Positions 1 through 64,000 of a stretch of DNA of 64,000 bases are shown in pieces. The translations under genes and the position numbers were made by a program. Within the stretch, counting starts at the first letter, position 1. Every line of letters begins with the position of its first letter. The stretch is from a bacterium (GTDB lineage: Bacteria > Vulcanimicrobiota > Vulcanimicrobiia > Vulcanimicrobiales > Vulcanimicrobiaceae). Location of the stretch: NCBI GenBank assembly GCA_021805775.1, contig JAJZED010000011.1, positions 1 to 64,000 of the forward strand, in the 5' to 3' direction. The notes under the pieces were generated by a model, which was not told where the DNA came from, made no database searches, and saw nothing but the letters and a program-made list of their open reading frames with translations.

Positions 1-96
1 TACATCGCCATCTGGTACAATCGTTTACGGACCCACTCGGCGCTCGGTTATCTGAGCCCCGAACGATACGAGTCGCAGCTGCCGATTGCAGTATAG
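1..96 (+). CDS. IS3-family transposase, C-terminal end (partial)
   Basis: The window opens inside a reading frame that ends at a TAG at 94-96. The 31 visible residues contain WYNRLRTHSALGYLSPERYE, the typical end of the DDE integrase core (rve) of IS3/IS150-type OrfB transposases, where 'YN..R.HSALGYLSPE..E' closes the domain. The catalytic DDE residues lie outside the window, so activity cannot be judged. It shows that an insertion sequence lies at the left edge. Confidence 0.85.
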   Translation, partial: YIAIWYNRLRTHSALGYLSPERYESQLPIAV

Positions 97-120
97 TCAC
101 ATGTCCGGAAAATCGGTACA
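1..120 (+). mobile_element. Right end of an IS3-family insertion sequence (partial)
   Basis: After the transposase stop there is a short tail, tgtccggaaaatcggtaca (about 102-120), ending in CA as expected for the right terminal repeat of IS3-family elements (TG...CA ends). The left end is outside the window, so the inverted repeat and target duplication cannot be confirmed. The right boundary is inferred. Confidence 0.5.
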
Positions 121-358
121 GGCTCAACTTGGCGCAAGGACGAGGCAATCTGCTCGGGGGAGTGCCGTTCCCACATGGGCAAAGCCTCCGGGCTGGGGTA
201 GGTGATTTTGCCGATTTTTCGCGAGTCCCGCTGGTCCGGTTTTCGGGGTCAGGGTCAAAACGCGCACGGCCGGAAGCGTCTCCAAGCAATATCAAGGCCG
301 CGCGTATGCGGCCCCCGCCTTTGCGAAGAGCAACTACGCGCGGGATTCGTCGCGACTG
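121..358. other. Intergenic region between IS end and DUF4383 gene
   Basis: No convincing gene on either strand. The short reading frames here are arginine/proline-rich and lack family features. The left part holds the c-di-GMP-I-like motif listed separately. The right part (about 230-358) shows nothing recognisable. Confidence 0.6.
130..227 (+). ncRNA. Possible c-di-GMP-I (GEMM)-like riboswitch motif
   Basis: At about 177-220 the sequence contains GGCAAAGCCTCCGG, then GGTAGG and TTTTGCCGAT followed by a T5 run. An upstream GGCAA at 144-148 could pair with the TTGCC. GCAAAGCCTCCGG, GGTAGGT and the closing GGCAA/TTGCC pairing are hallmarks of the c-di-GMP-I aptamer, but the intervening helices are not standard and no plus-strand gene follows, so it may be a remnant beside the IS. 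This is a motif match by eye only. Confidence 0.3.
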
Positions 359-775
359 CTACCCTGCGTCGACTGAGAGTCGACCGTAACCGGCGAACCA
401 CGCAATTACCGCGGTGCCGAGGTGCAAGAGCACGTCCCATCCATAGACCGGCGCGACGCCGAAGAGCGTGTTGGTAATCGGGATCGCGCCGAGGATGCCG
501 ATGAGGAGATAGAACCAAAAGAGTTTGCGAAAATATCCGGCTGCGCTCGCAAAACTCCGCGCCGCAAGCAAGCCGAAGATTCCGATGAGGAAGTGGATCG
601 CGTCGTGCGCGAGATTCACCGGAAAGAGCCCGAAGAGCAAGCGGTAGTGCGGATCGAGCGTGACGACGACCGGAGCATCGAACGGTGCGAGCGGCGCGAC
701 CGCAGGCAGCAGCGCCAAACCGGCGGCGGCGATAAAGAGCAGTCCGAACAGAAGAGCGAGCCGAGGTGCGGTCAT
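359..775 (-). CDS. DUF4383 family membrane protein
   Basis: A 138-residue hydrophobic protein with about four predicted membrane segments, near residues 5-28, 48-70, 78-103 and 113-130. The run NLAHDAIHFLIGIFGLLAA matches the conserved 'N..H...G..GL' helix of DUF4383. Its function is unknown. The start codon overlaps the stop of the upstream phosphatase gene (772-775, ATGA), so it is probably translationally coupled as the last gene of that minus-strand unit. Confidence 0.7.
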   Translation of the reverse strand: MTAPRLALLFGLLFIAAAGLALLPAVAPLAPFDAPVVVTLDPHYRLLFGLFPVNLAHDAIHFLIGIFGLLAARSFASAAGYFRKLFWFYLLIGILGAIPITNTLFGVAPVYGWDVLLHLGTAVIAWFAGYGRLSVDAG

Positions 776-1494
776 GCGCTCGCCTTGCGCAGCAACGCGC
801 TCAACTCCTGGTGCAGCGCTCCGTTATCGGCGAGGACGCTGCGCCCGTCAAGCTCGAATCGCCCTCCATCGACGCTACTCACCGCGCCGCCGGCTTCGGC
901 GACCAGCAGCGCCCCGGCGGCGAGATCCCACGGAGCGAGGCCAAACTCCCAAAAACCGTCGAAGCGTCCCATCGCGGTGTAGGCGAGATCGAGCGCGGCG
1001 GATCCGTCGCGCCGCACCGCCTGCGCGCGCTCCGACGCGGCGGCGAAGCAACGCGCATTGGTTGCGTAGTCGGCGGGGTGGAACCCGGTGCAGAGCATCG
1101 CCTCGCCGATCCCTCCGATCGGAGAGACGGCGATCGGGTCGCCGTTGCGCCGCGCTCCCGCGCCGCGCACGGCGACGAAAGTTTCACGCATCGCCGGTGC
1201 ATGCACGACGCCGATCTCGACGACTCCGGCGCGTTCGTAGGCGATGGAAACGCAGTAGATCGGGTATCCATGCGCGTAGTTGGTCGTTCCGTCGAGTGGG
1301 TCGACGATCCAGCGCTCGTCGCTCCTGCCGCCACGAGCACCCGATTCTTCGGCGAGAATCGCCGCTCGCGGCGTCGCTGCGAGCAATCGTTCGATGAGGA
1401 GCGCCTCGCTTGCACGGTCGGCATCGGTGACGATATCGGCGCGGCGCGATTTTTCGGCGATCTCACGCGGAAGCGCGGCGCGCTCCAAAAGCAA
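772..1494 (-). CDS. Inositol monophosphatase family protein
   Basis: A Mg2+-dependent phosphatase of the IMPase/SuhB fold. The metal-binding glutamates lie in ILAEES, the core motif is IVDPLDGTTNYAHG, and the C-terminal motif is PWDLAAGALLVAEAGG. TTG at 1494 is the first ordinary start codon. Upstream in-frame sequence encodes FAELCAREAGE running into LLLER, which looks like the family's first helix, so translation may begin earlier at a rare codon such as ATT near 1563, overlapping the stop of the preceding gene. Substrate is unknown: inositol phosphate, histidinol phosphate and PAP phosphatases share this fold. Confidence 0.85.
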   Translation of the reverse strand: MLLERAALPREIAEKSRRADIVTDADRASEALLIERLLAATPRAAILAEESGARGGRSDERWIVDPLDGTTNYAHGYPIYCVSIAYERAGVVEIGVVHAPAMRETFVAVRGAGARRNGDPIAVSPIGGIGEAMLCTGFHPADYATNARCFAAASERAQAVRRDGSAALDLAYTAMGRFDGFWEFGLAPWDLAAGALLVAEAGGAVSSVDGGRFELDGRSVLADNGALHQELSALLRKASA

Positions 1495-1558
1495 TTCGCC
1501 CGCCTCGCGAGCGCATAGCTCGGCGAAGCGGGCGAGATTTTCGAGAGAATCTACGGAA

Positions 1559-4500
1559 TTAATTCGCGACCAACGTGTAGGTGATGACCGAGCTCTGCGC
1601 GCTTAACGATTCAGCCCCAAGTGCAAGCTGAAAGTTTTGCAAGATGTCGTAAGGCGAGGTGCGTGCAGGAATACTGGTCCCGTTCGCAACCTGCAAGCTC
1701 GTCGCCGTCGGAACAACGGTGAACGTCGGAACGTCGAAACTAATGCCGGCTCCCTGCGACGAATTCGTAGAATCGGTCTGCGTCAACAGTTCGTTCGTCG
1801 GCGAGCCCGTACTGTTAACCGGGTTATTACTCGCTTGCACCGAGAGATTCCAGGTCATCCCCGTCGCCGATTGGATGATGACGCTCGCGCGAACGATATC
1901 GCCGAATGTCGTCGTCGTGTTGTTGCTATAGTTGCCCAAGGTGACCGTCGAGCCCGAGAACGAGCAGAGCGCGCAACTCACGTTCGGCGTCGAGCCGCCT
2001 GGGCCTGGATTCGCGGGATCGACAACCACGCTAAGGCCGACCGAGAGCTGGACCTGCACTTCATCGTCACCGAGCCAATTCGGGCCACCCACCGTTCCGT
2101 TCGCGAGCGTACAGGTACCCGCGATATTGTTGATGCAGTAGGTCTGAAACTGATAGGAATCGCTATTCGATTGCGGGCCAATCGCGGTGTATGAGATCGT
2201 CATCGTGTCGCCCGGTTTCAGCAAGCACGTACCACCGCCGATATCGATCTCCCCATCGGCTCCCCCGGAGGTCGCCGACATCGCTGCAAGCGCATTGGTA
2301 ACGGTACAGCCATCGACGTTGCCCGAGAGCGTCGGTATCGAGCCCGTGACGTGCCAGAAGTTCCCGCTGCTATCGGTAGCATTGACACCGTTTACATCGG
2401 TCCCGGGTATGCGTATCCGGAACGAAGTAATGTTAGTGCTGACACCCGAGTTATTCGACACCGTATAGGTATACGCGTTTCCGTAGGTCGCGTTCGCGTT
2501 TCCGCCGATCGTCGGCTCGGTGTTCGTCGCGACCGCCGTCGCCGACGGGTAGCCTCCCGCGCCGGTAAAGCCGTCGCCCGCCGAGACGCTATTCACGAGC
2601 AGCTGGAAGGTCTTTCCGGAAGACCAACCGTTGCCGTTCGCCCCGTGGGCGTAGATGGTGAACGGCACGTTCCCGGTGGTATTCAGGTTTTGCAACGTGA
2701 ATTTCATTGTGAGAGACTGGCCCGCCCCGAGCGAATTGGTAATCCCGCCCACGTTGCACTGGGGCTGCGGCCGCGTGTCGGGAGCGGTGAGCACGGAGCC
2801 GACCGGCGGCGGCACGGCGTTCGCGACATTCACGTTGTTACACGCGCTAAATATCCAATATCTCTGCGACCCGCTGACCTGACTTCCTACATAACTCCAG
2901 CCGGCAGGCGAGACGACGCTGGGATTTCCCGAGGTAGAGAGGGCATTCGATGCTGCCACAACGACCGTATCGACATAGTCGGGGTTTGGATCTGCACCGA
3001 GGGAAGTGTTTTGAAAGATCACGTTTTCCGAGGAGGTCGACCCGGTGCCAACGGTCGCCGGGGAAAAATAGGCCGACATCAGCGCCGAGTTGAGGCTAAA
3101 CTGGGCATAGGCAAGGCTATCGACCGATGCGTTTGCAAGACCGTTGAGAATGGGAACCGTGGTCGTTCCGGTCGGTGTGATAACGAAAAACGAGCCCCCT
3201 GCCGAAAGGAGCGCCCAATCGGAATACGGGTTCCCACCTGGCCCCGGGTTGACATCGATATAAAAAGTCTGGGTCGCACCTGGTAAAATACCGTTGCCGC
3301 CGCCGCCGCCTTGAAAATAACTATAATCGGTAAAGCACACGTACGACGTCGGGACGGTCTGGACCGCGTTCGCACATCCGTTATCCGGTTGCCAATTATC
3401 AACATTAAAGTTTGGATCGACCTGATAGATCTCGAGGTTGTTGGTTCCTTGCCAATAGCCGCCACCGAGCGCGAGTTCGTAGATTGTCGAGGGGGAGTTG
3501 TTCTTAATATTAAACCCGATGATATCGAAACCATTGGGGCTTAGGGAATACGGCGAATTTCGCTCGTACTGCGCGTTGGTGGTATGTGGGTCGAAGAAAT
3601 GCGCCTCCACGTCCTCGGGTGCGCCGGAGATGTAGACCGGGGAGAAGACTCCGGACAGAGCGACGCTCGCCGTCGCTCCCGAACTTCCGATCGAGATATA
3701 GGCCGGTGCGTACGCTGTGAAAGCGCTAGTGCTCGACCACGCGAGGCCGTGCGTCGGCAATACCGATGTGAGCATCTGGCAGGTGCCGTTTGTCGAACAA
3801 AGGCTTCCCGCCTGATCGGTTACCACGGCGTTCGCCAGCGTAATCGAGGCGTCGGGTGCAAACTGCTCGCCGGCCGTTGTGGGGTCGATCTCGATCGCGC
3901 ACTCGTCACGTGGAGCGCCGGCGCCGCCCGTGTTTGCGCAAAGATCGTTCACCTTCCACGCGTTGCCGTTGGAATCGTTCACGGTTGCGCTACAGCCCGC
4001 CTCGCATTGGGCAAGCGTGTTGCCGGCGAGAACAACCGTTTCGCCGTACCCTTTGGTCTTGCTAACACTCGTCCCGAAATCTACGCCCGTAGAAAAGGCA
4101 ATCTTCGCAAACGAATCGCTGTTGCCGATGCCGCCGAACTCAACCGGGCTACTGTTCGTAAAGGTGAGGTTCGTGGTGGCACTGCCGCCGGGGCTGGGAA
4201 TCGTCAGCGTTATGCCGCCGCCGGTATAGGTCGTCGAAACATAGTAACCCAAGACTTGGAAGACCTGCGAGGCGTAGACCGACTTCGCCACGGTGTCGTA
4301 GAGCTGCGCAGTAAAGCTCCGCGGAACATAGCTACCCGGGGCGAGTGCCGAGGCTGCCCCACCCGTCTGAGGATTAGTCAACGAACCGGTCTGGAACTGG
4401 AAGGTATGCGAGAGGTTTCCGCCACCGGTTACATTAGCATTCCACAACGTCTGGCCGGTCGGGTCGGTGATCGTCCACGTATAGGTCGACGACGGGGCGA

Positions 4501-5656
4501 GGAGGACGCTCTCGGTTAATCCGGAGGTCGATTGGTCGGTAGGACCATCCCAAGCAAATTCCGTAGCGGCGGTCGGGACGGGAAGAGGACGCGGCGAAGG
4601 ATTCGCGTTCGTTCCATCGGGTGTGAGAACCATCGTCTGGCCGCTCGAACCGGTCACCGAGACCTGCACTTGGGCGAGCCGCTCGTTTTGGGTTTTATCG
4701 TAGAGGACGACCGAATAGGTACCCGCAGCTTGCGTCGGGGAGATCGACCACGTAACCGCGAGGTTGCCGCCGGGTGCCTGTGCGCCGCTGGAGAGATTCG
4801 GCTGGCAGAGCCCATTTGCGGCATACGACGATTGTACCGGGGCTGAGAAGATGCAGACCGGATTGATCGACGTCGACTCGATGTAGACGACGTAGTAATC
4901 CGAGGGCGTCAGGTTCGTCGCGTAGATGTACGCCGCGACGCTCGACCCGGCGGCAAATTGATAGATTTCCTGCGTGTGAAACGCATCTTGGTAGACCTTC
5001 AGGTCGTAGGTGGCGCTCACGTTTATGTAAACGACGGCAGCCCATTTCCCCTGGGTGACATCGTAGACGGCAAATACATAGATCCCCGCGACCGAGGTTG
5101 TTAGAGTGTGAGTCCCACTTTGCGGGGCACCGTAGTTCCCTCCGACCGCAGTCGCAGCCGTACCGTCGGCGACGTTCGGAGCAATATAATAATTATGAAA
5201 CGTGTCACCGCCGGAGAGTCCTTCGGCTTGCCAGCGAATCTTACACCCGACGGCGAAGTCGTCGCCGATGCTGTTACTACAGTTTGCGTTGCCAGTCTCG
5301 GCAACGACGATCGATGCGCCGGTCGCCGCTTGAATCTGCCGTCTGCCCGGCGTAGCGGTGTTTGCAATCGACCGGGCCGGAAGCGGCGGAAGCATGCTCA
5401 ACGGAACGATCGCTCCCGGAAGCGTCGATGGCCCACCGCCAAAGGGAGGTTTGAACGGAGTCGGTGTTGAGAGAGGCACCGGCGTTCGAAACGGAGGTAG
5501 GGGCAATGGCGTGTGCAGGATCGGCATGCCGATGGGCGTCACGATCGGGTGCGGCACGATGCGCGCCGGTACCCCGCCGCGCCCGAACGCCGTGGCGACC
5601 GCGGCGGCGGCGAGGATCGCTGCGACGGCAAGTGATTGCAGGCGGCGTACGTTCAT
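1559..5656 (-). CDS. Giant secreted beta-rich protein (candidate fibre tip/adhesin)
   Basis: 1365 residues. Residues 1-26 form a signal peptide (MNVRRLQSLAVAAILAAAAV start). A proline/threonine-rich linker follows to about residue 80. The rest is Thr/Ser/Asn/Gly-rich sequence with repeated beta-sandwich-like stretches. The C-terminus, SSVITYTLVAN, has the same alternating YTL ending as the pilin-like proteins of this locus. No enzyme motif is visible. It starts at the stop of the upstream small secreted gene (5656 shared). Position last in the putative fibre operon and its size suggest a surface adhesin or tip protein; this is inference. Confidence 0.75.
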   Translation of the reverse strand: MNVRRLQSLAVAAILAAAAVATAFGRGGVPARIVPHPIVTPIGMPILHTPLPLPPFRTPVPLSTPTPFKPPFGGGPSTLPGAIVPLSMLPPLPARSIANTATPGRRQIQAATGASIVVAETGNANCSNSIGDDFAVGCKIRWQAEGLSGGDTFHNYYIAPNVADGTAATAVGGNYGAPQSGTHTLTTSVAGIYVFAVYDVTQGKWAAVVYINVSATYDLKVYQDAFHTQEIYQFAAGSSVAAYIYATNLTPSDYYVVYIESTSINPVCIFSAPVQSSYAANGLCQPNLSSGAQAPGGNLAVTWSISPTQAAGTYSVVLYDKTQNERLAQVQVSVTGSSGQTMVLTPDGTNANPSPRPLPVPTAATEFAWDGPTDQSTSGLTESVLLAPSSTYTWTITDPTGQTLWNANVTGGGNLSHTFQFQTGSLTNPQTGGAASALAPGSYVPRSFTAQLYDTVAKSVYASQVFQVLGYYVSTTYTGGGITLTIPSPGGSATTNLTFTNSSPVEFGGIGNSDSFAKIAFSTGVDFGTSVSKTKGYGETVVLAGNTLAQCEAGCSATVNDSNGNAWKVNDLCANTGGAGAPRDECAIEIDPTTAGEQFAPDASITLANAVVTDQAGSLCSTNGTCQMLTSVLPTHGLAWSSTSAFTAYAPAYISIGSSGATASVALSGVFSPVYISGAPEDVEAHFFDPHTTNAQYERNSPYSLSPNGFDIIGFNIKNNSPSTIYELALGGGYWQGTNNLEIYQVDPNFNVDNWQPDNGCANAVQTVPTSYVCFTDYSYFQGGGGGNGILPGATQTFYIDVNPGPGGNPYSDWALLSAGGSFFVITPTGTTTVPILNGLANASVDSLAYAQFSLNSALMSAYFSPATVGTGSTSSENVIFQNTSLGADPNPDYVDTVVVAASNALSTSGNPSVVSPAGWSYVGSQVSGSQRYWIFSACNNVNVANAVPPPVGSVLTAPDTRPQPQCNVGGITNSLGAGQSLTMKFTLQNLNTTGNVPFTIYAHGANGNGWSSGKTFQLLVNSVSAGDGFTGAGGYPSATAVATNTEPTIGGNANATYGNAYTYTVSNNSGVSTNITSFRIRIPGTDVNGVNATDSSGNFWHVTGSIPTLSGNVDGCTVTNALAAMSATSGGADGEIDIGGGTCLLKPGDTMTISYTAIGPQSNSDSYQFQTYCINNIAGTCTLANGTVGGPNWLGDDEVQVQLSVGLSVVVDPANPGPGGSTPNVSCALCSFSGSTVTLGNYSNNTTTTFGDIVRASVIIQSATGMTWNLSVQASNNPVNSTGSPTNELLTQTDSTNSSQGAGISFDVPTFTVVPTATSLQVANGTSIPARTSPYDILQNFQLALGAESLSAQSSVITYTLVAN

Positions 5657-6327
5657 CAGTAATACAGCGTATAGACCGCATTGGTGCTATACGTCCCCCC
5701 GGAGACGCTGACCGGAATGCTCAGCGTCAGATCGACGCAGTAGGTCTTTGTACCCCCGTTTGTTTCAACGGATGTCCACGTCCCACCGTCGTCGCTATAG
5801 ACGTAGAACGGCGTCGCGGTTGCCAGCGGCGATGTTAGATAAGTATTATTCGCCAGATCCTTCCCGGGAAAAGTTGCCGCGAAGTCGGCGAATAATCCAT
5901 CGTAGAGATCCCAGTACGTAACGGTCGTATTTACCGTAATCGTATAAGCGCACGGCACCACAACCGTCGTCCCGGCCGTGGCATTGATCGTCACGGAATT
6001 CAAGTTGCTCACTAACAAAGTGCCGAGAGGATTCGGTTGGACCGACGCCTCGACGCGAACGGCCTGCTGATTTTGTGCGACGAGGTTATTAAGCGAAAGC
6101 GCTCCTGCCCTAATCGTTCGCTTGGTATCAAGCGTAAAGGCGGCACGTATTTGCGACCCCGTTGTCGCCGTCGGCGCATAAGCCGCCATCCGTGGAGCCG
6201 GGGTGACATTGACAATGATCGTTACCGCAATTTGGTCGCGCTGCTGCACAAAAAGCGCGAGAGCAACCGCAATCGAGGCAAGGGTCAGAAATGCTGCAAG
6301 GAGTGCCGTGCGGCCGGCGCGTTTCAT
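5656..6327 (-). CDS. Secreted minor pilin-like protein
   Basis: 223 residues from ATG at 6327, which overlaps the TGA of the upstream gene (ATGA). Residues 1-27 (MKRAGRTALLAAFLTLASIA start) form a signal peptide or N-terminal anchor. The mature part begins with an alternating hydrophobic strand (IAVTIIVNVTP) and ends TYSTNAVYTLYY, matching the YTL-type last strand of its neighbours. Two cysteines (CAYTITVN and YCVDLTL) could form a disulfide. No known family can be named with confidence; role as a minor fibre subunit is inferred. Confidence 0.65.
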   Translation of the reverse strand: MKRAGRTALLAAFLTLASIAVALALFVQQRDQIAVTIIVNVTPAPRMAAYAPTATTGSQIRAAFTLDTKRTIRAGALSLNNLVAQNQQAVRVEASVQPNPLGTLLVSNLNSVTINATAGTTVVVPCAYTITVNTTVTYWDLYDGLFADFAATFPGKDLANNTYLTSPLATATPFYVYSDDGGTWTSVETNGGTKTYCVDLTLSIPVSVSGGTYSTNAVYTLYY

Positions 6328-6989
6328 TTCGCCACCACCGTGTAAACAATCCAAACATAGTAATGCCCGTTTGTTGCCGAATTCGGCACCTTTACCTCAT
6401 AATCGTAGTAGTACGTGCCCGTTGCGGAGAGGCTCTGAGCGATCGGAGCCGGGTAGGTCGTGTACGCAATCGTCGGCGCCGTCGCGTAACCGCCGCCGGT
6501 AACCGCGCCGCTTGTCTTCATGAACGGCGCGCCCGCTGAAAACCCGGTGTTCGGATCGGAGCTCGCCGTCGACGGCAGATAATAGACCGTCTGCGAGACC
6601 GGCACGCTCGTCCCATCGGTAAGATTGTAGAAATCGGCCGCGCCCTCACCGTAGATATTAAATCCGGTCGACGAGTTTGTGGTGACGTTGAGTTCGATGG
6701 CGTACTTATAGAGGTAGGTCTTGCCGGCCTCGATAGTACCGAAATCGACCGATCCGCCATCGAAAAACGCATTCGGCCCATGCGTCGGTGCCGGTTGCGC
6801 GCCGATGACCGCAGGAACCGCGCCGAAGCCGCTGTTGTAGTTCGGCGTCAACGATAACTTCACGATTGCGTTGGTACGCCACGTGACGACAGTCGAAGCG
6901 GTCGAGGCGAGAACGGCAACCGGGAGTAGCGCCATCATTGCGATGGCGATCCCGATCCCCCGTATCCGTGTCGTTCCTCTGCGTTCCAT
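6324..6989 (-). CDS. Secreted pilin-like protein
   Basis: 221 residues from ATG 6989, chosen because a basic start (MERRGTTRIRG) and a hydrophobic signal segment follow directly and AGGGG lies 8 bases upstream. The mature N-terminus STVVTWRTNAIVKLSLTPNY parallels VTVDWNTQKIASIVLTTQYN of the protein at 7919-8581, so the two are probably homologous subunits. It ends YYVWIVYTVVAK. A longer reading frame reaches 7130 but lacks a signal sequence. Gene order and overlaps place it in the fibre operon. Confidence 0.7.
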   Translation of the reverse strand: MERRGTTRIRGIGIAIAMMALLPVAVLASTASTVVTWRTNAIVKLSLTPNYNSGFGAVPAVIGAQPAPTHGPNAFFDGGSVDFGTIEAGKTYLYKYAIELNVTTNSSTGFNIYGEGAADFYNLTDGTSVPVSQTVYYLPSTASSDPNTGFSAGAPFMKTSGAVTGGGYATAPTIAYTTYPAPIAQSLSATGTYYYDYEVKVPNSATNGHYYVWIVYTVVAK

Positions 6990-7050
6990 CGTGGTAACCC
7001 CTACCATCCTCCGTGAGCCTACAACCGTGCTGCCGCGCCGGGAGGGCGGG

Positions 7051-7845
7051 CTAGCGAACCGTGAACTTGATACCGCCTGCGGTATCGGTCTTGCCGTTAT
7101 AATCGATCGTCGCGATCGCTTCGTACTCACCGGGTGCGAGCCGCTTTCCTTGGAGCTCCAACAATCGCGTCCCGCCGCGTTCGACGAGTTGATTGCTGGG
7201 GATCGGCACCCTGTCGACGATCTTGCCGGAGGTCGTCTGCACGACGAGCTGCCCCCGAAGGTAAACGTGTGCGTTTCCGGTATTCTTGAAGAGCACGTGA
7301 TAGATGCGCCCGAGCGGATTTGCGTAACTCGCCATCCGCACGATCGCCCCGTCGATATGGACGGTATCCGGGATCGTTTCGTAGATCTTCGAAGCGATGC
7401 GTTCGGAGAACGCGACGGTCTGCCCCGGCTTGCGCTCCGGCCGCGTCTGAAAAAAGACGATGCCGGCGTACTCGCCAGAGAGCGCGTGATTCGAAGGCAC
7501 TTGGATCGTCAATTGCACTTGCTGCGAGGTATTCGGCTGAATGTTGAATTCACGCGGCCGGATCGAGGCCCATTTCATCAGCGAGTTCGGCCGCGAACCC
7601 ACTTTGGTGAAGACGTAACTCCCTGCTTGATTCACCGTGAAGTCGACCATCGTCGCCTGCACGTGCGTCGAGTTGAGCCCCGAGTTATGAATCGTGATCG
7701 GTATGTTGTACGTCATGCCTCTGGGAATCGAAACCTCAAGTTTCCCCGGCGTCACCTCAAGCCCAATTTGGAGTGAGCTTGCACGGATCGGCCAGATGAG
7801 GAGCGTGAGTGCCGCGAGCGCGCGGAGCGATCGGAGTTTCAGCAT
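7051..7845 (-). CDS. PapD-like periplasmic chaperone candidate
   Basis: 264 residues with a signal peptide (MLKLRSLRALAALTLLIWPI start, cleavage near residue 23). An N-terminal Ig-like domain starts LEVTPGKLEVSIPRG, continues with a 'NSG...HVQATMVDF' strand pair and closes with FNIQPNTSQQVQLTIQVP, the layout of the first domain of pilus chaperones and related extracytoplasmic Ig proteins. A second beta domain covers about 165-264. Unlike DUF916 proteins it has no C-terminal membrane anchor, which fits a soluble periplasmic role. It sits between pilin-like genes. Chaperone function is inferred from fold-like pattern and context. Confidence 0.6.
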   Translation of the reverse strand: MLKLRSLRALAALTLLIWPIRASSLQIGLEVTPGKLEVSIPRGMTYNIPITIHNSGLNSTHVQATMVDFTVNQAGSYVFTKVGSRPNSLMKWASIRPREFNIQPNTSQQVQLTIQVPSNHALSGEYAGIVFFQTRPERKPGQTVAFSERIASKIYETIPDTVHIDGAIVRMASYANPLGRIYHVLFKNTGNAHVYLRGQLVVQTTSGKIVDRVPIPSNQLVERGGTRLLELQGKRLAPGEYEAIATIDYNGKTDTAGGIKFTVR

Positions 7846-7855
7846 CGTGCCCTCT

Positions 7856-7893
7856 CGCTTCGTTGCGGGGAGGTGAGTCCCCGCAACGAAGCG
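7856..7893 (-). promoter_or_regulatory. Strong intercistronic stem-loop
   Basis: A perfect 15-bp inverted repeat, CGCTTCGTTGCGGGG with CCCCGCAACGAAGCG, separated by 8 bases, lies between the stop of the pilin-like gene and the chaperone-like gene. No T-run follows on the minus strand, so it is not a standard terminator. It may stabilise the upstream mRNA or reduce downstream read-through, as at other pilin operons. Confidence 0.65.
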
Positions 7894-7918
7894 TGACGCG
7901 CCAAGGATCGTACCTACC

Positions 7919-8581
7919 CTAGTTCGTGGTCAGGGTGTAGGTGACGGTCACCGATTGCGCGCCCGAAGGGGCGTTCGGTGCGATCACCAACTCGACATCG
8001 CCGCCGAGATTGGTGCCGGTCGTCGCCGCGGCGGTCGAGAGCAGTGTCCCGCCCGTGCCGTTCATCGCGAAGTCGCCGCCGGGGCACGCGGCGGTGCTCA
8101 CGATCGAGGGAGCCGACGCGCGAGCCGAGGCGGTCGCCGCGAGGTTGTTTGCATAGCTGCCGTTCGGCAGCAGGCAGAGCAGGAAGCCGCTCGCCGGATA
8201 GCCCGCGGTCGCCGCTTCGGTCACCGAATAACCGAGCGAATCGTTCGTGCCGATCGCCGCGTTGACGGCGTTGAGCTCCATACAATCGGTGTACTGTGCG
8301 ACGTCGGGCGTCACGTTTCCGAAGTTGATGATTCCGGATGTGGCTTCGGTATCCGAAGCCTGGCAGATGCCGGCACCGGTGTTGAGATTGGCATCGATCG
8401 TTTCGGCACCGGTATTGTGCGTGCCGAGCGGCGAGCCGTTATACTGCGTCGTCAGAACGATCGACGCAATTTTTTGAGTGTTCCAATCGACGGTGACCGT
8501 CGGAGAGGCTGCGAAGGCCGGAGCCGTCGAGATAACGAGCGCTGCGAACGTCGCAAGCGCGAGAATGCGTTTTGTATTCAT
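7919..8581 (-). CDS. Secreted major-pilin-like protein
   Basis: 220 residues. A clear signal peptide (MNTKRILALATFAALVISTA start, AFA cleavage near 24) is preceded by AAAGGA before the ATG. The mature N-terminal strand is VTVDWNTQKIASIVLTTQYN; four to five cysteines could form disulfides; the C-terminus is SVTVTYTLTTN. Alanine/threonine/glycine-rich composition and the last-strand pattern resemble spore-coat-U/archaic chaperone-usher pilins, although no family hit could be run. The strong stem-loop just downstream suggests it is the most abundant product of the operon. Function is inferred. Confidence 0.65.
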   Translation of the reverse strand: MNTKRILALATFAALVISTAPAFAASPTVTVDWNTQKIASIVLTTQYNGSPLGTHNTGAETIDANLNTGAGICQASDTEATSGIINFGNVTPDVAQYTDCMELNAVNAAIGTNDSLGYSVTEAATAGYPASGFLLCLLPNGSYANNLAATASARASAPSIVSTAACPGGDFAMNGTGGTLLSTAAATTGTNLGGDVELVIAPNAPSGAQSVTVTYTLTTN

Positions 8582-8731
8582 GATCCTTTCACCATGCGCG
8601 AGAAGTCGCCGTCCTTGGCGGGAGCGAGAACTTTTACGTTTATCGTATCGGTCGCCTGCTACCGAAACTTTCTATGAATGGGTCAAGGGGTAGTAAAGTT
8701 ATGACGGTGCTTTTAGTAAAGATTGTTATTG

Positions 8732-11700
8732 CTACTGAAGTCGCACCGTAAATCGGCCGTGCGCGGTAACCAACGTCCCAACCATCGGCCGGGCGCTGAG
8801 CCGAAGCGTGAAGGCGAAGAGCCGCCCGACGAGCGGCTTTCCGAGCACGCTCTTCTGGCCGTCGGCCCAAAGGATACGGTCGCCGGGGCGGACGTCGGCG
8901 AGGAAACGCGCCCGCACGGTCACATACTCCCCAATCTTCGCCGTCACTGGGCTCGCGGAGAGAATCGCGATCGGCAACCGCGGATCGACGGTGATCTCAG
9001 CGGAGAGCGGGGCGCGCCCCGTCGCTGCACGAGCGCGCACCTCGAAGCGGCCGGCGCGCGTTCCCTTCGGCACCAATATCTCGCCGCTCCAGCGTTTGCG
9101 CGCCGCGTCGTACCGTAGATGCTCGGTATGGCCGAAAGCGATCGCCGAAATCGCGGCATTGGAGGGCGCCGCAACGGTGACCTCCGCCGCGCCTCCCGGC
9201 GGCAGGCGCGGTTCGGAGAGTTGAAGGCTCGGCGCCAAGCTCGGAGCGGCGGCTCCTGCATTGCCGAAGAACGTAAAGAGCACTTTCTTCTTCTTGCGCG
9301 AGATTTTGAAGATCGCGCCTTTGTAATGCTCGCGCGCCTTGAGCGAGATCGTCAGATCGGGGCTGACCTGGCCGAGCCCGTCGGCGACGGTCTCCGGATC
9401 GATCGAGAGCGTGTAGGTCCCCGGCGGCAGATCGTCGAGCACGAACGAGCCGTCGTCATTGGCGATCGCCGCTTCGTTCCCGGGCTCGGCGATGACGTAC
9501 GCATTGAGGACGCCGTCGCCGGCGACATACGGCTTCGGCACATCGTGCGCGTAGAGCACGTAACCGGAGATCGAGCCGAGCGGCTCGGCGGTAAAGGTTG
9601 CGTGGGCGAGCTGCCCGCGATTCACGTTGACCTTCCGCGTGAGCTCCTTCTTCGAAAACGTCGCATAGGCGGGCACCGAGTTCTCCAGCACCGAGACGGT
9701 ATGCTCGCCGGGGCTCAGGCGGCCGAAACCGTAGGCGCCGCTCGAATCGGTCTGCGAATAGGCACCGCTATCGACGCGCACGAGAACGTTCGGAAGAGGT
9801 ACGCGTTCCCCATCGCGGCTGATGCCGTAAACGTGCCCGGCGATGCCGCCGAAATCGCCGACGAGAAAACCAACCTGCGCGCTCTGCCCGCCCTGTACGG
9901 TCAGCGTCACCACCGGTGAATCGGCAGTGAGGCCGCGCGGCAACGACGAGGTCTCCAAGCGCAACTGATGTTGCCCCGGCGTTACGAAACTGAACTGGTA
10001 ATTGCCGTTGAGATCGGTGCGCTGCACGTAGCGCCCGTCGAGAACGACCATCGCGTTCGCGACTCCATAACTCCCCGACCCGACGAGATAGGTCGCCGCA
10101 GAGCCTGAATCGAGGGTCACACGGCCGCCGATCGTCGCCGGTAGGTGCGGATCGACGCGCCCCTGCACGAGCGCGCCGCTCCCGAAGACGAATGGAGCGT
10201 TCACCTGCAGATTGAATATCCGCGAGTGCCCGTTGACCTGCGGGTTCAAACGATCGACGAGCGATTCAGTTCCGTAAGAGGCGGTGAGCGAGAACGCCGG
10301 CGAGATCTGCCGGGTAACGCTGATCGTTGGGATGCGCGAAATGGCATCCGAGATCGAGTTTTGCGTCAACGTTCGCATAAAGTTCAGCGAGAGCGTCGTT
10401 TTCCCAAACGTGCTGCCGATCTGCGCTCCAAAACTTCCTTGATGCCCGCTCCCTGCGACCAAACTGGTCATCCTCATATCCTGGTCGGTCAGGGATAGCG
10501 CGAATCGGCCAAAGCGAATCTGCGCCTGCGCTGCGCTTTGCGAAGTTCCCGTCGCGGCAATGTCGGTTTGCGTGAAGCGTCCAAGCTGCTCGCTAAGGCT
10601 GAGAAACCCCATCCGCCCCGAAAACGAGAGTTGCGCGCCGGCGCTTCCGTTCCACTGAGCTCCCGAACTCGCTGCAAGCCGTTGTTCGAAAAGGTTAACC
10701 GAGTAGCCGAGCCGCCTAGCAATCTGCCCGCTCAGGATATAGGAACTTCGTCGCTGCTCGGTGGATTCGCCGTTGAGTAGAGAACGTTCGAACGCGAGAT
10801 CGAAGGTACTCGTTCCATTCCGCCCCTGCGAGATACGACTGATATCGACGAGACGGTCGCCTTCCAGCTGCCCCGTGCCGAAGGCGACGAAATCTTCGGG
10901 AATCGTCCGCGCTACCAGGGTCCAGAGCGACTTTTGCGGCCCCCAGTCGATGCGCGTCTGAGCGGCGACGCCGGCACCGCCGGGACCCTGCGAGGATGCA
11001 TTGAGTCGCTGGAGCGCAGCCTCGATGACAACCGAGGCGTTGCCGCGGCGCTGCGCAGTCCCGGTGAGCAGGGTCAACGACGAGCCGATGTTGTTTCCAG
11101 GCGGCGTCATTGCCATTCCATATTCAAAAAGCCGCCCTGCGACCAGCCGCCGTTCGCGCACGCCATAGAGTCGAATCACCCCACCCTGGTTGTAGAGGGT
11201 CGGTCCGGCGAAGGCGGTGATGTCGCCTCCATTGGCCGGGATCGTAAGAAATGCTCCTCGCAGCGTCGCCCCGATACCGAGCTGCCCGAGGATCGAGAGA
11301 CTCTCCGGCCCGTAGCCGACGGCGTAGGTCGGCGTCGAATAACTCATTACGCCGCTTCCGAAGAGGCTCGTCGTCGTCGAAAGCGTGAAAGGCACCTGAA
11401 GGTCGAGCGTGTTATTGCCCGCCCGGCGAAAGATATGCGCGAGCATGCCGACGCCGGTCTCGCTCTGGGTTTGGTTACTCGTGAGGGCGGCGGAGCCTGG
11501 GGCGGGGCTTGCGGCGCTTGCGTAGCTCGACTGGGTTCGACCGAACGAGAGCGAGCCGTTCAGTGAAAACTCGATGGGGCCGCCGCGAGAGTAGCGTGGG
11601 GTGCTCGTCGGTTTCGGGCGCGGGGTCGACGATGGACTAGGCGCTGGGCCCGGGGAGGGGGGGCTGCATACCGTCGGCTCGGCAGAGGGTGACGGCGTGG

Positions 11701-11845
11701 CCACCGCGGCCGCCCGAGGCAGCGCCGCATCGGGCGAGAAGCCGGTCGCGCCGACTCTGGGGGCTAGGCACGTTAAGAACGTCGCCACCAGCGCTAACGC
11801 AGATAACGAGAGGATAAACCTTTTTTTCGAGGCAACCGACTTCAT
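8732..11845 (-). CDS. Usher-like outer-membrane beta-barrel with carboxypeptidase-regulatory-like repeats
   Basis: 1037 residues from ATG 11845, which directly precedes a signal peptide (MKSVASKKRFILSLSALALV start); a GTG at 11896 in frame is less likely. After a Pro/Ser-rich linker (about 40-80) come about 500 residues of short alternating strands ending in aromatic/Gly residues (for example RLYGVRERRLVAGRLFEYGM), as in an outer-membrane barrel. Residues about 600-850 hold at least three carboxypeptidase-regulatory-like units (VLDGRYVQRTDLNGNYQF; VRVDSGAYSQTDSSGAYGF; a third near EAAIANDDGSFVLDDLPPG). An Ig-like tail closes the protein. First gene of the fibre-like operon, so an usher-like secretion pore is proposed; clear FimD signatures were not seen. 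Confidence 0.65.
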   Translation of the reverse strand: MKSVASKKRFILSLSALALVATFLTCLAPRVGATGFSPDAALPRAAAVATPSPSAEPTVCSPPSPGPAPSPSSTPRPKPTSTPRYSRGGPIEFSLNGSLSFGRTQSSYASAASPAPGSAALTSNQTQSETGVGMLAHIFRRAGNNTLDLQVPFTLSTTTSLFGSGVMSYSTPTYAVGYGPESLSILGQLGIGATLRGAFLTIPANGGDITAFAGPTLYNQGGVIRLYGVRERRLVAGRLFEYGMAMTPPGNNIGSSLTLLTGTAQRRGNASVVIEAALQRLNASSQGPGGAGVAAQTRIDWGPQKSLWTLVARTIPEDFVAFGTGQLEGDRLVDISRISQGRNGTSTFDLAFERSLLNGESTEQRRSSYILSGQIARRLGYSVNLFEQRLAASSGAQWNGSAGAQLSFSGRMGFLSLSEQLGRFTQTDIAATGTSQSAAQAQIRFGRFALSLTDQDMRMTSLVAGSGHQGSFGAQIGSTFGKTTLSLNFMRTLTQNSISDAISRIPTISVTRQISPAFSLTASYGTESLVDRLNPQVNGHSRIFNLQVNAPFVFGSGALVQGRVDPHLPATIGGRVTLDSGSAATYLVGSGSYGVANAMVVLDGRYVQRTDLNGNYQFSFVTPGQHQLRLETSSLPRGLTADSPVVTLTVQGGQSAQVGFLVGDFGGIAGHVYGISRDGERVPLPNVLVRVDSGAYSQTDSSGAYGFGRLSPGEHTVSVLENSVPAYATFSKKELTRKVNVNRGQLAHATFTAEPLGSISGYVLYAHDVPKPYVAGDGVLNAYVIAEPGNEAAIANDDGSFVLDDLPPGTYTLSIDPETVADGLGQVSPDLTISLKAREHYKGAIFKISRKKKKVLFTFFGNAGAAAPSLAPSLQLSEPRLPPGGAAEVTVAAPSNAAISAIAFGHTEHLRYDAARKRWSGEILVPKGTRAGRFEVRARAATGRAPLSAEITVDPRLPIAILSASPVTAKIGEYVTVRARFLADVRPGDRILWADGQKSVLGKPLVGRLFAFTLRLSARPMVGTLVTAHGRFTVRLQ

Positions 11846-11943
11846 CGAGCATGAATCGTATCGGCTCGCCACTGCAGCGGACTTACCCAAACGCACCCTT
11901 TCTTTACCAGGGATTCACCGAGCGGCGAGCAAGTCTTGGGCTG

Positions 11944-11962
11944 GTTCGGCCGATATCCGAAC
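11944..11962 (+). promoter_or_regulatory. Stem-loop in the flagellin leader
   Basis: GTTCGG and CCGAAC form a 6-bp stem with a 7-base loop about 15 bases before the AAGGAGGA Shine-Dalgarno (11977-11984) of the flagellin gene. It could affect translation or mRNA stability; no family was recognised. Confidence 0.35.
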
Positions 11963-11998
11963 TGTAGGGAATCTTCAAGGAGGAAGCCACCTTACTTC

Positions 11999-13426
11999 AT
12001 GGATGTGCTGGGGAGTGCGAGTCAGGTTCTTCTGAACCTTTCTCTCACACAAAAAAGGGAACAGACCGACATTCGCGCGCTGGCCAGCGGCCTCCGCGTG
12101 AGTTCTGCTGTTAATGACCCCAGCGGTTACGGAATAGCGCAACGCCTTCAAACGCAGGTCAACGGTTTCCAACAAGCCGTTCAGAACGTGCAGACGGCGA
12201 ACAACGCACTTGCCGTCGCAAACGGAGCCCTCACGACGATCACGCTCATCCTCCAGCGCATCCGCAGCTTGGTCGTTGAGTCGCGCTCCGATTTGAATTC
12301 ATCGACGGATCTCGCCAACATCCAGGCAGAGATTTCACAATTGTTACTTGAGGTCAATCGCATTTCGAGCAACACCAGCTTCAACGGTCTCGATCTGTTG
12401 AACGGCCAGTTCCAAACGACACCCCCATACTCGCCGGTCTCTGGGAACGGATATGGATTCGGTGGGTATCAAGTAACCTCGCCCATTCCGAGCCCCTCGG
12501 GCGCGGTTCCCAGCACGAATGTTGTAAATGCTGATGGGCTTGGGAACCCCGGACCGCTCGTAACGCTCGCGGGAAGCGGGGTTACCGTACCCGGAAATTT
12601 CATACCGAGTCTCGTAGTCTTTCAGGTAATAAGCTACTCAGCAAATGCAATCGATCCAGATACAGGAATTAACGTGGGACCGGGCGTCCTCGTGCACATT
12701 CAAGCATATAGTAACAATCCGGCTTTTGGCGCGGCACCATTGTACGAAGACACACAGGCGGTTCCCGTAAATTCCGGCCAGCTTCTTGGAATTCCAATCC
12801 AAGTGCCCAGCGCCTACGGAAATCCCTCACCGCAAAATCTCATAATCATTAACCTTGCAAACCTGACATCACAAGATGTCGGTGCGACAATTGCGTTTGA
12901 AACAGTGAACCCTCCGGCCCAGCCTCCTGCCGGCGCCGGACCGCTTTACGTGCAGGACGGTCCGCAAGAGGGGCAAACGACTGCAATTTCACTCCCCGGG
13001 GTCAGCACGAACGATTTGAACATTTCGGATATTTCCGTCCTCGCACCACAAACCGTTAACATTTTCAACCAAGTGACCGGCCAAAGTTCCAGCAACAGTA
13101 TCCCCGCAGCGGACGCAGAAATTCGCGTCGATTCGGCAATCACCGCTGTAACCCAGGCCCAAGCGCAGATCGGTGCGCAGATGGTTTCGCTGAATTACGA
13201 CGCCAACAATGCGAATACCGCGGCCGTTAACCTCACCGCAAGTGTCAGCTCGATCCAAGACGCGAATATCGGCGCGACCGTGACGGATCTCACCCAGCAG
13301 CGGATTCTCACGCAAATTGGAACGAGCGTTCTCGCGCAGATGCAAGTCAGCGCGACGCAGATCACCGCCCTGATGCTGAATGGAATCGGCATCGGGGTCG
13401 GCGCGGGGGCTGCGCCTATTGCATAA
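11999..13426 (+). CDS. fliC: Flagellin
   Basis: 475 residues from ATG 11999, with AAGGAGGA 14 bases upstream (a long spacing). The N-terminal D0/D1 region is typical: NLSLTQKREQTDIRALASGL, then NDPSGYGIAQRLQTQVNGFQ, then a heptad helix ending in SSNTSFNGLDLLNG. The C-terminal helices include LNYDANNANTAAVNLTASVS and LTQQRILTQIGTSVLAQMQV. The middle (about 140-375) is a variable Pro/Asn/Gly-rich domain with no recognised fold. The protein continues past the usual 'ML' helix end with GIGIGVGAGAAPIA. No other flagellar gene is in the window, so filament export and assembly genes must be elsewhere. Confidence 0.9.
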   Translation: MDVLGSASQVLLNLSLTQKREQTDIRALASGLRVSSAVNDPSGYGIAQRLQTQVNGFQQAVQNVQTANNALAVANGALTTITLILQRIRSLVVESRSDLNSSTDLANIQAEISQLLLEVNRISSNTSFNGLDLLNGQFQTTPPYSPVSGNGYGFGGYQVTSPIPSPSGAVPSTNVVNADGLGNPGPLVTLAGSGVTVPGNFIPSLVVFQVISYSANAIDPDTGINVGPGVLVHIQAYSNNPAFGAAPLYEDTQAVPVNSGQLLGIPIQVPSAYGNPSPQNLIIINLANLTSQDVGATIAFETVNPPAQPPAGAGPLYVQDGPQEGQTTAISLPGVSTNDLNISDISVLAPQTVNIFNQVTGQSSSNSIPAADAEIRVDSAITAVTQAQAQIGAQMVSLNYDANNANTAAVNLTASVSSIQDANIGATVTDLTQQRILTQIGTSVLAQMQVSATQITALMLNGIGIGVGAGAAPIA

Positions 13427-13485
13427 ACACGAACGGATACTTCCGGCGCCGTCGAGAACACCGCCCTTCGAAAGGAGAGGCTGCG

Positions 13486-14796
13486 ATGGCGTTCACGCAA
13501 GGATTCATCTCGGAACTGGTCGGCAAACGCGTCACGATCGACGAACTGCCGATCGGCAAGATCGGCGATTTTCTCGTCAACCATCCCGAGGCGACCTTTC
13601 CGCAGATCGACGGCTTCGTCGTCAAAACCGCTCAAGGCGCGCGCTTCGCCCCTATGGATTCGGTGCTCGGCATCGAGCGCGGGGGTGGTGTCTCCCTTTC
13701 CAGCGCTCCCAAAGAGCCGGCCCCACCCGAGGGCGAGGCGCTCTACTTGGTCGCCGATCTCCTCGATAAACAAATCGTCGACATCGACGGCCGCAAGGTC
13801 GTGCGTATCAACGATCTCGAAGTCGCACGGACCGGCGGGCAGTTGCGGGTGGTCGCCGCCGATATCGGCTTCGCCGGGCTTCTGCGCCGACTCGGCCTCC
13901 GCAAGCTCGGCGAGCGCCTCTCACCGAGGCTGCACGAACGGATTCCACGCGCGATGATCGCTTGGGATTCCGTCGCACCGATCCGCGAAGTGAACCCGAG
14001 CCAAGTCCACCTTTCAGTCACGGCGAGCAAACTCGCCCGCCTGCATCCATCCGACCTCGCGGAGATCATCGGCAACCTCTCGAGCAACGAGGCGGCAACC
14101 GTCGTCAAACAGCTCGACGACGAGGTCGCAGCAGACGCCTTCGAACATCTCGACGCGCAGACGCAACGCGAAATTATCGACAGCGTCGGCACCGCTCGCG
14201 CCGCCGACATCATCGAAGAGATGGATTCCGACGACGCCGCCGATCTGCTCGCCGAACTTCCCGAGGAGCGGCAGAGCGAGTTGCTCGCCGAGATGAACGC
14301 CGATACCGCCGGCGAGTTACGCGAGCTCGTCAAATACGACGACGATACCGCAGGCGGCCTGATGACCACCGACTACGTCTGGATCTATCCGCACCGCACC
14401 ACCGACGCAACGATCCGCAAAATTCGCGAACTCGCACCGGAGAGCGAGTTGATTTACTACCTCTACGTCATCGACCAGGAAGATCGATTGCTTGGGATCG
14501 TCACACTGCGCGATCTTCTTCTGGCGTTACCGACGGCGTTCATCGATAAGATCATGCGTACCGATGTCGTCAGCGTTCGCCCCGAAACCCCCGCCGAGGA
14601 GGTCGCCGCCGCTATCGCGCGCTACGACTTACTTGCAATACCGGTGGTCGATGCAAACGACCGTATGCTCGGCATCGTCACCGTCGACGATGCAATCGAT
14701 GCGATCATGCCCGAAGAGCTTGCGAAGAAACTTCCGCGGATCACGCTTCGCCATCGGAGCGCACAGCGCCGGGCGAAGGCTCCCGCGACGGAGTAA
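13486..14796 (+). CDS. Soluble PRC-barrel / MgtE-N / CBS-pair protein
   Basis: 436 residues, AAAGGAGAGG just upstream. Order: two PRC-barrel-like segments (about 8-75 and 85-145), an MgtE intracellular N domain (about 170-285: LHPSDLAEIIGNLSSNEAAT, MDSDDAADLLAELPEERQSE), then two CBS domains (about 295-415). The DDDTAGGLMTTDYV junction is that of MgtE Mg2+ channels, but the membrane domain is absent; the protein ends after the second CBS. In MgtE the N and CBS domains sense Mg2+. Similar soluble proteins are annotated near NRAMP-type transporters, and this window carries such a gene at 40502-42139. Overlaps the convergent cyclase gene by 56 bases. Confidence 0.85.
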   Translation: MAFTQGFISELVGKRVTIDELPIGKIGDFLVNHPEATFPQIDGFVVKTAQGARFAPMDSVLGIERGGGVSLSSAPKEPAPPEGEALYLVADLLDKQIVDIDGRKVVRINDLEVARTGGQLRVVAADIGFAGLLRRLGLRKLGERLSPRLHERIPRAMIAWDSVAPIREVNPSQVHLSVTASKLARLHPSDLAEIIGNLSSNEAATVVKQLDDEVAADAFEHLDAQTQREIIDSVGTARAADIIEEMDSDDAADLLAELPEERQSELLAEMNADTAGELRELVKYDDDTAGGLMTTDYVWIYPHRTTDATIRKIRELAPESELIYYLYVIDQEDRLLGIVTLRDLLLALPTAFIDKIMRTDVVSVRPETPAEEVAAAIARYDLLAIPVVDANDRMLGIVTVDDAIDAIMPEELAKKLPRITLRHRSAQRRAKAPATE

Positions 14797-16555
14797 GAGG
14801 CGGGGCGACGAAGTGCCAACGGTTGCGCCCATCGCGTTTTGCGCGGTAGAGCGCGGCATCGGCGAGCTCCATCAGTCGCTCGATCTCGGTCGCATGCTCG
14901 GGGTAGAGAGCGATGCCGATGCTCGTCGCCACGTGATGTTCGCGTTCGTCGACGATAATCGGCCGTTCCAACGCAACGAGTACCTTTCGCGCTAAATCCG
15001 CAGCATCGGTCGCGGCATCGACGACGGGCTGGAGAATAACGAATTCGTCGCCGCCGAAGCGCGCGATGGTATCGCTCTCGCGCAGCACCGTCCGCAGGCG
15101 GCGAGCGACTTCGACCAACACCCCATCGCCGACGCGATGGCCGAAATTATCATTGATCGCCTTAAAATGGTCGAGATCGAGATACATTACCGCGAAGCCG
15201 CGATTGTAGCGCTTTGCCGCACCGAATGCCTGCTCGATTCGGTCGGCAAACAGGACCCGATTGGGAAGGCCGGTCAGCGAATCATTAAACGCGAGCTGTT
15301 CGATTCGCTCGGCGGTGCGTTGCCGCTCCAACGCAGCGGCGACCAGCAAGCCCATCAGCGAGATCGACTCGCGTGCGAGTTCATCGAGCCCCTCCATTCT
15401 TGCACGCAGCCCGATGAACGCGAGCGCTCCATACGCTTTGCCGTCGACCTGGAGTTGCGTGCCGGCGTAGCTGCGCCAATTCACCGTCGCTCGCGCAGGA
15501 TCGGCGCGCCATTCAGGGTCGTCGAGATCGGGGACAAAGAGGAAGGGGTGCTCGTTGGTGAGGAAGCGCGCAAAACTCGATGCGAGCGGAATGCGCGCAC
15601 CGGTTGAGAGCGGCATTTTTCTTCCCACTGCGGTATGAATGACGATCGCATCGCCGTCGTTGCGAACGATGTACCCTTCGTCGAAGCCGAAGAAACCGAT
15701 CCCTAGTTGCAGCACCGCTTCAAGCTGCTGCGGAATCGTCAGCTCGCGCGAGGCGGCGACAAGATAGAGCCGACGCAGCCGATCGACCTGCGCCGTGACC
15801 GCGCGTTCGGCGGCCCGTTGGGCGGAGACGTTCTTGAAAATTGCGTAGGTGCCGGTGATATCGTCACCGCTGTGGATCGGGACGAGCTTGAGCTGCACCT
15901 CGATTTGATAGCCGAGCCGATCCAACAGCACCGATTCGTGTTCGGCGGCTTCGCCGCGCATCGCCGCATGGCGCGCCGCCTCGGCGAGGTCTCGTCGACC
16001 GGGAAGGATCAGGTCGATCCAGGGCGTCCCGACGACCCGCTCGCCCAAGATTCCGGTCTCGCTTTCGAAGGCAACGTTCACGCGCGAGATAACCCCGGTC
16101 GCCTTGAGTTCGACGATTCCGTCGGGGTGATATTCGAAGAGCGAGCGCAAGCGTTGTTGGTTGACGCGCATCGCATCTTCGGCTTCGCGCAGAGCCGCGA
16201 TATCGCGGGCTTGAACGAAGATTGCCCGCACCATGCCGTCCACCCGCGCCGGGATCACCGAGACTTCTACCGGAACCAGCGTGCCGTCTTTGTGTCGTAA
16301 CGTGGTTTCGAAATGGTCGGTAACGCCGCTGCGTGCCATCTCGAAGGCCATCTCGCCGCGCACGCGGTCACTTCGCGGGATGTGGTCGCGGAAGGTGGTT
16401 CCGCGCACTTCCTCGATAGAGAACCCCGTCAACTCGACGGCGGCCGGGTTCACATCGGCGAGGAGCCCGTCGGCGCCATAGAGGACGACCAGCTCGGGGT
16501 TCTTATCGAACAGCGCGGCGAAAGTCTCGGCGGCAATTTCTCGACGGGTTTCCAT
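14741..16555 (-). CDS. Diguanylate cyclase with PAS-PAS-GAF sensor
   Basis: 604 residues from ATG 16555; a longer open frame to 17005 is antisense to the next gene and was rejected. PAS 1 (about 10-120, NPAAVELTGFSIEEVRG), PAS 2 (about 135-245), GAF (about 262-415) and GGDEF (about 425-585). The active site reads RFGGDEFVIL, and RESD five residues upstream is an RxxD product-inhibition site, so the enzyme should be active and feedback regulated. It makes c-di-GMP from two GTP. No membrane segment or EAL domain. Its start is 32 bases from the divergent PucR-type gene. Confidence 0.92.
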   Translation of the reverse strand: METRREIAAETFAALFDKNPELVVLYGADGLLADVNPAAVELTGFSIEEVRGTTFRDHIPRSDRVRGEMAFEMARSGVTDHFETTLRHKDGTLVPVEVSVIPARVDGMVRAIFVQARDIAALREAEDAMRVNQQRLRSLFEYHPDGIVELKATGVISRVNVAFESETGILGERVVGTPWIDLILPGRRDLAEAARHAAMRGEAAEHESVLLDRLGYQIEVQLKLVPIHSGDDITGTYAIFKNVSAQRAAERAVTAQVDRLRRLYLVAASRELTIPQQLEAVLQLGIGFFGFDEGYIVRNDGDAIVIHTAVGRKMPLSTGARIPLASSFARFLTNEHPFLFVPDLDDPEWRADPARATVNWRSYAGTQLQVDGKAYGALAFIGLRARMEGLDELARESISLMGLLVAAALERQRTAERIEQLAFNDSLTGLPNRVLFADRIEQAFGAAKRYNRGFAVMYLDLDHFKAINDNFGHRVGDGVLVEVARRLRTVLRESDTIARFGGDEFVILQPVVDAATDAADLARKVLVALERPIIVDEREHHVATSIGIALYPEHATEIERLMELADAALYRAKRDGRNRWHFVAPPLTPSREPSPGAVRSDGEA

Positions 16556-16587
16556 GAACACCCGGCTACTTCGCCGAAAAAGCCCGC

Positions 16588-17712
16588 GTGACTTCCGCTC
16601 GGCTCCTCGATTTGGGCACGCGGCTCGCGCAAGCCCTTGCCGACGAGGGTGGGCGAGCCGCCCTTCTGCGCGATCTCGATCGGGGCGAGGGGCTTCTGCT
16701 GCTCGATGCCAAGCGACGCCCGATCGCGCAAAGCGATAGCGCTGGGCGAACGCCTCCGAGCGATCTTCCCGTCGGCGACGACTCCGCACAGGTCGCCGAC
16801 GGCTCGCTCGTGCTTCGGCTGCGCGCTGGGGAGACGCCGCTCGGGTGGCTCGTCGCCTTCGGGCCGAAAGCGCGCCGCGCCGACGAAGATTCCCTCCGGC
16901 TCGCTGCGACGCTGCTCGCGCTCGACCTGGCGCGCGATCGCCGCGCTCCGGCGCAACGCGACCTCTGGGACGAAGCACTCGACGGGCGGCTCGCCGACGG
17001 TGCATCGCTCAAGGCCCTCGCCGTCGAGAAACGGCTTGAGATCGCTCCCACGTATCTCGTCGTCGCGCTTGCGTTCGACGAAGCGAGTACGGGGGCCGAG
17101 CTTTCAGAGCTCGGCACGCTTGCGTGCGCCGCTATCGGCGAGCGCGACATCGTGCAGCGCGAACGCGGCAACGCGGTATTGCTCCTTTGTCCGGCGATCG
17201 ACGAGCCCGTCGCCGGAAAGCTGCGCGTCGCCGCCACCCTTCTGCCCAAGAGTATCGCGCGGCGCAACGCCGCCTATCGAATCGTCGGAGGAATCGGCGG
17301 GACGTATCCCGCGCATGCCCTCGCGCGCGCGAGCCGCGAAGCACTCGCCGCGCTGGAGATCGCACGTCGGCTGCGTCGGCGCGACAGCGTGCTGCCCTAC
17401 GAACGGCTCGGCGCGCTTCCACTTCTTCTCGAAGCCGCCGCAACGCCGGAATGGCGCGGCTTCGCGCGAAGTTTTCTGGAATCGATACGCGATTACGACG
17501 CAAAACATCAAACGGAGCTGGAGCGAACGATGTCGATCTATTTTGAATCGGGAGAGAATGTCAAAACCGCCGCCGAGCATCTACACGTACACCGTCACAC
17601 GGTTTTCTATCGGTTGCGTCAGATCGCTGAAATAACCGGGCTCTCGCTGGAGAGTTCCTTCGATCAGCTCAATTTACGCCTCGCGGTAACGATCGATGCC
17701 CTCGATTCCTAA
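16588..17712 (+). CDS. PucR/CdaR-family transcriptional regulator
   Basis: 374 residues from GTG 16588, the only start after an in-frame stop near 16555. The C-terminus (about 310-370) is the PucR helix-turn-helix: VKTAAEHLHVHRHTVFYRLR followed by an LSLESSFDQLNLRLAV-type helix. The central part resembles the GGDEF-like domain of CdaR/PucR proteins; the N-terminus may be a degenerate GAF-like sensor. The last 17 bases overlap the glutamine-synthetase-like gene, so the two are co-translated and the regulator probably senses a nitrogen compound handled by that enzyme (inference). Confidence 0.85.
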   Translation: MTSARLLDLGTRLAQALADEGGRAALLRDLDRGEGLLLLDAKRRPIAQSDSAGRTPPSDLPVGDDSAQVADGSLVLRLRAGETPLGWLVAFGPKARRADEDSLRLAATLLALDLARDRRAPAQRDLWDEALDGRLADGASLKALAVEKRLEIAPTYLVVALAFDEASTGAELSELGTLACAAIGERDIVQRERGNAVLLLCPAIDEPVAGKLRVAATLLPKSIARRNAAYRIVGGIGGTYPAHALARASREALAALEIARRLRRRDSVLPYERLGALPLLLEAAATPEWRGFARSFLESIRDYDAKHQTELERTMSIYFESGENVKTAAEHLHVHRHTVFYRLRQIAEITGLSLESSFDQLNLRLAVTIDALDS

Positions 17713-19003
17713 AGCATCGCTGCGCGCGCGCCGGCGCACGATCGCCGAGGAGATTGCCGAACGCCGCGTCCGCTTCGTACGCTTGCAATTCGTCGATCTC
17801 TTCGGCGTTAGCAAGATGGTCAGCGTTCCGGCGAGCCGTCTTGCCGAGATTCTCGACGGAAAAATATCCTTCGACGGCGGTTCGATCGACGGCTTCGTTC
17901 GCGATGAAGAGCTCGACATGTTGTTGCAACCGGATCTCGAGACGTTTGCGATTTTCCCGTGGACCGACGGGCAGCCCGAAGCGCGGCTCATCTGCACCAT
18001 CGCGATGCCCGACGGCAGCGCGTTCGAAGGCTGCCCGCGTACGACGTTACAACGCAACGTCGAGCGCCTGAACGAACTCGTTCCCGGCGCGCGCATCGCC
18101 GCCGAGGTCGAATTTTATCTCTTTTCGGGACGCGACGAGGGCCGGCTCCGCACCGAGACGAGCGACGTCGGATCGTACTTCGATTTTTCGCCGAGCGACC
18201 GCGGCGAAAGGGCGCGGGATGCAATCGTCGCCGCGCTTGAATCGATGGACGTCGCCGTGACTGCCGCGCACCACGAACACTCTCCTGGGCAACACGAGAT
18301 CGATCTCGCTCCAATCGAACCCCTCGTCGCCGCCGATGCCATTTTAACGCTGAGAACGCTTGCCAAACATCTCGCTCCCGAACACGGCCTCGAAGCGACG
18401 TTCATGCCGAAGCCGCGCGAATCGAGCGCCGGGAGCGGGCTCCACCTCGCCCTCCATCTCGGTGATGGCTCCGATCGCGAGACGCTCCTCTACGCCGTCG
18501 GCGGCCTACTCGCACATGGCCCGGCGCTCACCGCGCTCTGCAACCCGACGGTGAATTCCTATAAGCGCCTCGTCGCTGCTTGGGACGCGCCGATTCATTG
18601 CGTCTGGTCGCGCCGCAGCACCGACGCCATGATCCGCGTCCCCGACGAATCGGCCGGCACGATCGAACTCCGCAGCCCCGACCCTGCCTGCAACCCATAT
18701 CTCGCGCTTGCGGTCGTCGTCGCGGCGATCTGCGACGGCATCGAGCGGCACACGCTGCCCGGCGATCCCGTAACGCAACCCAGTTATGCAACCGGCGAGC
18801 GGGAACGGCGAGAGCGCGGAATTATCGCGTTGCCGAAGTCGCTACGACAAGCGATCGATGCGCTCGATGCCGACGAATGCGTGCGCGGCGCGATCGGCGA
18901 CCACTGTTATCACGCGCTGCGCGATGCGAAGATCGCCGAATACGAGCGTTACCGCCGCGCGGTTCACGAATGGGAGCGCGAGGCCTACCTGCGCCGGTAT
19001 TAG
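17696..19003 (+). CDS. Glutamine synthetase-like enzyme (GlnA/PuuA superfamily)
   Basis: 435 residues. Metal and substrate motifs are present: FDGGSIDGF, AEVEFYLF (E.E), HHEHSPGQHEID, GSGLHLALHL, NPTVNSYKRLV and IELRSPDPACNPYLALA. The position of the conserved glutamate flap in GYEAP is aspartate here (AAWDAP), and the second histidine of the usual GxHxH motif is alanine. No adenylylation tyrosine motif. It may therefore ligate ammonia or an amine to glutamate (gamma-glutamyl-polyamine type) rather than serve as the main glutamine synthetase. Preceded in the same unit by a PucR regulator. Its last codons (CGCCGGTATTAG) lie inside the downstream repeat array. Confidence 0.85.
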   Translation: MPSIPKASLRARRRTIAEEIAERRVRFVRLQFVDLFGVSKMVSVPASRLAEILDGKISFDGGSIDGFVRDEELDMLLQPDLETFAIFPWTDGQPEARLICTIAMPDGSAFEGCPRTTLQRNVERLNELVPGARIAAEVEFYLFSGRDEGRLRTETSDVGSYFDFSPSDRGERARDAIVAALESMDVAVTAAHHEHSPGQHEIDLAPIEPLVAADAILTLRTLAKHLAPEHGLEATFMPKPRESSAGSGLHLALHLGDGSDRETLLYAVGGLLAHGPALTALCNPTVNSYKRLVAAWDAPIHCVWSRRSTDAMIRVPDESAGTIELRSPDPACNPYLALAVVVAAICDGIERHTLPGDPVTQPSYATGERERRERGIIALPKSLRQAIDALDADECVRGAIGDHCYHALRDAKIAEYERYRRAVHEWEREAYLRRY

Positions 19004-19060
19004 CGGAGTGTTGTTGCGACAAGTAGCGGAGTGTTGTTGCGCCGGTACTAGCGGAGTGTT

Positions 19061-19147
19061 GTCACGCCGAGTAGCCGCTGCAAGCGGCGTATCGAGGCGC
19101 GCGTTCGTTCCCTCGATACGGTGGCTGCGCCACCTACTCGGGCTGAC
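19061..19147. repeat. Full cloverleaf element, copy 1a
   Basis: 87 bp. Outer stem 12 of 14 paired with a 2x2 internal loop; left side arm CCGC-tgcaa-GCGG; perfect 10-bp inner stem; right side arm GTGGC-tgc-GCCAC. Confidence 0.85.
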
Positions 19148-19202
19148 AATCATTGCAACGCCGAGTAACGGAGTGTTGTTGCGCCGGTACTAGCGGAGTG
19201 TT

Positions 19203-19288
19203 GTCACGCCGAGTAGCCGCTGCAAGCGGCGTATCGAGGCGGCGTTCGTTCCCTCGATACGGTGGCTGCGCCACCTACTCGGGATGAC
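19203..19288. repeat. Full cloverleaf element, copy 1b
   Basis: 86 bp, as copy 1a but with one base less in the apical loop and a right end reading gggatgac instead of gggctgac. Two right halves follow directly. Confidence 0.85.
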
Positions 19289-19413
19289 AGCCAACGGCGG
19301 CTGCGCCACCTACTCGGGATGACAGCCAACGGTGGCTGCGCCACCTACTCGGGATGACAATCATTGCAACGCCGAGTAACGGAGTGTTGTTGCGCCGGTA
19401 TTAGCGGAGTGTT

Positions 19414-19500
19414 GTCACGCCGAGTAGCCGCTGCAAGCGGCGTATCGAGGCGCGCGTTCGCTCCCTCGATACGGTGGCTGCGCCACCTACTCGGGCTGAC
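19414..19500. repeat. Full cloverleaf element, copy 1c
   Basis: 87 bp, identical to copy 1a except for a T to C change in the apical loop. Followed by two right halves, the last of which runs into the kinase gene's 3' end. Confidence 0.85.
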
Positions 19501-19556
19501 AGCCAACGGTCGCTGCGCCACCTACTCGGGCTGACAACCAACGGTGGCTGCGCCAC

Positions 19557-20993
19557 CTACTCGGGCTGACTCCCATTGCTCGAAGGCTGTTGTGCCTCGG
19601 TGATCTCCCGTAACGCTGCGACGAGTTCGTCGCCGAGAAAGTGCGGCGGGATCTCGACGATCGGAGGCGCCTGGATGCTCTGCGGGATCAGCGTCCGCAG
19701 ACGGTCGCCGTCGGCGATTCGCGCGTCCACGAAAATCGCGAATGGCGCCGCCTTCGGGTCGAGCGTCGCGAGTTCGTCTACGGCGGTAAGTTCGCGCACC
19801 CGGATTCCGCGCGTTCGCAACTCGTATGCGGCTCCCTCGCGCACGTTACGATCGCTCGCGAGAACGACGACGCCGCGTACGCTCAACCCGGCTCCGCTTC
19901 GCGGCAGCACGATGCTGAACGTACTCCCGACATCGGGCGTACTGCTCACGGAGATGCGCCCTCCGTGTCGCTCGACGAACGTACGCACCAAAAAGAGCCC
20001 AAGCCCCGTGCCCGCAATTTTCGCGCGTCGTGCGTTGCTTCCGCGTGCGAAGCGATCGAACACCTTCGCCAACTCAGCCCTCGGGATACCGATGCCTCGA
20101 TCGCTCACGTCCAGCGTTAACGAACTTGCATTACCGTGTAACGTCACCACGATCGGCGAATCATTCGGCGAGTACTTTACGGCGTTACCGAGCAAATTGT
20201 CGATCGATTGGCGCAGGCGGCGTTTATCACCGAGAATCGTCGTATCGTCGGCATCGCAGACAAAGCGGATCGACCTTTGCGTGAGCCGGCTCTCTGCCTC
20301 TTCGACGATGAGGGCAGCAAAATCGAACTGTTCGATATCCAACTCCAACTCACCCAACTCGATGCGCGAGAGCGCGACGACATCGTCGCTGAGCGTGGAG
20401 AGGCGCTGGCCGTTCCGGACGATCGTCTCCGCGGCCTTTATCGATTCTTCCCGCTCCAGGCTGCCTTCGGCGAGCATCTCCCCGAAGCCGACGATTGCCG
20501 TCAACGGCCCGCGAATATCGTGGGCGAGCGTTGCGATCAATTCGTTTTTCTGAGCGTTGAGGCGAATGACGTTCGCCCGCTGATGTTCGAGTTCGGCGAG
20601 GCCGTTCTCCAAGCGCCGCTGCATACGGTTGCGTTCGACGGCATACCGCAGCGCGCGTTTCAACGTCACGCCGTCGACGTGACCTTTTAGCAAATAATCT
20701 TGGGCGCCGGCAGCGACGGCGGCGAGTGCGAGCTCTTCGTCCGACCGCGCGCTGAGAATGACGATCGGCAACGTCGGCGCGACCGAGCGCGCGCGTTGAT
20801 AGAGATCGAGCCCTTCGCCGTCGGGGAGCGTCATATCGAGCAAGACGATATCGAAGCTATTCCCTTCGACTACCACCGCAAAATCGGCGAAGCGACGGAC
20901 CACCCGAACGTCGTGCGGGTCGCGGTCGTCGCGAAGAAAGCGTTGTACCAACGCGGCGTCGGTCTGACTATCTTCGACGAGGAGAATATTCAC
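19557..20993 (-). CDS. Response-regulator/histidine kinase hybrid (REC-HisKA-HATPase)
   Basis: 478 residues, no membrane segment. Residues 1-120 are a receiver domain (acidic pocket E7/D8, phospho-acceptor D53 in LLDMTLPDG, lysine in YLLKG). HisKA follows (LAHDIRGPLTAIVGFGEML), then HATPase_c with NLLGNAVKYSPND, DRGIGIP and GTGLGLFLV, and a C-terminal degenerate receiver-like part (about 375-470). Input is thus phosphorylation of an N-terminal receiver rather than a direct sensor. The ATG overlaps the upstream decarboxylase stop by four bases. The last residues SQPE and the stop are encoded by the adjacent repeat. Confidence 0.9.
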   Translation of the reverse strand: MNILLVEDSQTDAALVQRFLRDDRDPHDVRVVRRFADFAVVVEGNSFDIVLLDMTLPDGEGLDLYQRARSVAPTLPIVILSARSDEELALAAVAAGAQDYLLKGHVDGVTLKRALRYAVERNRMQRRLENGLAELEHQRANVIRLNAQKNELIATLAHDIRGPLTAIVGFGEMLAEGSLEREESIKAAETIVRNGQRLSTLSDDVVALSRIELGELELDIEQFDFAALIVEEAESRLTQRSIRFVCDADDTTILGDKRRLRQSIDNLLGNAVKYSPNDSPIVVTLHGNASSLTLDVSDRGIGIPRAELAKVFDRFARGSNARRAKIAGTGLGLFLVRTFVERHGGRISVSSTPDVGSTFSIVLPRSGAGLSVRGVVVLASDRNVREGAAYELRTRGIRVRELTAVDELATLDPKAAPFAIFVDARIADGDRLRTLIPQSIQAPPIVEIPPHFLGDELVAALREITEAQQPSSNGSQPE

Positions 20994-22420
20994 CGCTTAA
21001 TTGCCTCCAACGAATCTGCGCACCGTCGCAAAACATTCCATGCTGCATCGATATCTTCGAGCGTGCTCCGTTGGTTCCCGACCGCGAGGCGAAGCACGTA
21101 GGCACCGTTGAGAACGGTGTGCGAAAGAAACACTTCGCCGGTTGCATTCACCGCCTCAAGCAACGCCGCATTATGCGCGTTGAGTTGCTCGCTCTCCATT
21201 CCGGCCGGAGCGTGCCGAAAACAGATTACCGAAAGCGGGTGCGGCGCCATTACCTCCCAGCCCGGCTCCGCCGCAACCCACGTTGCAAACGCCGCAGCCA
21301 TCGAGATGTGCCCGCGTAACGTTTCGCGCATACGCCGCGCTCCGAGAGCGCGAAAAACAAACCATAGTTTTAACGCTCGGAATCGCCGCCCTAATTGGAT
21401 TCCGTAATCCATATAGTTGGTGACGCCGTCGTCGCCTGCTTTTAGATATTCCGGGACGAGCGAGAAGGTACGTCGCAGTTGGTCGAAATCGCGCACGAAA
21501 AGCACCGAACAATCCATCGGCACGAAGAGCCATTTATGCGGATTGAGGACGATCGAATCGGCTTGCTCGCAACCATCCATCAACCACTCGTATTCGGGCA
21601 GCATTCCGGCGGCACCGGCGTAGGCGGCATCGATGTGGAGCCAAATTTTATGGGTCTGTGCGATCGCGGCGATGCCGGGAACCGGATCGACCGAGGTGGT
21701 CGATGTCGTTCCGACCGTCGCCACGATCGCCATCGGTTTCATACCGCTGCGCAGATCGTGCCGAATCGCGCTCTCCAGCGCCTCCGGGCGCATGCGAAAA
21801 CGCTCGTCGCAAGGCACCTCGACGACGTTGGCGTGCCCGACCCCAAGGGCGATCGCCGCTTTGGCGACGTGCGAATGCGTGTGCTCGGTCGCGTAGATGC
21901 GCAGCGTCGGCAGATCGCGGCCCGTCGCACCCCGTCGGCGAATATCGAGGCCGAGCGCCTCGCGCGCCGCGGCGAGCGCCGTAAAACCGGCGACCGATGC
22001 GGTGTCGTAGATCGCGCCGGTAAAGATCTCGGGGAGCCCGAGCAATCGACGCAGCCAAATCATCATCGCCGTTTCGAGTTCGGTCGCGGCGGGCGAGGTA
22101 CGCCAGAGCATCGCCTTCACGTCGAGCGTTGCGGCGAGCGCCTCGGCCATTACCGCAACCGGGTCTGCGCTCGTCGCGAAGTACGCAAAGAAGCGCGGAT
22201 GGTTCCAGTGCGTCGTCGCCGGAACGACGATCCGTTCGAAATCCTCGATGATCTCTTCGAAGCTTTCGGGCTCTTCGGGGGCTCGGTCGGGCAGGTGCGC
22301 GAGCATCTCGCCCGGCCGTACCTCCGGAAAGACGCGAAACTCTTCGGGATGATGAAAGTAGCGAGCGACCCAACGGCCGACCCGCGCAAAGTCTTCTTCG
22401 ATGCGCCGCTGCCCATCCAC
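20990..22420 (-). CDS. PLP-dependent aromatic-L-amino-acid-decarboxylase-type enzyme
   Basis: 476 residues from GTG 22420. Group II decarboxylase family (DDC/TDC). LHIDAAYAG supplies the Asp that pairs with the PLP ring, and LNPHKWLF the Schiff-base lysine. [13 protein letters not shown] and [18 protein letters not shown] are further family blocks; the catalytic-loop tyrosine is likely that in VPEYLKAG. The substrate could be an aromatic amino acid, but related bacterial enzymes also act on other amino acids. Translationally coupled to the downstream kinase hybrid. Confidence 0.88.
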
Positions 22421-22473
22421 AATTGCGGGAGTTGGCGCTTGACCCGCCCAATGCCCGCTATGGAGGAGAGGAA

Positions 22474-23502
22474 ATGAAATACCGCACGTACCCGCAAACC
22501 GATCTGCGCGTCAGCGAGGTCGGCTTCGGGCTCTGGACGACCGGAACCACCTGGTGGGGCATCAAGAGCGACGAGGAGGCCGACGCGCTTTTACGCGAGG
22601 CTTTCGACCTTGGTATCACCCTGTACGACGCCGCAGACGTCTATGGGAACGGGCGCAGCGAGGAGCAACTCGCCCGCGCATTCGCGGGGCGACGCGAGAA
22701 GATCGTTATCGCTACAAAATTCGGCTACGAGTTCGAGAACGCCGATCCGGCGAACCGCGGCGAACGCGAGTTACCGCAAAACACCTCGCCCGCGTTCGTG
22801 CGCCGCGCGCTGGAACAATCGCTGCGCCGCCTCAAGACCGATTACATCGATATCTACCAGTTGCATAACGCGCGTTTGGAGCACGTACGCGATGGTTCGC
22901 TCTATGAATTGATGGAGCAGCTCCGCACCGAAGGCAAGATCCGTCACTACGGCATCGCGCTCGGCCCGGCGATCGGCTGGCTCTACGAAGGCATCGAGGC
23001 CGCCCATCGCGGCGTCGCGAGCCTACAAATTATCTGGAATATTCTCGAGAGTTTTCCCGGCGATCGGCAGATCGCGGCAGCGAACGAAGTCGATAGCCCG
23101 ACGGGATATATGATTCGCGTGCCGCATTCCAGCGGTCTACTGGAAGGGCATTACACCGAGGAGACCGTCTTCCCCGAAGGCGATCACCGCCGACATCGCC
23201 CCCGTTCGTGGCTGCTCAACGGGATCAAGAAAATCGATACGCTGCGCTTCCTCGAACGCTCCGATCGGACGCTCGCACAAGCCTCGATCGCTTGGCTGCT
23301 CGCCGAACCGCGCGTTATGACCGTGTTGCCGAATATCTACAACCACGAACAGCTCCGCGAATTCGCCGCGGCCTCCGATGCCCCGCCGCTCACGGCCGAG
23401 GAGTTGGCACGCGTCGGTGCGTTGATTGTCGCCAACTTCGGCGTCGAAGAGCCGCCGATGAATTACAAGGGCACGATGACGCTGGAAGCGGCAAACGCAT
23501 AG
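22474..23502 (+). CDS. Aldo/keto reductase
   Basis: 342 residues from ATG 22474 with GGAGGAG upstream. TIM-barrel NADPH-dependent oxidoreductase: [14 protein letters not shown] holds the catalytic Asp and Tyr, VIATKFGY the lysine, and DIYQLHN the position of the catalytic histidine. C-terminal NAD(P)-binding helix region [20 protein letters not shown]. Resembles the YhdN/YajO-type group. Its stop overlaps the GTG of the RidA gene by one base, suggesting a two-gene unit for removing reactive carbonyl or imine metabolites (inference). Confidence 0.9.
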
Positions 23503-23885
23503 TGAGCGAGATCGTTCACAGCAACCACGCTCCGGCGCCGATCGGCCCGTACAGCCAAGCGATTCTCGCCGGAGACGAGCTCTTCTGCAGCGGGCAGATC
23601 CCGCTCGATCCGGCAAGCGGCGAGATCGTCGGCAGCGACGCAAAGACGCAAGCGCGGCAAGTGCTGGCGAATCTTCAGGCGGTGCTGGCGGCGGCGAGCT
23701 TCTCTGCCGAGGATGTCGTCAAGACCACGATCTACCTCATCGATATCGATGATTTCGCAGCCGTCAATTCCGAATACGAACGAATTTTCGGCGCTTCGAA
23801 GCCGGCTCGTTCGACCGTAGCGGTCGCAGCGCTACCTCGCGGCGCGCGCGTCGAAATCGACGCGATCGCAAAGCGGCGTCGATAA
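23502..23885 (+). CDS. ridA: RidA family reactive-intermediate deaminase
   Basis: 127 residues, GTG start overlapping the previous stop. Typical trimeric YjgF/RidA features: NHAPAPIGPYSQAILAGDEL, SGQIPLDP, then VVKTTIYLIDIDDFAAVN and the arginine in KPARSTVAVAALPRGARVEI. Members hydrolyse enamine/imine intermediates made by PLP enzymes; a PLP decarboxylase lies just upstream on the other strand. Ends 18 bases from the convergent TPR gene. Confidence 0.93.
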   Translation: MSEIVHSNHAPAPIGPYSQAILAGDELFCSGQIPLDPASGEIVGSDAKTQARQVLANLQAVLAAASFSAEDVVKTTIYLIDIDDFAAVNSEYERIFGASKPARSTVAVAALPRGARVEIDAIAKRRR

Positions 23886-23902
23886 CAGCACGCCCGAGCT
23901 AT

Positions 23903-25123
23903 TCAGCGCTCGTGACGCGGCAGCGGGCTTGCCGGGGTGAGCGCCGCGATCAAACGCTTTGCAACATCGCGCACGTGTGGGTCGAGCGCATGCGTTGCAA
24001 ATGCATACTGCGCGAGCGCGAGCGTCGTCTTCCCTTGGTCGGCGTAGGTCTGCCCTAGGACAACATGCATCGCGCCGTCATAGGGAACCGCGGCGATCCC
24101 TTTGAGCAGCACGCTCTCGGCGAGCGCGTAGAGATGATGGCGCTCGTAATCGATTCCGAGATTGAGATAGGCATCGCGCCAAAACGGGCCGACCGCAAGC
24201 GCCTGTACGTACCGATGGATAGCACCGCGCCAATCTCCGCGTTCGTCACGTATATATCCCAGGTTGACGATCGCCTCGGGCATTTCGGGACGCTTCGCGT
24301 GCGCCGCTTTCAGCAGCGACTCAGCTACGGCGACGCGACCTCCGTCGAGATCGGCGACCGCTAAATTGTTCGTGCACTTATAGTCGCCGGGAAGTTCGCC
24401 CAAGCAACGCCGAAAATCGGCGGTCGCATTTTTGAGAAGTCCCCGGTCGAGCATCGTTAAGCCCAAACCGTTGAACGCTGCGGCATCCCCGGGCGCGAGC
24501 GCGAGCGCGCGGCGGAAGGCCTTCGCCGCCCTTCTCGGCCGTCTGATCGACTCGTAGACCTGGCCGAGATCCTCCTGCAGACCGGGGTCGTTCGGATGTG
24601 CGAACGCCTGAGCGCGCGTATCGACGACGAAACTCGCGAGGTCCCCTTTGCGACGGTGGAGCGCGACCAGATCGATCACCGAATCGGCGGCAGGCAGGCT
24701 CTTTTCGAAATAGACGATTGCCCGGTTGATGTGATTTTCGGATGCATAGACGCTGCCCAACCGATTGTAGGTTTCGCGGTCGCCGCCGAAATCGGAGACG
24801 ATGGCAAGGTAGGTCTGCTGCGCCATTCCGAGCTCACCGGCACGGTAGTAGAGATCGCCGAGAAAGCGGCGGACGCCGATCTCGCGCGGATGCTCGGCGC
24901 AGTAGAGCTTCAGGCGCGCGATCGCCTCTTTGAGTCGACCGGCGGCAACGAGGGCACGAGCGGCGCGAACCGCGCCCTTCGGGTCGGCGGGAAAACCATG
25001 CGAGATCTGGTCGCTCGACGGATTCACGATGAACCCCGCAAAGGCCGGCAGCGGCGATGCGGCGATGACAAGGAGCCCCGCGAGTGCGAGGCCCAGCGCG
25101 AGCGCGGGCGATCTCATCGCCAA
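23903..25123 (-). CDS. Exported TPR-repeat protein
   Basis: 406 residues. Signal peptide (MAMRSPALALGLALAGLLVI start, AFA cleavage near 30), then about nine TPR-like units from residue 48 to 400 (for example GDLYYRAGELGMAQQTYLAI, NLGYIRDERGDWRGAIHRYV, VLGQTYADQGKTTLALAQYA). A protein-interaction scaffold in the periplasm or outside; partner unknown. It follows nuoN after 48 bases on the same strand but is probably unrelated to complex I. Confidence 0.85.
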   Translation of the reverse strand: MAMRSPALALGLALAGLLVIAASPLPAFAGFIVNPSSDQISHGFPADPKGAVRAARALVAAGRLKEAIARLKLYCAEHPREIGVRRFLGDLYYRAGELGMAQQTYLAIVSDFGGDRETYNRLGSVYASENHINRAIVYFEKSLPAADSVIDLVALHRRKGDLASFVVDTRAQAFAHPNDPGLQEDLGQVYESIRRPRRAAKAFRRALALAPGDAAAFNGLGLTMLDRGLLKNATADFRRCLGELPGDYKCTNNLAVADLDGGRVAVAESLLKAAHAKRPEMPEAIVNLGYIRDERGDWRGAIHRYVQALAVGPFWRDAYLNLGIDYERHHLYALAESVLLKGIAAVPYDGAMHVVLGQTYADQGKTTLALAQYAFATHALDPHVRDVAKRLIAALTPASPLPRHER

Positions 25124-25171
25124 GTCAGTGTAGCAAAAGTCGGAGCCGAGTGCGAGGGCTCCCTAACGAAA

Positions 25172-26605
25172 TTATTTGACGAGCGGAAGTAAGCCTGAGG
25201 GCAGGAGCGGGTAGAAGGTCAGAGCGACCGTAGCGACGAGGCAGAGCGCAAGGCTCACCCACGGCAACGGAGCTCCTCGAGGGATATCGGCGGCGTGGAC
25301 CCGGTGATCCGGGCGATACATCGCGAGAATGATCTTCGCGTAGGCGTAGAGCGATATCGCGGTGCCGACGAGCAGGAGCGCTGCCAGCCAAAGATATCCA
25401 GTTCCGGCAGCGACGGCGAGAATGAGGATCTTTCCTAAAAAGCCGGCGGTCGGCGGTAAGCCGGCGAGTGCCAGGAGGAAGAACGTCATCGCTGCGGCGA
25501 GCAGCGGGCGGCGCGCTCCGAGCCCACGATAGCTCTGGATCTGCGTCCCTTCTTCGTCATCGCCCGAACTCAAGACGGCGGCAACGGCAAACGCTCCAAG
25601 ATTCATCACTGCATAGACGACGAGATAGAAAAAGGCATAGCGCAAACCTAAACGCGTCGTCCCGGCAAGTGCCGCGAGAATGTAGCCGACCTGTGCGATG
25701 CCGGAGTAGCCGAGCAGCCGTTTGAGATCGTGCTGGGCGAGCATGCCGACGTTCCCGACGATCATCGAGATGCCGGCGATCGCCCACACGGGAAGCAAGA
25801 GCATCTGGGATGCACCGGCCGGGAGCGCCGCGTAGGCAAAGCGCGCAAAGATCGCAATCGTCGCCGCCTTGGTCACCACGGTCATGAAGGCCGCGATCGG
25901 AAGCGGTGCGCCCTGATAGACATCGGGTGCCCACGCATGGAAGGGAACGAGACTGAGCTTAAACGCTATGCCGACGAGAAAGAAACCGCTCCCCATCCAA
26001 AAGAGCGGGTTCGTCACCATCGCCGGGCTCGCGAGCGCTGCAAGCGAGACGCTTCCGCTCGCACCGAAGAGCAAAGCCATGCCGAAGAGCAGCACTGCCG
26101 ATGCTGTCGAGGAGAGCAGCAGATATTTGAGCGCCGCTTCGCGGGCACTCTTACGATTCGCAAGACCGCAGAGGCAGTAGAGCGCGAGCGAGAGCAATTC
26201 GATGCCTAAGAAAATCGTCATCGTCGTCGCCGCAGCTGCAAGCAACAACGCACCGCAGGCGCTCCACAACAGTAACGCGATCGTTCCCGCGCTCTCGCGG
26301 TCGCTTCCACCACGTCCCATAAGCGCGAGCGCGCCGAGGGTTCCAAGTAAGACGACCTCGCCGAAGAGCACGCTGAAGTTCCCAACGATGTAGCCGCCGT
26401 TGAACGCCGCAACATTGGTTCCGTATTGCTGCGCGATCAGCGCTGCGGTGAGGATCGTTCCGAGAAAGGCAACGCTCAGCGATAGGCCGCGCGGCGCAAA
26501 TGGGCGCCAGACGAGATCGAAGAGCAACACGAGTAATCCGGTTGCAGCGAGCACTTCAAGCGGCGCGACGGCCGCCCAATCGACGTGCGTAAAGGGTAGC
26601 GTCAT
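25172..26605 (-). CDS. nuoN: NADH-quinone oxidoreductase subunit N
   Basis: 477 residues, about 14 membrane helices, antiporter-like (Proton_antipo_M) proton-pumping subunit of complex I. LVPFHAWAPDVYQGAPLPIA carries the conserved TM8 region, and AQHDLKRLLGYSGIAQVGYI the TM9-10 region. Start overlaps the nuoM stop (26602-26605). Last gene of the operon, as in most nuo operons. Confidence 0.96.
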   Translation of the reverse strand: MTLPFTHVDWAAVAPLEVLAATGLLVLLFDLVWRPFAPRGLSLSVAFLGTILTAALIAQQYGTNVAAFNGGYIVGNFSVLFGEVVLLGTLGALALMGRGGSDRESAGTIALLLWSACGALLLAAAATTMTIFLGIELLSLALYCLCGLANRKSAREAALKYLLLSSTASAVLLFGMALLFGASGSVSLAALASPAMVTNPLFWMGSGFFLVGIAFKLSLVPFHAWAPDVYQGAPLPIAAFMTVVTKAATIAIFARFAYAALPAGASQMLLLPVWAIAGISMIVGNVGMLAQHDLKRLLGYSGIAQVGYILAALAGTTRLGLRYAFFYLVVYAVMNLGAFAVAAVLSSGDDEEGTQIQSYRGLGARRPLLAAAMTFFLLALAGLPPTAGFLGKILILAVAAGTGYLWLAALLLVGTAISLYAYAKIILAMYRPDHRVHAADIPRGAPLPWVSLALCLVATVALTFYPLLPSGLLPLVK

Positions 26606-28026
26606 GGCGTCGTCACTCCGGCGGCAGATGATTGTGGAGCTCGCGGTATCGCGACCGATCCGCTTGCAAGAACGGCATGAGGGTTCACGCCGAGATAGAG
26701 CAGCGCGAGGAGCAACGGCGCTATGGCAATGCCTTCACGCCACGTAAGGTCGCGGCGTACCGGCAGATCGTGCGCGACCGGGCCGTTCACGATTCCCTGG
26801 AAGAGCCGCAGCACGTACGCCGACGCGAGGACGACCGATATCACGGCGACGACCGCCACGGCGACGTTCCCGCTCTGCACGATGCCCGTAATAATAACCA
26901 ATTCGCCGACGAATCCCGCGAGGCCGGGCAGCCCCAACATCGCGAGCCCCGCGATCGTTAACGCACCGGCAAGACGCGGGTTATTCGCGCCGATTCCGCG
27001 CAGACGCGCAAGCGAACGCGTCTCCTCGCGCTCCTCGACGTAACCGAGCCCGATAAAGAGCGCCGCGGTAAAAAGACCGTGAGCGACGATATAAAGTGCC
27101 GCTCCCGCGAGCGCGAGCGGTTGTTGCGTCGCAATAGCGATCACGATCAGGCCGAGATGCGAAAGCGAGGAGTATGCGACTACCCGCTTCGCATCCGTTT
27201 GTACCAATGCCGCAACTGCGCCGTAGAGCAGCGATATCGTTCCCAACACGATCAGAGCGGTGGAATAGCGCGCGATCTCCTGCGGCATCAGCGTCATAGC
27301 GATAACGAAAAATCCGTAGAGACCGGCCTTCGATTGCACCGCACCGACGACGGCGGCGACCGGCGGCGGAAGGCTGGCATAGGTATTCGGCATCCAGGTG
27401 TGAAGCGGGAAGGCCGGTGTTTTCACCAAAAAGGCAATAGCAAAACCCCAGAAAATCCACGGCACCCAGGCGCCGGAGATCGCGTTCCCGGCGCTGCCGA
27501 TCACGTCGGTCGTGCCGTGCAGAACGCCGAAGGCCGCCGTTGCAAATAACAGCAACAGCCCGCCCGCGAAATTATAGATGATATAGCGCCACGCATCGCG
27601 CGGGTGCTCGCCGCGTTCGAGCAGGACGAAAAAGACCGGCACGAGCATGAGGTCGTAAAAAAGTGCGAAGAGCAATAAGTCGCGCGAAATGAAAAGGCCG
27701 AGCATCGTGCCTTCTAAGAGCAGAAGTTGCCCGACCAGAGCGCGAGGGCGCGCACTCTCGACGGCGAGCACCGCACAGGCCGTGCAAAGCGCGAGCAGCA
27801 CGATGAGCCAAAAGGCCAACGCTCCGATGCCGAGATGGAAGTTGGCAACGAACGGCGCCCGCAGCCACGGCGCGCTCCAGTCCTCCGAACGTGCCGCAAC
27901 CGCTAGAACCAATGTCGCGAGAGCGACGACAACACCGATGCCGCGATAGAGTCGGCGATCTTCGCCGCGGAGTAACAACATTGCCGATCCGGCGATGATG
28001 GGGAGGAGGACGAGTGCGAGCAGCAT
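26602..28026 (-). CDS. nuoM: NADH-quinone oxidoreductase subunit M
   Basis: 474 residues from ATG 28026, which overlaps the nuoL TGA; an in-frame extension upstream lies within nuoL. Antiporter-like subunit with KTPAFPLHTWMPNTYASLPP and TDAKRVVAYSSLSHLGLIVI, including the conserved lysines of the proton channel. About 14 helices. Translationally coupled to nuoL and nuoN. Confidence 0.96.
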   Translation of the reverse strand: MLLALVLLPIIAGSAMLLLRGEDRRLYRGIGVVVALATLVLAVAARSEDWSAPWLRAPFVANFHLGIGALAFWLIVLLALCTACAVLAVESARPRALVGQLLLLEGTMLGLFISRDLLLFALFYDLMLVPVFFVLLERGEHPRDAWRYIIYNFAGGLLLLFATAAFGVLHGTTDVIGSAGNAISGAWVPWIFWGFAIAFLVKTPAFPLHTWMPNTYASLPPPVAAVVGAVQSKAGLYGFFVIAMTLMPQEIARYSTALIVLGTISLLYGAVAALVQTDAKRVVAYSSLSHLGLIVIAIATQQPLALAGAALYIVAHGLFTAALFIGLGYVEEREETRSLARLRGIGANNPRLAGALTIAGLAMLGLPGLAGFVGELVIITGIVQSGNVAVAVVAVISVVLASAYVLRLFQGIVNGPVAHDLPVRRDLTWREGIAIAPLLLALLYLGVNPHAVLASGSVAIPRAPQSSAAGVTTP

Positions 28027-30011
28027 CAGTGAACTCCGTGGAAAGCGTAGAATGCGGCAAAACAAGCGATGCCGACGGCAAGAAAGACGGCGTACGCACG
28101 CACGAACCCGGTCTGGAGAGAGCGCACGAGCGCGCCGCTCCCTTGCGCGGCGATTGCGGCCTCTCGAACCGTTCCATCGACCACATGCGGGTCGAGCACG
28201 CGGCTGACGAGGCGCCCCAGCATCTCGCTCGTTTTGACGAAGAGCGCATCGAGCGCAACGTCAAAATAAAACGCATTCGCCAAGATCGGCCACATGCCGA
28301 CCGACTCGCGGCGAAGGCGCTCGACCGCACTTTCGCGTGCGGCAGCGGTTCCATATCGGAGATAAGCCACGAGAATCCCCACTGCGACGAATGCCAGCGT
28401 CACCAGCGTCGTCGTCAACTCCGATATCGGCACGTTTGCCGGCGCGGCAACGCCGAACTGCGGATCGAAGAATCGATGCCACGGTGAATCCGCTCCGCCG
28501 TAAAGCAACCATCCGGCAAAAATCGACGGCACGATGAGAATGGCAACCGGAAGGTTCATCAACCACGCCGGTGCGTGATGGCTATCGTGCCCACCGGTGT
28601 CGGCGTGCGCCGCGGTCCCGGCGAATTCGGGGTGGCGAATGCCGAGTTCCGAGGGATCGATTTCGCCGCGATAGCGACCGAAGAACGTCACGAACAGCAT
28701 GCGGAACATGTAGTATGCGGTCATACCCGCGGTGACGATCCCGACTGCATAGAGCCACGGATGCCCGTGGTTTAAGGCACCTTGAATGACGGCGTCCTTA
28801 CTGAACGATCCGCTCAACCCCGGGATGCCGCAGATCGCGAGTACGCCGACGAGCATCGCGATAAACGCGAACGGTAGGCGCTTGCGCAAACCACCCATCC
28901 GTCGAACGTCCTGTTCGTTGGCGAGCGCATGAATGATCAAGCCCGAGCCGAGGAAAAGCTGCGCTTTGAAAAATGCGTGGGTGAAGAAATGCGCGACGCC
29001 GGCTTCGTACGCCCCGACCCCGACGCCCATAATCATGTAGCCGATCTGCGACATCGTGGAGTAGGCGAGAATGCGCTTGATATCCCACTGCACCATTCCC
29101 AGAACCGCTCCGGTCAGCGCCGTTACCCCGCCGATCGTCCCGACGAGAAGTTGCGCGTTACCATCGTGCGACCAAAGCGGCGCGCACCGCGCGATGAGAT
29201 AGACGCCGGCGGTCACCATCGTAGCGGCGTGAATGAGCGCCGAAACGGGCGTGGGGCCCTCCATCGCGTCGGGCAGCCAGGTATGCAGCGGCACTTGCGC
29301 CGATTTCGCCGCCGCCCCGATAAAGAGCGAGATGCAGATCGCGAGCAGAAGCGTCGGGCCGTAGGTATCGGCCGCCGCGAAGGCGTTCCCGAATCCGATC
29401 GAACCGGTTTTCTGGACGATCAAGAAAATCGCGAACATGATGCCGACGTCGCCGGCAACGTTGATAACGAAGGCCTTGCGCGCCGCGGCGACCGCCGATG
29501 GTTTATAGAACCAAAAACCGATAAGGAAGTACGAAGCGAGCCCGACGAGCCCCCAGCCGATCAACAGTCCCACGAAGTTATCGGAGAGCACCAGCGTCAA
29601 CATCGCAAACAAGAAGAAATTCATGTATGCGAAGAAACGTGCGAATGCAGAATCGCCCTCCATATACCCGATGGAATAGAGATGGATCAACGCGCCGACG
29701 CCGGTGATGATGCAGGCCCACAGGAGCGAGAGCGGATCGAGCAAGAGCCCGAGATGGAAGCCGGGCATCCAACGGACGAGCGGTTGATCGGCACCGAGCG
29801 CGCCATTGAGGCTCTGCGTTCCGGAGCCCCAAGAGGCAACCGTTAAAGCAAAAGCGGCAAACGCGACCGCGGTCGCCAGCCAGCCGGCCGCGCGCTTTAG
29901 TTGCGGGCCGAACGCCCAACAAAGCACGGCACCGGCGAGCGGGAGCAGCCACAGCGCGATCAAGAGCGGGTAACTGCCGACCACACCCATGACGTGTTCG
30001 GGGTTAGCCAT
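28026..30011 (-). CDS. nuoL: NADH-quinone oxidoreductase subunit L
   Basis: 661 residues, the largest antiporter-like subunit of complex I. SAQVPLHTWLPDAMEGPTPV and WDIKRILAYSTMSQIGYMIM are the signature blocks. The C-terminal 150 residues include the helix pair that forms the long lateral arm. Overlaps the nuoK stop by 8 bases. Confidence 0.97.
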   Translation of the reverse strand: MANPEHVMGVVGSYPLLIALWLLPLAGAVLCWAFGPQLKRAAGWLATAVAFAAFALTVASWGSGTQSLNGALGADQPLVRWMPGFHLGLLLDPLSLLWACIITGVGALIHLYSIGYMEGDSAFARFFAYMNFFLFAMLTLVLSDNFVGLLIGWGLVGLASYFLIGFWFYKPSAVAAARKAFVINVAGDVGIMFAIFLIVQKTGSIGFGNAFAAADTYGPTLLLAICISLFIGAAAKSAQVPLHTWLPDAMEGPTPVSALIHAATMVTAGVYLIARCAPLWSHDGNAQLLVGTIGGVTALTGAVLGMVQWDIKRILAYSTMSQIGYMIMGVGVGAYEAGVAHFFTHAFFKAQLFLGSGLIIHALANEQDVRRMGGLRKRLPFAFIAMLVGVLAICGIPGLSGSFSKDAVIQGALNHGHPWLYAVGIVTAGMTAYYMFRMLFVTFFGRYRGEIDPSELGIRHPEFAGTAAHADTGGHDSHHAPAWLMNLPVAILIVPSIFAGWLLYGGADSPWHRFFDPQFGVAAPANVPISELTTTLVTLAFVAVGILVAYLRYGTAAARESAVERLRRESVGMWPILANAFYFDVALDALFVKTSEMLGRLVSRVLDPHVVDGTVREAAIAAQGSGALVRSLQTGFVRAYAVFLAVGIACFAAFYAFHGVH

Positions 30012-30324
30012 GCAACACCCGAACGTCGTCGACGTTAACCTGCGGCGCCGAACGGAAGACGACGACGACGATTGCTAGCGCGATAGCGGCCTCGGCCGCC
30101 GCGACGGTTATCACCAAAAAGGCGAATATCTGCCCGGCGTTATTCAACCAGGCCCGAGCGAAAACGATGAACGCCAGGTTCGCCGCATTGAACATCAACT
30201 CGATGCTCATCAGCATGACCAACGGGTTCCGGCGGGCGATTGCCCCCGCAAGACCGATAAAAAAGAGCACTGAAGCCAGCGCTTCGTAATCGAAGATCGG
30301 CACGCCGGCGAAAGACGTCGCCAT
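30004..30324 (-). CDS. nuoK: NADH-quinone oxidoreductase subunit K
   Basis: 106 residues, three helices. RRNPLVMLMSIELMFNAANL carries the conserved Glu in TM2, and VAAAEAAIALAIVV the second Glu in TM3, both needed for proton transfer. Length is typical. Start overlaps the nuoJ stop by one base (30324). Confidence 0.96.
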   Translation of the reverse strand: MATSFAGVPIFDYEALASVLFFIGLAGAIARRNPLVMLMSIELMFNAANLAFIVFARAWLNNAGQIFAFLVITVAAAEAAIALAIVVVVFRSAPQVNVDDVRVLHG

Positions 30325-30920
30325 TATTTACCCTCCCGAAGGATCGCTTCGCGTAGTGCGCGGCGCGCCTGCTCGGCGCGACGGCGCGTAGGAACGTATG
30401 GCGTCAGGTCGCCGGCGAGCAACACGACGCCGACGACTGCTACCATCAAAATCAGCGCGGTGATTTCAAACGGTAGCAGGCGCGAAAGGAAGAGCGCTTG
30501 GCCGAAGTCGCCGATGCTGCCGAAAACGTTTCCTCGCCCCACCGCTCCCAGCGGTGAATGGGTGGCGATCGGAACGATTGCCGGTGCGTGCACGGCGGCT
30601 ATTGCGGTGGCGACGCAGGCGATCGTCGCGAGCGCCGCGGCGGCGGCAGGCGCGACCGGAACGCGGTCGCGCCCCAGCACAATAGGAGCGATGCCGCTAT
30701 TGAGTAAGGCGATCACGAAGACGAAGAGCATCAAGATCGCTCCCGAATAAACGATGATTTGCATGACTGCAAGAAACTCGGCGTGGAGAATCAGATAGGT
30801 CGTCGCGAGTGCGGCGAAGTTCAGCAACAACGAGACGACGCTATAGATCGGTTTTCGCGCGGTGACCGTCCACAGCGCGCTGATCACCAAAACTGCGGCT
30901 ATGATCCAAAAAGGAATCAT
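30324..30920 (-). CDS. nuoJ: NADH-quinone oxidoreductase subunit J
   Basis: 198 residues, five helices; conserved TM3 block MQIIVYSGAILMLFVFVIAL followed by LN. The C-terminus carries a charged cytoplasmic tail (TRRRAEQARRALREAILREG). Overlaps nuoI by four bases (30917-30920). Confidence 0.95.
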   Translation of the reverse strand: MIPFWIIAAVLVISALWTVTARKPIYSVVSLLLNFAALATTYLILHAEFLAVMQIIVYSGAILMLFVFVIALLNSGIAPIVLGRDRVPVAPAAAAALATIACVATAIAAVHAPAIVPIATHSPLGAVGRGNVFGSIGDFGQALFLSRLLPFEITALILMVAVVGVVLLAGDLTPYVPTRRRAEQARRALREAILREGK

Positions 30921-31513
30921 CCGGCCAACCCCTTCCGTTCGGTTTTGAGCACTTCACCGCGATGGGTCGCGGAATATCCGCGGTCGACGTTCGTCGTCGA
31001 CTTGACCTCGGCGACCCGGCCGAGATCGGCGGGAATGCCGTTCGGTCGTTCGTCCGGCGGCGTGCCCACGCCGGCATCGGTCGGTACCAACAGGCGGTCC
31101 TTCGAATACACGAACGCACCGCGGCGATAGTCGGCCATCTCGAAACGCGGCGTCAAAACGATCGCATCGGTCGGGCATGCCTCCTCGCAAAGCCCGCAAA
31201 AAATGCAACGCAGTTCGTCGATCTCGTAGCTCGCCGCACGGCGTTCGCCCGGAGAGACGCGAGCGTCGGGTGAATTTTCCGCACCGATGACGGTGATTGC
31301 GTTAGCCGGGCATGCGCTCGAACAGAGCTCGCAGCCGATGCAACGCTCTTTCCCATCGGCGTAGCGGCGGAGTTCGTGCAATCCATGAAAGCGCGGCGCG
31401 TGCTGTTTCTTAATACTGGGATATTCAATCGTCGGTCGCTTGGCGAACATGTATTTGAACGTGATCCCCAAGCCTTGGAGAATCGCGCCGACGTTGAAGA
31501 GCTGCTTTCTCAT
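30917..31513 (-). CDS. nuoI: NADH-quinone oxidoreductase subunit I
   Basis: 198 residues. Two 4Fe-4S motifs, CIGCELCSSACP and CIFCGLCEEACP, hold clusters N6a and N6b that pass electrons to NuoB. The N-terminal amphipathic helix (residues 1-25) attaches it to the membrane arm. The C-terminus after residue 140 is longer than the minimal family core. Between nuoH and nuoJ as usual. Confidence 0.96.
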   Translation of the reverse strand: MRKQLFNVGAILQGLGITFKYMFAKRPTIEYPSIKKQHAPRFHGLHELRRYADGKERCIGCELCSSACPANAITVIGAENSPDARVSPGERRAASYEIDELRCIFCGLCEEACPTDAIVLTPRFEMADYRRGAFVYSKDRLLVPTDAGVGTPPDERPNGIPADLGRVAEVKSTTNVDRGYSATHRGEVLKTERKGLAG

Positions 31514-31528
31514 TCGATCGTTCCCGTC

Positions 31529-32497
31529 TTAGTGCAGCGCGACCCACGCCGCGGTTGCGACGAGGTTGAGCGTGGCGAGCGGAAGCAGCACTTTCCAACC
31601 GAACGTCATGAGCCGGTCGTAACGAAAGCGCGGCAACGTCGCTCGTAGCCACATGTAGAAAAACATGAACGCTCCCACCTTCAGGACGAACCAGGCGAGC
31701 CCCGGCACCAGCGTCAAGCCGAACGGGGCATTCCAGCCGCCCAGAAAGAGCAGCGTCGCAATGCACGAAACCGTGAGCATATTGACGTACTCGGCGATAA
31801 AAAACGAACCGAAGCGCAAGCCCGAATATTCGGTATGGAAGCCACCGACCAGTTCGGTCTCAGCTTCGACGAGATCGAAGGGCGTGCGATTGGTCTCGGC
31901 GACCGCCGTAATGACGTAAATGACGAATCCGAGTGCCTGCGGGATGAGGAACCACAACCGCTCCTGGGCATTGACGATGCCGGTGAGCGAGGTCGTCCCC
32001 GCGAGCATGAGAACGCCGACAAACGAGAGCGACATCGAGAGTTCGTACGAGATCATCTGCGCGGTGCCGCGCACGGCGCCGAGCAATGGAAACTTCGAGC
32101 CTGAAGCCCAGCCGCCGAGAGAGATACCGTAAACGCCGATCGACGAGATCGCCATTAAGAAGAGAATTCCGGCATTTACATCGCCGATCGCCCAAGGCGA
32201 ACCGTCTCCATTTGCACCGAACGGCACGACGGCATAGACGGCGAACGCCGTTAAGAGCGAGATGAAGGGTGCGAGGCGATAGATCAACGGGTCGGCGGTC
32301 TTCGGCGTGAGATCTTCTTTCAGAATCAACTTCGCCGCATCGGCCGCGGGCTGCAGCAATCCCCACGGGCCGACGCGATTCGGCCCCGGACGCAACTGCA
32401 TCCAACCGAGAATTTTACGTTCGAAGAGCATCGCGTAGGCAAACGTGGTGACCACGACCAGCAGCAGAACGGCCGATTTTACAAAAATGACGAGCAT
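31529..32497 (-). CDS. nuoH: NADH-quinone oxidoreductase subunit H
   Basis: 322 residues, eight helices; forms much of the quinone chamber. RPGPNRVGPWGLLQPAADAA is the conserved loop, and ETNRTPFDLVEAETELVGGF the acidic TM5-6 loop. Three-base gap after nuoG. Confidence 0.97.
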   Translation of the reverse strand: MLVIFVKSAVLLLVVVTTFAYAMLFERKILGWMQLRPGPNRVGPWGLLQPAADAAKLILKEDLTPKTADPLIYRLAPFISLLTAFAVYAVVPFGANGDGSPWAIGDVNAGILFLMAISSIGVYGISLGGWASGSKFPLLGAVRGTAQMISYELSMSLSFVGVLMLAGTTSLTGIVNAQERLWFLIPQALGFVIYVITAVAETNRTPFDLVEAETELVGGFHTEYSGLRFGSFFIAEYVNMLTVSCIATLLFLGGWNAPFGLTLVPGLAWFVLKVGAFMFFYMWLRATLPRFRYDRLMTFGWKVLLPLATLNLVATAAWVALH

Positions 32498-32500
32498 CGC

Positions 32501-34786
32501 TTACGCCTCCACCGGCACGTCGGAATGGCGAATATTTTCGACGCGAACGCGAGAGCCGACGGCAATTTCATTCGCCGCCGAACCGGAGCGGAGGCCGACG
32601 AACGCCACGTTCCCCGGAGCCAAGGTATCTCGGCGTTCGGCGAGCAGATCGCCGATAGTTCCTCCCGCACCGACAAGATCGATGCGATCCCCCGCGCGAA
32701 TGCCGAGCCGATCGGCGTCGGCAGCGGCGAACGCCGCGGTCGGCTCCGGTTGCAAGGCGGCGATGCGCTCGTCGTGCGCCAGCGTTCCGCCTCCGGCAAA
32801 TGCGTGGTGCAGGACGTGCAACCGCAATCCCTCGCCGGAGAGATCCTTTTTCGCCGCGCCGGCAAATCGCTCGTCACCGAAGGCGATGCCGACCGGCAGC
32901 GCGGCCGCAGCGGCGATCGTCGCGCGTTCGATCTCATCGGAATCGGGAAGTTCGATCTCTAGGGCGCGCGCAAGGCCGACGACGATCTCGAAATCGCCGA
33001 GAACGCCGTCGGGGGGAGCGAGCGCCGCCGAGGTGGGCAGCACGTCGCCTGCAAGGTTCACCATACTGCCGCTCTTCTCGAACGCGCCTGCGGCCGGAAG
33101 AACGAGCGAGGCGAGTTTTGCCGTCTCCGTCATAAAGAGCTCGGTGACGACAAGAAACGGAATCGCCTGTAGTGCGGCACGCACGTGCGCGCCGTCGGCG
33201 GAATTGAGAACGGGGTTCGCGCCGAAAATCGCCAGCGTCTCGATCTTTCCGGAAAGCGCGGCGTCGCAGATACCGTCGAAATCGTGCCCCGCATCGGCAA
33301 CGTGATAACCGGGGCCGGCGAACGGGAGCATTCCCATCGCTTCGGCTCCACGCGCGTTTCCCTGTTCGCCTGCGATATAGGTAAGCAGCGTTCGTCCCTC
33401 GCGAGAGAGCGCAGCGAATGCCGCATGCGCGAGCGCGTTGTCGACGCCGTCCCAGATCAACGCGACGCGCGTGACGTTCGCCGGAATCGCCGCTGCCGCC
33501 GCCGCGACATCGGCGACATCCTGGAACGGCATCGACGGCGGCGCTTCCTGTGCGGCGACGCGAATCAATCGCGCGCCGTGGCGAACGGCCTTGCGCACGC
33601 GCAGATCCATGACCGGCGCGAGCTCGGCGGGCGATTCACCGATCGTCACGATTGCGCCGGCCCGCTCGAGATCGAGCAGCGTGCCGCCGGAGCTCCCCGG
33701 CGTCGCTTGCCGCTGCCGGCCCGCGCGCCAATCGAGGTTCTTCACGCCGAGCGAGCGCATCGTGCGTGCGAGGAGATAGGCTTCTTCGTTGGTGAGTCGA
33801 CCGCCGCCGATCGCAGCAACGCGCTCGGGGCCGCCGGCGTCGATCGCCGAACGAATCGCTTTCGCCCAAAGCGCGAACGCATCGTCCCAACCGATCTGCA
33901 CGAAGGTTCCGTCGCGACGCAACAACGGCTGCTTGATGCGTTCGGGGGAATCGATATATCCGATGTTATAGCGCCCTCGATCGCAGAGCCACCAATCGGA
34001 GACGGCGTCGTCGCCCTCCACCGACATCGTCCGTAACACGTTGCCGTGCCGAAGGTCGATATTCATGCGGCAACCGACCGAACATTGCGTACAGCTCGTC
34101 TCGGTGCGCCGGAGATCCCAGGGGCGCGATTTGAAGCGGTAGGTCTTCGACGTCAAGGCCCCGACCGGGCAGAGTTCGGTGACGTTGCCGGTAAAATTGT
34201 GGCGATAGGGATCGCCGGTCGCCGTTGCAATCATGTTGCGATGGCCGCGATCTTTGAGTACGAGTTGGCGCTCGCCGACGATGAGATCGTCGAATCGAAC
34301 GCAGCGCTGGCAGACGACACAACGCTCTTCGTCGAGCACGATCGTCGGCCCGAGGTCGACCGCCTTCGGTTTGCTCGTCTTCGGATCGGCGAGATCGCTG
34401 CTGCCGCGTCCGTAGGCGATCGCATAATCCTGAAGGTCGCATTCGCCGCCCTTGTCGCAGATCGGGCAATCGAGCGGATGGTTGACGAGCAGCAGCTCCA
34501 ACACCATCGCGCGTCCCTTTTCAACGTTCTCGCCGCGGGTGCGTACGACCATCCCCTCGGCGACCGGCGTATTACAACCGATCTGTAGTTTGGGCGTGCC
34601 CTCGACTTCGACCAAACAGACGCGGCAGAGCCCGGCGGGGCCGAGTTTGGTGTGATAGCAATAGACCGGAATCTCTTGCTTCACCATCTTTGTGGCTTCG
34701 ACAAGGAGCGTCCCCTTGCGCACTTGCAAGGGAACGCCGTCGATCGTAAGACTGACGAGATCGCTCGTCGCCGGGGCTGAACTCAT
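32501..34786 (-). CDS. nuoG: NADH-quinone oxidoreductase subunit G
   Basis: 761 residues. N-terminal 2Fe-2S domain (CYHTKLGPAGLCRVC then C), the His/Cys site HPLDCPICDKGGEC, and a further 4Fe-4S set ending in LCPVGAL. An additional CTQCSVGC with a later Cys (WWLCDRGR) is the N7-type site found in Escherichia and Thermus enzymes. A molybdopterin-oxidoreductase-like domain without cofactor fills residues 220-760. Starts inside the nuoF stop (34783-34786). Confidence 0.95.
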   Translation of the reverse strand: MSSAPATSDLVSLTIDGVPLQVRKGTLLVEATKMVKQEIPVYCYHTKLGPAGLCRVCLVEVEGTPKLQIGCNTPVAEGMVVRTRGENVEKGRAMVLELLLVNHPLDCPICDKGGECDLQDYAIAYGRGSSDLADPKTSKPKAVDLGPTIVLDEERCVVCQRCVRFDDLIVGERQLVLKDRGHRNMIATATGDPYRHNFTGNVTELCPVGALTSKTYRFKSRPWDLRRTETSCTQCSVGCRMNIDLRHGNVLRTMSVEGDDAVSDWWLCDRGRYNIGYIDSPERIKQPLLRRDGTFVQIGWDDAFALWAKAIRSAIDAGGPERVAAIGGGRLTNEEAYLLARTMRSLGVKNLDWRAGRQRQATPGSSGGTLLDLERAGAIVTIGESPAELAPVMDLRVRKAVRHGARLIRVAAQEAPPSMPFQDVADVAAAAAAIPANVTRVALIWDGVDNALAHAAFAALSREGRTLLTYIAGEQGNARGAEAMGMLPFAGPGYHVADAGHDFDGICDAALSGKIETLAIFGANPVLNSADGAHVRAALQAIPFLVVTELFMTETAKLASLVLPAAGAFEKSGSMVNLAGDVLPTSAALAPPDGVLGDFEIVVGLARALEIELPDSDEIERATIAAAAALPVGIAFGDERFAGAAKKDLSGEGLRLHVLHHAFAGGGTLAHDERIAALQPEPTAAFAAADADRLGIRAGDRIDLVGAGGTIGDLLAERRDTLAPGNVAFVGLRSGSAANEIAVGSRVRVENIRHSDVPVEA

Positions 34787-36042
34787 GCAGAAGCGACCTC
34801 TCGGAGAACGCGCGCTTCGAATTGTTCGGGGAAGCGCTGGAGTACGGATTTAAGGAACGGTTCGATCGAATCGCCGAGAGCACAGAGGTTCAGCCCCGTG
34901 ATCGTCGACGAAACGCGACGCATCATCGCAAGATCGCTCGCCAAGCCGCGCCCTTCGACGAAGCGGTGCAGCACCGTTTCGAGCCAGTGCCCGCCTTCTC
35001 GGCACGGCGTACACTGACCGCACGACTCATGCGCGAAGAATCGTACGAGATTGAAGGCACATTTCACAAAGTCGGTCGTGTCGTCGAAGACGACGAACGC
35101 TCCCGACCCGAGCATCGAGCCCGCCTTCGCCATGTTTTCGTAATCGTATGGTAGATCGAGATGCTCTTCGAAAATACAAGCCGAAGAACCGCCGCCCGGC
35201 TGCACCGCGCGCAGCGTTCGGCCCTCACGAAGGCCGCCCGCGATCTCGATGAGCTCGCGCACCGTCGTTCCGAGCGGAACTTCATAATTGCCGGGCTTGC
35301 GAACGTGCCCGGAGATCGAGATGATCTTATAGCCTTTGCTGCGCTCCGTGCCGACTGCGGCGAACCACTCGGGGCCGTTGCGCAGGATCGGTACGAGATA
35401 TGCGAGCGTTTCGACGTTATTGACCACCGTCGGCATGCCGTAGAGGCCGGCGATGGCGGGGAAAGGCGGTTTCAAACGCGGCTCGCCACGCTTCCCTTCA
35501 AGCGAATTGAGCAACGCCGTCTCTTCACCGCAAATATACGCCCCGGCGCCGCGGTGAATCGTCACCTCTAAATCGTATCCGGTGCCGAAGAGATTCTTGC
35601 CGACGAATCCGGCGGCACGCGCCGCTTCCAGAGCGCGAGAAAAAATCTCGTACCCGCGCTTGAATTCACCGCGGATATAGATGAACGCATGGTGCGAGCC
35701 GATGCCGTATGTGCCGAGTAATATTCCTTCGAGCACCAAATGCGGCGCCCGTTCGAGCAACATGTGGTCTTTGAACGTACCGGGCTCGGCCTCGTCGCAG
35801 TTGCAGACCAGGTAGCGCGGCTTATCGCCCGCCGGCAGAAAGCTCCATTTCTTTCCGGTTGGGAAACCGGCGCCGCCGCGTCCGCGTAGACCGGAGCGCT
35901 CGGCGATATCGAGCACTTCGCTCGATTGAAGTTCGCGCACCGCGCGCTCCCACTGTCGATAGCCGTCCCGCTGCCTGTAGATCGCGATATCGGTGAGATC
36001 GACCTCACCGATGCCGTCGGTAAGCACTTTAACAACCGGCAT
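34783..36042 (-). CDS. nuoF: NADH-quinone oxidoreductase subunit F
   Basis: 419 residues. FMN and NADH site GLRGRGGAGFPTGKKW, SLBB domain in the middle, and ESCGQCTPCREG plus a later Cys (NLCALGDS) for cluster N3. Length normal. Start shares base 36042 with the nuoE stop. Confidence 0.97.
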   Translation of the reverse strand: MPVVKVLTDGIGEVDLTDIAIYRQRDGYRQWERAVRELQSSEVLDIAERSGLRGRGGAGFPTGKKWSFLPAGDKPRYLVCNCDEAEPGTFKDHMLLERAPHLVLEGILLGTYGIGSHHAFIYIRGEFKRGYEIFSRALEAARAAGFVGKNLFGTGYDLEVTIHRGAGAYICGEETALLNSLEGKRGEPRLKPPFPAIAGLYGMPTVVNNVETLAYLVPILRNGPEWFAAVGTERSKGYKIISISGHVRKPGNYEVPLGTTVRELIEIAGGLREGRTLRAVQPGGGSSACIFEEHLDLPYDYENMAKAGSMLGSGAFVVFDDTTDFVKCAFNLVRFFAHESCGQCTPCREGGHWLETVLHRFVEGRGLASDLAMMRRVSSTITGLNLCALGDSIEPFLKSVLQRFPEQFEARVLREVASA

Positions 36043-36803
36043 TACTCTTCGATTGCCTCCGCTACGAGTTTGGCATCTTGCACGAGGCGCTCGTTCGAGC
36101 GCGCTCGCATCGCCGGGGCGTCGTCGCGCAACACGAAGCGGTCGAGCATTATCACGCCGCTGCTATCGCCGAGCCCTCCGGGGTTGTTCGGCGAAGCGAC
36201 GCCGCGCGCTCCGGCGGATTTCTCGCCGCGCGAGACTTCGAGATCTTGCTTGACGCTCCAGGTTTTTTCGGGCGCATCGCTCCGAGCCATCGGTGCGACC
36301 GAAAACGTACCGGCACGCATGGCGGCGATCATATCGTCGATCGCCTGCGGTGTGAGATCGTAAATGAATTCGAGATTGACCTGCATGCAGGTCGCTCGGT
36401 CGCACGAGGCAAGGCACTCGACTTCCTCGTAGGAGAACAATCCGTCCTCGGTCGTCTGCAAATGCCCGATTCCTAATTTCTCGCGAAAGTAGGCCATGAT
36501 ATTTTCGGCACCGTTGATCGTGCACGAAAGGCCGCGGCAGACCTGCAGGACGTATTTCCCAACCGGTTTGCGGAAGAACAGCGAATAGAACGAAACCGTG
36601 CTCTCGACCACCGCCGGGGTTAGGCCGAGAAAATCGGCGGTAAAGCGCATTGCGTCGCGGCTGGCATAGCCTTCGTGCTCTTGAAACAGATGCACGATCG
36701 GCAGCAGCGCCGAGCGCCGCTCTTCGTACCGGGCGACAATCTCCTCGCACTGCGGGCGTAAGCGTGCAGCGAGTGCGGGAAAATCAAGCTCGCGTTGTGT
36801 CAT
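36042..36803 (-). CDS. nuoE: NADH-quinone oxidoreductase subunit E, with C-terminal extension
   Basis: 253 residues, about 80-90 longer than usual. The thioredoxin-like 2Fe-2S domain (about 1-165) has CRGLSC (C-x4-C) and CLASC (C-x3-C) for cluster N1a. After it comes a charged, low-complexity tail (for example ARGVASPNNPGGLGDSSGV) with no known domain. Overlaps nuoD by four bases. Confidence 0.95.
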   Translation of the reverse strand: MTQRELDFPALAARLRPQCEEIVARYEERRSALLPIVHLFQEHEGYASRDAMRFTADFLGLTPAVVESTVSFYSLFFRKPVGKYVLQVCRGLSCTINGAENIMAYFREKLGIGHLQTTEDGLFSYEEVECLASCDRATCMQVNLEFIYDLTPQAIDDMIAAMRAGTFSVAPMARSDAPEKTWSVKQDLEVSRGEKSAGARGVASPNNPGGLGDSSGVIMLDRFVLRDDAPAMRARSNERLVQDAKLVAEAIEE

Positions 36804-38038
36804 CGATCGACCTCTCCGAACACCGGATCGAGCGAGCCGATCATTACGACGAGATCGGCGATAAGATTTCCCGGTGCGATGTGTTTGAGAACTTGCAGGT
36901 TATAGAGCGAGGGCGGGCGCGTTCGAATACGATAGGGGCGGTTACCGCCGTCACTGACGATGTAATAACCGAGTTCGCCGCGCGGCGACTCGACGGATGC
37001 ATACGCATCACCGGGCGGAATGCGGAAGCCCTCGCTCACGATTTTGAAGTGATGGATCAAGGCTTCCATCGAAAGTGCGATCGTCTCTTTCGGCGGGGCG
37101 GAGATCTTCGGATCGTCGATTGCGATCGCCCCCGGGGTTTCGAGGCGTTTCCGGACCTGCTTGAGGATCTTGTACGATTCTTCCATCTCGTCGAGCCGGA
37201 CGAGAAAGCGCGCGTAGGCATCGCCTTCCGTCCGCGTCGGAACCTCGAATTCATAGTTCTCGAATCCGCAATATGGGAACGCGCGGCGAACGTCGTAGGC
37301 GATTCCCGAAGCGCGCAACGCCGGACCGGTGACGTTCCAGCGCACCGCTTCTTCGGGCGTCAACGTGCCGACATCGATCGTTCGGTCTTGAAAGATCGGG
37401 TTTGCTTGCAGCAATCCGCGAAGATCGCGCATGCGACCGGGAAACTTCTCCAGCAGCGCATCGAAGCGGTCGAGGAAGCCTTGCGGCAGGTCGCCGTTCA
37501 CGCCGCCGATGCGGATGTAGTTCGGATGCATGCGCGCTCCGCCGGCCGCTTCTTGCAGGTCGAGCAAATTTTCGCGCAGATCGAAACAGTAGAAAAAGGC
37601 CGAGATCGCGCCGATATCGATGCCGTGCGTTCCGAGCCAGACGCAATGCGAAGCGATGCGCGTCAACTCCGAAAAGAGCACGCGAATCGTCTGCGCGCGC
37701 TCGGGAATTTTTCCTTCGATCCCCAGCAGGCGCTCCGCAGCGAGCGCATAGCAGAGCGCGTTGCTCTCCGGCGCGAGGTAATCCATGCGCTCGATAACGG
37801 TCTGCGCTTGCGTCCAGAAAAGATTTTCGGCTGATTTTTCTATGCCGGTATGCAGATAGCCGATCTCCGGCTCGGCCTTAACGACCGTTTCGCCTTCGAT
37901 CTCCAACATGATCTGGAGTACGCCGTGCGTCGATGGATGCTGCGGACCCATCGAGAGAACCATCGAATTGCCTTCGTGGCTGACGACCTCGGGAGCCATC
38001 GGTTCGGGCGGCGTCGTGGGGCGTGCCGTCGTACTCAC
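36800..38038 (-). CDS. nuoD: NADH-quinone oxidoreductase subunit D
   Basis: 412 residues. NiFe-hydrogenase-like 49-kDa subunit; [20 protein letters not shown] at the N-terminus contains the quinone-site histidine. [12 protein letters not shown] and the C-terminal [12 protein letters not shown] are family marks. Overlaps nuoC by four bases; C and D are separate proteins here. Confidence 0.97.
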
Positions 38039-38652
38039 CCTTCGTTCTCCCGTGCGGAGCGTTCGCGCGCGGCTTTCACCTGCGCTTGTAACGCTTCAAG
38101 CGTACGCCCCGAGGGTGGAGCGCCGGCGACGACATTACTCTTTAGCGCGAACGCCGGGCGCGGCGCGCGGTCGCGCGCGGGGCCGCGCAACGGATAATCC
38201 TTACGCAGCGGATAGCCTTCCCAATCGTAGGGCATCTGAATGCGCCGCAGATCTGCGTGCCCGGTAAACGAGATTCCGAAGAGATCGTAGACCTCGCGCT
38301 CGGCCCAGTCGGCGCTCGGCCAGAGATCCATCACGCTCGGGCAAACGGGGCGCTCGCCATCGACGCCGCAGAGCACGCGCAAGCGCTTGGGCGCGCCGAC
38401 CTCGGCGAGCGAGCTCGCCTTCACCGGCATCGCGAGAAGATGATAGACGATATCGAAGCGCGGCGTGCGCTGCGGGTAATCGACCGCACCGAGATCGAGC
38501 AGCATCGAGTACCCCCGCGCGTGGAGTTCCTCCATGAGCGCGCGCAACCCGGCAAGCTCGACGCGACGAACCTCGGCATCGCCGACGTCGGCGCGCAGGC
38601 TGGTGGGATCGGTTGCCAACCCCGTAATCGAAGGCGTTTGTGTGCTCGGCAT
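38035..38652 (-). CDS. nuoC: NADH-quinone oxidoreductase subunit C
   Basis: 205 residues from ATG 38652; the open frame upstream is antisense-like and overlaps nuoB. The 30-kDa signature appears as [18 protein letters not shown], followed by [21 protein letters not shown] Pro/Ala-rich tail of about 50 residues follows. 31 bases separate it from nuoB, the longest gap in the operon. Confidence 0.95.
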
Positions 38653-38683
38653 TCGGGCCTTTCTTCTTGCGCTCGAACGTGTG

Positions 38684-39163
38684 CTAACCGCGCGCGAGGA
38701 CGCCGCCGCGCCCGCCTTCGCGAATCTGCTGTTGGATGAGATTGATGGCGTATAGAAGCCCGTCGGGAGTCGGTGGGCAACCGGGAACGTAGACGTCGAC
38801 GGGAACGATCGTATCGACGCCCTGGACGATGGCATAGTTATCGAAAACGCCGCCCGAACTCGCGCAGGCGCCCATCGAAATCACCCATTTCGGATCGGCC
38901 ATCTGGTCGTGGAGGCGTTTGACGACCGGCGCCATCTTCTGTGCGACGCGCCCCGAGACGATCATGAGATCGGCCTGGCGCGGCGAGCTGCGAAAGACCT
39001 CCGAACCCAACCGCGCGATATCGTATTCCGGCGCGGTCACGGTCATCATCTCGATCGCGCAACAGGCAAGGCCCATCGTCAACGGCCAAACGCTCGAACT
39101 CTGCGCCCAACGCGCGACGTCATCGAGCTTCGTTAATAAAAAGTGCCCCGGCCCTACTTCCAC
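38684..39163 (-). CDS. nuoB: NADH-quinone oxidoreductase subunit B
   Basis: 159 residues from GTG 39163, placed so that the protein starts just before the family core and overlaps nuoA by 10 bases. [13 protein letters not shown] gives the adjacent cysteines, GACASSGG the third and [10 protein letters not shown] the fourth ligand of cluster N2, the last cluster before quinone. Confidence 0.96.
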
Positions 39164-39507
39164 GCTAAACCTCCGCGCTTCCAAACATACGCGTACCCGA
39201 TACCGAGAACGACGATAAAAACCACCATCTCGAGCAAACCGAAGAGTTTGAGTGCGTGAAGCTCGACCGCCCACGGGTAGAACGACGCCGCTTCGACATC
39301 GAAGATAACGAAGAGCATCGCGATGAGATAGAAGCGAACCGGAAAGCGCCCCGATACCGAAGAGGTCGGTTCGACGCCGCATTCATAGGCTTCGAGCTTT
39401 AAAGGATTGGGCTTTCGCTGCGCGAGCAGCCCGGGCAGCACGGTAAAGAGCAAGGCTGCAGCGAGCGCGACTGCCAGAAAGATCGCGACCGGTAGGTACG
39501 GATTCAT
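39154..39507 (-). CDS. nuoA: NADH-quinone oxidoreductase subunit A
   Basis: 117 residues from ATG 39507, three helices. [14 protein letters not shown] is the conserved cytoplasmic loop with the acidic and Cys residues; [20 protein letters not shown] is the TM2 block. First gene of the fourteen-gene operon; its promoter must lie in the 66 bases shared with the divergent gene at 39574. Confidence 0.96.
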
Positions 39508-39534
39508 TGCAAACTCGTGTTTTTGGCGAGCCCC

Positions 39535-39548
39535 CCAGGGAACCCTGG
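39535..39548. promoter_or_regulatory. Dyad in the nuo divergent promoter region
   Basis: CCAGGG-AA-CCCTGG is a perfect 6-bp dyad in the 66-base gap between nuoA and the divergent secreted-protein gene. Its position suits an operator for one or both promoters. No regulator could be assigned. Confidence 0.35.
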
Positions 39549-39573
39549 CGAATGGCGGCGTATCGTCGTAAAT

Positions 39574-40068
39574 ATGCAACGCACGCTCGTTATCGCCTTA
39601 CTCGTTCTCACCGCGATCGGCAGCAGTTGCTCGCCGCCGCCAAATGTCGTAGGCGTCCAATCATACGGCACCGTCGTCGGCCGCGTTCTCGACGCAACAA
39701 CCAATCGACCGATTCCCCAGGCGCTCGTTTCGGTCGGCTCGCTCTATACCGCGAACGCCGATAAAGAGGGCGGCTTCGTCCTTACCGGGGTGCCGATCGG
39801 CAACCAAGTGGTAGAGGTGCATGCCCCAGGGTACACCTTCGTCTCGAAACGGGTCTTCGTGGTGCAGAACAAGACGGCGAACGCCCGCTACCTTCGGTTG
39901 GTTCCGGCGGCGCTCCCGGTCGGCGAGGCCACGTTGCCGCCGCCGGGAACGCCGAGCCCGAGCCCGGCGCCCTCGGCGAGCGCCTCCCCGGCAGCAAGCC
40001 CGGCAGCGGCGCTCTCGCCGAGCGCGACGCCTTCACCGGTCGCGACGGGATCGGCGCCACCGCGCTAG
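39574..40068 (+). CDS. Secreted carboxypeptidase-regulatory-like protein
   Basis: 164 residues from ATG 39574; an upstream frame to 39517 lacks a signal. Hydrophobic signal (MQRTLVIALLVLTAIGSSCS start) with a Cys that could be lipidated, although the lipobox is weak. One carboxypeptidase-regulatory-like domain (about 30-100: GTVVGRVLDATTNRPIPQAL, KEGGFVLTGVPIGNQVVEVH), then a Pro/Ser/Ala-rich tail. Probably a cell-envelope structural or binding protein. The TAG stop overlaps the convergent frame's stop in a CTAG. Confidence 0.75.
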   Translation: MQRTLVIALLVLTAIGSSCSPPPNVVGVQSYGTVVGRVLDATTNRPIPQALVSVGSLYTANADKEGGFVLTGVPIGNQVVEVHAPGYTFVSKRVFVVQNKTANARYLRLVPAALPVGEATLPPPGTPSPSPAPSASASPAASPAAALSPSATPSPVATGSAPPR

Positions 40069-40498
40069 GGCACCGGTAACGCGGCCGCGTCGCACACGTC
40101 GAAGGCGCAAATGCCCCCAGTAGCGACCGATTGAGAAGCTTCGAGCTGAAAGAGCTCCACGCACGGAGCCGACTCTTGCCGCGCCGACGATGCGGTGATG
40201 CCATAGGTGTAGCCCCAAGCGTCGGCGGCATAGTCGAACGCTCCCATATCGATAATAGACCAGTTTAGAAAATCATTCCGTGGGTCGTGTGCGTATTCAT
40301 TAACTGAAAGCGGACACTCCAGAGCGAGGCTGAACGAGCGCGTCGATCGAGCTTTGGCGATGCAGTGGGCGAAGGCCCCGTTTTTACGACTACTGCAGCG
40401 CAGCCCGGCGCAGCAGCGCTCGCCGACGGTGCCATAGCGATCGCAAATCCAACAACAGCACACGCAAGTGAGCCTAAGGTCGCGTAACGACAAGTCAC
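40065..40498 (-). pseudogene. Small secreted protein split between two frames
   Basis: An ATG at 40498 opens a clear signal peptide (MTCRYATLGSLACAVVGFAI start, SASAAAPG cleavage region), but that frame soon gives atypical sequence and stops at 40265. The adjacent frame continues with plausible secreted sequence (CPLSVNEYAHDPRNDFLNWS, DMGAFDYAADAWGYTYG, CVELFQLEASQSVATGG) to a TAG at 40065. The frames meet at an A5-C-G4 run (40376-40385). Joining them by a one-base shift gives a normal-looking exported protein of about 144 residues. Either a frameshift mutation, a sequence error or a -1 slip at the A-run. Function unknown. Confidence 0.55.
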
Positions 40499-40501
40499 GC
40501 T

Positions 40502-42139
40502 TTATCTACCTGCCGCCGTATGCAACACAAGATCGATGACGCGTACAACCACCAGTGCGACGGCAAGTACGAGATAACCGCGTAGGACGACGAGCCAGAA
40601 GCGATGCAAAGGGGTAAGATTAAACTTCGGCAACGTCGAGAGCGGCGGCATCTGCCACTGCGAGCGCGATGAACGCTCGATGGCGTTTTCCTTGCGATTA
40701 TCGCGTTTTGCCAACGCCATCCATAGCCCTACGCAGACCGACAGCGCGCCCCCGATGCCGAGGATCCATAGCACCGTAGCGGTTCCGGTATTCGGGAAAA
40801 TCGTCGAAACGGTGAGAACGATCGAGAGAATCACGAGCATTGAAATGACGACGCTGGTAAAAATGTTCGTTCGCGCCGTGTTGACCCACGGTCCCAACAC
40901 CGCACTATCATTCGAAAGCAGTAACAGAAAAACCGTAGCGCTAGGGAGCAGCACTCCGGCGAGTACCTGAACCGCATTGGTGAGCAGCCCTAGGGGGCTT
41001 CCAGGAATCAGGACAACGGCCGCTGCGACGGCGATGAGCCCCGCGTAGACCGCATAAAAAAGCGGCGCCTGGGTCGGTTTGCGATGGAGCGAGTGCCCAA
41101 CCGACAACACGTCGCCGATTGCGTACGCCGTCGAGAGCGAGACCGCTGCCGCGCCGATAATCGCTGCATCCATCAGAGCGATGGCGAAGAGATCGCCGGG
41201 CAGAACGCCGGCATATTTTGCCAGACCCGCAGCAACCGCGCCGGCGTCTTGAAAATTTCCGAACTCCGGATGGCCTGCAAAGGCGGCGGCGGTGAACGAG
41301 AACATCGCAAATGCGCCGAAGAGAACGAAAAATATTCCGACACCAAGGTCCCAGCGCTCGTAATTGAGCCAGCGCGTTGTGATGCGTTTATCGATAACGT
41401 AACTCTGCTGGAAAAAAAGTTGCCAGGGCGCCACGGTTGTTCCGACAATTGCGATAATAAGCAGAACAACGACACCCACATCGGCGTGAGCCGGCAGCTG
41501 GGGAGCGATAAAATTCCGAAAGGATTGCCCGAGCGGTGCGTGGACCATCACCAATATCGGCAGCAATAACAGGCTACCGAAGCAGAGAAACATCGCAAAA
41601 CGTTCGAAGCGACGGAAATCTCCGGTCGCGGCTGCGAGCATGACGACCGCGGCCGCGATGGCGACGCCGACGATTTTCGGCAAGCCAAAGTATCCGAGTG
41701 CAAGGCTAATACCAATGAACTCGGTCACGATCGTCAATGCGTTGAGGATAAATAGGTCGATGACGCTGAAGGCACCCCAAAATTTGCCGAAGCGTTCGAG
41801 AATGAGGCGCGCGTGCCCAACGCGGGAGACGACGCCGAGGCGCAACACCATCTCCTGATTGACGTACAGTACCGGAACGAGCAGCAGTAGGGTCCAGAGC
41901 AGCGAGGTGCCGTAGTTCTGCCCGGCTTGGGTATATGTTGAGAATGCACCGGCGTCGTTGTCCCCGACCATCACGATGAGTCCGGGACCGACGATTGCAA
42001 AAAATGCCACCAACTTCGCAACGAGCCCTCTACGCGAGGCGGTGTCATTCTTCGCGATCGTTCCGAGCGCACCGCGGATGTCACCGGAGTGCATAGGGTC
42101 GAGCGGCGTACCGCCGGTCTCATCGAGAGCGGCACTCAC
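40502..42139 (-). CDS. NRAMP-family transporter, probably magnesium (NRMT-like)
   Basis: 545 residues from GTG 42139, which overlaps the stop of a 50-codon ORF (GTGA) and has GAGG upstream; ATG 42094 is the alternative. About 11-12 helices. TM1 reads GPGLIVMVGDNDAGAF instead of the usual DPGN, and TM6 reads VGTTVAPWQLFF, with Ala-Pro-Trp where manganese/iron transporters have Met-Pro-His. Loss of that methionine is expected to lower preference for Mn/Fe and allow Mg2+. An M-box Mg2+ riboswitch with a terminator lies upstream, which strongly supports magnesium as the substrate. A 140-residue C-terminal part includes two or three extra helices. Confidence 0.88.
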   Translation of the reverse strand: MSAALDETGGTPLDPMHSGDIRGALGTIAKNDTASRRGLVAKLVAFFAIVGPGLIVMVGDNDAGAFSTYTQAGQNYGTSLLWTLLLLVPVLYVNQEMVLRLGVVSRVGHARLILERFGKFWGAFSVIDLFILNALTIVTEFIGISLALGYFGLPKIVGVAIAAAVVMLAAATGDFRRFERFAMFLCFGSLLLLPILVMVHAPLGQSFRNFIAPQLPAHADVGVVVLLIIAIVGTTVAPWQLFFQQSYVIDKRITTRWLNYERWDLGVGIFFVLFGAFAMFSFTAAAFAGHPEFGNFQDAGAVAAGLAKYAGVLPGDLFAIALMDAAIIGAAAVSLSTAYAIGDVLSVGHSLHRKPTQAPLFYAVYAGLIAVAAAVVLIPGSPLGLLTNAVQVLAGVLLPSATVFLLLLSNDSAVLGPWVNTARTNIFTSVVISMLVILSIVLTVSTIFPNTGTATVLWILGIGGALSVCVGLWMALAKRDNRKENAIERSSRSQWQMPPLSTLPKFNLTPLHRFWLVVLRGYLVLAVALVVVRVIDLVLHTAAGR

Positions 42140-42288
42140 GGCCTCACCTCGCGGTGATAGCCGATGCGAGCGAGCCACGGCGAGCACGTGTACGGAGTTT
42201 CGAGAAACTGATTCGCGCGGAGCGAATCGTCGTGGCGAACGGGAAGCTTGGCGCGCACGAGCGCGCGCAGGAATACGATTTTCTTCAT
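42136..42288 (-). CDS. Small ORF coupled to the NRAMP gene
   Basis: 50 codons from ATG 42288, with GAGGA nine bases upstream. Product starts MKKIVFLRALVRAKLPVRHD and ends WLARIGYHREVRP. It is basic, with no clear membrane helix. Its TGA overlaps the NRAMP start codon (GTGA), so its translation would control or feed ribosomes to the transporter. It lies between the riboswitch terminator and the transporter, as a leader peptide or small partner protein would. No family recognised. Confidence 0.5.
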   Translation of the reverse strand: MKKIVFLRALVRAKLPVRHDDSLRANQFLETPYTCSPWLARIGYHREVRP

Positions 42289-42418
42289 GACACATCGTCC
42301 TCTAAAAGGTGTTGGAAATTTCGCCGCATCGCACGGCGCAAAACGTCGATCTACTACTGCCATCGTCCACGGCGGAACATCACCCCCCTCATCGCGCGTC
42401 GCTCTCGGTGACGCGAAT

Positions 42419-42453
42419 AAAAAAATGTCGCATGCTTCCTCGCAGGCGACATT
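42419..42453 (-). terminator. Riboswitch-controlled intrinsic terminator
   Basis: On the minus strand a 12-bp stem with one mismatch (AATGTCGCCTGC with GCATGCGACATT), a 6-base loop and a T7 run. It stands between the M-box and the small ORF/NRAMP genes, as expected for a Mg2+-dependent transcription terminator. Confidence 0.85.
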
Positions 42454-42487
42454 ATAAAAACTTCAAAGCGGGCGCAGACCCGGCGAA

Positions 42488-42656
42488 TTCGTTCTCAATG
42501 TCGAGCTTTAGCACTGCACGCCGTAGAGGTCCCCAAGGGCCTCAGCCGCATTAGGTGCCGCCTTGATTCGGCGGGACCTGGTCAACCCGTTGGGGTCTCT
42601 CGACCTTTCCGGGCAGCGGCATATCTCCGTGCAGACGCCTCACCTAACGAGGAATC
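42488..42656 (-). ncRNA. M-box (ykoK) magnesium riboswitch
   Basis: Read on the minus strand, the region contains the M-box core nearly base for base: CTCGTTAGGTGAGG, then CCGCTGCCCGGAAA, GGTCGAGAGACCCCAACGGG, and CTTGGGGACCTCTACGG near the 3' side. M-box RNAs bind Mg2+ and shut off Mg2+ transporter genes when it is plentiful. Its exact ends are estimated. Downstream are a strong terminator, a small ORF and the NRAMP gene. Confidence 0.88.
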
Positions 42657-42683
42657 CAGAAGTATCGTACCTCCGCCTGTCAA
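42650..42683 (-). promoter_or_regulatory. Candidate promoter of the M-box transcript
   Basis: A perfect TTGACA (42678-42683, minus strand) lies just before the M-box. No good -10 box is seen at the standard distance, so this is a tentative call resting on the -35 and its position. Confidence 0.35.
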
Positions 42684-43141
42684 CCCTTAGCCGATTTTCC
42701 AGGCCCCCGTTTTCGCTCTTCTCCTGCGTCGTCGCGTTCTTCGTCGCGGCGAGCGCACGATCTCGACACCGCCAAACGGGCATATTTCTTCCTCCGACTT
42801 CATCGCAGAGCACTTTCCCGAACGGAGGGTTTTATGCTCGTCGATATGGCTACCGAAGCATACCGATTCGAATTTCTCGCACGGCTTTATTCACCTAATA
42901 AAACATTCGGCGTCGACCTCGCATCGCTCGATTGTTATTTTCATCGAGTTCGACAAACGCTCGGCTTTCATACTTTATCGATGGAGAGGTCGCCGCTCCG
43001 AGCCCCGACTTGGAACCTATCGTGGAATCACATCTTCTGCCGGCCGGGGAGACCTAGCAACACCGCAGGAGCCCCCGAACGAGTCGGCCTTCGTACACCG
43101 ATTCGATTTTTCCAAACGACTCTTTTCCCGGAAGGAGAACG
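42684..43141. other. Intergenic region upstream of M-box and lipoprotein gene
   Basis: More AT-rich than its surroundings. A plus-strand frame at 42834-43169 has a good CGGAGG just before its ATG (MLVDMATEAYRFEFLARLYS start), but the product matches nothing and its composition is unlike the neighbours; kept as a possible small gene only. GGAAGGAG at 43131-43138 precedes a very short frame (MAAREIAR) from ATG 43143 that ends at the lipoprotein start, perhaps a coupling leader. Confidence 0.4.
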
Positions 43142-43168
43142 CATGGCAGCTCGGGAGATAGCACGGTG

Positions 43169-44131
43169 ATGAAGCCGCAGCAGAGCCTCTACGCCCTTGC
43201 CGTTCTTGCGTTGGTCGCCGGCCTCGCCGCCTGCGGCGGCGGAGGTGGCAGTAACCCTGTCTCGTCTATCGTTCCGCCTGTTGGCGCAACCCCAACCCCG
43301 ATCAACGCCCCTACTCCCAGCGCGCCAACGACCAATGCCTCGGGTGTGGTCGTGAACGACGCGAACGGCTCTCCGCTCGCGGGCGTTCCGGTGAAATTGA
43401 TGCCCTGGGGGCCGTGCGGCGCCGTTCCGCCTGCGGCGCAGATCACGCCGGAGAACGATGGCTGCCCAACCCCGCTGCCCTCCCCGCAGGCGACGACGAA
43501 TCCGCAAGGGCAGTTCACCCTCAACGGCGCTCCGAACGGGCACTACCTGCTCGTCATCGGCACGGATAGTACGAGCGCGACCGATCCGGTGCAGGCGACC
43601 GTTCACGATAACGTGACGCTCACGGGTGGGAATCAAACCCTCCTCGCGCCGACGTTGCCTCCGGTGCCGACGATCACCCCGCAGCCGTGGGAAATCAACG
43701 GCGAGTACCGCCTCGCGACGTTAAATCCGACGAGCGAAACGCCGTGCTTCGTCGATTGGCAGCAGGAGCGCACGAGCAACGGGCTTCCGGTGGGGAGTAT
43801 CGACGAGTGGCTGCTGGAGAACGTGCGAGCGACGAACACTTTTCACCAAAGCCCGAACTATTACAACGCTCCGTGGCCGAATAACCCAACTGGAGGCATT
43901 ACTACCGGAGGCGAAGGTGACTCGGGAGGATTAAATTGCCAAAGCGGTGTCGCGTCCTCCTTTGCGCCCGGAGCGAATACTTATGCAGTCAATCCGCAAA
44001 CGGAATGGTTCGCAGGGCAATTCGTGATCTTCAGCGCCTACGGCGGCACGAATAACGAATCGATGCAGAGCGCGGAGTTTCCGATTGACCCCCGTGCGTT
44101 CGCCGATCCGAATGTTCCGAACTGGCCGTAA
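43169..44131 (+). CDS. Lipoprotein with carboxypeptidase-regulatory-like domain
   Basis: 320 residues from ATG 43169 (GTG 43166 is also possible; GGGAG lies upstream). Lipoprotein signal ALVAGLAACGGGGG with lipobox LAAC, then a Pro/Thr linker. Residues about 57-150 resemble a carboxypeptidase-regulatory-like domain (GVVVNDANGSPLAGVPVKLM, NPQGQFTLNGAPNGHYLLVI). The C-terminal 150 residues start NGEYRLATLNPTSETPCFVD and contain FVIFSAYGG; no family recognised. Likely anchored in the outer membrane. Followed by a strong terminator. Confidence 0.8.
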   Translation: MKPQQSLYALAVLALVAGLAACGGGGGSNPVSSIVPPVGATPTPINAPTPSAPTTNASGVVVNDANGSPLAGVPVKLMPWGPCGAVPPAAQITPENDGCPTPLPSPQATTNPQGQFTLNGAPNGHYLLVIGTDSTSATDPVQATVHDNVTLTGGNQTLLAPTLPPVPTITPQPWEINGEYRLATLNPTSETPCFVDWQQERTSNGLPVGSIDEWLLENVRATNTFHQSPNYYNAPWPNNPTGGITTGGEGDSGGLNCQSGVASSFAPGANTYAVNPQTEWFAGQFVIFSAYGGTNNESMQSAEFPIDPRAFADPNVPNWP

Positions 44132-44154
44132 AAAAAACGACGCGAGAGGGACGC

Positions 44155-44193
44155 AAGAAAGAACCGGGGCAATCGCTCCGGTTCTTTCTTTTT
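44155..44193. terminator. Bidirectional intrinsic terminator
   Basis: Perfect 13-bp stem AAGAAAGAACCGG with CCGGTTCTTTCTT, 10-base loop, with T-rich sequence on the plus side and an A-rich start that gives Ts on the minus strand. It sits between the convergent lipoprotein and prepilin-like genes and can serve both. Confidence 0.9.
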
Positions 44194-44222
44194 GATACAC
44201 GTTCGTTATCGTGTTCTTTTGT

Positions 44223-46673
44223 TTACCCGAAATGAGCGGTTACGTACGTTGGAGGGCTCGTAGGAGTCCACGACCCGTTGGTCTTATAGGCTTGATTATT
44301 TTGCGTCCACATAATCGGGCCGGGTGGCGATGGTAGGGGTGGAGCAACTGTCGTTCCGCAAACCGTCGCATGCCCGAAATTTAGTGAATTTTGAGAGGTG
44401 TAGGTTTGCGTCCAGGTGGTTCCACCATCTGTTGATTGGTAAACAGTTTCAACGGATTGATACCCGGAAAGATAACCGCCGAGCCCCGTGCTCACTGGAG
44501 TGCACCATAGGCCGCGTTGGACAATATTCACCCCGCAGGCAGTCCCGACCACGCAGCCAACACTCGCGACGACGCTCACGTTCGCGAGCCCCGCATCGGC
44601 AATCGGCGCGCTTGTGCTGCCATCGCTAATCGTGACCGAGCAACTTCCGCCTGTCGAGCCAGGAATCACCGGGACGAGTACCTGCGGCCCGGCGTTGCCG
44701 GGGTAGGGGAGCCCGAGCGAGGCTATATTGGAACAAATTGTCCCCTGCACAGCCGATTGATACGTCGGTGTGCTCGCGCTGGTGTCGCCCGGTTGATAGG
44801 CGATGATACCGATTTGGGTGCTCGTTGCGGGTGCAAATGGCCCGGTGGGGCTCGCTCCGACGTTGATACATCCGTCGCTTGCGGCGGTGTAGTATTGCGT
44901 GCCGATTTGGATCTCTCCGTTTGCCAGCGTTGTATCAGGCCCTCCCGCGCCGTTTTTCGCATACCCATAGCACGGACCACCGAGAAACATCGGTGCAGCG
45001 CTCGGCGCAACGGGCGGTGCAACATTTGATGCAGGCGTTGGCAACGGAATTTTCATCGGGATGCATTTGCTGGTAATTGGGTTAAAAACGAAGCCCGACG
45101 GGCATGGCCCCGGCGAAGGCGTGGGCCCAGCTTCAGCGATGCCGCCGCCGAGCCAGGTATTGAGATTGCGTGCTAAGGCAACCGTCGGTGAGATCGTTGG
45201 GATGAAGGCGATCGTCATCGCGCCGCTTGTTGCTGATGTTGCCGCCACTTGCGCGCCGTTTGCGCCGACTTCGAGATACGCAGGCCAGGTTTTTATCGCA
45301 ACTGCAGCCGCCGCGACGTTGACGCTAAACGCAACCGGGGGCTCGTTGTATTGGTCGGTGATCGTTCCGGTACAGGTGAGCGCACTCGCCGGCGGGACGC
45401 TATCGGTGATGAGGAACGAATGCGTCGCCGCACCGGTTGGGCCGCTGCCCGCCGTATTATTCCCCGCCGCAGTAAACGTCAGCGCACTGCCGCAACTCGC
45501 CGGGTTCCACGCAAGCCCCGCAAACGTGATCCCCGCAGGGTCATTATCGAAGCTCTTGCTCGCATTGACAGTAACGCTCTGCCCCGAGGTGAGCGGAGCA
45601 CTTGCAATCGAAAGCGGTGGGGTTTGGCTCGTCGCGGTGCTGCCATTCGCGGCGAGGCGCAACCAGCCCATCACGCGCATCGCGACGCCGAGCGGATTCC
45701 CCCAGGCATCCGTCCTTTGCGCGAACGCATCGGCGAGCGGAACGACGCAGAGACCCGCCCCGATGGGATGAACCGGAAAATGCGCCGGCGCGTCGTCCAT
45801 CGCCCCCGCAGACGCACTCGCACTCGCCGCATACGCATACGGCACCCCATTCGGCGGCGACGGCACGCTCCGTGCATCCGCGAGTGACTGCGGCCCGGAA
45901 TACGGCGGCGAGTTCGGAAACGCAACGATCGCGGCGCCGTTCGCGCGACACACGAAATTCTCCATCGCACCGCCGGTCGATGCGAACCATCCTCGATAAC
46001 CGAATTCCGCAACGGCGAACCATTGCACGGGTGCGCTCGGCCATGCGAATAGCAACGCGGGCGGTGCGAGCGTCGGCGGGTTCGGCGTCATCGAAGCCTG
46101 CGGTGCGGCAAGGCCACCGCCGTCGGTAACGGGGCAGGGAATACTGCGCGTCACCGTTGCACCGTTACGCATCACGCTCAGCAACAATCCGGTCGTACTC
46201 GGGCAGCGCGGTTCGGCGGCGATAATCGCAAATCGCGGCAGCGCGTTGCTCCCGCTTAACGCCGGGCGCGCGAGAGCGACCGCGCTGCCGTCGCGACGAA
46301 AAAATAACGCGAAGGGTGGCGCGCCGAGACTCGCTTCACGTAACGAGGCATCGGCAACGAGCGGGAGTTCGCGCGTAAGACTCGCCGCTCCGGGTGCATT
46401 CGGACGCCCGCGGTAGAGAACGAGGCGGAAGCCCGGCAACGCATTTCCGCGCGTATCGCTGCGCTGCAGCGCCAGCAGCGTCGCGCCGTTTCCCGATGCA
46501 CGCGCCAGCGAACGCGCGAGTGCGAGCGCCGCGTCGAGTTGCGCGGCGGCCTCCGCCGTCGCTCCGGGCGCGCGAGCGAGCGTTGCCATGCGCAGCCCCG
46601 CGAACAGCAGGAGGGCGACGATCCCTAAAGCAGCCATCGTTTCGAGCATCGTAAATCCACGTTGCGAGCCCAT
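44223..46673 (-). CDS. Very large prepilin-like secreted protein
   Basis: 816 residues. The N-terminus MGSQRGFTMLETMAALGIVA is a canonical type IV prepilin/pseudopilin leader: cleavage after Gly, Phe +1, Glu +5, then a hydrophobic helix. Ordinary pseudopilins are 130-250 residues, so this carries a huge extra ectodomain. Residues about 60-350 look pseudopilin/GspH-like with added loops; about 360-460 resembles a PKD/Ig-like domain (VNASKSFDNDPAGITFAGLA); the last 300 residues are Cys/Pro/Thr-rich (CPSGFVFNPITSKCIPMKIP). It could be a pilus-tip adhesin secreted by a type IV pilus or T2SS machine encoded elsewhere (inference). Confidence 0.75.
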   Translation of the reverse strand: MGSQRGFTMLETMAALGIVALLLFAGLRMATLARAPGATAEAAAQLDAALALARSLARASGNGATLLALQRSDTRGNALPGFRLVLYRGRPNAPGAASLTRELPLVADASLREASLGAPPFALFFRRDGSAVALARPALSGSNALPRFAIIAAEPRCPSTTGLLLSVMRNGATVTRSIPCPVTDGGGLAAPQASMTPNPPTLAPPALLFAWPSAPVQWFAVAEFGYRGWFASTGGAMENFVCRANGAAIVAFPNSPPYSGPQSLADARSVPSPPNGVPYAYAASASASAGAMDDAPAHFPVHPIGAGLCVVPLADAFAQRTDAWGNPLGVAMRVMGWLRLAANGSTATSQTPPLSIASAPLTSGQSVTVNASKSFDNDPAGITFAGLAWNPASCGSALTFTAAGNNTAGSGPTGAATHSFLITDSVPPASALTCTGTITDQYNEPPVAFSVNVAAAAVAIKTWPAYLEVGANGAQVAATSATSGAMTIAFIPTISPTVALARNLNTWLGGGIAEAGPTPSPGPCPSGFVFNPITSKCIPMKIPLPTPASNVAPPVAPSAAPMFLGGPCYGYAKNGAGGPDTTLANGEIQIGTQYYTAASDGCINVGASPTGPFAPATSTQIGIIAYQPGDTSASTPTYQSAVQGTICSNIASLGLPYPGNAGPQVLVPVIPGSTGGSCSVTISDGSTSAPIADAGLANVSVVASVGCVVGTACGVNIVQRGLWCTPVSTGLGGYLSGYQSVETVYQSTDGGTTWTQTYTSQNSLNFGHATVCGTTVAPPLPSPPGPIMWTQNNQAYKTNGSWTPTSPPTYVTAHFG

Positions 46674-46778
46674 AGCCGGCGCTGTTCCCCGCCGAAACGC
46701 GCCGACGACACCGCCGCGCTACCCCATCCGCGCCACGCGCTCCCGGAACCCCGCGTACTCGCGGCGAATGGCCGCCCC

Positions 46779-47855
46779 ATGTGGCTCGATGCACTCGCCG
46801 CCCTCGGCGGCTTCCTCCTCGTCGCGCTCTCGCTACGCGATATTTTTCTCGCCGTGATCCCGCGCGCATCGAATCGCACCTGGCGCGCGAGCGGAACGCT
46901 TTCGCGGGTCGGCTGGCCGCTCTGGAAACGTCTCGCCGCGGCGTTCGACGAACACGGGCGGCGCGACGAATTTCTCTCGCTTTTCGCCCCGTTCAACCTC
47001 TTCGTTCAAATCGCCATCTGGATTACGTTGCTCATTCTCGGCTTCGGAGGCATCTTCTATGCGCTGCGCGGCCACTTGCACCCACACCCTAACGGCCCGG
47101 GCGCAATCTATTTCGCCGGCGTCACGCTTCTGACGATCGGGTTCGGCGACATCGTTCCGGGAAACGGCGTCACGCGCCTCGTCGCACTCATGACCGGAGC
47201 AACCGGCGTCACCATCATTGCCGTTCTCGCCTCGTTTCTGTTAACGATGCTTGCCGCATTCAATCGACGCGAAGAATTCGTCGTCCGTTTGAGCGCGCGC
47301 GCCGGCGCGCCGCCGAGCGGAATCGGTCTTTTAATGTTCTGTGCCGATACGAAGGCACCGCAAGAACTTGCGGCGTTTTTGCGCGAGGCCGAGTCGTGGT
47401 GCGTCAGTACGCTCGACCAAACCCTCGCCTATCCGCAAATCGCGCTTTTTCGTTCCGCGCACGACAACCATTCGTGGATGAGTTCGCTCGGCGCGGTGCT
47501 CGATGCAGCGGCGATCGCCGTTACCACCGTCGATGCGCCGTACGCGCAGGCCGAAGCGCGCGCTTTACTCGGCGCGGCGCGCCACTTGCTCAGCGACCTG
47601 GCAAATTATTACATGCTGCCGCACGCCCCAGGCGAACGGATCGACGAGGTGCAATTCGGGCTCGCCTGCGATCGTCTAGAGAGCGCCGGATATACCGTGC
47701 GCGACCGTCATGAGGCCTATGCAGCATTTTCGCGCATCCGTCATTTTTATAGCGGCCATCTCGAACAGATGGCACGCTGGCTCGCCTCCGACGTTACGGT
47801 GTGGCTGGCGGAGCCTGCGGCAAACGACCTCGCCCATCCGATGCACGTTCGCTAA
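46779..47855 (+). CDS. Two-TM potassium channel-like protein
   Basis: 358 residues from ATG 46779. TM near 5-28, a second helix near 75-95, pore loop with selectivity filter TLLTIGFGDIVPG, then a third helix (about 135-165). The filter TIGFGD matches K+ channels (Ion_trans_2). The C-terminal 190 residues are alpha-helical and cytosolic without an obvious RCK or cNMP domain. Its 3' end overlaps the convergent hflX gene by 62 bases. Confidence 0.82.
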   Translation: MWLDALAALGGFLLVALSLRDIFLAVIPRASNRTWRASGTLSRVGWPLWKRLAAAFDEHGRRDEFLSLFAPFNLFVQIAIWITLLILGFGGIFYALRGHLHPHPNGPGAIYFAGVTLLTIGFGDIVPGNGVTRLVALMTGATGVTIIAVLASFLLTMLAAFNRREEFVVRLSARAGAPPSGIGLLMFCADTKAPQELAAFLREAESWCVSTLDQTLAYPQIALFRSAHDNHSWMSSLGAVLDAAAIAVTTVDAPYAQAEARALLGAARHLLSDLANYYMLPHAPGERIDEVQFGLACDRLESAGYTVRDRHEAYAAFSRIRHFYSGHLEQMARWLASDVTVWLAEPAANDLAHPMHVR

Positions 47856-48915
47856 GCGCCGCCCGTAATGCGTCGATCCCATTTCCGGTGCGGGCACTAA
47901 CGACGTACGTATCGGCGGTGATTCCAACATCGTCGCGCGCCGCATCTCCTTTGTTGAAAACGACGAGTCGCGGAGTTTCCTCGAGTTTGAGTTCGTGAAG
48001 GATCGCATCGACTGCCGCACGCTGCCGCGGCGTATCCGGATTTGATGCGTCGAGTACCTCCAACAAAAGGTCGGCCTCGTTGAGCTCTTCGAGCGTCGCG
48101 CGAAAAGCCTCGACGAGTTCGTTTGGGAGGTCGGTGATAAATCCGACGGTGTCGCTCACTCTTGCAAATACATTCGGCCCGAGATAGACGCGCCGCGTCG
48201 TCGGGTCGAGCGTCGCAAAAGGTTGGTCGGCGACGAATACATCGCTGCGCGCAAGCGCATTGAGCAGCGAAGATTTTCCGACGTTGGTATAGCCGACGAG
48301 CGCCACACGCAGATCCCCACCGCCCTCGCGTCGCCGCGTCGCTCGCCCCCGGCGCACCTCGCCCATGCGCTTCTCGAGCAATAATATGCGCGCGGCGATG
48401 CGACGGCGATCGACCTCGAGTTTCGTTTCGCCGGGACCACGCGTGCCGACGCCCCCGCCCAACCGTGAGAGATCGGCGCCGCCTCCGGCAAGTTTTGTCG
48501 AACGATACCGCAACTGCGCCAGCTCGACCTGGAGTTTCCCTTCATGCGAACGCGCGCGCTGCGCAAACACATCGAGGATCAACATCGTTCGGTCGACGAT
48601 CGGTAACGGAATCGCCTTCTCGATATTTTTCCGCTGCCGCGGACGAAGTTCGTTGAAAACGAGCAAGAGATTGCAATCGAGCGCCTTCGCGCGCGTAGAT
48701 AACTCCGCGAGTAACCCCGAGCCGATCAGTGTCGCCGGATCGGGCGAGTCGCGCTTCTGCACGATTCGCTCGCAAATCGTCACGCCCACGGAACGAGCGA
48801 GCGCTTCGAATTCCGCCAGCTCGGGTTCGAGCGGACGTCGAGGATCGCGCAGATCTATCGCTACGACGAGCGCGCGCTGCGGTTTGCTATCGGTTGAAAC
48901 TGCTGGATGAGCCAA
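47794..48915 (-). CDS. hflX: GTPase HflX
   Basis: 373 residues. HflX N-terminal domain (LIGSGLLAELSTRAKALDCN; FNELRPRQRKNIEKAIPLPI; LDVFAQRARSHEGKLQVELA), glycine-rich GGGVGTRGPGETKLEVDRR, then a G domain: GYTNVGKSSLLNAL (G1), DTVGFI (G3) and NKGD (G4). It splits stalled ribosomes and acts on 50S subunits. Shorter than the Escherichia protein at both ends. Start lies 55 bases inside the btuF 3' end. Confidence 0.95.
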   Translation of the reverse strand: MAHPAVSTDSKPQRALVVAIDLRDPRRPLEPELAEFEALARSVGVTICERIVQKRDSPDPATLIGSGLLAELSTRAKALDCNLLLVFNELRPRQRKNIEKAIPLPIVDRTMLILDVFAQRARSHEGKLQVELAQLRYRSTKLAGGGADLSRLGGGVGTRGPGETKLEVDRRRIAARILLLEKRMGEVRRGRATRRREGGGDLRVALVGYTNVGKSSLLNALARSDVFVADQPFATLDPTTRRVYLGPNVFARVSDTVGFITDLPNELVEAFRATLEELNEADLLLEVLDASNPDTPRQRAAVDAILHELKLEETPRLVVFNKGDAARDDVGITADTYVVSARTGNGIDALRAALSERASDGRGRLPQAPPATP

Positions 48916-49682
48916 CGGAGCCCTTCTATAAAGCGCGGACTAGGATGCACGAGAATGTCGTCGTTCGGTGGAATAAGTATGTGGTGGAGCCGCACCGCCG
49001 GCAGATCTCTCCAGGGCGCCTTTGCCAACACGCTTTCGATCTCGCTATCTCGCGTAGCGACGATCACCTTAGGGCGAGCGGCGAGCAGTCGCTCCGGGCT
49101 AAACATTGCATAAGGTTGTGCGAGCTCACGCACGGCAAGCCGCCCTCCTGCAAGCTCGATCATGTGCGCGATGTAGCTCTGTGGACCCACCGTCCAAATC
49201 GGTTCGACGCTCAACGCAACGAAGACGCGGGGATGCGTACGAAACGCAAGCGTACGAGCGTGTAATTTCGCAGCCTGCCGTTGCAAATCGGCGACGAGTC
49301 GGGCGGCCCGCTGTCGCACTCCCGCCGCCGCTCCGATCCGCGCGATATCGAGAAAAATATCGCTATAGCTCTCGTCGTGCAACAAGAGGACGCGAACGCC
49401 CACCGCACGCAGTGGGGCAACGAGTTCTGCTTGCGAAGGCAGCCCAATAACGAGATCGGCGTGCAAGGCGACGATGCGTTCGTTATCGACGCTTTGGTAG
49501 TCGCCGACGCGCGGAAGCCCCTTCGCGCACGGAATATCGCGTGAATACGCCGAGACTGCGACGAGTCGCGCCTGCAGACCGAGCGCACAGATATCTTCGG
49601 TGAGCGACGGGAGAAGCGAGACGATGCGGTGTGGAGCGAGTACGCTCGCAACCAAAAGCGCACCGCGAAAAACCTGAAACAC
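48861..49682 (-). CDS. btuF: Periplasmic corrinoid-binding protein
   Basis: 273 residues from GTG 49682; a longer open frame to 50030 runs antisense to the cobalamin riboswitch and was rejected. Signal VFQVFRGALLVASVLA, then HRIVSLLPSLTEDICALGLQ, the usual opening of class III ABC binding proteins. ALSVEPIWTVGPQSYIAHMI and FSPERLLAARPKVIVAT fit BtuF. The conserved HPSPRFIEGL is present near the end. Divergent from btuB, so probably not on the riboswitch transcript. Confidence 0.88.
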   Translation of the reverse strand: MFQVFRGALLVASVLAPHRIVSLLPSLTEDICALGLQARLVAVSAYSRDIPCAKGLPRVGDYQSVDNERIVALHADLVIGLPSQAELVAPLRAVGVRVLLLHDESYSDIFLDIARIGAAAGVRQRAARLVADLQRQAAKLHARTLAFRTHPRVFVALSVEPIWTVGPQSYIAHMIELAGGRLAVRELAQPYAMFSPERLLAARPKVIVATRDSEIESVLAKAPWRDLPAVRLHHILIPPNDDILVHPSPRFIEGLRWLIQQFQPIANRSARSS

Positions 49683-49727
49683 AGCGAGCGACCTTCGCAG
49701 TACCAGGAACCCGTGCCTGCGTCGGCC

Positions 49728-49885
49728 AATAGCCGCCGGTACGCCCGGGCGCGGGAAGCCGGTGAGAATCCGGCACGGTCGCGCCACTGTTAGCGGGGAG
49801 CCGCCTTTCGTCACTATCGCTTCGGCGACGGGAAGACGAGGGCAAACGGCGACGATCCGCAGAGTCAGGATACCGGTCCCGGAGC
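49728..49885 (+). ncRNA. Cobalamin riboswitch
   Basis: Core motifs GGGAAGCCGGTGAGAATCCG, then GGTCGCGCCACTGT and the B12-box-like GAGTCAGGATACC stand in the right order and spacing, 40-200 bases before btuB. Adenosylcobalamin-type RNAs of this kind repress B12 uptake when B12 is present. The ends are estimated. No clear terminator was seen, so it may sequester the btuB ribosome site. Confidence 0.92.
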
Positions 49886-49921
49886 GTTTTGCATCACCAC
49901 CTCGCGTTGAAAGGACCGGGT

Positions 49922-51823
49922 ATGCACGCTTCTTTTCGTGCTGTTTCGCGCGCCGCGCTGTGCGCGCTTGTTCTCTTATCCTCGGCGACGATCGCTCGCG
50001 CCGCAGTTCCCACTCCCCTCCCCTCGGCAACTCCGCTGCCGACGATCGTGCGCGTTGTAACCGCAGATCGTTCGAACGAACCTCTCGCGGACTCCGTCCG
50101 TTCGACCTACGTCATCACGCGCGCAGAGATCGCCAAGCACGGGTGGACGAGCATCGCTCAGGCGCTCGCTTCGATTCCCGGCGCATTCGTCACGCGCTAT
50201 GGCCCCGGCGCCGGCGCCTCGATAACGCTACGCGGAGCGACCGCCGATGAAACGCTCGTTCTCCTCGACGGCACGCCGCTACGCGGTATGCAACTCGGCG
50301 CACCGGATCTTTCGACGGTCTCGACCGCGGGCGTCGAGCGCATCGAAGTTGTAGAAGGCGGCGGCTCGACCTTGTTCGGTTCGGGCGCGATCGGCGGCGT
50401 TATCAACATCATCACCGCACCGCGACGCCAAACGCGCGTCGATTTCACGACGGGATCCTTTGGAACCAACGATCTGCGCGTCGATCTGCCGTATCTGAGC
50501 ATCGAGCGCTACGTTGCCGGAAACGCCTATGCACTTCCCGACGGCACGAGCCGCATGAACGCCGATGTGGAACGCTCGACCCTCCGTAGCGACTTCTCGC
50601 ACCGGTTCGGCGCGGTCGACGCTCGATTCAATCTCGGCATTACTTCGCAACATCTCGGCGTCCCGGGAAATTACGGCAACTATACGCCGACATCGCGGCA
50701 AGATACCGTCGATAGCTATCTGCACGGCCGTTTCGCGTATCGACGCGCGCAAAGCGAGAGCATCGCGCAGATCGCCGCCTCTACCGATTCCCTCGCCTAT
50801 ACCTCTTGTATCGGCGCCGGTTGCCAGACCGTCTCGCGATATGCCGCGACGAGTTTCAACCTGCGCAACGTCGTCCATGCGGCCAAGGCCGACCTGCTCT
50901 ACGGAATCGATCTCTCCCGCGGCAGCTCGTCGATCGATAATACGCCCAGCGGCATAGCGGCGCCAAGCGTCTCGCAGAGTGCGCTTTACGTGCAAGAACA
51001 CTGGTTTTCAGGGAAAAGCAACTCGTATTATCTTGGCGTCCGCGGCGAACGTGACGGGACTGCGGGGAATTCGCTCTCGCCATCGATCGGCGGCCGCGTC
51101 GCACTCGGCGGCGACACGCTGCTGCGCGCAAATTTTGCGACGGCCTTTCGGGCTCCGACGATCTTCGAACTCTACTTCCCGTGCCCCGCAGCCTTTCCGT
51201 GTTCGAACCCCAACTTGCAACCCGAGCGCGCGCGCGTCGCCGATCTCACGCTTTCGAACGACCGCGTGCTCGGAGGAACCGCACTTACGTTCTTCGATAC
51301 GCGAGCGAGCAACCTCATCGTGTATTCGCCGCCGCTCTTCATTCCCGAGAACGTCGACCAGGCTTCCCTCCAGGGCTTCACCCTCACCGCGAAAACGCGA
51401 CGGCTCCAGGGCATCGGGGTGAACGCCTCGATTACCGATCTCTATCGCGCGCTCGACCTCACTACCAACGCGCGCATTTACGGGCGCGGCCCGGTGATCT
51501 CGTCGCGTTTGACGCTCGATTATCTCTCGGCGAACCCAACGCTTCCGGGGCTCCGCTCGTGGGGCATTACGGCGAGCACCGCCGGGCTACGTAACGATCC
51601 CACCGACGAGATCTATTACGACGCAAACGGCAATCCGCAACCAAACCCACTCTTTGCACAAGCGACCGCCTACACCGATCTCTCGGCGTACGTGCGCTTT
51701 CGCATCGCGCGTCGTGCGACGATTACTTTGCGCGGCGAGAACCTCGGGAACGAGCGCTACGCGCAGGTTTCCGGCTATCCGATGCCCGGGCGCAGCTTCT
51801 CGGTCGAATTTTCGACGAGGTAA
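49922..51823 (+). CDS. btuB: TonB-dependent cobalamin receptor
   Basis: 633 residues from ATG 49922 with AAAGGA upstream. Signal peptide (about 1-28) and Pro-rich segment, then a plug domain (about 50-170: STYVITRAEIAKHGWTSIAQ, GASITLRGATADETLVLLDG, GVERIEVVEGGGSTLFGSGA) and a 22-strand-type barrel ending in YAQVSGYPMPGRSFSVEFST, the usual aromatic C-terminal strand. Directly follows the cobalamin riboswitch and heads btuBCD. TonB is not encoded in the window. Confidence 0.93.
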   Translation: MHASFRAVSRAALCALVLLSSATIARAAVPTPLPSATPLPTIVRVVTADRSNEPLADSVRSTYVITRAEIAKHGWTSIAQALASIPGAFVTRYGPGAGASITLRGATADETLVLLDGTPLRGMQLGAPDLSTVSTAGVERIEVVEGGGSTLFGSGAIGGVINIITAPRRQTRVDFTTGSFGTNDLRVDLPYLSIERYVAGNAYALPDGTSRMNADVERSTLRSDFSHRFGAVDARFNLGITSQHLGVPGNYGNYTPTSRQDTVDSYLHGRFAYRRAQSESIAQIAASTDSLAYTSCIGAGCQTVSRYAATSFNLRNVVHAAKADLLYGIDLSRGSSSIDNTPSGIAAPSVSQSALYVQEHWFSGKSNSYYLGVRGERDGTAGNSLSPSIGGRVALGGDTLLRANFATAFRAPTIFELYFPCPAAFPCSNPNLQPERARVADLTLSNDRVLGGTALTFFDTRASNLIVYSPPLFIPENVDQASLQGFTLTAKTRRLQGIGVNASITDLYRALDLTTNARIYGRGPVISSRLTLDYLSANPTLPGLRSWGITASTAGLRNDPTDEIYYDANGNPQPNPLFAQATAYTDLSAYVRFRIARRATITLRGENLGNERYAQVSGYPMPGRSFSVEFSTR

Positions 51824-51830
51824 CGCGAAC

Positions 51831-52811
51831 GTGTTCTACCGACGGCTACTCCCTCCACTCGCAGCGCTTCTCGCTGCGGGTGTTGGGCTCGCCGTCGGCG
51901 GCGACGCGCTGCCGTTTTCACAGGTCGTGCATGCGCTCGCGAACCCGCATGCACGCGATGTCGCGCATACGATTCTCTGGCAGCTTCGTATGCCGCGCGT
52001 CCTTTGCGCGGCGCTGGTCGGTTCCGCGCTCGCGCTCGCGGGCGTGCAATTGCAGGGAATGCTGCGCAATCCGCTCGTCGATCCCTATCTAATCGGCACC
52101 AGTGCCGGCGCCGCCGTCGCAATCGCCGTCGCGCTCGCCTTCGGCATCGGGCTCTCTTTTCTCCCGGCGCTCGGCTTTCTCGGCGGCCTCGGTGCATCGC
52201 TGTTCGTTGCCGCGCTCGCGAGGCGGGGCGGGGGCATCGATGCGACGCGCCTCATCCTTGCGGGGGTGGCAATCTCCGCGTTGCTCGCCGCGTCGGTGGC
52301 ATTGCTGAGCGTCCTCGCACGAAGTATCTCATTCCAACTGACGCTGCAAGCGTGGCTCGTCGGCAGCCTCGCCGGACGCGGCTGGAGCGACCTTCGTTTT
52401 GCCGTTCCGTATGCCGCCGTCGGAGCGATCGTCGCTATCGGCAATATCCGCGCGCTCGACGCCCTGCGCATCGGCGACGTCCGCGCTCGCGGTATCGGGC
52501 TGGATATCGAACGCGCTCAATGGTCGATACTCGGTTCGGCGACGCTCCTAACCGCTGCGGCCGTATCCTTAGCCGGCATGGTCGGCTTCGTCGGGCTCAT
52601 CGTTCCTCATCTCGCGCGCCGAATCGTCGGCAGCGATGCGCGCGCGCTCCTCCCGGCAAGCGCGTTTCTCGGCGCGGCGATGGCGATCGCCGCCGACGCA
52701 ATCGCGCGCTCCATCATTGCGCCGCGCGAACTTCCCCTCGGCATCGTCCTGGCCTTCGCCGGGATTCCGATCTTCATTATTATCTATCTCCGTCGCGAGC
52801 AACGCCGATGA
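51831..52811 (+). CDS. btuC: Cobalamin ABC transporter permease
   Basis: 326 residues from GTG 51831, seven bases after the btuB stop. FecCD family, about ten helices; LRMPRVLCAALVGSALALAG and GMLRNPLVDPYLIGTSAGAA are the conserved first blocks; GFVGLIVPHLARRIVGSDAR is the coupling-helix loop that contacts BtuD. Overlaps btuD by four bases. Confidence 0.93.
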   Translation: MFYRRLLPPLAALLAAGVGLAVGGDALPFSQVVHALANPHARDVAHTILWQLRMPRVLCAALVGSALALAGVQLQGMLRNPLVDPYLIGTSAGAAVAIAVALAFGIGLSFLPALGFLGGLGASLFVAALARRGGGIDATRLILAGVAISALLAASVALLSVLARSISFQLTLQAWLVGSLAGRGWSDLRFAVPYAAVGAIVAIGNIRALDALRIGDVRARGIGLDIERAQWSILGSATLLTAAAVSLAGMVGFVGLIVPHLARRIVGSDARALLPASAFLGAAMAIAADAIARSIIAPRELPLGIVLAFAGIPIFIIIYLRREQRR

Positions 52812-53587
52812 TTCGAGCCCACGAAGTTGTATTGCAACGTGGAGGCAGACGCGTACTCGACGGGATCGATTTCGAGTTGCGTTCCGGTGAATTCGTCGCG
52901 CTGCTGGGTCCCAACGGCGTCGGCAAGACGACGCTATTGCGCGCTTGCGCCGGCTTCGATATTCCGGCAGCGGGCACCATCGATCTCGAGGGTACGCCGG
53001 TCCACCGCCTCGCCGTCGCGCAACGGGCTCGGCACATTGCGATGCTCTCTTCGGACGAGATACTCGCCGATGAACTGCGCGTACGCGACGTTGTCGCCAT
53101 CGGCCGCTTCCCGCATCGCCCGTGGTGGAAATTCTCCCCAACCGAAGAAGACGAACGCGCGATAGCGAACGCCGTCACTGCAACCCATATCGAAGCATAC
53201 CTCGATAGAATTTTCACTCATCTCAGCAGCGGAGAGCAGCAGCGCGTGTGGATAGCGATGGCACTCGCTCAGGGCGCACCGTTGCTTTTACTCGACGAAC
53301 CGACAACGCATCTCGACGTGCGCGTCGCTCATAACGTGTTAGGGCTCTTACGCGAACGTACGAAAATGGGAACGAGCGTGCTTTGCGTCCTTCACGACAT
53401 CAACGAGGCCGCCGCGGTCGCCGACCGGATCATGCTATTGGGTTGCGGGCGCATGCTCGCGCTCGCACCGCCGGTCGAGATACTCGCGAGCCCACTGCTC
53501 GATGAAGCTTACGGCATTGCCATGCATCGAGCGCGCACCGCGGACGGCCGCATTATCGTCGTTCCGGCCCCGTATCATCCCGAGTAG
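52808..53587 (+). CDS. btuD: Cobalamin ABC transporter ATPase
   Basis: 259 residues. Walker A GPNGVGKTT, signature HLSSGEQQRVWIAMALAQG, Walker B LLLLDEPTTHLD and H-loop VLHDINEA. In the class III importer ATPase group. The last three codons before the stop (cat ccc gag, then TAG) come from the adjoining repeat element, so the native C-terminus has been replaced or extended by HPE. Confidence 0.93.
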   Translation: MIRAHEVVLQRGGRRVLDGIDFELRSGEFVALLGPNGVGKTTLLRACAGFDIPAAGTIDLEGTPVHRLAVAQRARHIAMLSSDEILADELRVRDVVAIGRFPHRPWWKFSPTEEDERAIANAVTATHIEAYLDRIFTHLSSGEQQRVWIAMALAQGAPLLLLDEPTTHLDVRVAHNVLGLLRERTKMGTSVLCVLHDINEAAAVADRIMLLGCGRMLALAPPVEILASPLLDEAYGIAMHRARTADGRIIVVPAPYHPE

Positions 53588-53705
53588 ATGGCGAACCCCG
53601 TCATCCCGAGTAGCGGACTACACCACGTCATCCCGAGTAGATGGCGAAGCCCTGTCATCCCGAGTAGATGGCGAACCCCGTCATCCCGAGTAGATGGCGA
53701 AGCCC

Positions 53706-53798
53706 TGTCATCCCGAGTAGATGGCGAAGCCATCGTATCGAGGGACCGCTTCTCGCGCGCCTCGATACGGGCGTTAAAACGCCCTACTCGGCGTGACA
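53706..53798. repeat. Full cloverleaf element, copy 2a
   Basis: 93 bp. Outer stem with a 2x2 internal loop at the same place as in locus 1, two side arms, perfect 10-bp inner stem, GC-rich apical loop with gaccgcttctcgcgcg. Confidence 0.85.
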
Positions 53799-53886
53799 GT
53801 ATCTCCATCACCCCGAGAAGCCGTCGAACCCCGTCATCCCGAGTAGCGGGCTACACCACGTCATCCCGAGTAGCGGGCTACACCAC

Positions 53887-53978
53887 GTCATCCCGAGTAG
53901 ATGGCGAAGCCATCGTATCGAGGGAGCGCTTCTCGCGCGCCTCGATACGGGCGTTAAAACGCCCTACTCGGCGTGACA
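53887..53978. repeat. Full cloverleaf element, copy 2b
   Basis: 92 bp, as copy 2a with one change (gagcgc for gaccgc) in the apical loop. Same flanks, from the tandem duplication. Confidence 0.85.
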
Positions 53979-54038
53979 GTATCTCCATCATCCCGAGAAG
54001 CCGTCGAACCCCGTCATCCCGAGTAGATGGCTACGCCC

Positions 54039-54131
54039 TGTCATCCCGAGTAGATGGCGAAGCCATCGTATCGAGGGAGCGCTTCTCGCGCGCCTCGATA
54101 CGGGCGTTAAAACGCCCTACTCGGCGTAACA
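54039..54131. repeat. Full cloverleaf element, copy 2c
   Basis: 93 bp; right end reads gcgtaaca instead of gcgtgaca, a single change that weakens the end of the outer stem. Six bases later the phosphatase gene ends. Confidence 0.85.
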
Positions 54132-54136
54132 GCACA

Positions 54137-55501
54137 CTATGCATCCTGTATTTCGGGAACGTGAATGCGAAGCGCGAGAATCGCTACGTCGTCGCGAAGT
54201 CGCCCGCCGCAACGTTCGCGAATGCGTTCGACGATATAATCGGCGAGTTGCTGAGGCTCTTGCGGGCCGCCGGCAACGATCGCCATCGCTGCCTCTTCAC
54301 CGAGCAAATCGCCTTCTTTATTGCGCGCCTCGGTTAGCCCATCGGTCGCAAGCACCAAACAATCGCCGTCGTCAAAAATAACGGTTTTCGTCTCGTACGG
54401 TTCGAGCAATACTCCAAGAACCGGGCCGGTAACGCTTAACTGATGCACGTCGCGGCCGTGCCGGACGAACGCAGAATCGTGCCCGGCACTTGAGTACGTC
54501 AGCTCGCCCTTTGCCGTGTCGAGGATCCCAGCGAACATCGACACGAAGAGATACGGATTTTCGACCGTTTGACCGAACGCGACGTTGAATTCACTTAAAA
54601 TTTGCGCCGGGTCACGGCGGCGCAAAGCGATTCCACGAACGGTAAACTTGACGAATGCAGTGATAACCGCGGCGTCGATCCCCTTCCCGCTGACATCGGC
54701 GATTAGCACGAGCGCGAGGTCGTTCGATAATCGGTAAACATCGAAGAGATCGCCGCCGACGGCGGCATGCGCATCGGCCGATTTATACGCGCTTCCAATT
54801 TCACAATTCGGAAGCGGCACGTGGCTGCTAATGAAGGCCCGTTGAAGAACTTTCGTTACGGTTCGTTCGTCGGCAAGTTGCCGATAGAGGCGAGCGCTGT
54901 AGAGATTGACGCCGAGCGCCAGGACGCCGAACGCTATAAGCCATAAAGAACGTAAATAGATCGCCGAATCGATAGTCGCTTGCATCCGCGCGTCGAGGAG
55001 ATCTTCACGACGAGCGAGATCGAGCGTAACGCTCCGCTCGTAATTCCCCTCGACCTCCGAGAGTATGCGAATCGATTCTTCGATCTCGTCGGATGGCACC
55101 AATTTCCCAGCAAACATCGGCTCGGCAATTCGCCGGCGCAGCACGCTGTCGACACCGCGATAAAGCTTTAGCGCCGCTGCGGCGTCGGGTAGGCGTTCGG
55201 CAACGACGACTCGTTCGATTTTCTCGAGCTGTTTTTGGCGCAGCGCGTCGGCGCGGCGAAAGGTTTTCCGAGCGGCGGCACTCGGCGCACGCCCCTCTAC
55301 CTGAAGCGCTCCAACGATATCGACGCGCGACAAGGCGACCCGGCTCATGAGCATAGCCGCATCCGAAACGGTATGCTCTCTTGCGAGAATGCTCGCAATA
55401 CGCGCCCGCGTTACGGTTGCCACGCGCAGCGAGAAAAAGATTGCCGCCGCAATAAAAAGCGTCGAGGCGATCGTTCCCGCAAACCGGATGGTAGGTTTCG
55501 T
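54137..55501 (-). CDS. SpoIIE/PP2C-type serine phosphatase with membrane sensor
   Basis: 454 residues if started at an ACG at 55501; the first ordinary start (GTG 55423) would cut off most of a predicted helix (TIASTLFIAAAIFFSLRV). GGAGGGG lies seven bases before the ACG and the next codons give KPTIRFAG, as if an ATG had been lost or ACG is used. After an extracytoplasmic helical region comes a second helix near 180-200. The PP2C domain is complete (VGGDLFDVYRL, ADVSGKGIDAA, TDGLTEARN, RDDVAILAL). It dephosphorylates anti-anti-sigma-type partners in known systems; no partner gene is adjacent. Confidence 0.88.
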   Translation of the reverse strand, partial: TKPTIRFAGTIASTLFIAAAIFFSLRVATVTRARIASILAREHTVSDAAMLMSRVALSRVDIVGALQVEGRAPSAAARKTFRRADALRQKQLEKIERVVVAERLPDAAAALKLYRGVDSVLRRRIAEPMFAGKLVPSDEIEESIRILSEVEGNYERSVTLDLARREDLLDARMQATIDSAIYLRSLWLIAFGVLALGVNLYSARLYRQLADERTVTKVLQRAFISSHVPLPNCEIGSAYKSADAHAAVGGDLFDVYRLSNDLALVLIADVSGKGIDAAVITAFVKFTVRGIALRRRDPAQILSEFNVAFGQTVENPYLFVSMFAGILDTAKGELTYSSAGHDSAFVRHGRDVHQLSVTGPVLGVLLEPYETKTVIFDDGDCLVLATDGLTEARNKEGDLLGEEAAMAIVAGGPQEPQQLADYIVERIRERCGGRLRDDVAILALRIHVPEIQDA

Positions 55502-55531
55502 AGAAAGCCCCTCCGAAGAGCATCTAGAGTC

Positions 55532-56884
55532 ATGGAAACTTCAGCGATTGAGAGCGTTTTCAAATCCTACGACGTCCGAGGGCTCTTTCCATCCGAGATT
55601 AACGTAGAGTTAGCTTATAAAATCGGCCGCTGCTTCGTCCCGCTCCTTGGGGCAAAGAGGATCGTCGTTGGCCGCGATATGCGCCCAAGCGGCGAAGATC
55701 TCTTCGCGGCACTGGCGCGGGGAGCGACCGAGGCCGGCGCAGACGTCGTTTCGATCGGGTTAGTCTCTACCGATGCCCTCTATTTCGCCGTCGGTAAGTA
55801 TGGCTTCGACGGCGGAGTGATGATTACCGCGTCGCATAACCCGGCGCAATATAACGGTATGAAATTTACGCGCTCGGAAGCCCAAGCGATATCTTTCGAC
55901 GGCGGTTTGCGAGAGATACGCGACCGCATCCTTGCCGACAACCTTCCCCCGAAAGCCGCAAAGACGGGTGCCATCTCCGAACGCTTCGTCCTCGACGACT
56001 TTGCCGAACATGCCTTGAGCTTTGTCGATCGCTCGAAAATCAAGCCTTTCAAAATCGCGATCGACGCAGGCAACGGAATGGCGGGGGCAACCGTACCGCA
56101 CGTTTTCAAACATCTCCTGTGTACCGTCGTGCCGCTGTTCTTTGAACTTGACGGAAACTTTCCCAATCATCCGGCAAGCCCGATCGAGCCGGAAAATATG
56201 CTCGATCTTCAAGCGGCAGTGCGTAAACACGGTTGCGATCTTGGGGTTGCATTCGACGGCGATGCCGACCGCATGTTTTTAGTCGACGAACGCGGCGAAC
56301 TCATCGATGGAAGCACCGTTACCGCTCTCGTAGCTATCAGCACGCTCAAGCGATATCCAGGGGCGAAGATTCTCTACAATCTCATCTGCAGCCGCAGCGT
56401 CCCCGAACAAATTTCCTCACATGGCGGCATCCCCATCCGCTCGCAAGTCGGGCACTCGATTATTAAGAAAGTCATGCGCGACGACGACGTCGTATTCGGT
56501 GGCGAGCATAGCGGGCATTTCTATTTCCGCGATAACTGGTATGCCGACTCGGGAATGATCGCCCTCATGTCGTGCCTGGAGCTCTTTAGCGAGAGCCCAA
56601 CGAACGTCAGCGCGACGATCGCGCCCATCGATACCCGCGCGCGCTCCGGCGAGATCAATTCCCATGTCGAAAATATTTCCGAAACGCTACGACGTCTCGC
56701 CGCAGCGCATCCCGATGCCGAGGTCGACCACCTCGACGGCCTCACCATCTCCTACCCCCACTGGTGGATGAACGTCCGGCCCTCCAATACCGAACCCTTA
56801 CTGCGCCTCAACGTCGAGGCGGATGACCGTGCGAGCATGGAACGCGAACGGGACGCGGCTTTAGCGCTCATTCGAGGAAAGTAG
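55532..56884 (+). CDS. manB: Phosphomannomutase/phosphoglucomutase
   Basis: 450 residues from ATG 55532. All four alpha-D-phosphohexomutase motifs: ITASHNPAQYNGMKF (phospho-serine), DGDADRMFLVDE (metal loop), GGEHSGHFYF (sugar loop) and RPSNTEPLLRLNVEA (phosphate loop). Converts mannose-6-P/glucose-6-P to the 1-phosphates for polysaccharide precursors. Starts 30 bases from the divergent phosphatase start. Confidence 0.93.
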   Translation: METSAIESVFKSYDVRGLFPSEINVELAYKIGRCFVPLLGAKRIVVGRDMRPSGEDLFAALARGATEAGADVVSIGLVSTDALYFAVGKYGFDGGVMITASHNPAQYNGMKFTRSEAQAISFDGGLREIRDRILADNLPPKAAKTGAISERFVLDDFAEHALSFVDRSKIKPFKIAIDAGNGMAGATVPHVFKHLLCTVVPLFFELDGNFPNHPASPIEPENMLDLQAAVRKHGCDLGVAFDGDADRMFLVDERGELIDGSTVTALVAISTLKRYPGAKILYNLICSRSVPEQISSHGGIPIRSQVGHSIIKKVMRDDDVVFGGEHSGHFYFRDNWYADSGMIALMSCLELFSESPTNVSATIAPIDTRARSGEINSHVENISETLRRLAAAHPDAEVDHLDGLTISYPHWWMNVRPSNTEPLLRLNVEADDRASMERERDAALALIRGK

Positions 56885-56964
56885 CGGCGCCGAAACCGCA
56901 GCCGCGCTACCGTGGTTGATGCGGAGTTACGAACCTCGACTAAGCCATGAAGGATGAACGTAGA

Positions 56965-57465
56965 ATGACCGCAACCAACTCCTTTCTCCATCGCACTCGC
57001 GTCGATTTGCCCGAGCAAGGGCGAGAACGCCTGATCGCGCTTCTCAATGCGACCTTGGCGACCGCACTCGACTTCAAGACGCAGATCAAGCAGGCGCACT
57101 GGAATGTCGCCGGCCCGCACTTTATCGCGCTTCACGAGTTTTTCGATAGCCTTGCAGCCGAAGCGGAAGGCGCCGTCGATCTCATTGCCGAGCGCGTGCT
57201 TCAACTCGGTGGTACCGCGCTCGGCACCGCCAAGATCGCGGCCGAACGTTCGATCCTCGGCGAGTATCCTCACCACGCCGTCGACGGGAAACAGCACCTC
57301 GAAGCGCTCGCCGAACGGATGGCAATCTTCGCCAATCATCTTCGCGTACAGATCGACGAGAGCGCCAAACTTGGCGACCAAGCAACGGCCGATATATACA
57401 CCGAGCTCTGTCGGGCCGCCGACAAAAGTCTCTGGATGCTTGAAGCGCATCTACGAACCGCTTAG
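56965..57465 (+). CDS. dps: Dps-type ferritin-like DNA-protection protein
   Basis: 166 residues from ATG 56965 with AAGGA ten bases upstream; ATG 56947 would add MKDERR. The ferroxidase site lies in KQAHWNVAGPHFIALHEFFD (His and the Asp/Glu pair), between helices of the four-helix bundle. No strongly basic N- or C-tail, so DNA binding is uncertain. Oxidises and stores iron using hydrogen peroxide. Confidence 0.93.
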   Translation: MTATNSFLHRTRVDLPEQGRERLIALLNATLATALDFKTQIKQAHWNVAGPHFIALHEFFDSLAAEAEGAVDLIAERVLQLGGTALGTAKIAAERSILGEYPHHAVDGKQHLEALAERMAIFANHLRVQIDESAKLGDQATADIYTELCRAADKSLWMLEAHLRTA

Positions 57466-57476
57466 CGACTGTACTT

Positions 57477-60206
57477 TTGAGCGCATCGACAAACGTTAGC
57501 GCCGATGCAATGCGGCGATACGACCGGACGCGCGACGAACTCGTCGCGCGTCTCCTCGTTCTCGAGGAGGCGCTCGGCGAGCGCGAGAGCGCGCCCGTTC
57601 GCTCCACGCGGGAGATGCTCGCGCGCGGAAAATTCGTGCTGGCGGTCGTCGGCGAGTTCTCCAGCGGCAAGTCGTACTTGCTCAACGCGCTGCTGGGGAA
57701 GTTTCGTCGCGAAGTATCGGGCGACGCGCGGCGTCTCGTCGGGCTCCTCGCCGTCGATATCAATCCGTCAACGGCCACCATTACCGAACTCGAAAACGGC
57801 GAGCGCGACGAAGCGACGGCGTACTACGAAAGCGGCCGTTCCGAACGCATCCCGCTCGATCGGCTCAATCGCTTTATCGCCGTTGGTTCCGGCGATGTGG
57901 GCACGCTCCACACGGCGACCACCGACGAGAACGACGTGCCGACGCACGTTCGCGTGACGACGCCCTCGGAATTTCTCGCGCGCGGCTTTCTCGTCGCCGA
58001 TACGCCGGGGCTCGCTTCGGCGAATCCGGCCCATCGCCGCGCGACGCTGAGCTTTCTCCCGGGAGCCGATGCGGTACTCTACCTTATCGATACGCAACAA
58101 CCGTTTAGCGAAGGTGACGCATCGTTCTTAGGTATCGTGCGTCGCCATATCGACAGCATTTTCATCGTTCAGACAAAAATCGACCTATGGAATCGATTGA
58201 GCGCCGACGGTCGCCCCGCCTGGCAAAATGCTACCGAACGCATCGAACGGCTGGCTGCAATTCACGCACCGGGAACGTTCGTCTATCCGCTCTCGGCGCG
58301 CGATTATGTCGAAGGAAACTTCGACGAAGATCCCGAGCGAGTTGCTGCAAGCCGTTTTCTTCCGTTCCTCGAAGCGCTCGACGCGTCGTTGATTGCGCGT
58401 ACCGGGCGCTCGCGTCTGCGTCGCGCGCGCGACGCTGCGGCGCGCGTCGGCGGCGATACGCTGGCGCACATCGACGGCGACCTCGCCATGCTTGCCCTTC
58501 CCAAAGAGACGTTAGAAGCCGAGTTACTGGCGCGAACGCCAAAACTCGTCGAGCTCGACGAACGAATCGAGACGCAACGTCGTCTTCTCGTCGAAGAGGG
58601 AACCAAGCGAAACGCGAATCTCTCGCAGGAGAGTTCCGCACTCGCCGAAGAGCTAGAACTCGCTCTCGCGCAAGCGTTCGATACCACCGATATTGCAAAG
58701 TTGCGCGACCGCGCTCGCTTGCACGTCTTGGTCGACCGCGTGACCGCACAGGCCGTCGAAGCCTTTGCCAAGCGCATAGCGTTGCTCGCAGTCGAGCCGT
58801 TAGAGGCGATCGAGCGCGCGGCCGGTTCGGATATTCCGCTGCGATTTTCGCTCGTCGAGTCGGCCGCCGCCGCCTTTGGGGGACAACCCGGTACGAGCCT
58901 CTGGAGCGGTGAACCCGCTACCGCGATCGCCGCAACGATCGTACTCGATGCGATCGGCGGCCCGGCTATCGCGCTCGTACATGCAATTTCGATGCGTTTT
59001 GCCGCCGCTGCAAACGAAACGTACATGAAGCGCGAACTCATCGCCGATCTGCGAGCATCGATTTTTCCGGCGCTGCGCAAAGATGTCGAAGATTTAGGAA
59101 TCCGTATTTCGCAAAATATCGAACGTATCGATGCCGCTCTCGATACGGCTCTCATCGCGGCCGGAAGAAGCGCGCGCGACGCAGATATCGGTAGCGTCGA
59201 ACGAGCGTTGGCCGCAGTTGCCGCCGGCTCGGTCGCGCAGAGCGAACGTTCCATGCGCGAACGACGCGCGACCATCGAGCGCGAGCTTGCCGATATCGCA
59301 CGTATCGCCGATGCGTTTTTGCGCGAGGAGCCGGAGATCGCCGCCGCCGACCCCGGCACCGAGATGCTCCGGCGCGCGCACAGCGACCCGAGCCTCGACG
59401 CCGCGGCGTATGCCCGCGGATTGCGCCCGCAGCGCTGGCGCGTCGCTGTTTTGGGGGCATTGCGCCGTGGAAAATCCTCGCTTATCGATGCCTTTGCGGG
59501 CCGAGCCGTTCTCGGCGACGAGATCCCCGGCATGGCGCGTTTTCCGATACACGTACGCTACGGCGAGCGTGACGAAGCGTTCGCCCTCGACCATAATGGA
59601 GCGTGGAGTGCGATCGATCGCTCCGCGGTCGGTGAAGCCGCGCGACGATCGCCGGTGCTCGTACTCACCCCGTGGAAATTCCCGCGTGAGTTGGTGCTCG
59701 TTCACGCGCCGGCGTTCGATTCCGGCGATATCGACGCCGAAGATATCGCCCTCATGGCCGCTCGGAGTGCGAGCGAAGTGCTCTGCCTCTTCTCGCGGCA
59801 GCTCTCCGAGCGCGAGTTAAGCCTCTACGAACGAATCGCCGAACTCGGCAAACCGATGTTGTTCGCACATACGATGGCCGACAACGAGAGCGTCGGCGAA
59901 CGACGCAACGTCCTCGATCTCGCTCGCCGCTATCTCGCCGAACGGAAGATTCCCGCGGCGCGTCTCTTCACCGTCTCCGCGCAAGAGTATGCCGGCGCGC
60001 GCGCGGTCGGCCGCGCCCCCGCAGGCTGGAACGAACTCGATGCCCTGCGCGAGACGCTCGACGGACACGCGGCCGCGCATATGGAGCGTCTCGCGCGACT
60101 CGAACGATCGAACGCCGAGATCGACCGCGAGATCCAACGCCCGGCCAAGGAGGCCGCCGCGCGTCCCGCAGGAGCAACCTTTCTTCGTCGACTCTTTGGC
60201 GGCTAG
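57477..60206 (+). CDS. Bacterial dynamin-like protein with two GTPase domains
   Basis: 909 residues; TTG 57477 or ATG 57510 may be the start. First G domain: GEFSSGKSYLLNALLG (G1), VADTPGLAS (G3), TKIDLW (G4). A long helical stalk (about 310-640) includes a hydrophobic paddle-like stretch (AIAATIVLDAIGGPAIALVH). A second G-like domain begins near 660: VLGALRRGKSSLIDAF, but its G3 is VHAPAF, lacking the DxxG aspartate. Fused double dynamins such as DynA act at membranes; here one head seems degenerate. Twelve bases after dps. Confidence 0.85.
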   Translation: MSASTNVSADAMRRYDRTRDELVARLLVLEEALGERESAPVRSTREMLARGKFVLAVVGEFSSGKSYLLNALLGKFRREVSGDARRLVGLLAVDINPSTATITELENGERDEATAYYESGRSERIPLDRLNRFIAVGSGDVGTLHTATTDENDVPTHVRVTTPSEFLARGFLVADTPGLASANPAHRRATLSFLPGADAVLYLIDTQQPFSEGDASFLGIVRRHIDSIFIVQTKIDLWNRLSADGRPAWQNATERIERLAAIHAPGTFVYPLSARDYVEGNFDEDPERVAASRFLPFLEALDASLIARTGRSRLRRARDAAARVGGDTLAHIDGDLAMLALPKETLEAELLARTPKLVELDERIETQRRLLVEEGTKRNANLSQESSALAEELELALAQAFDTTDIAKLRDRARLHVLVDRVTAQAVEAFAKRIALLAVEPLEAIERAAGSDIPLRFSLVESAAAAFGGQPGTSLWSGEPATAIAATIVLDAIGGPAIALVHAISMRFAAAANETYMKRELIADLRASIFPALRKDVEDLGIRISQNIERIDAALDTALIAAGRSARDADIGSVERALAAVAAGSVAQSERSMRERRATIERELADIARIADAFLREEPEIAAADPGTEMLRRAHSDPSLDAAAYARGLRPQRWRVAVLGALRRGKSSLIDAFAGRAVLGDEIPGMARFPIHVRYGERDEAFALDHNGAWSAIDRSAVGEAARRSPVLVLTPWKFPRELVLVHAPAFDSGDIDAEDIALMAARSASEVLCLFSRQLSERELSLYERIAELGKPMLFAHTMADNESVGERRNVLDLARRYLAERKIPAARLFTVSAQEYAGARAVGRAPAGWNELDALRETLDGHAAAHMERLARLERSNAEIDREIQRPAKEAAARPAGATFLRRLFGG

Positions 60207-60249
60207 CGGCCGAGGGGGTAACCCGGGACCGTCGAAGCAGCATTTCGGT

Positions 60250-61395
60250 ATGCCTATCATCATCGGTCCGGCCTTCCTCGCCGTAGGCGACGGCAGTTCG
60301 GCCTACGCGAGGCTGGCGATCGATCGCGGCCGTATCGCGGAGATTCTCCCGGCCGAAGGCCCAAGCGACCATCCCTGCCCCGAAGGGTGTTCGATTGCAC
60401 CCGGCCTCATCGATCTGCATACGAACGGTGCCGATGATATGCTCTTCAATCGCGATCAGGGATACGCCGTACCGGTCGCTTCACGCGCCTATGCCGCGAC
60501 CGGCGCGACCGGCTTCGTCGCCTCGGTGATGACCGCGCCCTGGGAATCGATGCTGCATGCCGCTTCGGAGATCGTGGAGGCGGCGCACGAGTTAGAGGAG
60601 AGCGAGCCACAGGGAGCGCGCTGCCTCGGCATTCACTTCGAGGGGCCTTTTCTCAATACGAAATTCCGCCGCGTTCACCGCGGCGATTGTTTGCTCGCAG
60701 CTTCGAGTGTACGCGCGCAAGAGATGGTTGATGCCTGCCGGGGTGCGCTAGTCATGGTCACGCTCGCGCCGGAGGTCGAGGGGGCGAGCGAGTTCGTGCG
60801 CACGATGCTCGAACACGGCGTCGCCTGCTCCGCAGGACATACGGCGGCGCGCTACGCCGAGGGATTGCTTGCGATCGGCACCGGCTATCGTAGCCTTACG
60901 CATGCATTTAACGGCATGGGGCCGCTCGATCATCGCGACCCGTCGTTGCTTGCGGCCTTCATGCAGGACCGGCGCACGACCGTGCAACTCATCTGTGACG
61001 GGCACCATGTCTCGCCGCCGATGGTCGACCTGCTCTATCGCATGCTCGGCGACCGCGTCGTTCTCACCACCGACTTCATGCCCCCGGCAGGGCCGGGCTA
61101 TCGCGTTGAAGGCGGCGTCATGCGCGCCGACGACGGCACGATTGCGGGGAGCGCGCTGACGATGGATCGCGCTTTACGAAATTATATGGCGTTTACGGGC
61201 CTGCCGTTCGCGCAAGCGATCGTTGCCGCGTCGCACGCCCCCGCGCGCACGATCGGCGCGCAAAGCGAAGTGGGGCGCATCGCCGTCGGGATGCGGGCGG
61301 ACCTATCGTTCTGGGACGACCGTTACGACGTGCTGGCGACAATGGTCGGCGGCGAATTCGTCTACCGACGCGCAGAGGCGCTCGTCCCGAATTAA
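60250..61395 (+). CDS. nagA: N-acetylglucosamine-6-phosphate deacetylase
   Basis: 381 residues from ATG 60250. Amidohydrolase: GLIDLHTNGADDM, GIHFEGPFLN (metal Glu), SAGHTAA and THAFNGM (metal and substrate His), TTDFMPPAG (catalytic Asp). C-terminal small beta domain closes with VGMRADLSFWDDRYDVL. Removes acetyl from GlcNAc-6-P in amino-sugar recycling; no nagB or PTS gene is near. Confidence 0.9.
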   Translation: MPIIIGPAFLAVGDGSSAYARLAIDRGRIAEILPAEGPSDHPCPEGCSIAPGLIDLHTNGADDMLFNRDQGYAVPVASRAYAATGATGFVASVMTAPWESMLHAASEIVEAAHELEESEPQGARCLGIHFEGPFLNTKFRRVHRGDCLLAASSVRAQEMVDACRGALVMVTLAPEVEGASEFVRTMLEHGVACSAGHTAARYAEGLLAIGTGYRSLTHAFNGMGPLDHRDPSLLAAFMQDRRTTVQLICDGHHVSPPMVDLLYRMLGDRVVLTTDFMPPAGPGYRVEGGVMRADDGTIAGSALTMDRALRNYMAFTGLPFAQAIVAASHAPARTIGAQSEVGRIAVGMRADLSFWDDRYDVLATMVGGEFVYRRAEALVPN

Positions 61396-61399
61396 CGAG

Positions 61400-61891
61400 T
61401 TAATACGTCCCTAGCTCTCGCGCAATCTCCGCTTTCATCGCATCGGTCGAGACTCTCGTTTCGAGAAACACGCCGACCGCTCCGACGAGAACCGTTAGCG
61501 TCCCGCCAACCGTTAAGGCCGTCGGCAACCATGGAAGCGCGTCGCGCGTGAGCGCGTTGAGCGCGACGGCAAGACTCGCCAGAACGAAAAGGCCGATCGC
61601 CAGATGATATGCCGAGAGCGCCCGCTGCAAATAGTTAATGCGCGTTTGGTAGAGCCGTAACTCGGCGAGTATCGCCTCGCGCTGGTTATCGCCGCCTGAG
61701 GGCAGCGCATGAATTTCGACAAAAAGCGCGCGTGCGCGGTCGACCGCCCGCACCACGCGCGTCATCGTAACGTTGAGTAAATTTCCGCAAGCCAGGATAA
61801 ACACCGCGGGGGCAATCATCTGTGCGATAATCGCCGTAATCGGAGTTCCCTGCGCCATCCCTATCGAAAATGGAAGCGAAGCTCCAGTCAT
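61400..61891 (-). CDS. DUF2721 family membrane protein
   Basis: 163 residues from ATG 61891 with GGAAGGG upstream. Helices near 18-38, 92-115 and 122-145, with a charged helix (about 40-80: NVTMTRVVRAVDRARALFVE) between the first two, the layout of DUF2721. Function unknown. Ends five bases from nagA. Confidence 0.75.
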   Translation of the reverse strand: MTGASLPFSIGMAQGTPITAIIAQMIAPAVFILACGNLLNVTMTRVVRAVDRARALFVEIHALPSGGDNQREAILAELRLYQTRINYLQRALSAYHLAIGLFVLASLAVALNALTRDALPWLPTALTVGGTLTVLVGAVGVFLETRVSTDAMKAEIARELGTY

Positions 61892-61993
61892 GTTATTCCC
61901 TTCCCAAATGGTCGGTAAGCGCCGATGCGGCCCGAACTCCCTGCCCGACAATGCCGGGATAATACGGCGAGGCCGTCATCCACACCCGCCCAA

Positions 61994-63358
61994 TCATTTC
62001 GGCGGGTGACACGTATTGCGGCGATAAAGCGAAACGCCATCCTTTTCCCAAACAACGGAATACTCTCCCGCTTCGCGTTTGGAAATCGTCGAAAATAATT
62101 GTAACTGCGTCTCCGGCAATAATGAGGGATCGACGAGCGCGTAGCAAGGGAGGCGTTTCAAACCCAACTCGAAGCGCCGACTTCTCCAGAGATGCCCGAA
62201 GGGCCCGTTGCTCACACCGATCGTGCCCCGTCGCGGTAGGTCGTTCGTAAGGATAGAATCGAGGACCGCGTCTTGCGTCGTCCTTCCGTGGACCGTCGCC
62301 TTCCAGTGCAATGGACTCGCAAAAATCAAAATCGCAGCGCTCGCGAACAAACACCATGCAAATACTTTCGGAAGCATAGCGGGCCGATTAGCGCCGATAC
62401 GTGCGGCTCCCATTACAAACGCGACCATGATGTAACCGATCCATACACCGCTATAATGCGCCTGAACGTCTCGCAGCGAGTCGTCGGGCGGGATTAAGAC
62501 TTCGAACAACGGCGCCACCGCGAAGAGCAGCCAGCGGCCGCTCATTAGAGGCAACAAACCGAGCGGCACGAGCACCTCGCATAGAAAACCGATCCGCCGT
62601 AGCATGCTCGTGACGGGTGGGGTAACGGCGCTTGCAACCGGTGAAAACACCGGACTTAACGCAATCCAACTCGCATGCACTTCGTTGCGCCACACCAACC
62701 ACGCCGTCGGGACGGCGAGCGAGACGCAAAAACACACTACCGCAAATCGCATGAGGTCGCGATCCTCTGTTTTGCGAGCATACAATCCGGCAATGAGTGC
62801 ATCCCATGCCAGAAATACACCTTGATCTTCTTTAATCCCAAGGGTGAACGTCGCCACCAACGAGGCAGCGAGCCAGTTGCGACGCAGAACGAATACAAAC
62901 AACCAAATTGTTGCTGCGGGTGCAAAACAGGTTTCGTACGGAGCGTTGTAAATCAGTCCACCCAGTGGAGGGTATAGGAAACCAACCCACGCGGCGGCAA
63001 TTGCGTAGTTATTCGGCAAGCGCGTTTTTGCGAGTTCGTAAACCCCGAGGCCAACGAGCATTCCGGCTAAAGATTGAAAAATGAGAACGGGAAGAACGGA
63101 GTGCGTGAGCTGAACGAAGGGCGCAAACAAATCGTAAATCGGTGAAAAATGTACGTAAAAGTGGCTACCCTCTACCGAGTTCCGTAACATACCCGACGGA
63201 TCGTTCATCGCCTGTAGGAAAAGGCCAAAGTCGGTTAGACTATTGTACGTCCACCAAGTGTTGAAATTGAGAGCCAAATACGAGAAAAAAAACAGCCCCG
63301 CACCCACCCATAAAGATGCCTTGCGTAGACGTAAATAGGCGGACACGGACGCTATCAA
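61994..63358 (-). CDS. DUF2079 polytopic membrane protein
   Basis: 454 residues, about 10-11 helices. LGIKEDQGVFLAWDALIAGL and the N-terminal NSLTDFGLFLQAMNDPSG match DUF2079, a GT-C glycosyltransferase-like family. It is more AT-rich than its neighbours. The soluble C-terminal 80 residues (SILTNDLPRRGTIGVSNGPF onward) are typical. Its start overlaps the livF stop by four bases, although a functional link is not obvious. Confidence 0.82.
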   Translation of the reverse strand: MIASVSAYLRLRKASLWVGAGLFFFSYLALNFNTWWTYNSLTDFGLFLQAMNDPSGMLRNSVEGSHFYVHFSPIYDLFAPFVQLTHSVLPVLIFQSLAGMLVGLGVYELAKTRLPNNYAIAAAWVGFLYPPLGGLIYNAPYETCFAPAATIWLFVFVLRRNWLAASLVATFTLGIKEDQGVFLAWDALIAGLYARKTEDRDLMRFAVVCFCVSLAVPTAWLVWRNEVHASWIALSPVFSPVASAVTPPVTSMLRRIGFLCEVLVPLGLLPLMSGRWLLFAVAPLFEVLIPPDDSLRDVQAHYSGVWIGYIMVAFVMGAARIGANRPAMLPKVFAWCLFASAAILIFASPLHWKATVHGRTTQDAVLDSILTNDLPRRGTIGVSNGPFGHLWRSRRFELGLKRLPCYALVDPSLLPETQLQLFSTISKREAGEYSVVWEKDGVSLYRRNTCHPPK

Positions 63359-64000
63359 GAGCCTCCCAGGTACGCCGCTATCACCGCCGGGTCCCGCGCA
63401 AGATTGGCGGCCGTATCGTTACGCGCAATTTCGCCGTTGCGCAACACGTAGCCCCGGTCCGCGAGCGCGAGCGCGGCATGCGCGTTCTGTTCGACCAGGA
63501 CGATGGTCGTCCCACGACGATGGATGTCGCGGAGAACTTCGAATATCTGCGCGGCGATTAGCGGCGCAAGCCCGAGCGAAGGTTCGTCGAGCACAAGTAG
63601 TCGCGGCCGCGCGACGAGCCCGCGCCCGATCGCCAGCATCTGTTGCTCGCCGCCGGAAAGGGTGCCGGCGCGCTGAACGATGCGTTCGCGAAGTCGTGGA
63701 AAAATCGAAAGCGCGTCTTCGATGCGCGAATCGAGTTCTCGACGCGACGAAACGGCGTATCCACCGAGCTCGAGGTTTTCGCGAACCGTCATGCGCGTGA
63801 ACACGCGACGACCCTCCGGTACATGGGCGATTCCCAAACGCGCGATTGCATCGGCGCCGTGCTTGCGCAGATTCGTTCCCGCAAAAAATAGCTCGCCGGC
63901 GCGGATCGGCAGCAGCCCCGATATCGCCCGCAACGTCGTCGTCTTACCGGCACCGTTCGCGCCGAGAAGCGCGACGATCTCCCCTTCTTCTACTTGAAAA
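63355..64000 (-). CDS. livF: Branched-chain amino acid ABC transporter ATPase LivF (5' end outside window)
   Basis: About 215 residues are visible; the start lies beyond 64000. Walker A GANGAGKTTT, signature LSGGEQQMLAIGRGLVARPR, Walker B LLVLDEPSLGLAP and H-loop-region VLVEQNAHAALALADRGYVL with the LivF/UrtE-type switch. VPEGRRVFTRMTVRENLELG is specific to this subgroup. The partner livG, permeases and binding protein should be to the right. UrtE (urea) is the alternative. Confidence 0.88.
   Translation of the reverse strand, partial: FQVEEGEIVALLGANGAGKTTTLRAISGLLPIRAGELFFAGTNLRKHGADAIARLGIAHVPEGRRVFTRMTVRENLELGGYAVSSRRELDSRIEDALSIFPRLRERIVQRAGTLSGGEQQMLAIGRGLVARPRLLVLDEPSLGLAPLIAAQIFEVLRDIHRRGTTIVLVEQNAHAALALADRGYVLRNGEIARNDTAANLARDPAVIAAYLGGS

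Follow-up and report, generated by a model that had tools for sequence, protein, structure and literature searches.

Does an operon whose six products match no Pfam family of chaperone-usher (CU) systems encode a CU fibre? It lies at positions 1559 to 11845 of the window, the whole 64,000-nucleotide stretch of Vulcanimicrobiaceae (Candidatus Eremiobacterota) DNA that was analysed, and consists of six consecutive minus-strand open reading frames (ORFs) with N-terminal signal sequences, just as a preliminary description of this DNA had reported. That description called the genes chaperone-usher-like, a reading that is well supported here by matches of the modelled barrel to FimD and PapC, by profile homology for both the chaperone and the usher's post-barrel domains, and by conserved synteny. 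We conclude with considerable confidence that the operon is a divergent CU fibre system that works like one; its products very probably form an adhesive surface fibre that is built as E. coli pili are, by diverged parts. The features discussed below, and the evidence on which each rests, are as follows.

ush, 8732..11845, minus strand: usher-like outer-membrane protein of 1037 aa (AlphaFold2 (AF2) model, Foldseek matches to FimD/PapC, post-barrel profile match to archaic ushers, CarboxypepD_reg).
pilA, 7919..8581, minus strand: presumed major subunit of 220 aa (alignment, homology to pilB, stem-loop after the gene).
Stem-loop, 7858..7895, minus strand: between pilA and chap, 16 bp with a loop of 6 (dinucleotide shuffle, stems in relatives, covariation).
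chap, 7051..7845, minus strand: periplasmic chaperone-like protein of 264 aa with two Ig domains (AF2, Foldseek, hhalign to archaic chaperones and WxLIP).
pilB, 6324..6989, minus strand, ORF open from 7130: putative minor subunit of about 221 aa, related to pilA (alignment and hhalign).
pilC, 5656..6327, minus strand, ORF open from 6354: putative minor subunit of about 223 aa (alignment, ATGA overlap with pilB).
adh, 1559..5656, minus strand: secreted protein of 1365 aa with a pilin-like C-terminal domain, presumed tip adhesin (C-terminal motif, weak pilA/pilB match).
GCCGATA box, 11949..11955, plus strand: -10 box of sigma-28 type ahead of the divergent flagellin gene; most loci have it on that gene's strand.
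Flagellin gene, 11999..13426, plus strand: conserved divergent neighbour, an association and not a proven part (Flagellin_N and Flagellin_C).

The genes pilB, pilC and adh are translationally coupled through ATGA/TGATG overlaps, and the best starts of pilB (6989) and pilC (6327) differ from those given earlier. Pfam and NCBIfam matches of the six proteins are confined to CarboxypepD_reg-type domains in ush and a sub-threshold WxLIP_PGBD (DUF916) match in chap. The resemblance of the gene order to that of a CU operon, also part of the preliminary description, gains support from its persistence across relatives: in about 20 Eremiobacterota genomes examined the six-gene content is kept in one of two orders, ush-pilA-chap-pilB-pilC-adh in most relatives (stretches of up to 20 kb compared) and ush-pilA-chap-adh-pilB-pilC in three other genera. 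Of the 103 genomes of the order that were searched, 43 contain chap or a relative, and long ush matches occur, by our own count, in 41 genomes, all of them within the order.

The AF2 model of ush rests on 24 orthologues; its pLDDT averages 75 and is 75-92 over most of the barrel, with a low pTM of 0.48. It predicts, after the signal peptide, a Pro-rich linker, 24 barrel strands of at least seven residues between positions 91 and 555 and, after the barrel, several transthyretin/Ig-like domains. When this model was compared with the PDB by Foldseek, the top four matches were all FimD (E 9e-16 to 2e-15; 9fy9 at 9e-16, 3rfz at 1.4e-15) and FimD or PapC made up most of the top 14, a score to which the Ig domains probably contribute a part. 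The TM score for the whole protein is modest (0.24); the isolated FimD pore 3ohn has the highest target-normalised TM among the listed matches (0.51) but not the best E-value, and porins reach E-values similar to that of this pore. In the model, residues 27-87 form a disordered, Pro-rich segment; orthologues likewise have low-complexity sequence ahead of the barrel, and a FimD-type usher N-terminal domain is absent from both the model and the orthologue alignment. Nor does the model have a plug-sized insertion between barrel strands, the longest one, of about 40 residues (157-197), being below plug size.

Profile comparisons also connect ush to ushers. The first post-barrel domains match the C-terminal domains of archaic ushers from the same phylum at 97.2% (hhalign, 568-741 to 606-781), while reversed-profile controls give 1-3% and unrelated CarboxypepD_reg ORFs in the window's genome no more than 4.3% against archaic ushers; the barrel alone reaches 44%, which is suggestive only. 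All reversed hhalign controls in the study lie at 0.2-3.2%, and hhalign E-values are pairwise and not database-calibrated. The protein had been described as a barrel with carboxypeptidase-regulatory-like repeats, no clear FimD signature and thus a distant or new usher type; the first two points are confirmed by a CarboxypepD_reg match (1.7e-14) and the lack of any match to the Usher PF00577 or PapC profile in Pfam, while the last accords with the FimD/PapC matches and the post-barrel homology to canonical ushers. That the barrel might belong to a known porin or enzyme family, with unrelated small proteins beside it, had been named as the outcome that would overturn the reading, and what we find is a predicted usher-like fold next to a chaperone-like Ig protein.

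The AF2 model of chap comprises two Ig domains (pLDDT 92), in agreement with its earlier description as a PapD-like Ig protein. Its best Foldseek match is the Enterococcus faecium WxLIP bound to long WxL (1.5e-12), followed by YadV, CfaA, CsuC, Caf1M, SafB and FimC; WxLIP aside, CU chaperones dominate its list of PDB matches, with E from about 1e-9 to 1e-7. The PapD_N and PapD_C Pfam profiles match none of 32 chap members, and homology to archaic chaperones is detected by profile-profile comparison only. Here the chap family matches archaic chaperones at 97.5% over 191 columns and WxLIP at 97.3% over 219 columns (reversed controls below 0.5%), whereas archaic chaperones and WxLIP match each other at 1.6%; the chap family therefore bridges the two groups. 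For scale, archaic chaperones match EcpB/EcpE at 97.4% and FimC, a known relative, at just 18%.

The four remaining proteins share the alternating C-terminal motif noticed at the outset, which is present as quoted: pilA has the C-terminal strand VTVTYTLTTN, and pilB, pilC and adh end in IVYTVVAK, GTYSTNAVYTLYY and ITYTLVAN. Over 23 loci, 67 of 81 subunit orthologues end in the motif; of the 189 other proteins encoded there, 3 do so (Fisher p about 3e-45, the sequences being non-independent); it is found in 20 of 22 adh orthologues. The shared mature N-terminal strand that had been proposed for two of the proteins is likewise borne out, with a VxWxTxxI-type pattern in pilA (VDWNTQKIASIVLTTQYN) and pilB (VTWRTNAIVKLSLTPNYN), whose families are homologous (99.2%, hhalign); pilA has a donor-strand-like N terminus (VTVDWNTQKIASIVLT) and four conserved Cys. 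The C-terminal region of adh matches pilA and pilB weakly (75% and 74%). Searches of Pfam, NCBIfam and PDB sequences with the subunits returned nothing useful, and in hhalign comparisons with archaic and Fim pilins they gave no significant match, so we claim no homology to these; archaic and Fim pilins match each other at just 41%. The ends of an archaic pilin (GSYSDSFTMTLNY) and of WxL (GYTTTLTWNL) are alike in shape to those of the subunits, a likeness in sequence that is suggestive only.

These affinities raise the possibility that the operon is an ordinary archaic (sigma) CU member that has drifted below Pfam detection, and among the CU clades tested it is indeed the archaic systems of the same phylum that come closest in chaperone and usher post-barrel domains. 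We nevertheless consider this unlikely. Archaic systems of the phylum are readily found by PF00577 (canonical ushers in 23 of 148 Eremiobacterota genomes, though not in that of the window), their neighbouring pilins bear archaic-type ends, and some genomes carry both kinds of system. In CsuC, the carboxylate anchor of archaic chaperones consists of Arg89 (F1) and Tyr196 (F2) (PMC4654587); chap has no counterpart of it, the profile alignment pairing the Arg with non-basic residues and the Tyr with Leu/Ile. What chap does conserve is two lysines, Lys35 of strand A1 and Lys153 of strand G1, present in 23 of 24 sequences, with Arg in the remaining one; judged from the sequence, they are reminiscent of the classical anchor (Caf1M Arg20/Lys139). 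Strand G1 has alternating small or hydrophobic positions (V144, F146, E/A148, I/V150, S152, I154). The invariant Tyr241 of chap was considered as a remnant of the archaic Arg/Tyr anchor and rejected, the profile alignment putting the archaic Tyr in another strand. The usher N-terminal domain is missing as well. Several defining features of the existing CU clades were thus looked for and not seen, which argues for a new divergent class and not for an archaic, alternative or classical system.

Directly beside ush lies a divergent flagellin gene (Flagellin_N 1.2e-26, Flagellin_C 7.3e-10), and this arrangement recurs in 41 of 43 ush loci by our own count from coordinates; of the other two, one is a second copy and one runs into the end of its contig. 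Flagellin is present in every one of the 41 genomes with the operon, as against about half of the order as a whole. Such constancy would suit a flagellum-associated accessory structure, for example a sheath or filament decoration exported by the usher. We judge this improbable, since none of the six proteins resembles flagellar components and co-regulation or inheritance may account for the adjacency, for which common ancestry is a confounder. A possible promoter for the operon itself, a sigma-28-like box that in the window stands on the usher strand 14 nt from the start codon, was considered and rejected: it is limited to the window's genus (3 loci), and the pattern is rarer genome-wide than its reversed control (7 vs 15). 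Cultured Vulcanimicrobium is reported to lack flagellin and flagella (PMC9758169). For a divergent CU system, so constant a neighbour would hint that motility and attachment are controlled together.

The affinity of chap to WxLIP suggests a further reading, a Gram-negative WxL/WxLIP anchoring cluster in which chap would tether secreted subunits to the cell wall or cell surface without any polymer being formed. WxLIP is both the best fold match and the best PDB sequence match of chap, and DUF916 (PF06030) matches 28 of the 32 chap members below threshold at E up to 0.1, the window's chap scoring 23.3 bits against a cut-off of 27.3; WxL clusters also pair small and large partner proteins, and in an AlphaFold2 prediction the WxLIP strand inserts in parallel into WxL and completes its sandwich (PMC10599100). 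However, chap has no counterpart of the C-terminal membrane helix of WxLIP, its model ending in a strand (255-263), the subunits match WxL at 2% at most (hhalign), no WxL-domain partner occurs in the cluster, and the gene for a 24-strand usher-like barrel accompanies chap, all of which makes an anchoring cluster very improbable. Finally, although CarboxypepD_reg domains are common in other transporters and ush has no usher Pfam match, a transporter barrel bearing carboxypeptidase-like domains, with unrelated S-layer or matrix proteins beside it, is extremely improbable, for the fold search is topped by FimD/PapC, archaic usher domains are not matched by the generic CarboxypepD_reg ORFs from this genome, and chaperone homology and shared subunit motif would be left unexplained.

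A candidate expression signal is the stem-loop between pilA and chap (-42 kcal/mol; z -5.0 against dinucleotide shuffles). Stems of 11-16 bp with altered sequence occupy the same place in ten relatives; in their alignment 126 of 126 cells are paired, 13 are changed on both sides, and the covariation exceeds that of all 500 shuffles. More distant genera have no obvious stem at this position. The stem-loop has no T run and is therefore not an obvious terminator; it is presumed to be an attenuator or mRNA stabiliser that lifts expression of the major subunit above that of the other genes. The major-pilin genes of CU systems offer a comparison for such an expression-raising signal.

From homology, we infer a model for strand exchange, subunit roles, fibre and adhesion. 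All six proteins would cross the inner membrane by Sec. In the periplasm the two-domain Ig chaperone would cap each subunit, lending its strand G1 parallel to the C-terminal strand of the subunit (xYTLxxN). The 24-strand usher would take up the chaperone-subunit complexes; since it lacks the usual N-terminal domain, its C-terminal Ig-like domains are the most likely route. Subunits would be joined as the N-terminal strand of the next one (VxWxTxxI...) replaces that of the chaperone, with adh as the tip adhesin, pilB and pilC as minor subunits and pilA as the major shaft subunit, whose mRNA the stem-loop may keep abundant. An usher that works without an N-terminal chaperone-recruiting domain is thus suggested, and this is a testable mechanistic claim.

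Relatives of chap extend the picture. A second CU-like operon of Eremiobacterota (L052, L055, L060, L061) encodes a pilin, a chaperone, a pilin and a barrel of 712-773 aa; its chaperone matches chap at 99.9% by profile at about 25% identity and its post-barrel domains match at 96.4%, but its large protein is a different one, whose N-terminal domain is weakly Cu_amine_oxidN1-like, it has no large adhesin, and no flagellin partner was seen. In Omnitrophota (L050) and another Eremiobacterota family (L121), small exported proteins and a chaperone accompany a protein of 890-973 aa with CarboxypepD/SdrD_B-like domains, and a gammaproteobacterium (L051) has a like operon with weak domain hits and its large gene on the opposite strand. 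The chaperones of these distant operons match chap at 96-99% by profile, so the class probably extends beyond Eremiobacterota. It is possible, if somewhat short of an even chance, that the operon represents a separate CU class, defined by an usher without N-terminal domain and plug and with related operons in Omnitrophota and Gammaproteobacteria, and that chap is the link showing that WxLIP/WxL and CU chaperone/subunit pairs share one donor-strand ancestor. CU systems are treated as a small number of clades that Pfam profiles detect; those profiles miss the present one entirely, which recurs in many genomes of a phylum that has very few members in culture.

A comparison with known systems highlights what is shared and what has diverged. 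The classical CU pathways (FimC/FimD, PapD/PapC) resemble the operon in the predicted chaperone and usher folds, the 24-strand barrel, the C-terminal domains and, in the window, an adhesin-like gene in last position; they differ in that no sequence similarity to FimC or FimD is detectable here, the usher N-terminal domain and plug are not found, and the anchor (Lys35 in A1, Lys153 in G1) corresponds by analogy only. Of the alternative CU systems (CfaA, EcpB/EcpC), CfaA stands near the top of chap's fold matches, whereas the EcpB/EcpE profile matches at just 43% and EcpC not at all. The archaic pathway (Csu pili) shares the two-domain Ig chaperone (97.5%), the usher post-barrel domains (97.2%), small subunits whose C-terminal strands carry a similar motif, and the operon logic; in contrast to it, the present operon has no Pfam match, no Arg89/Tyr196 anchor, subunit sequences that cannot be aligned, an usher with extra Ig-like domains but neither N-terminal domain nor plug-sized insertion, and a terminal protein of 1365 aa. 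WxLIP (DUF916-DUF3324) of Gram-positive WxL clusters provides the best fold match of chap and a 97.3% profile match, and its partners end in a similar strand (YTTTLTWNL vs VTVTYTL), but chap lacks a membrane helix, there is no WxL domain, and an outer-membrane usher is present. The study that modelled the WxLIP-WxL contact mentions neither chaperones nor ushers (PMC10599100), and a PMC full-text search, with subscription papers outside its scope, returned no account of this system and none of a link between WxL and CU. As modelled, that contact is donor-strand complementation in all but name, and the sequence bridge between WxLIP and CU chaperones makes a common origin of donor-strand complementation in monoderms and diderms testable.

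The usher gene of the window is divergent to a flagellin gene, the two being separated by an intergenic stretch that holds a promoter-type motif:

11846-11998, usher-flagellin intergenic stretch with a sigma-28-like GCCGATA box
11999-13426, + strand, flagellin gene

Of the 43 usher loci in the order Vulcanimicrobiales, 41 have a divergent flagellin gene directly beside the usher, with a conserved sigma-28-like box, and flagellin is present in every genome with the operon (41/41). The scores of FHIPEP (FlhA/SctV) matches across the order form two groups, one at about 850 bits and one at about 640, which suggests that many Eremiobacterota possess two export gates, one flagellar and the other possibly type III secretion-like.

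Loci L114-L117, L119 and L122 contain a conserved cluster, distinct from the usher operon, that encodes large secreted proteins of about 165, 750, 720, 1130 and 500-900 aa. In several genomes, L114, L115 and L122 among them, it lies about 22-29 kb from that operon. The first post-barrel domain of the usher is also present in the 720-aa protein of the cluster.

L114 4568-12984, L115 4202-15197 and L116 4436-14176, large-secreted-protein cluster

Operons with homologous chaperones occur in other lineages:

L050 7559-13766, Omnitrophota
L051 8120-13526, Gammaproteobacteria
L121 4648-9432, another Eremiobacterota family

These combine the chaperone with small exported proteins and 890-973-aa proteins that carry CarboxypepD/SdrD_B-like domains and have dissimilar N-terminal domains. 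Another chaperone-usher-like operon type in Eremiobacterota encodes a pilin, a WxLIP-like chaperone, a pilin and a large protein of 712-773 aa with a weakly Cu_amine_oxidN1-like N-terminal domain; no chaperone-usher Pfam family matched in its loci:

L052 9168-13195 and L055 3151-8887; also L053, L060 and L061

Canonical PF00577 chaperone-usher operons (L131-L140) are found in 23 of 148 Eremiobacterota genomes, some of which, e.g. G045, G059 and G060, encode the new system as well.
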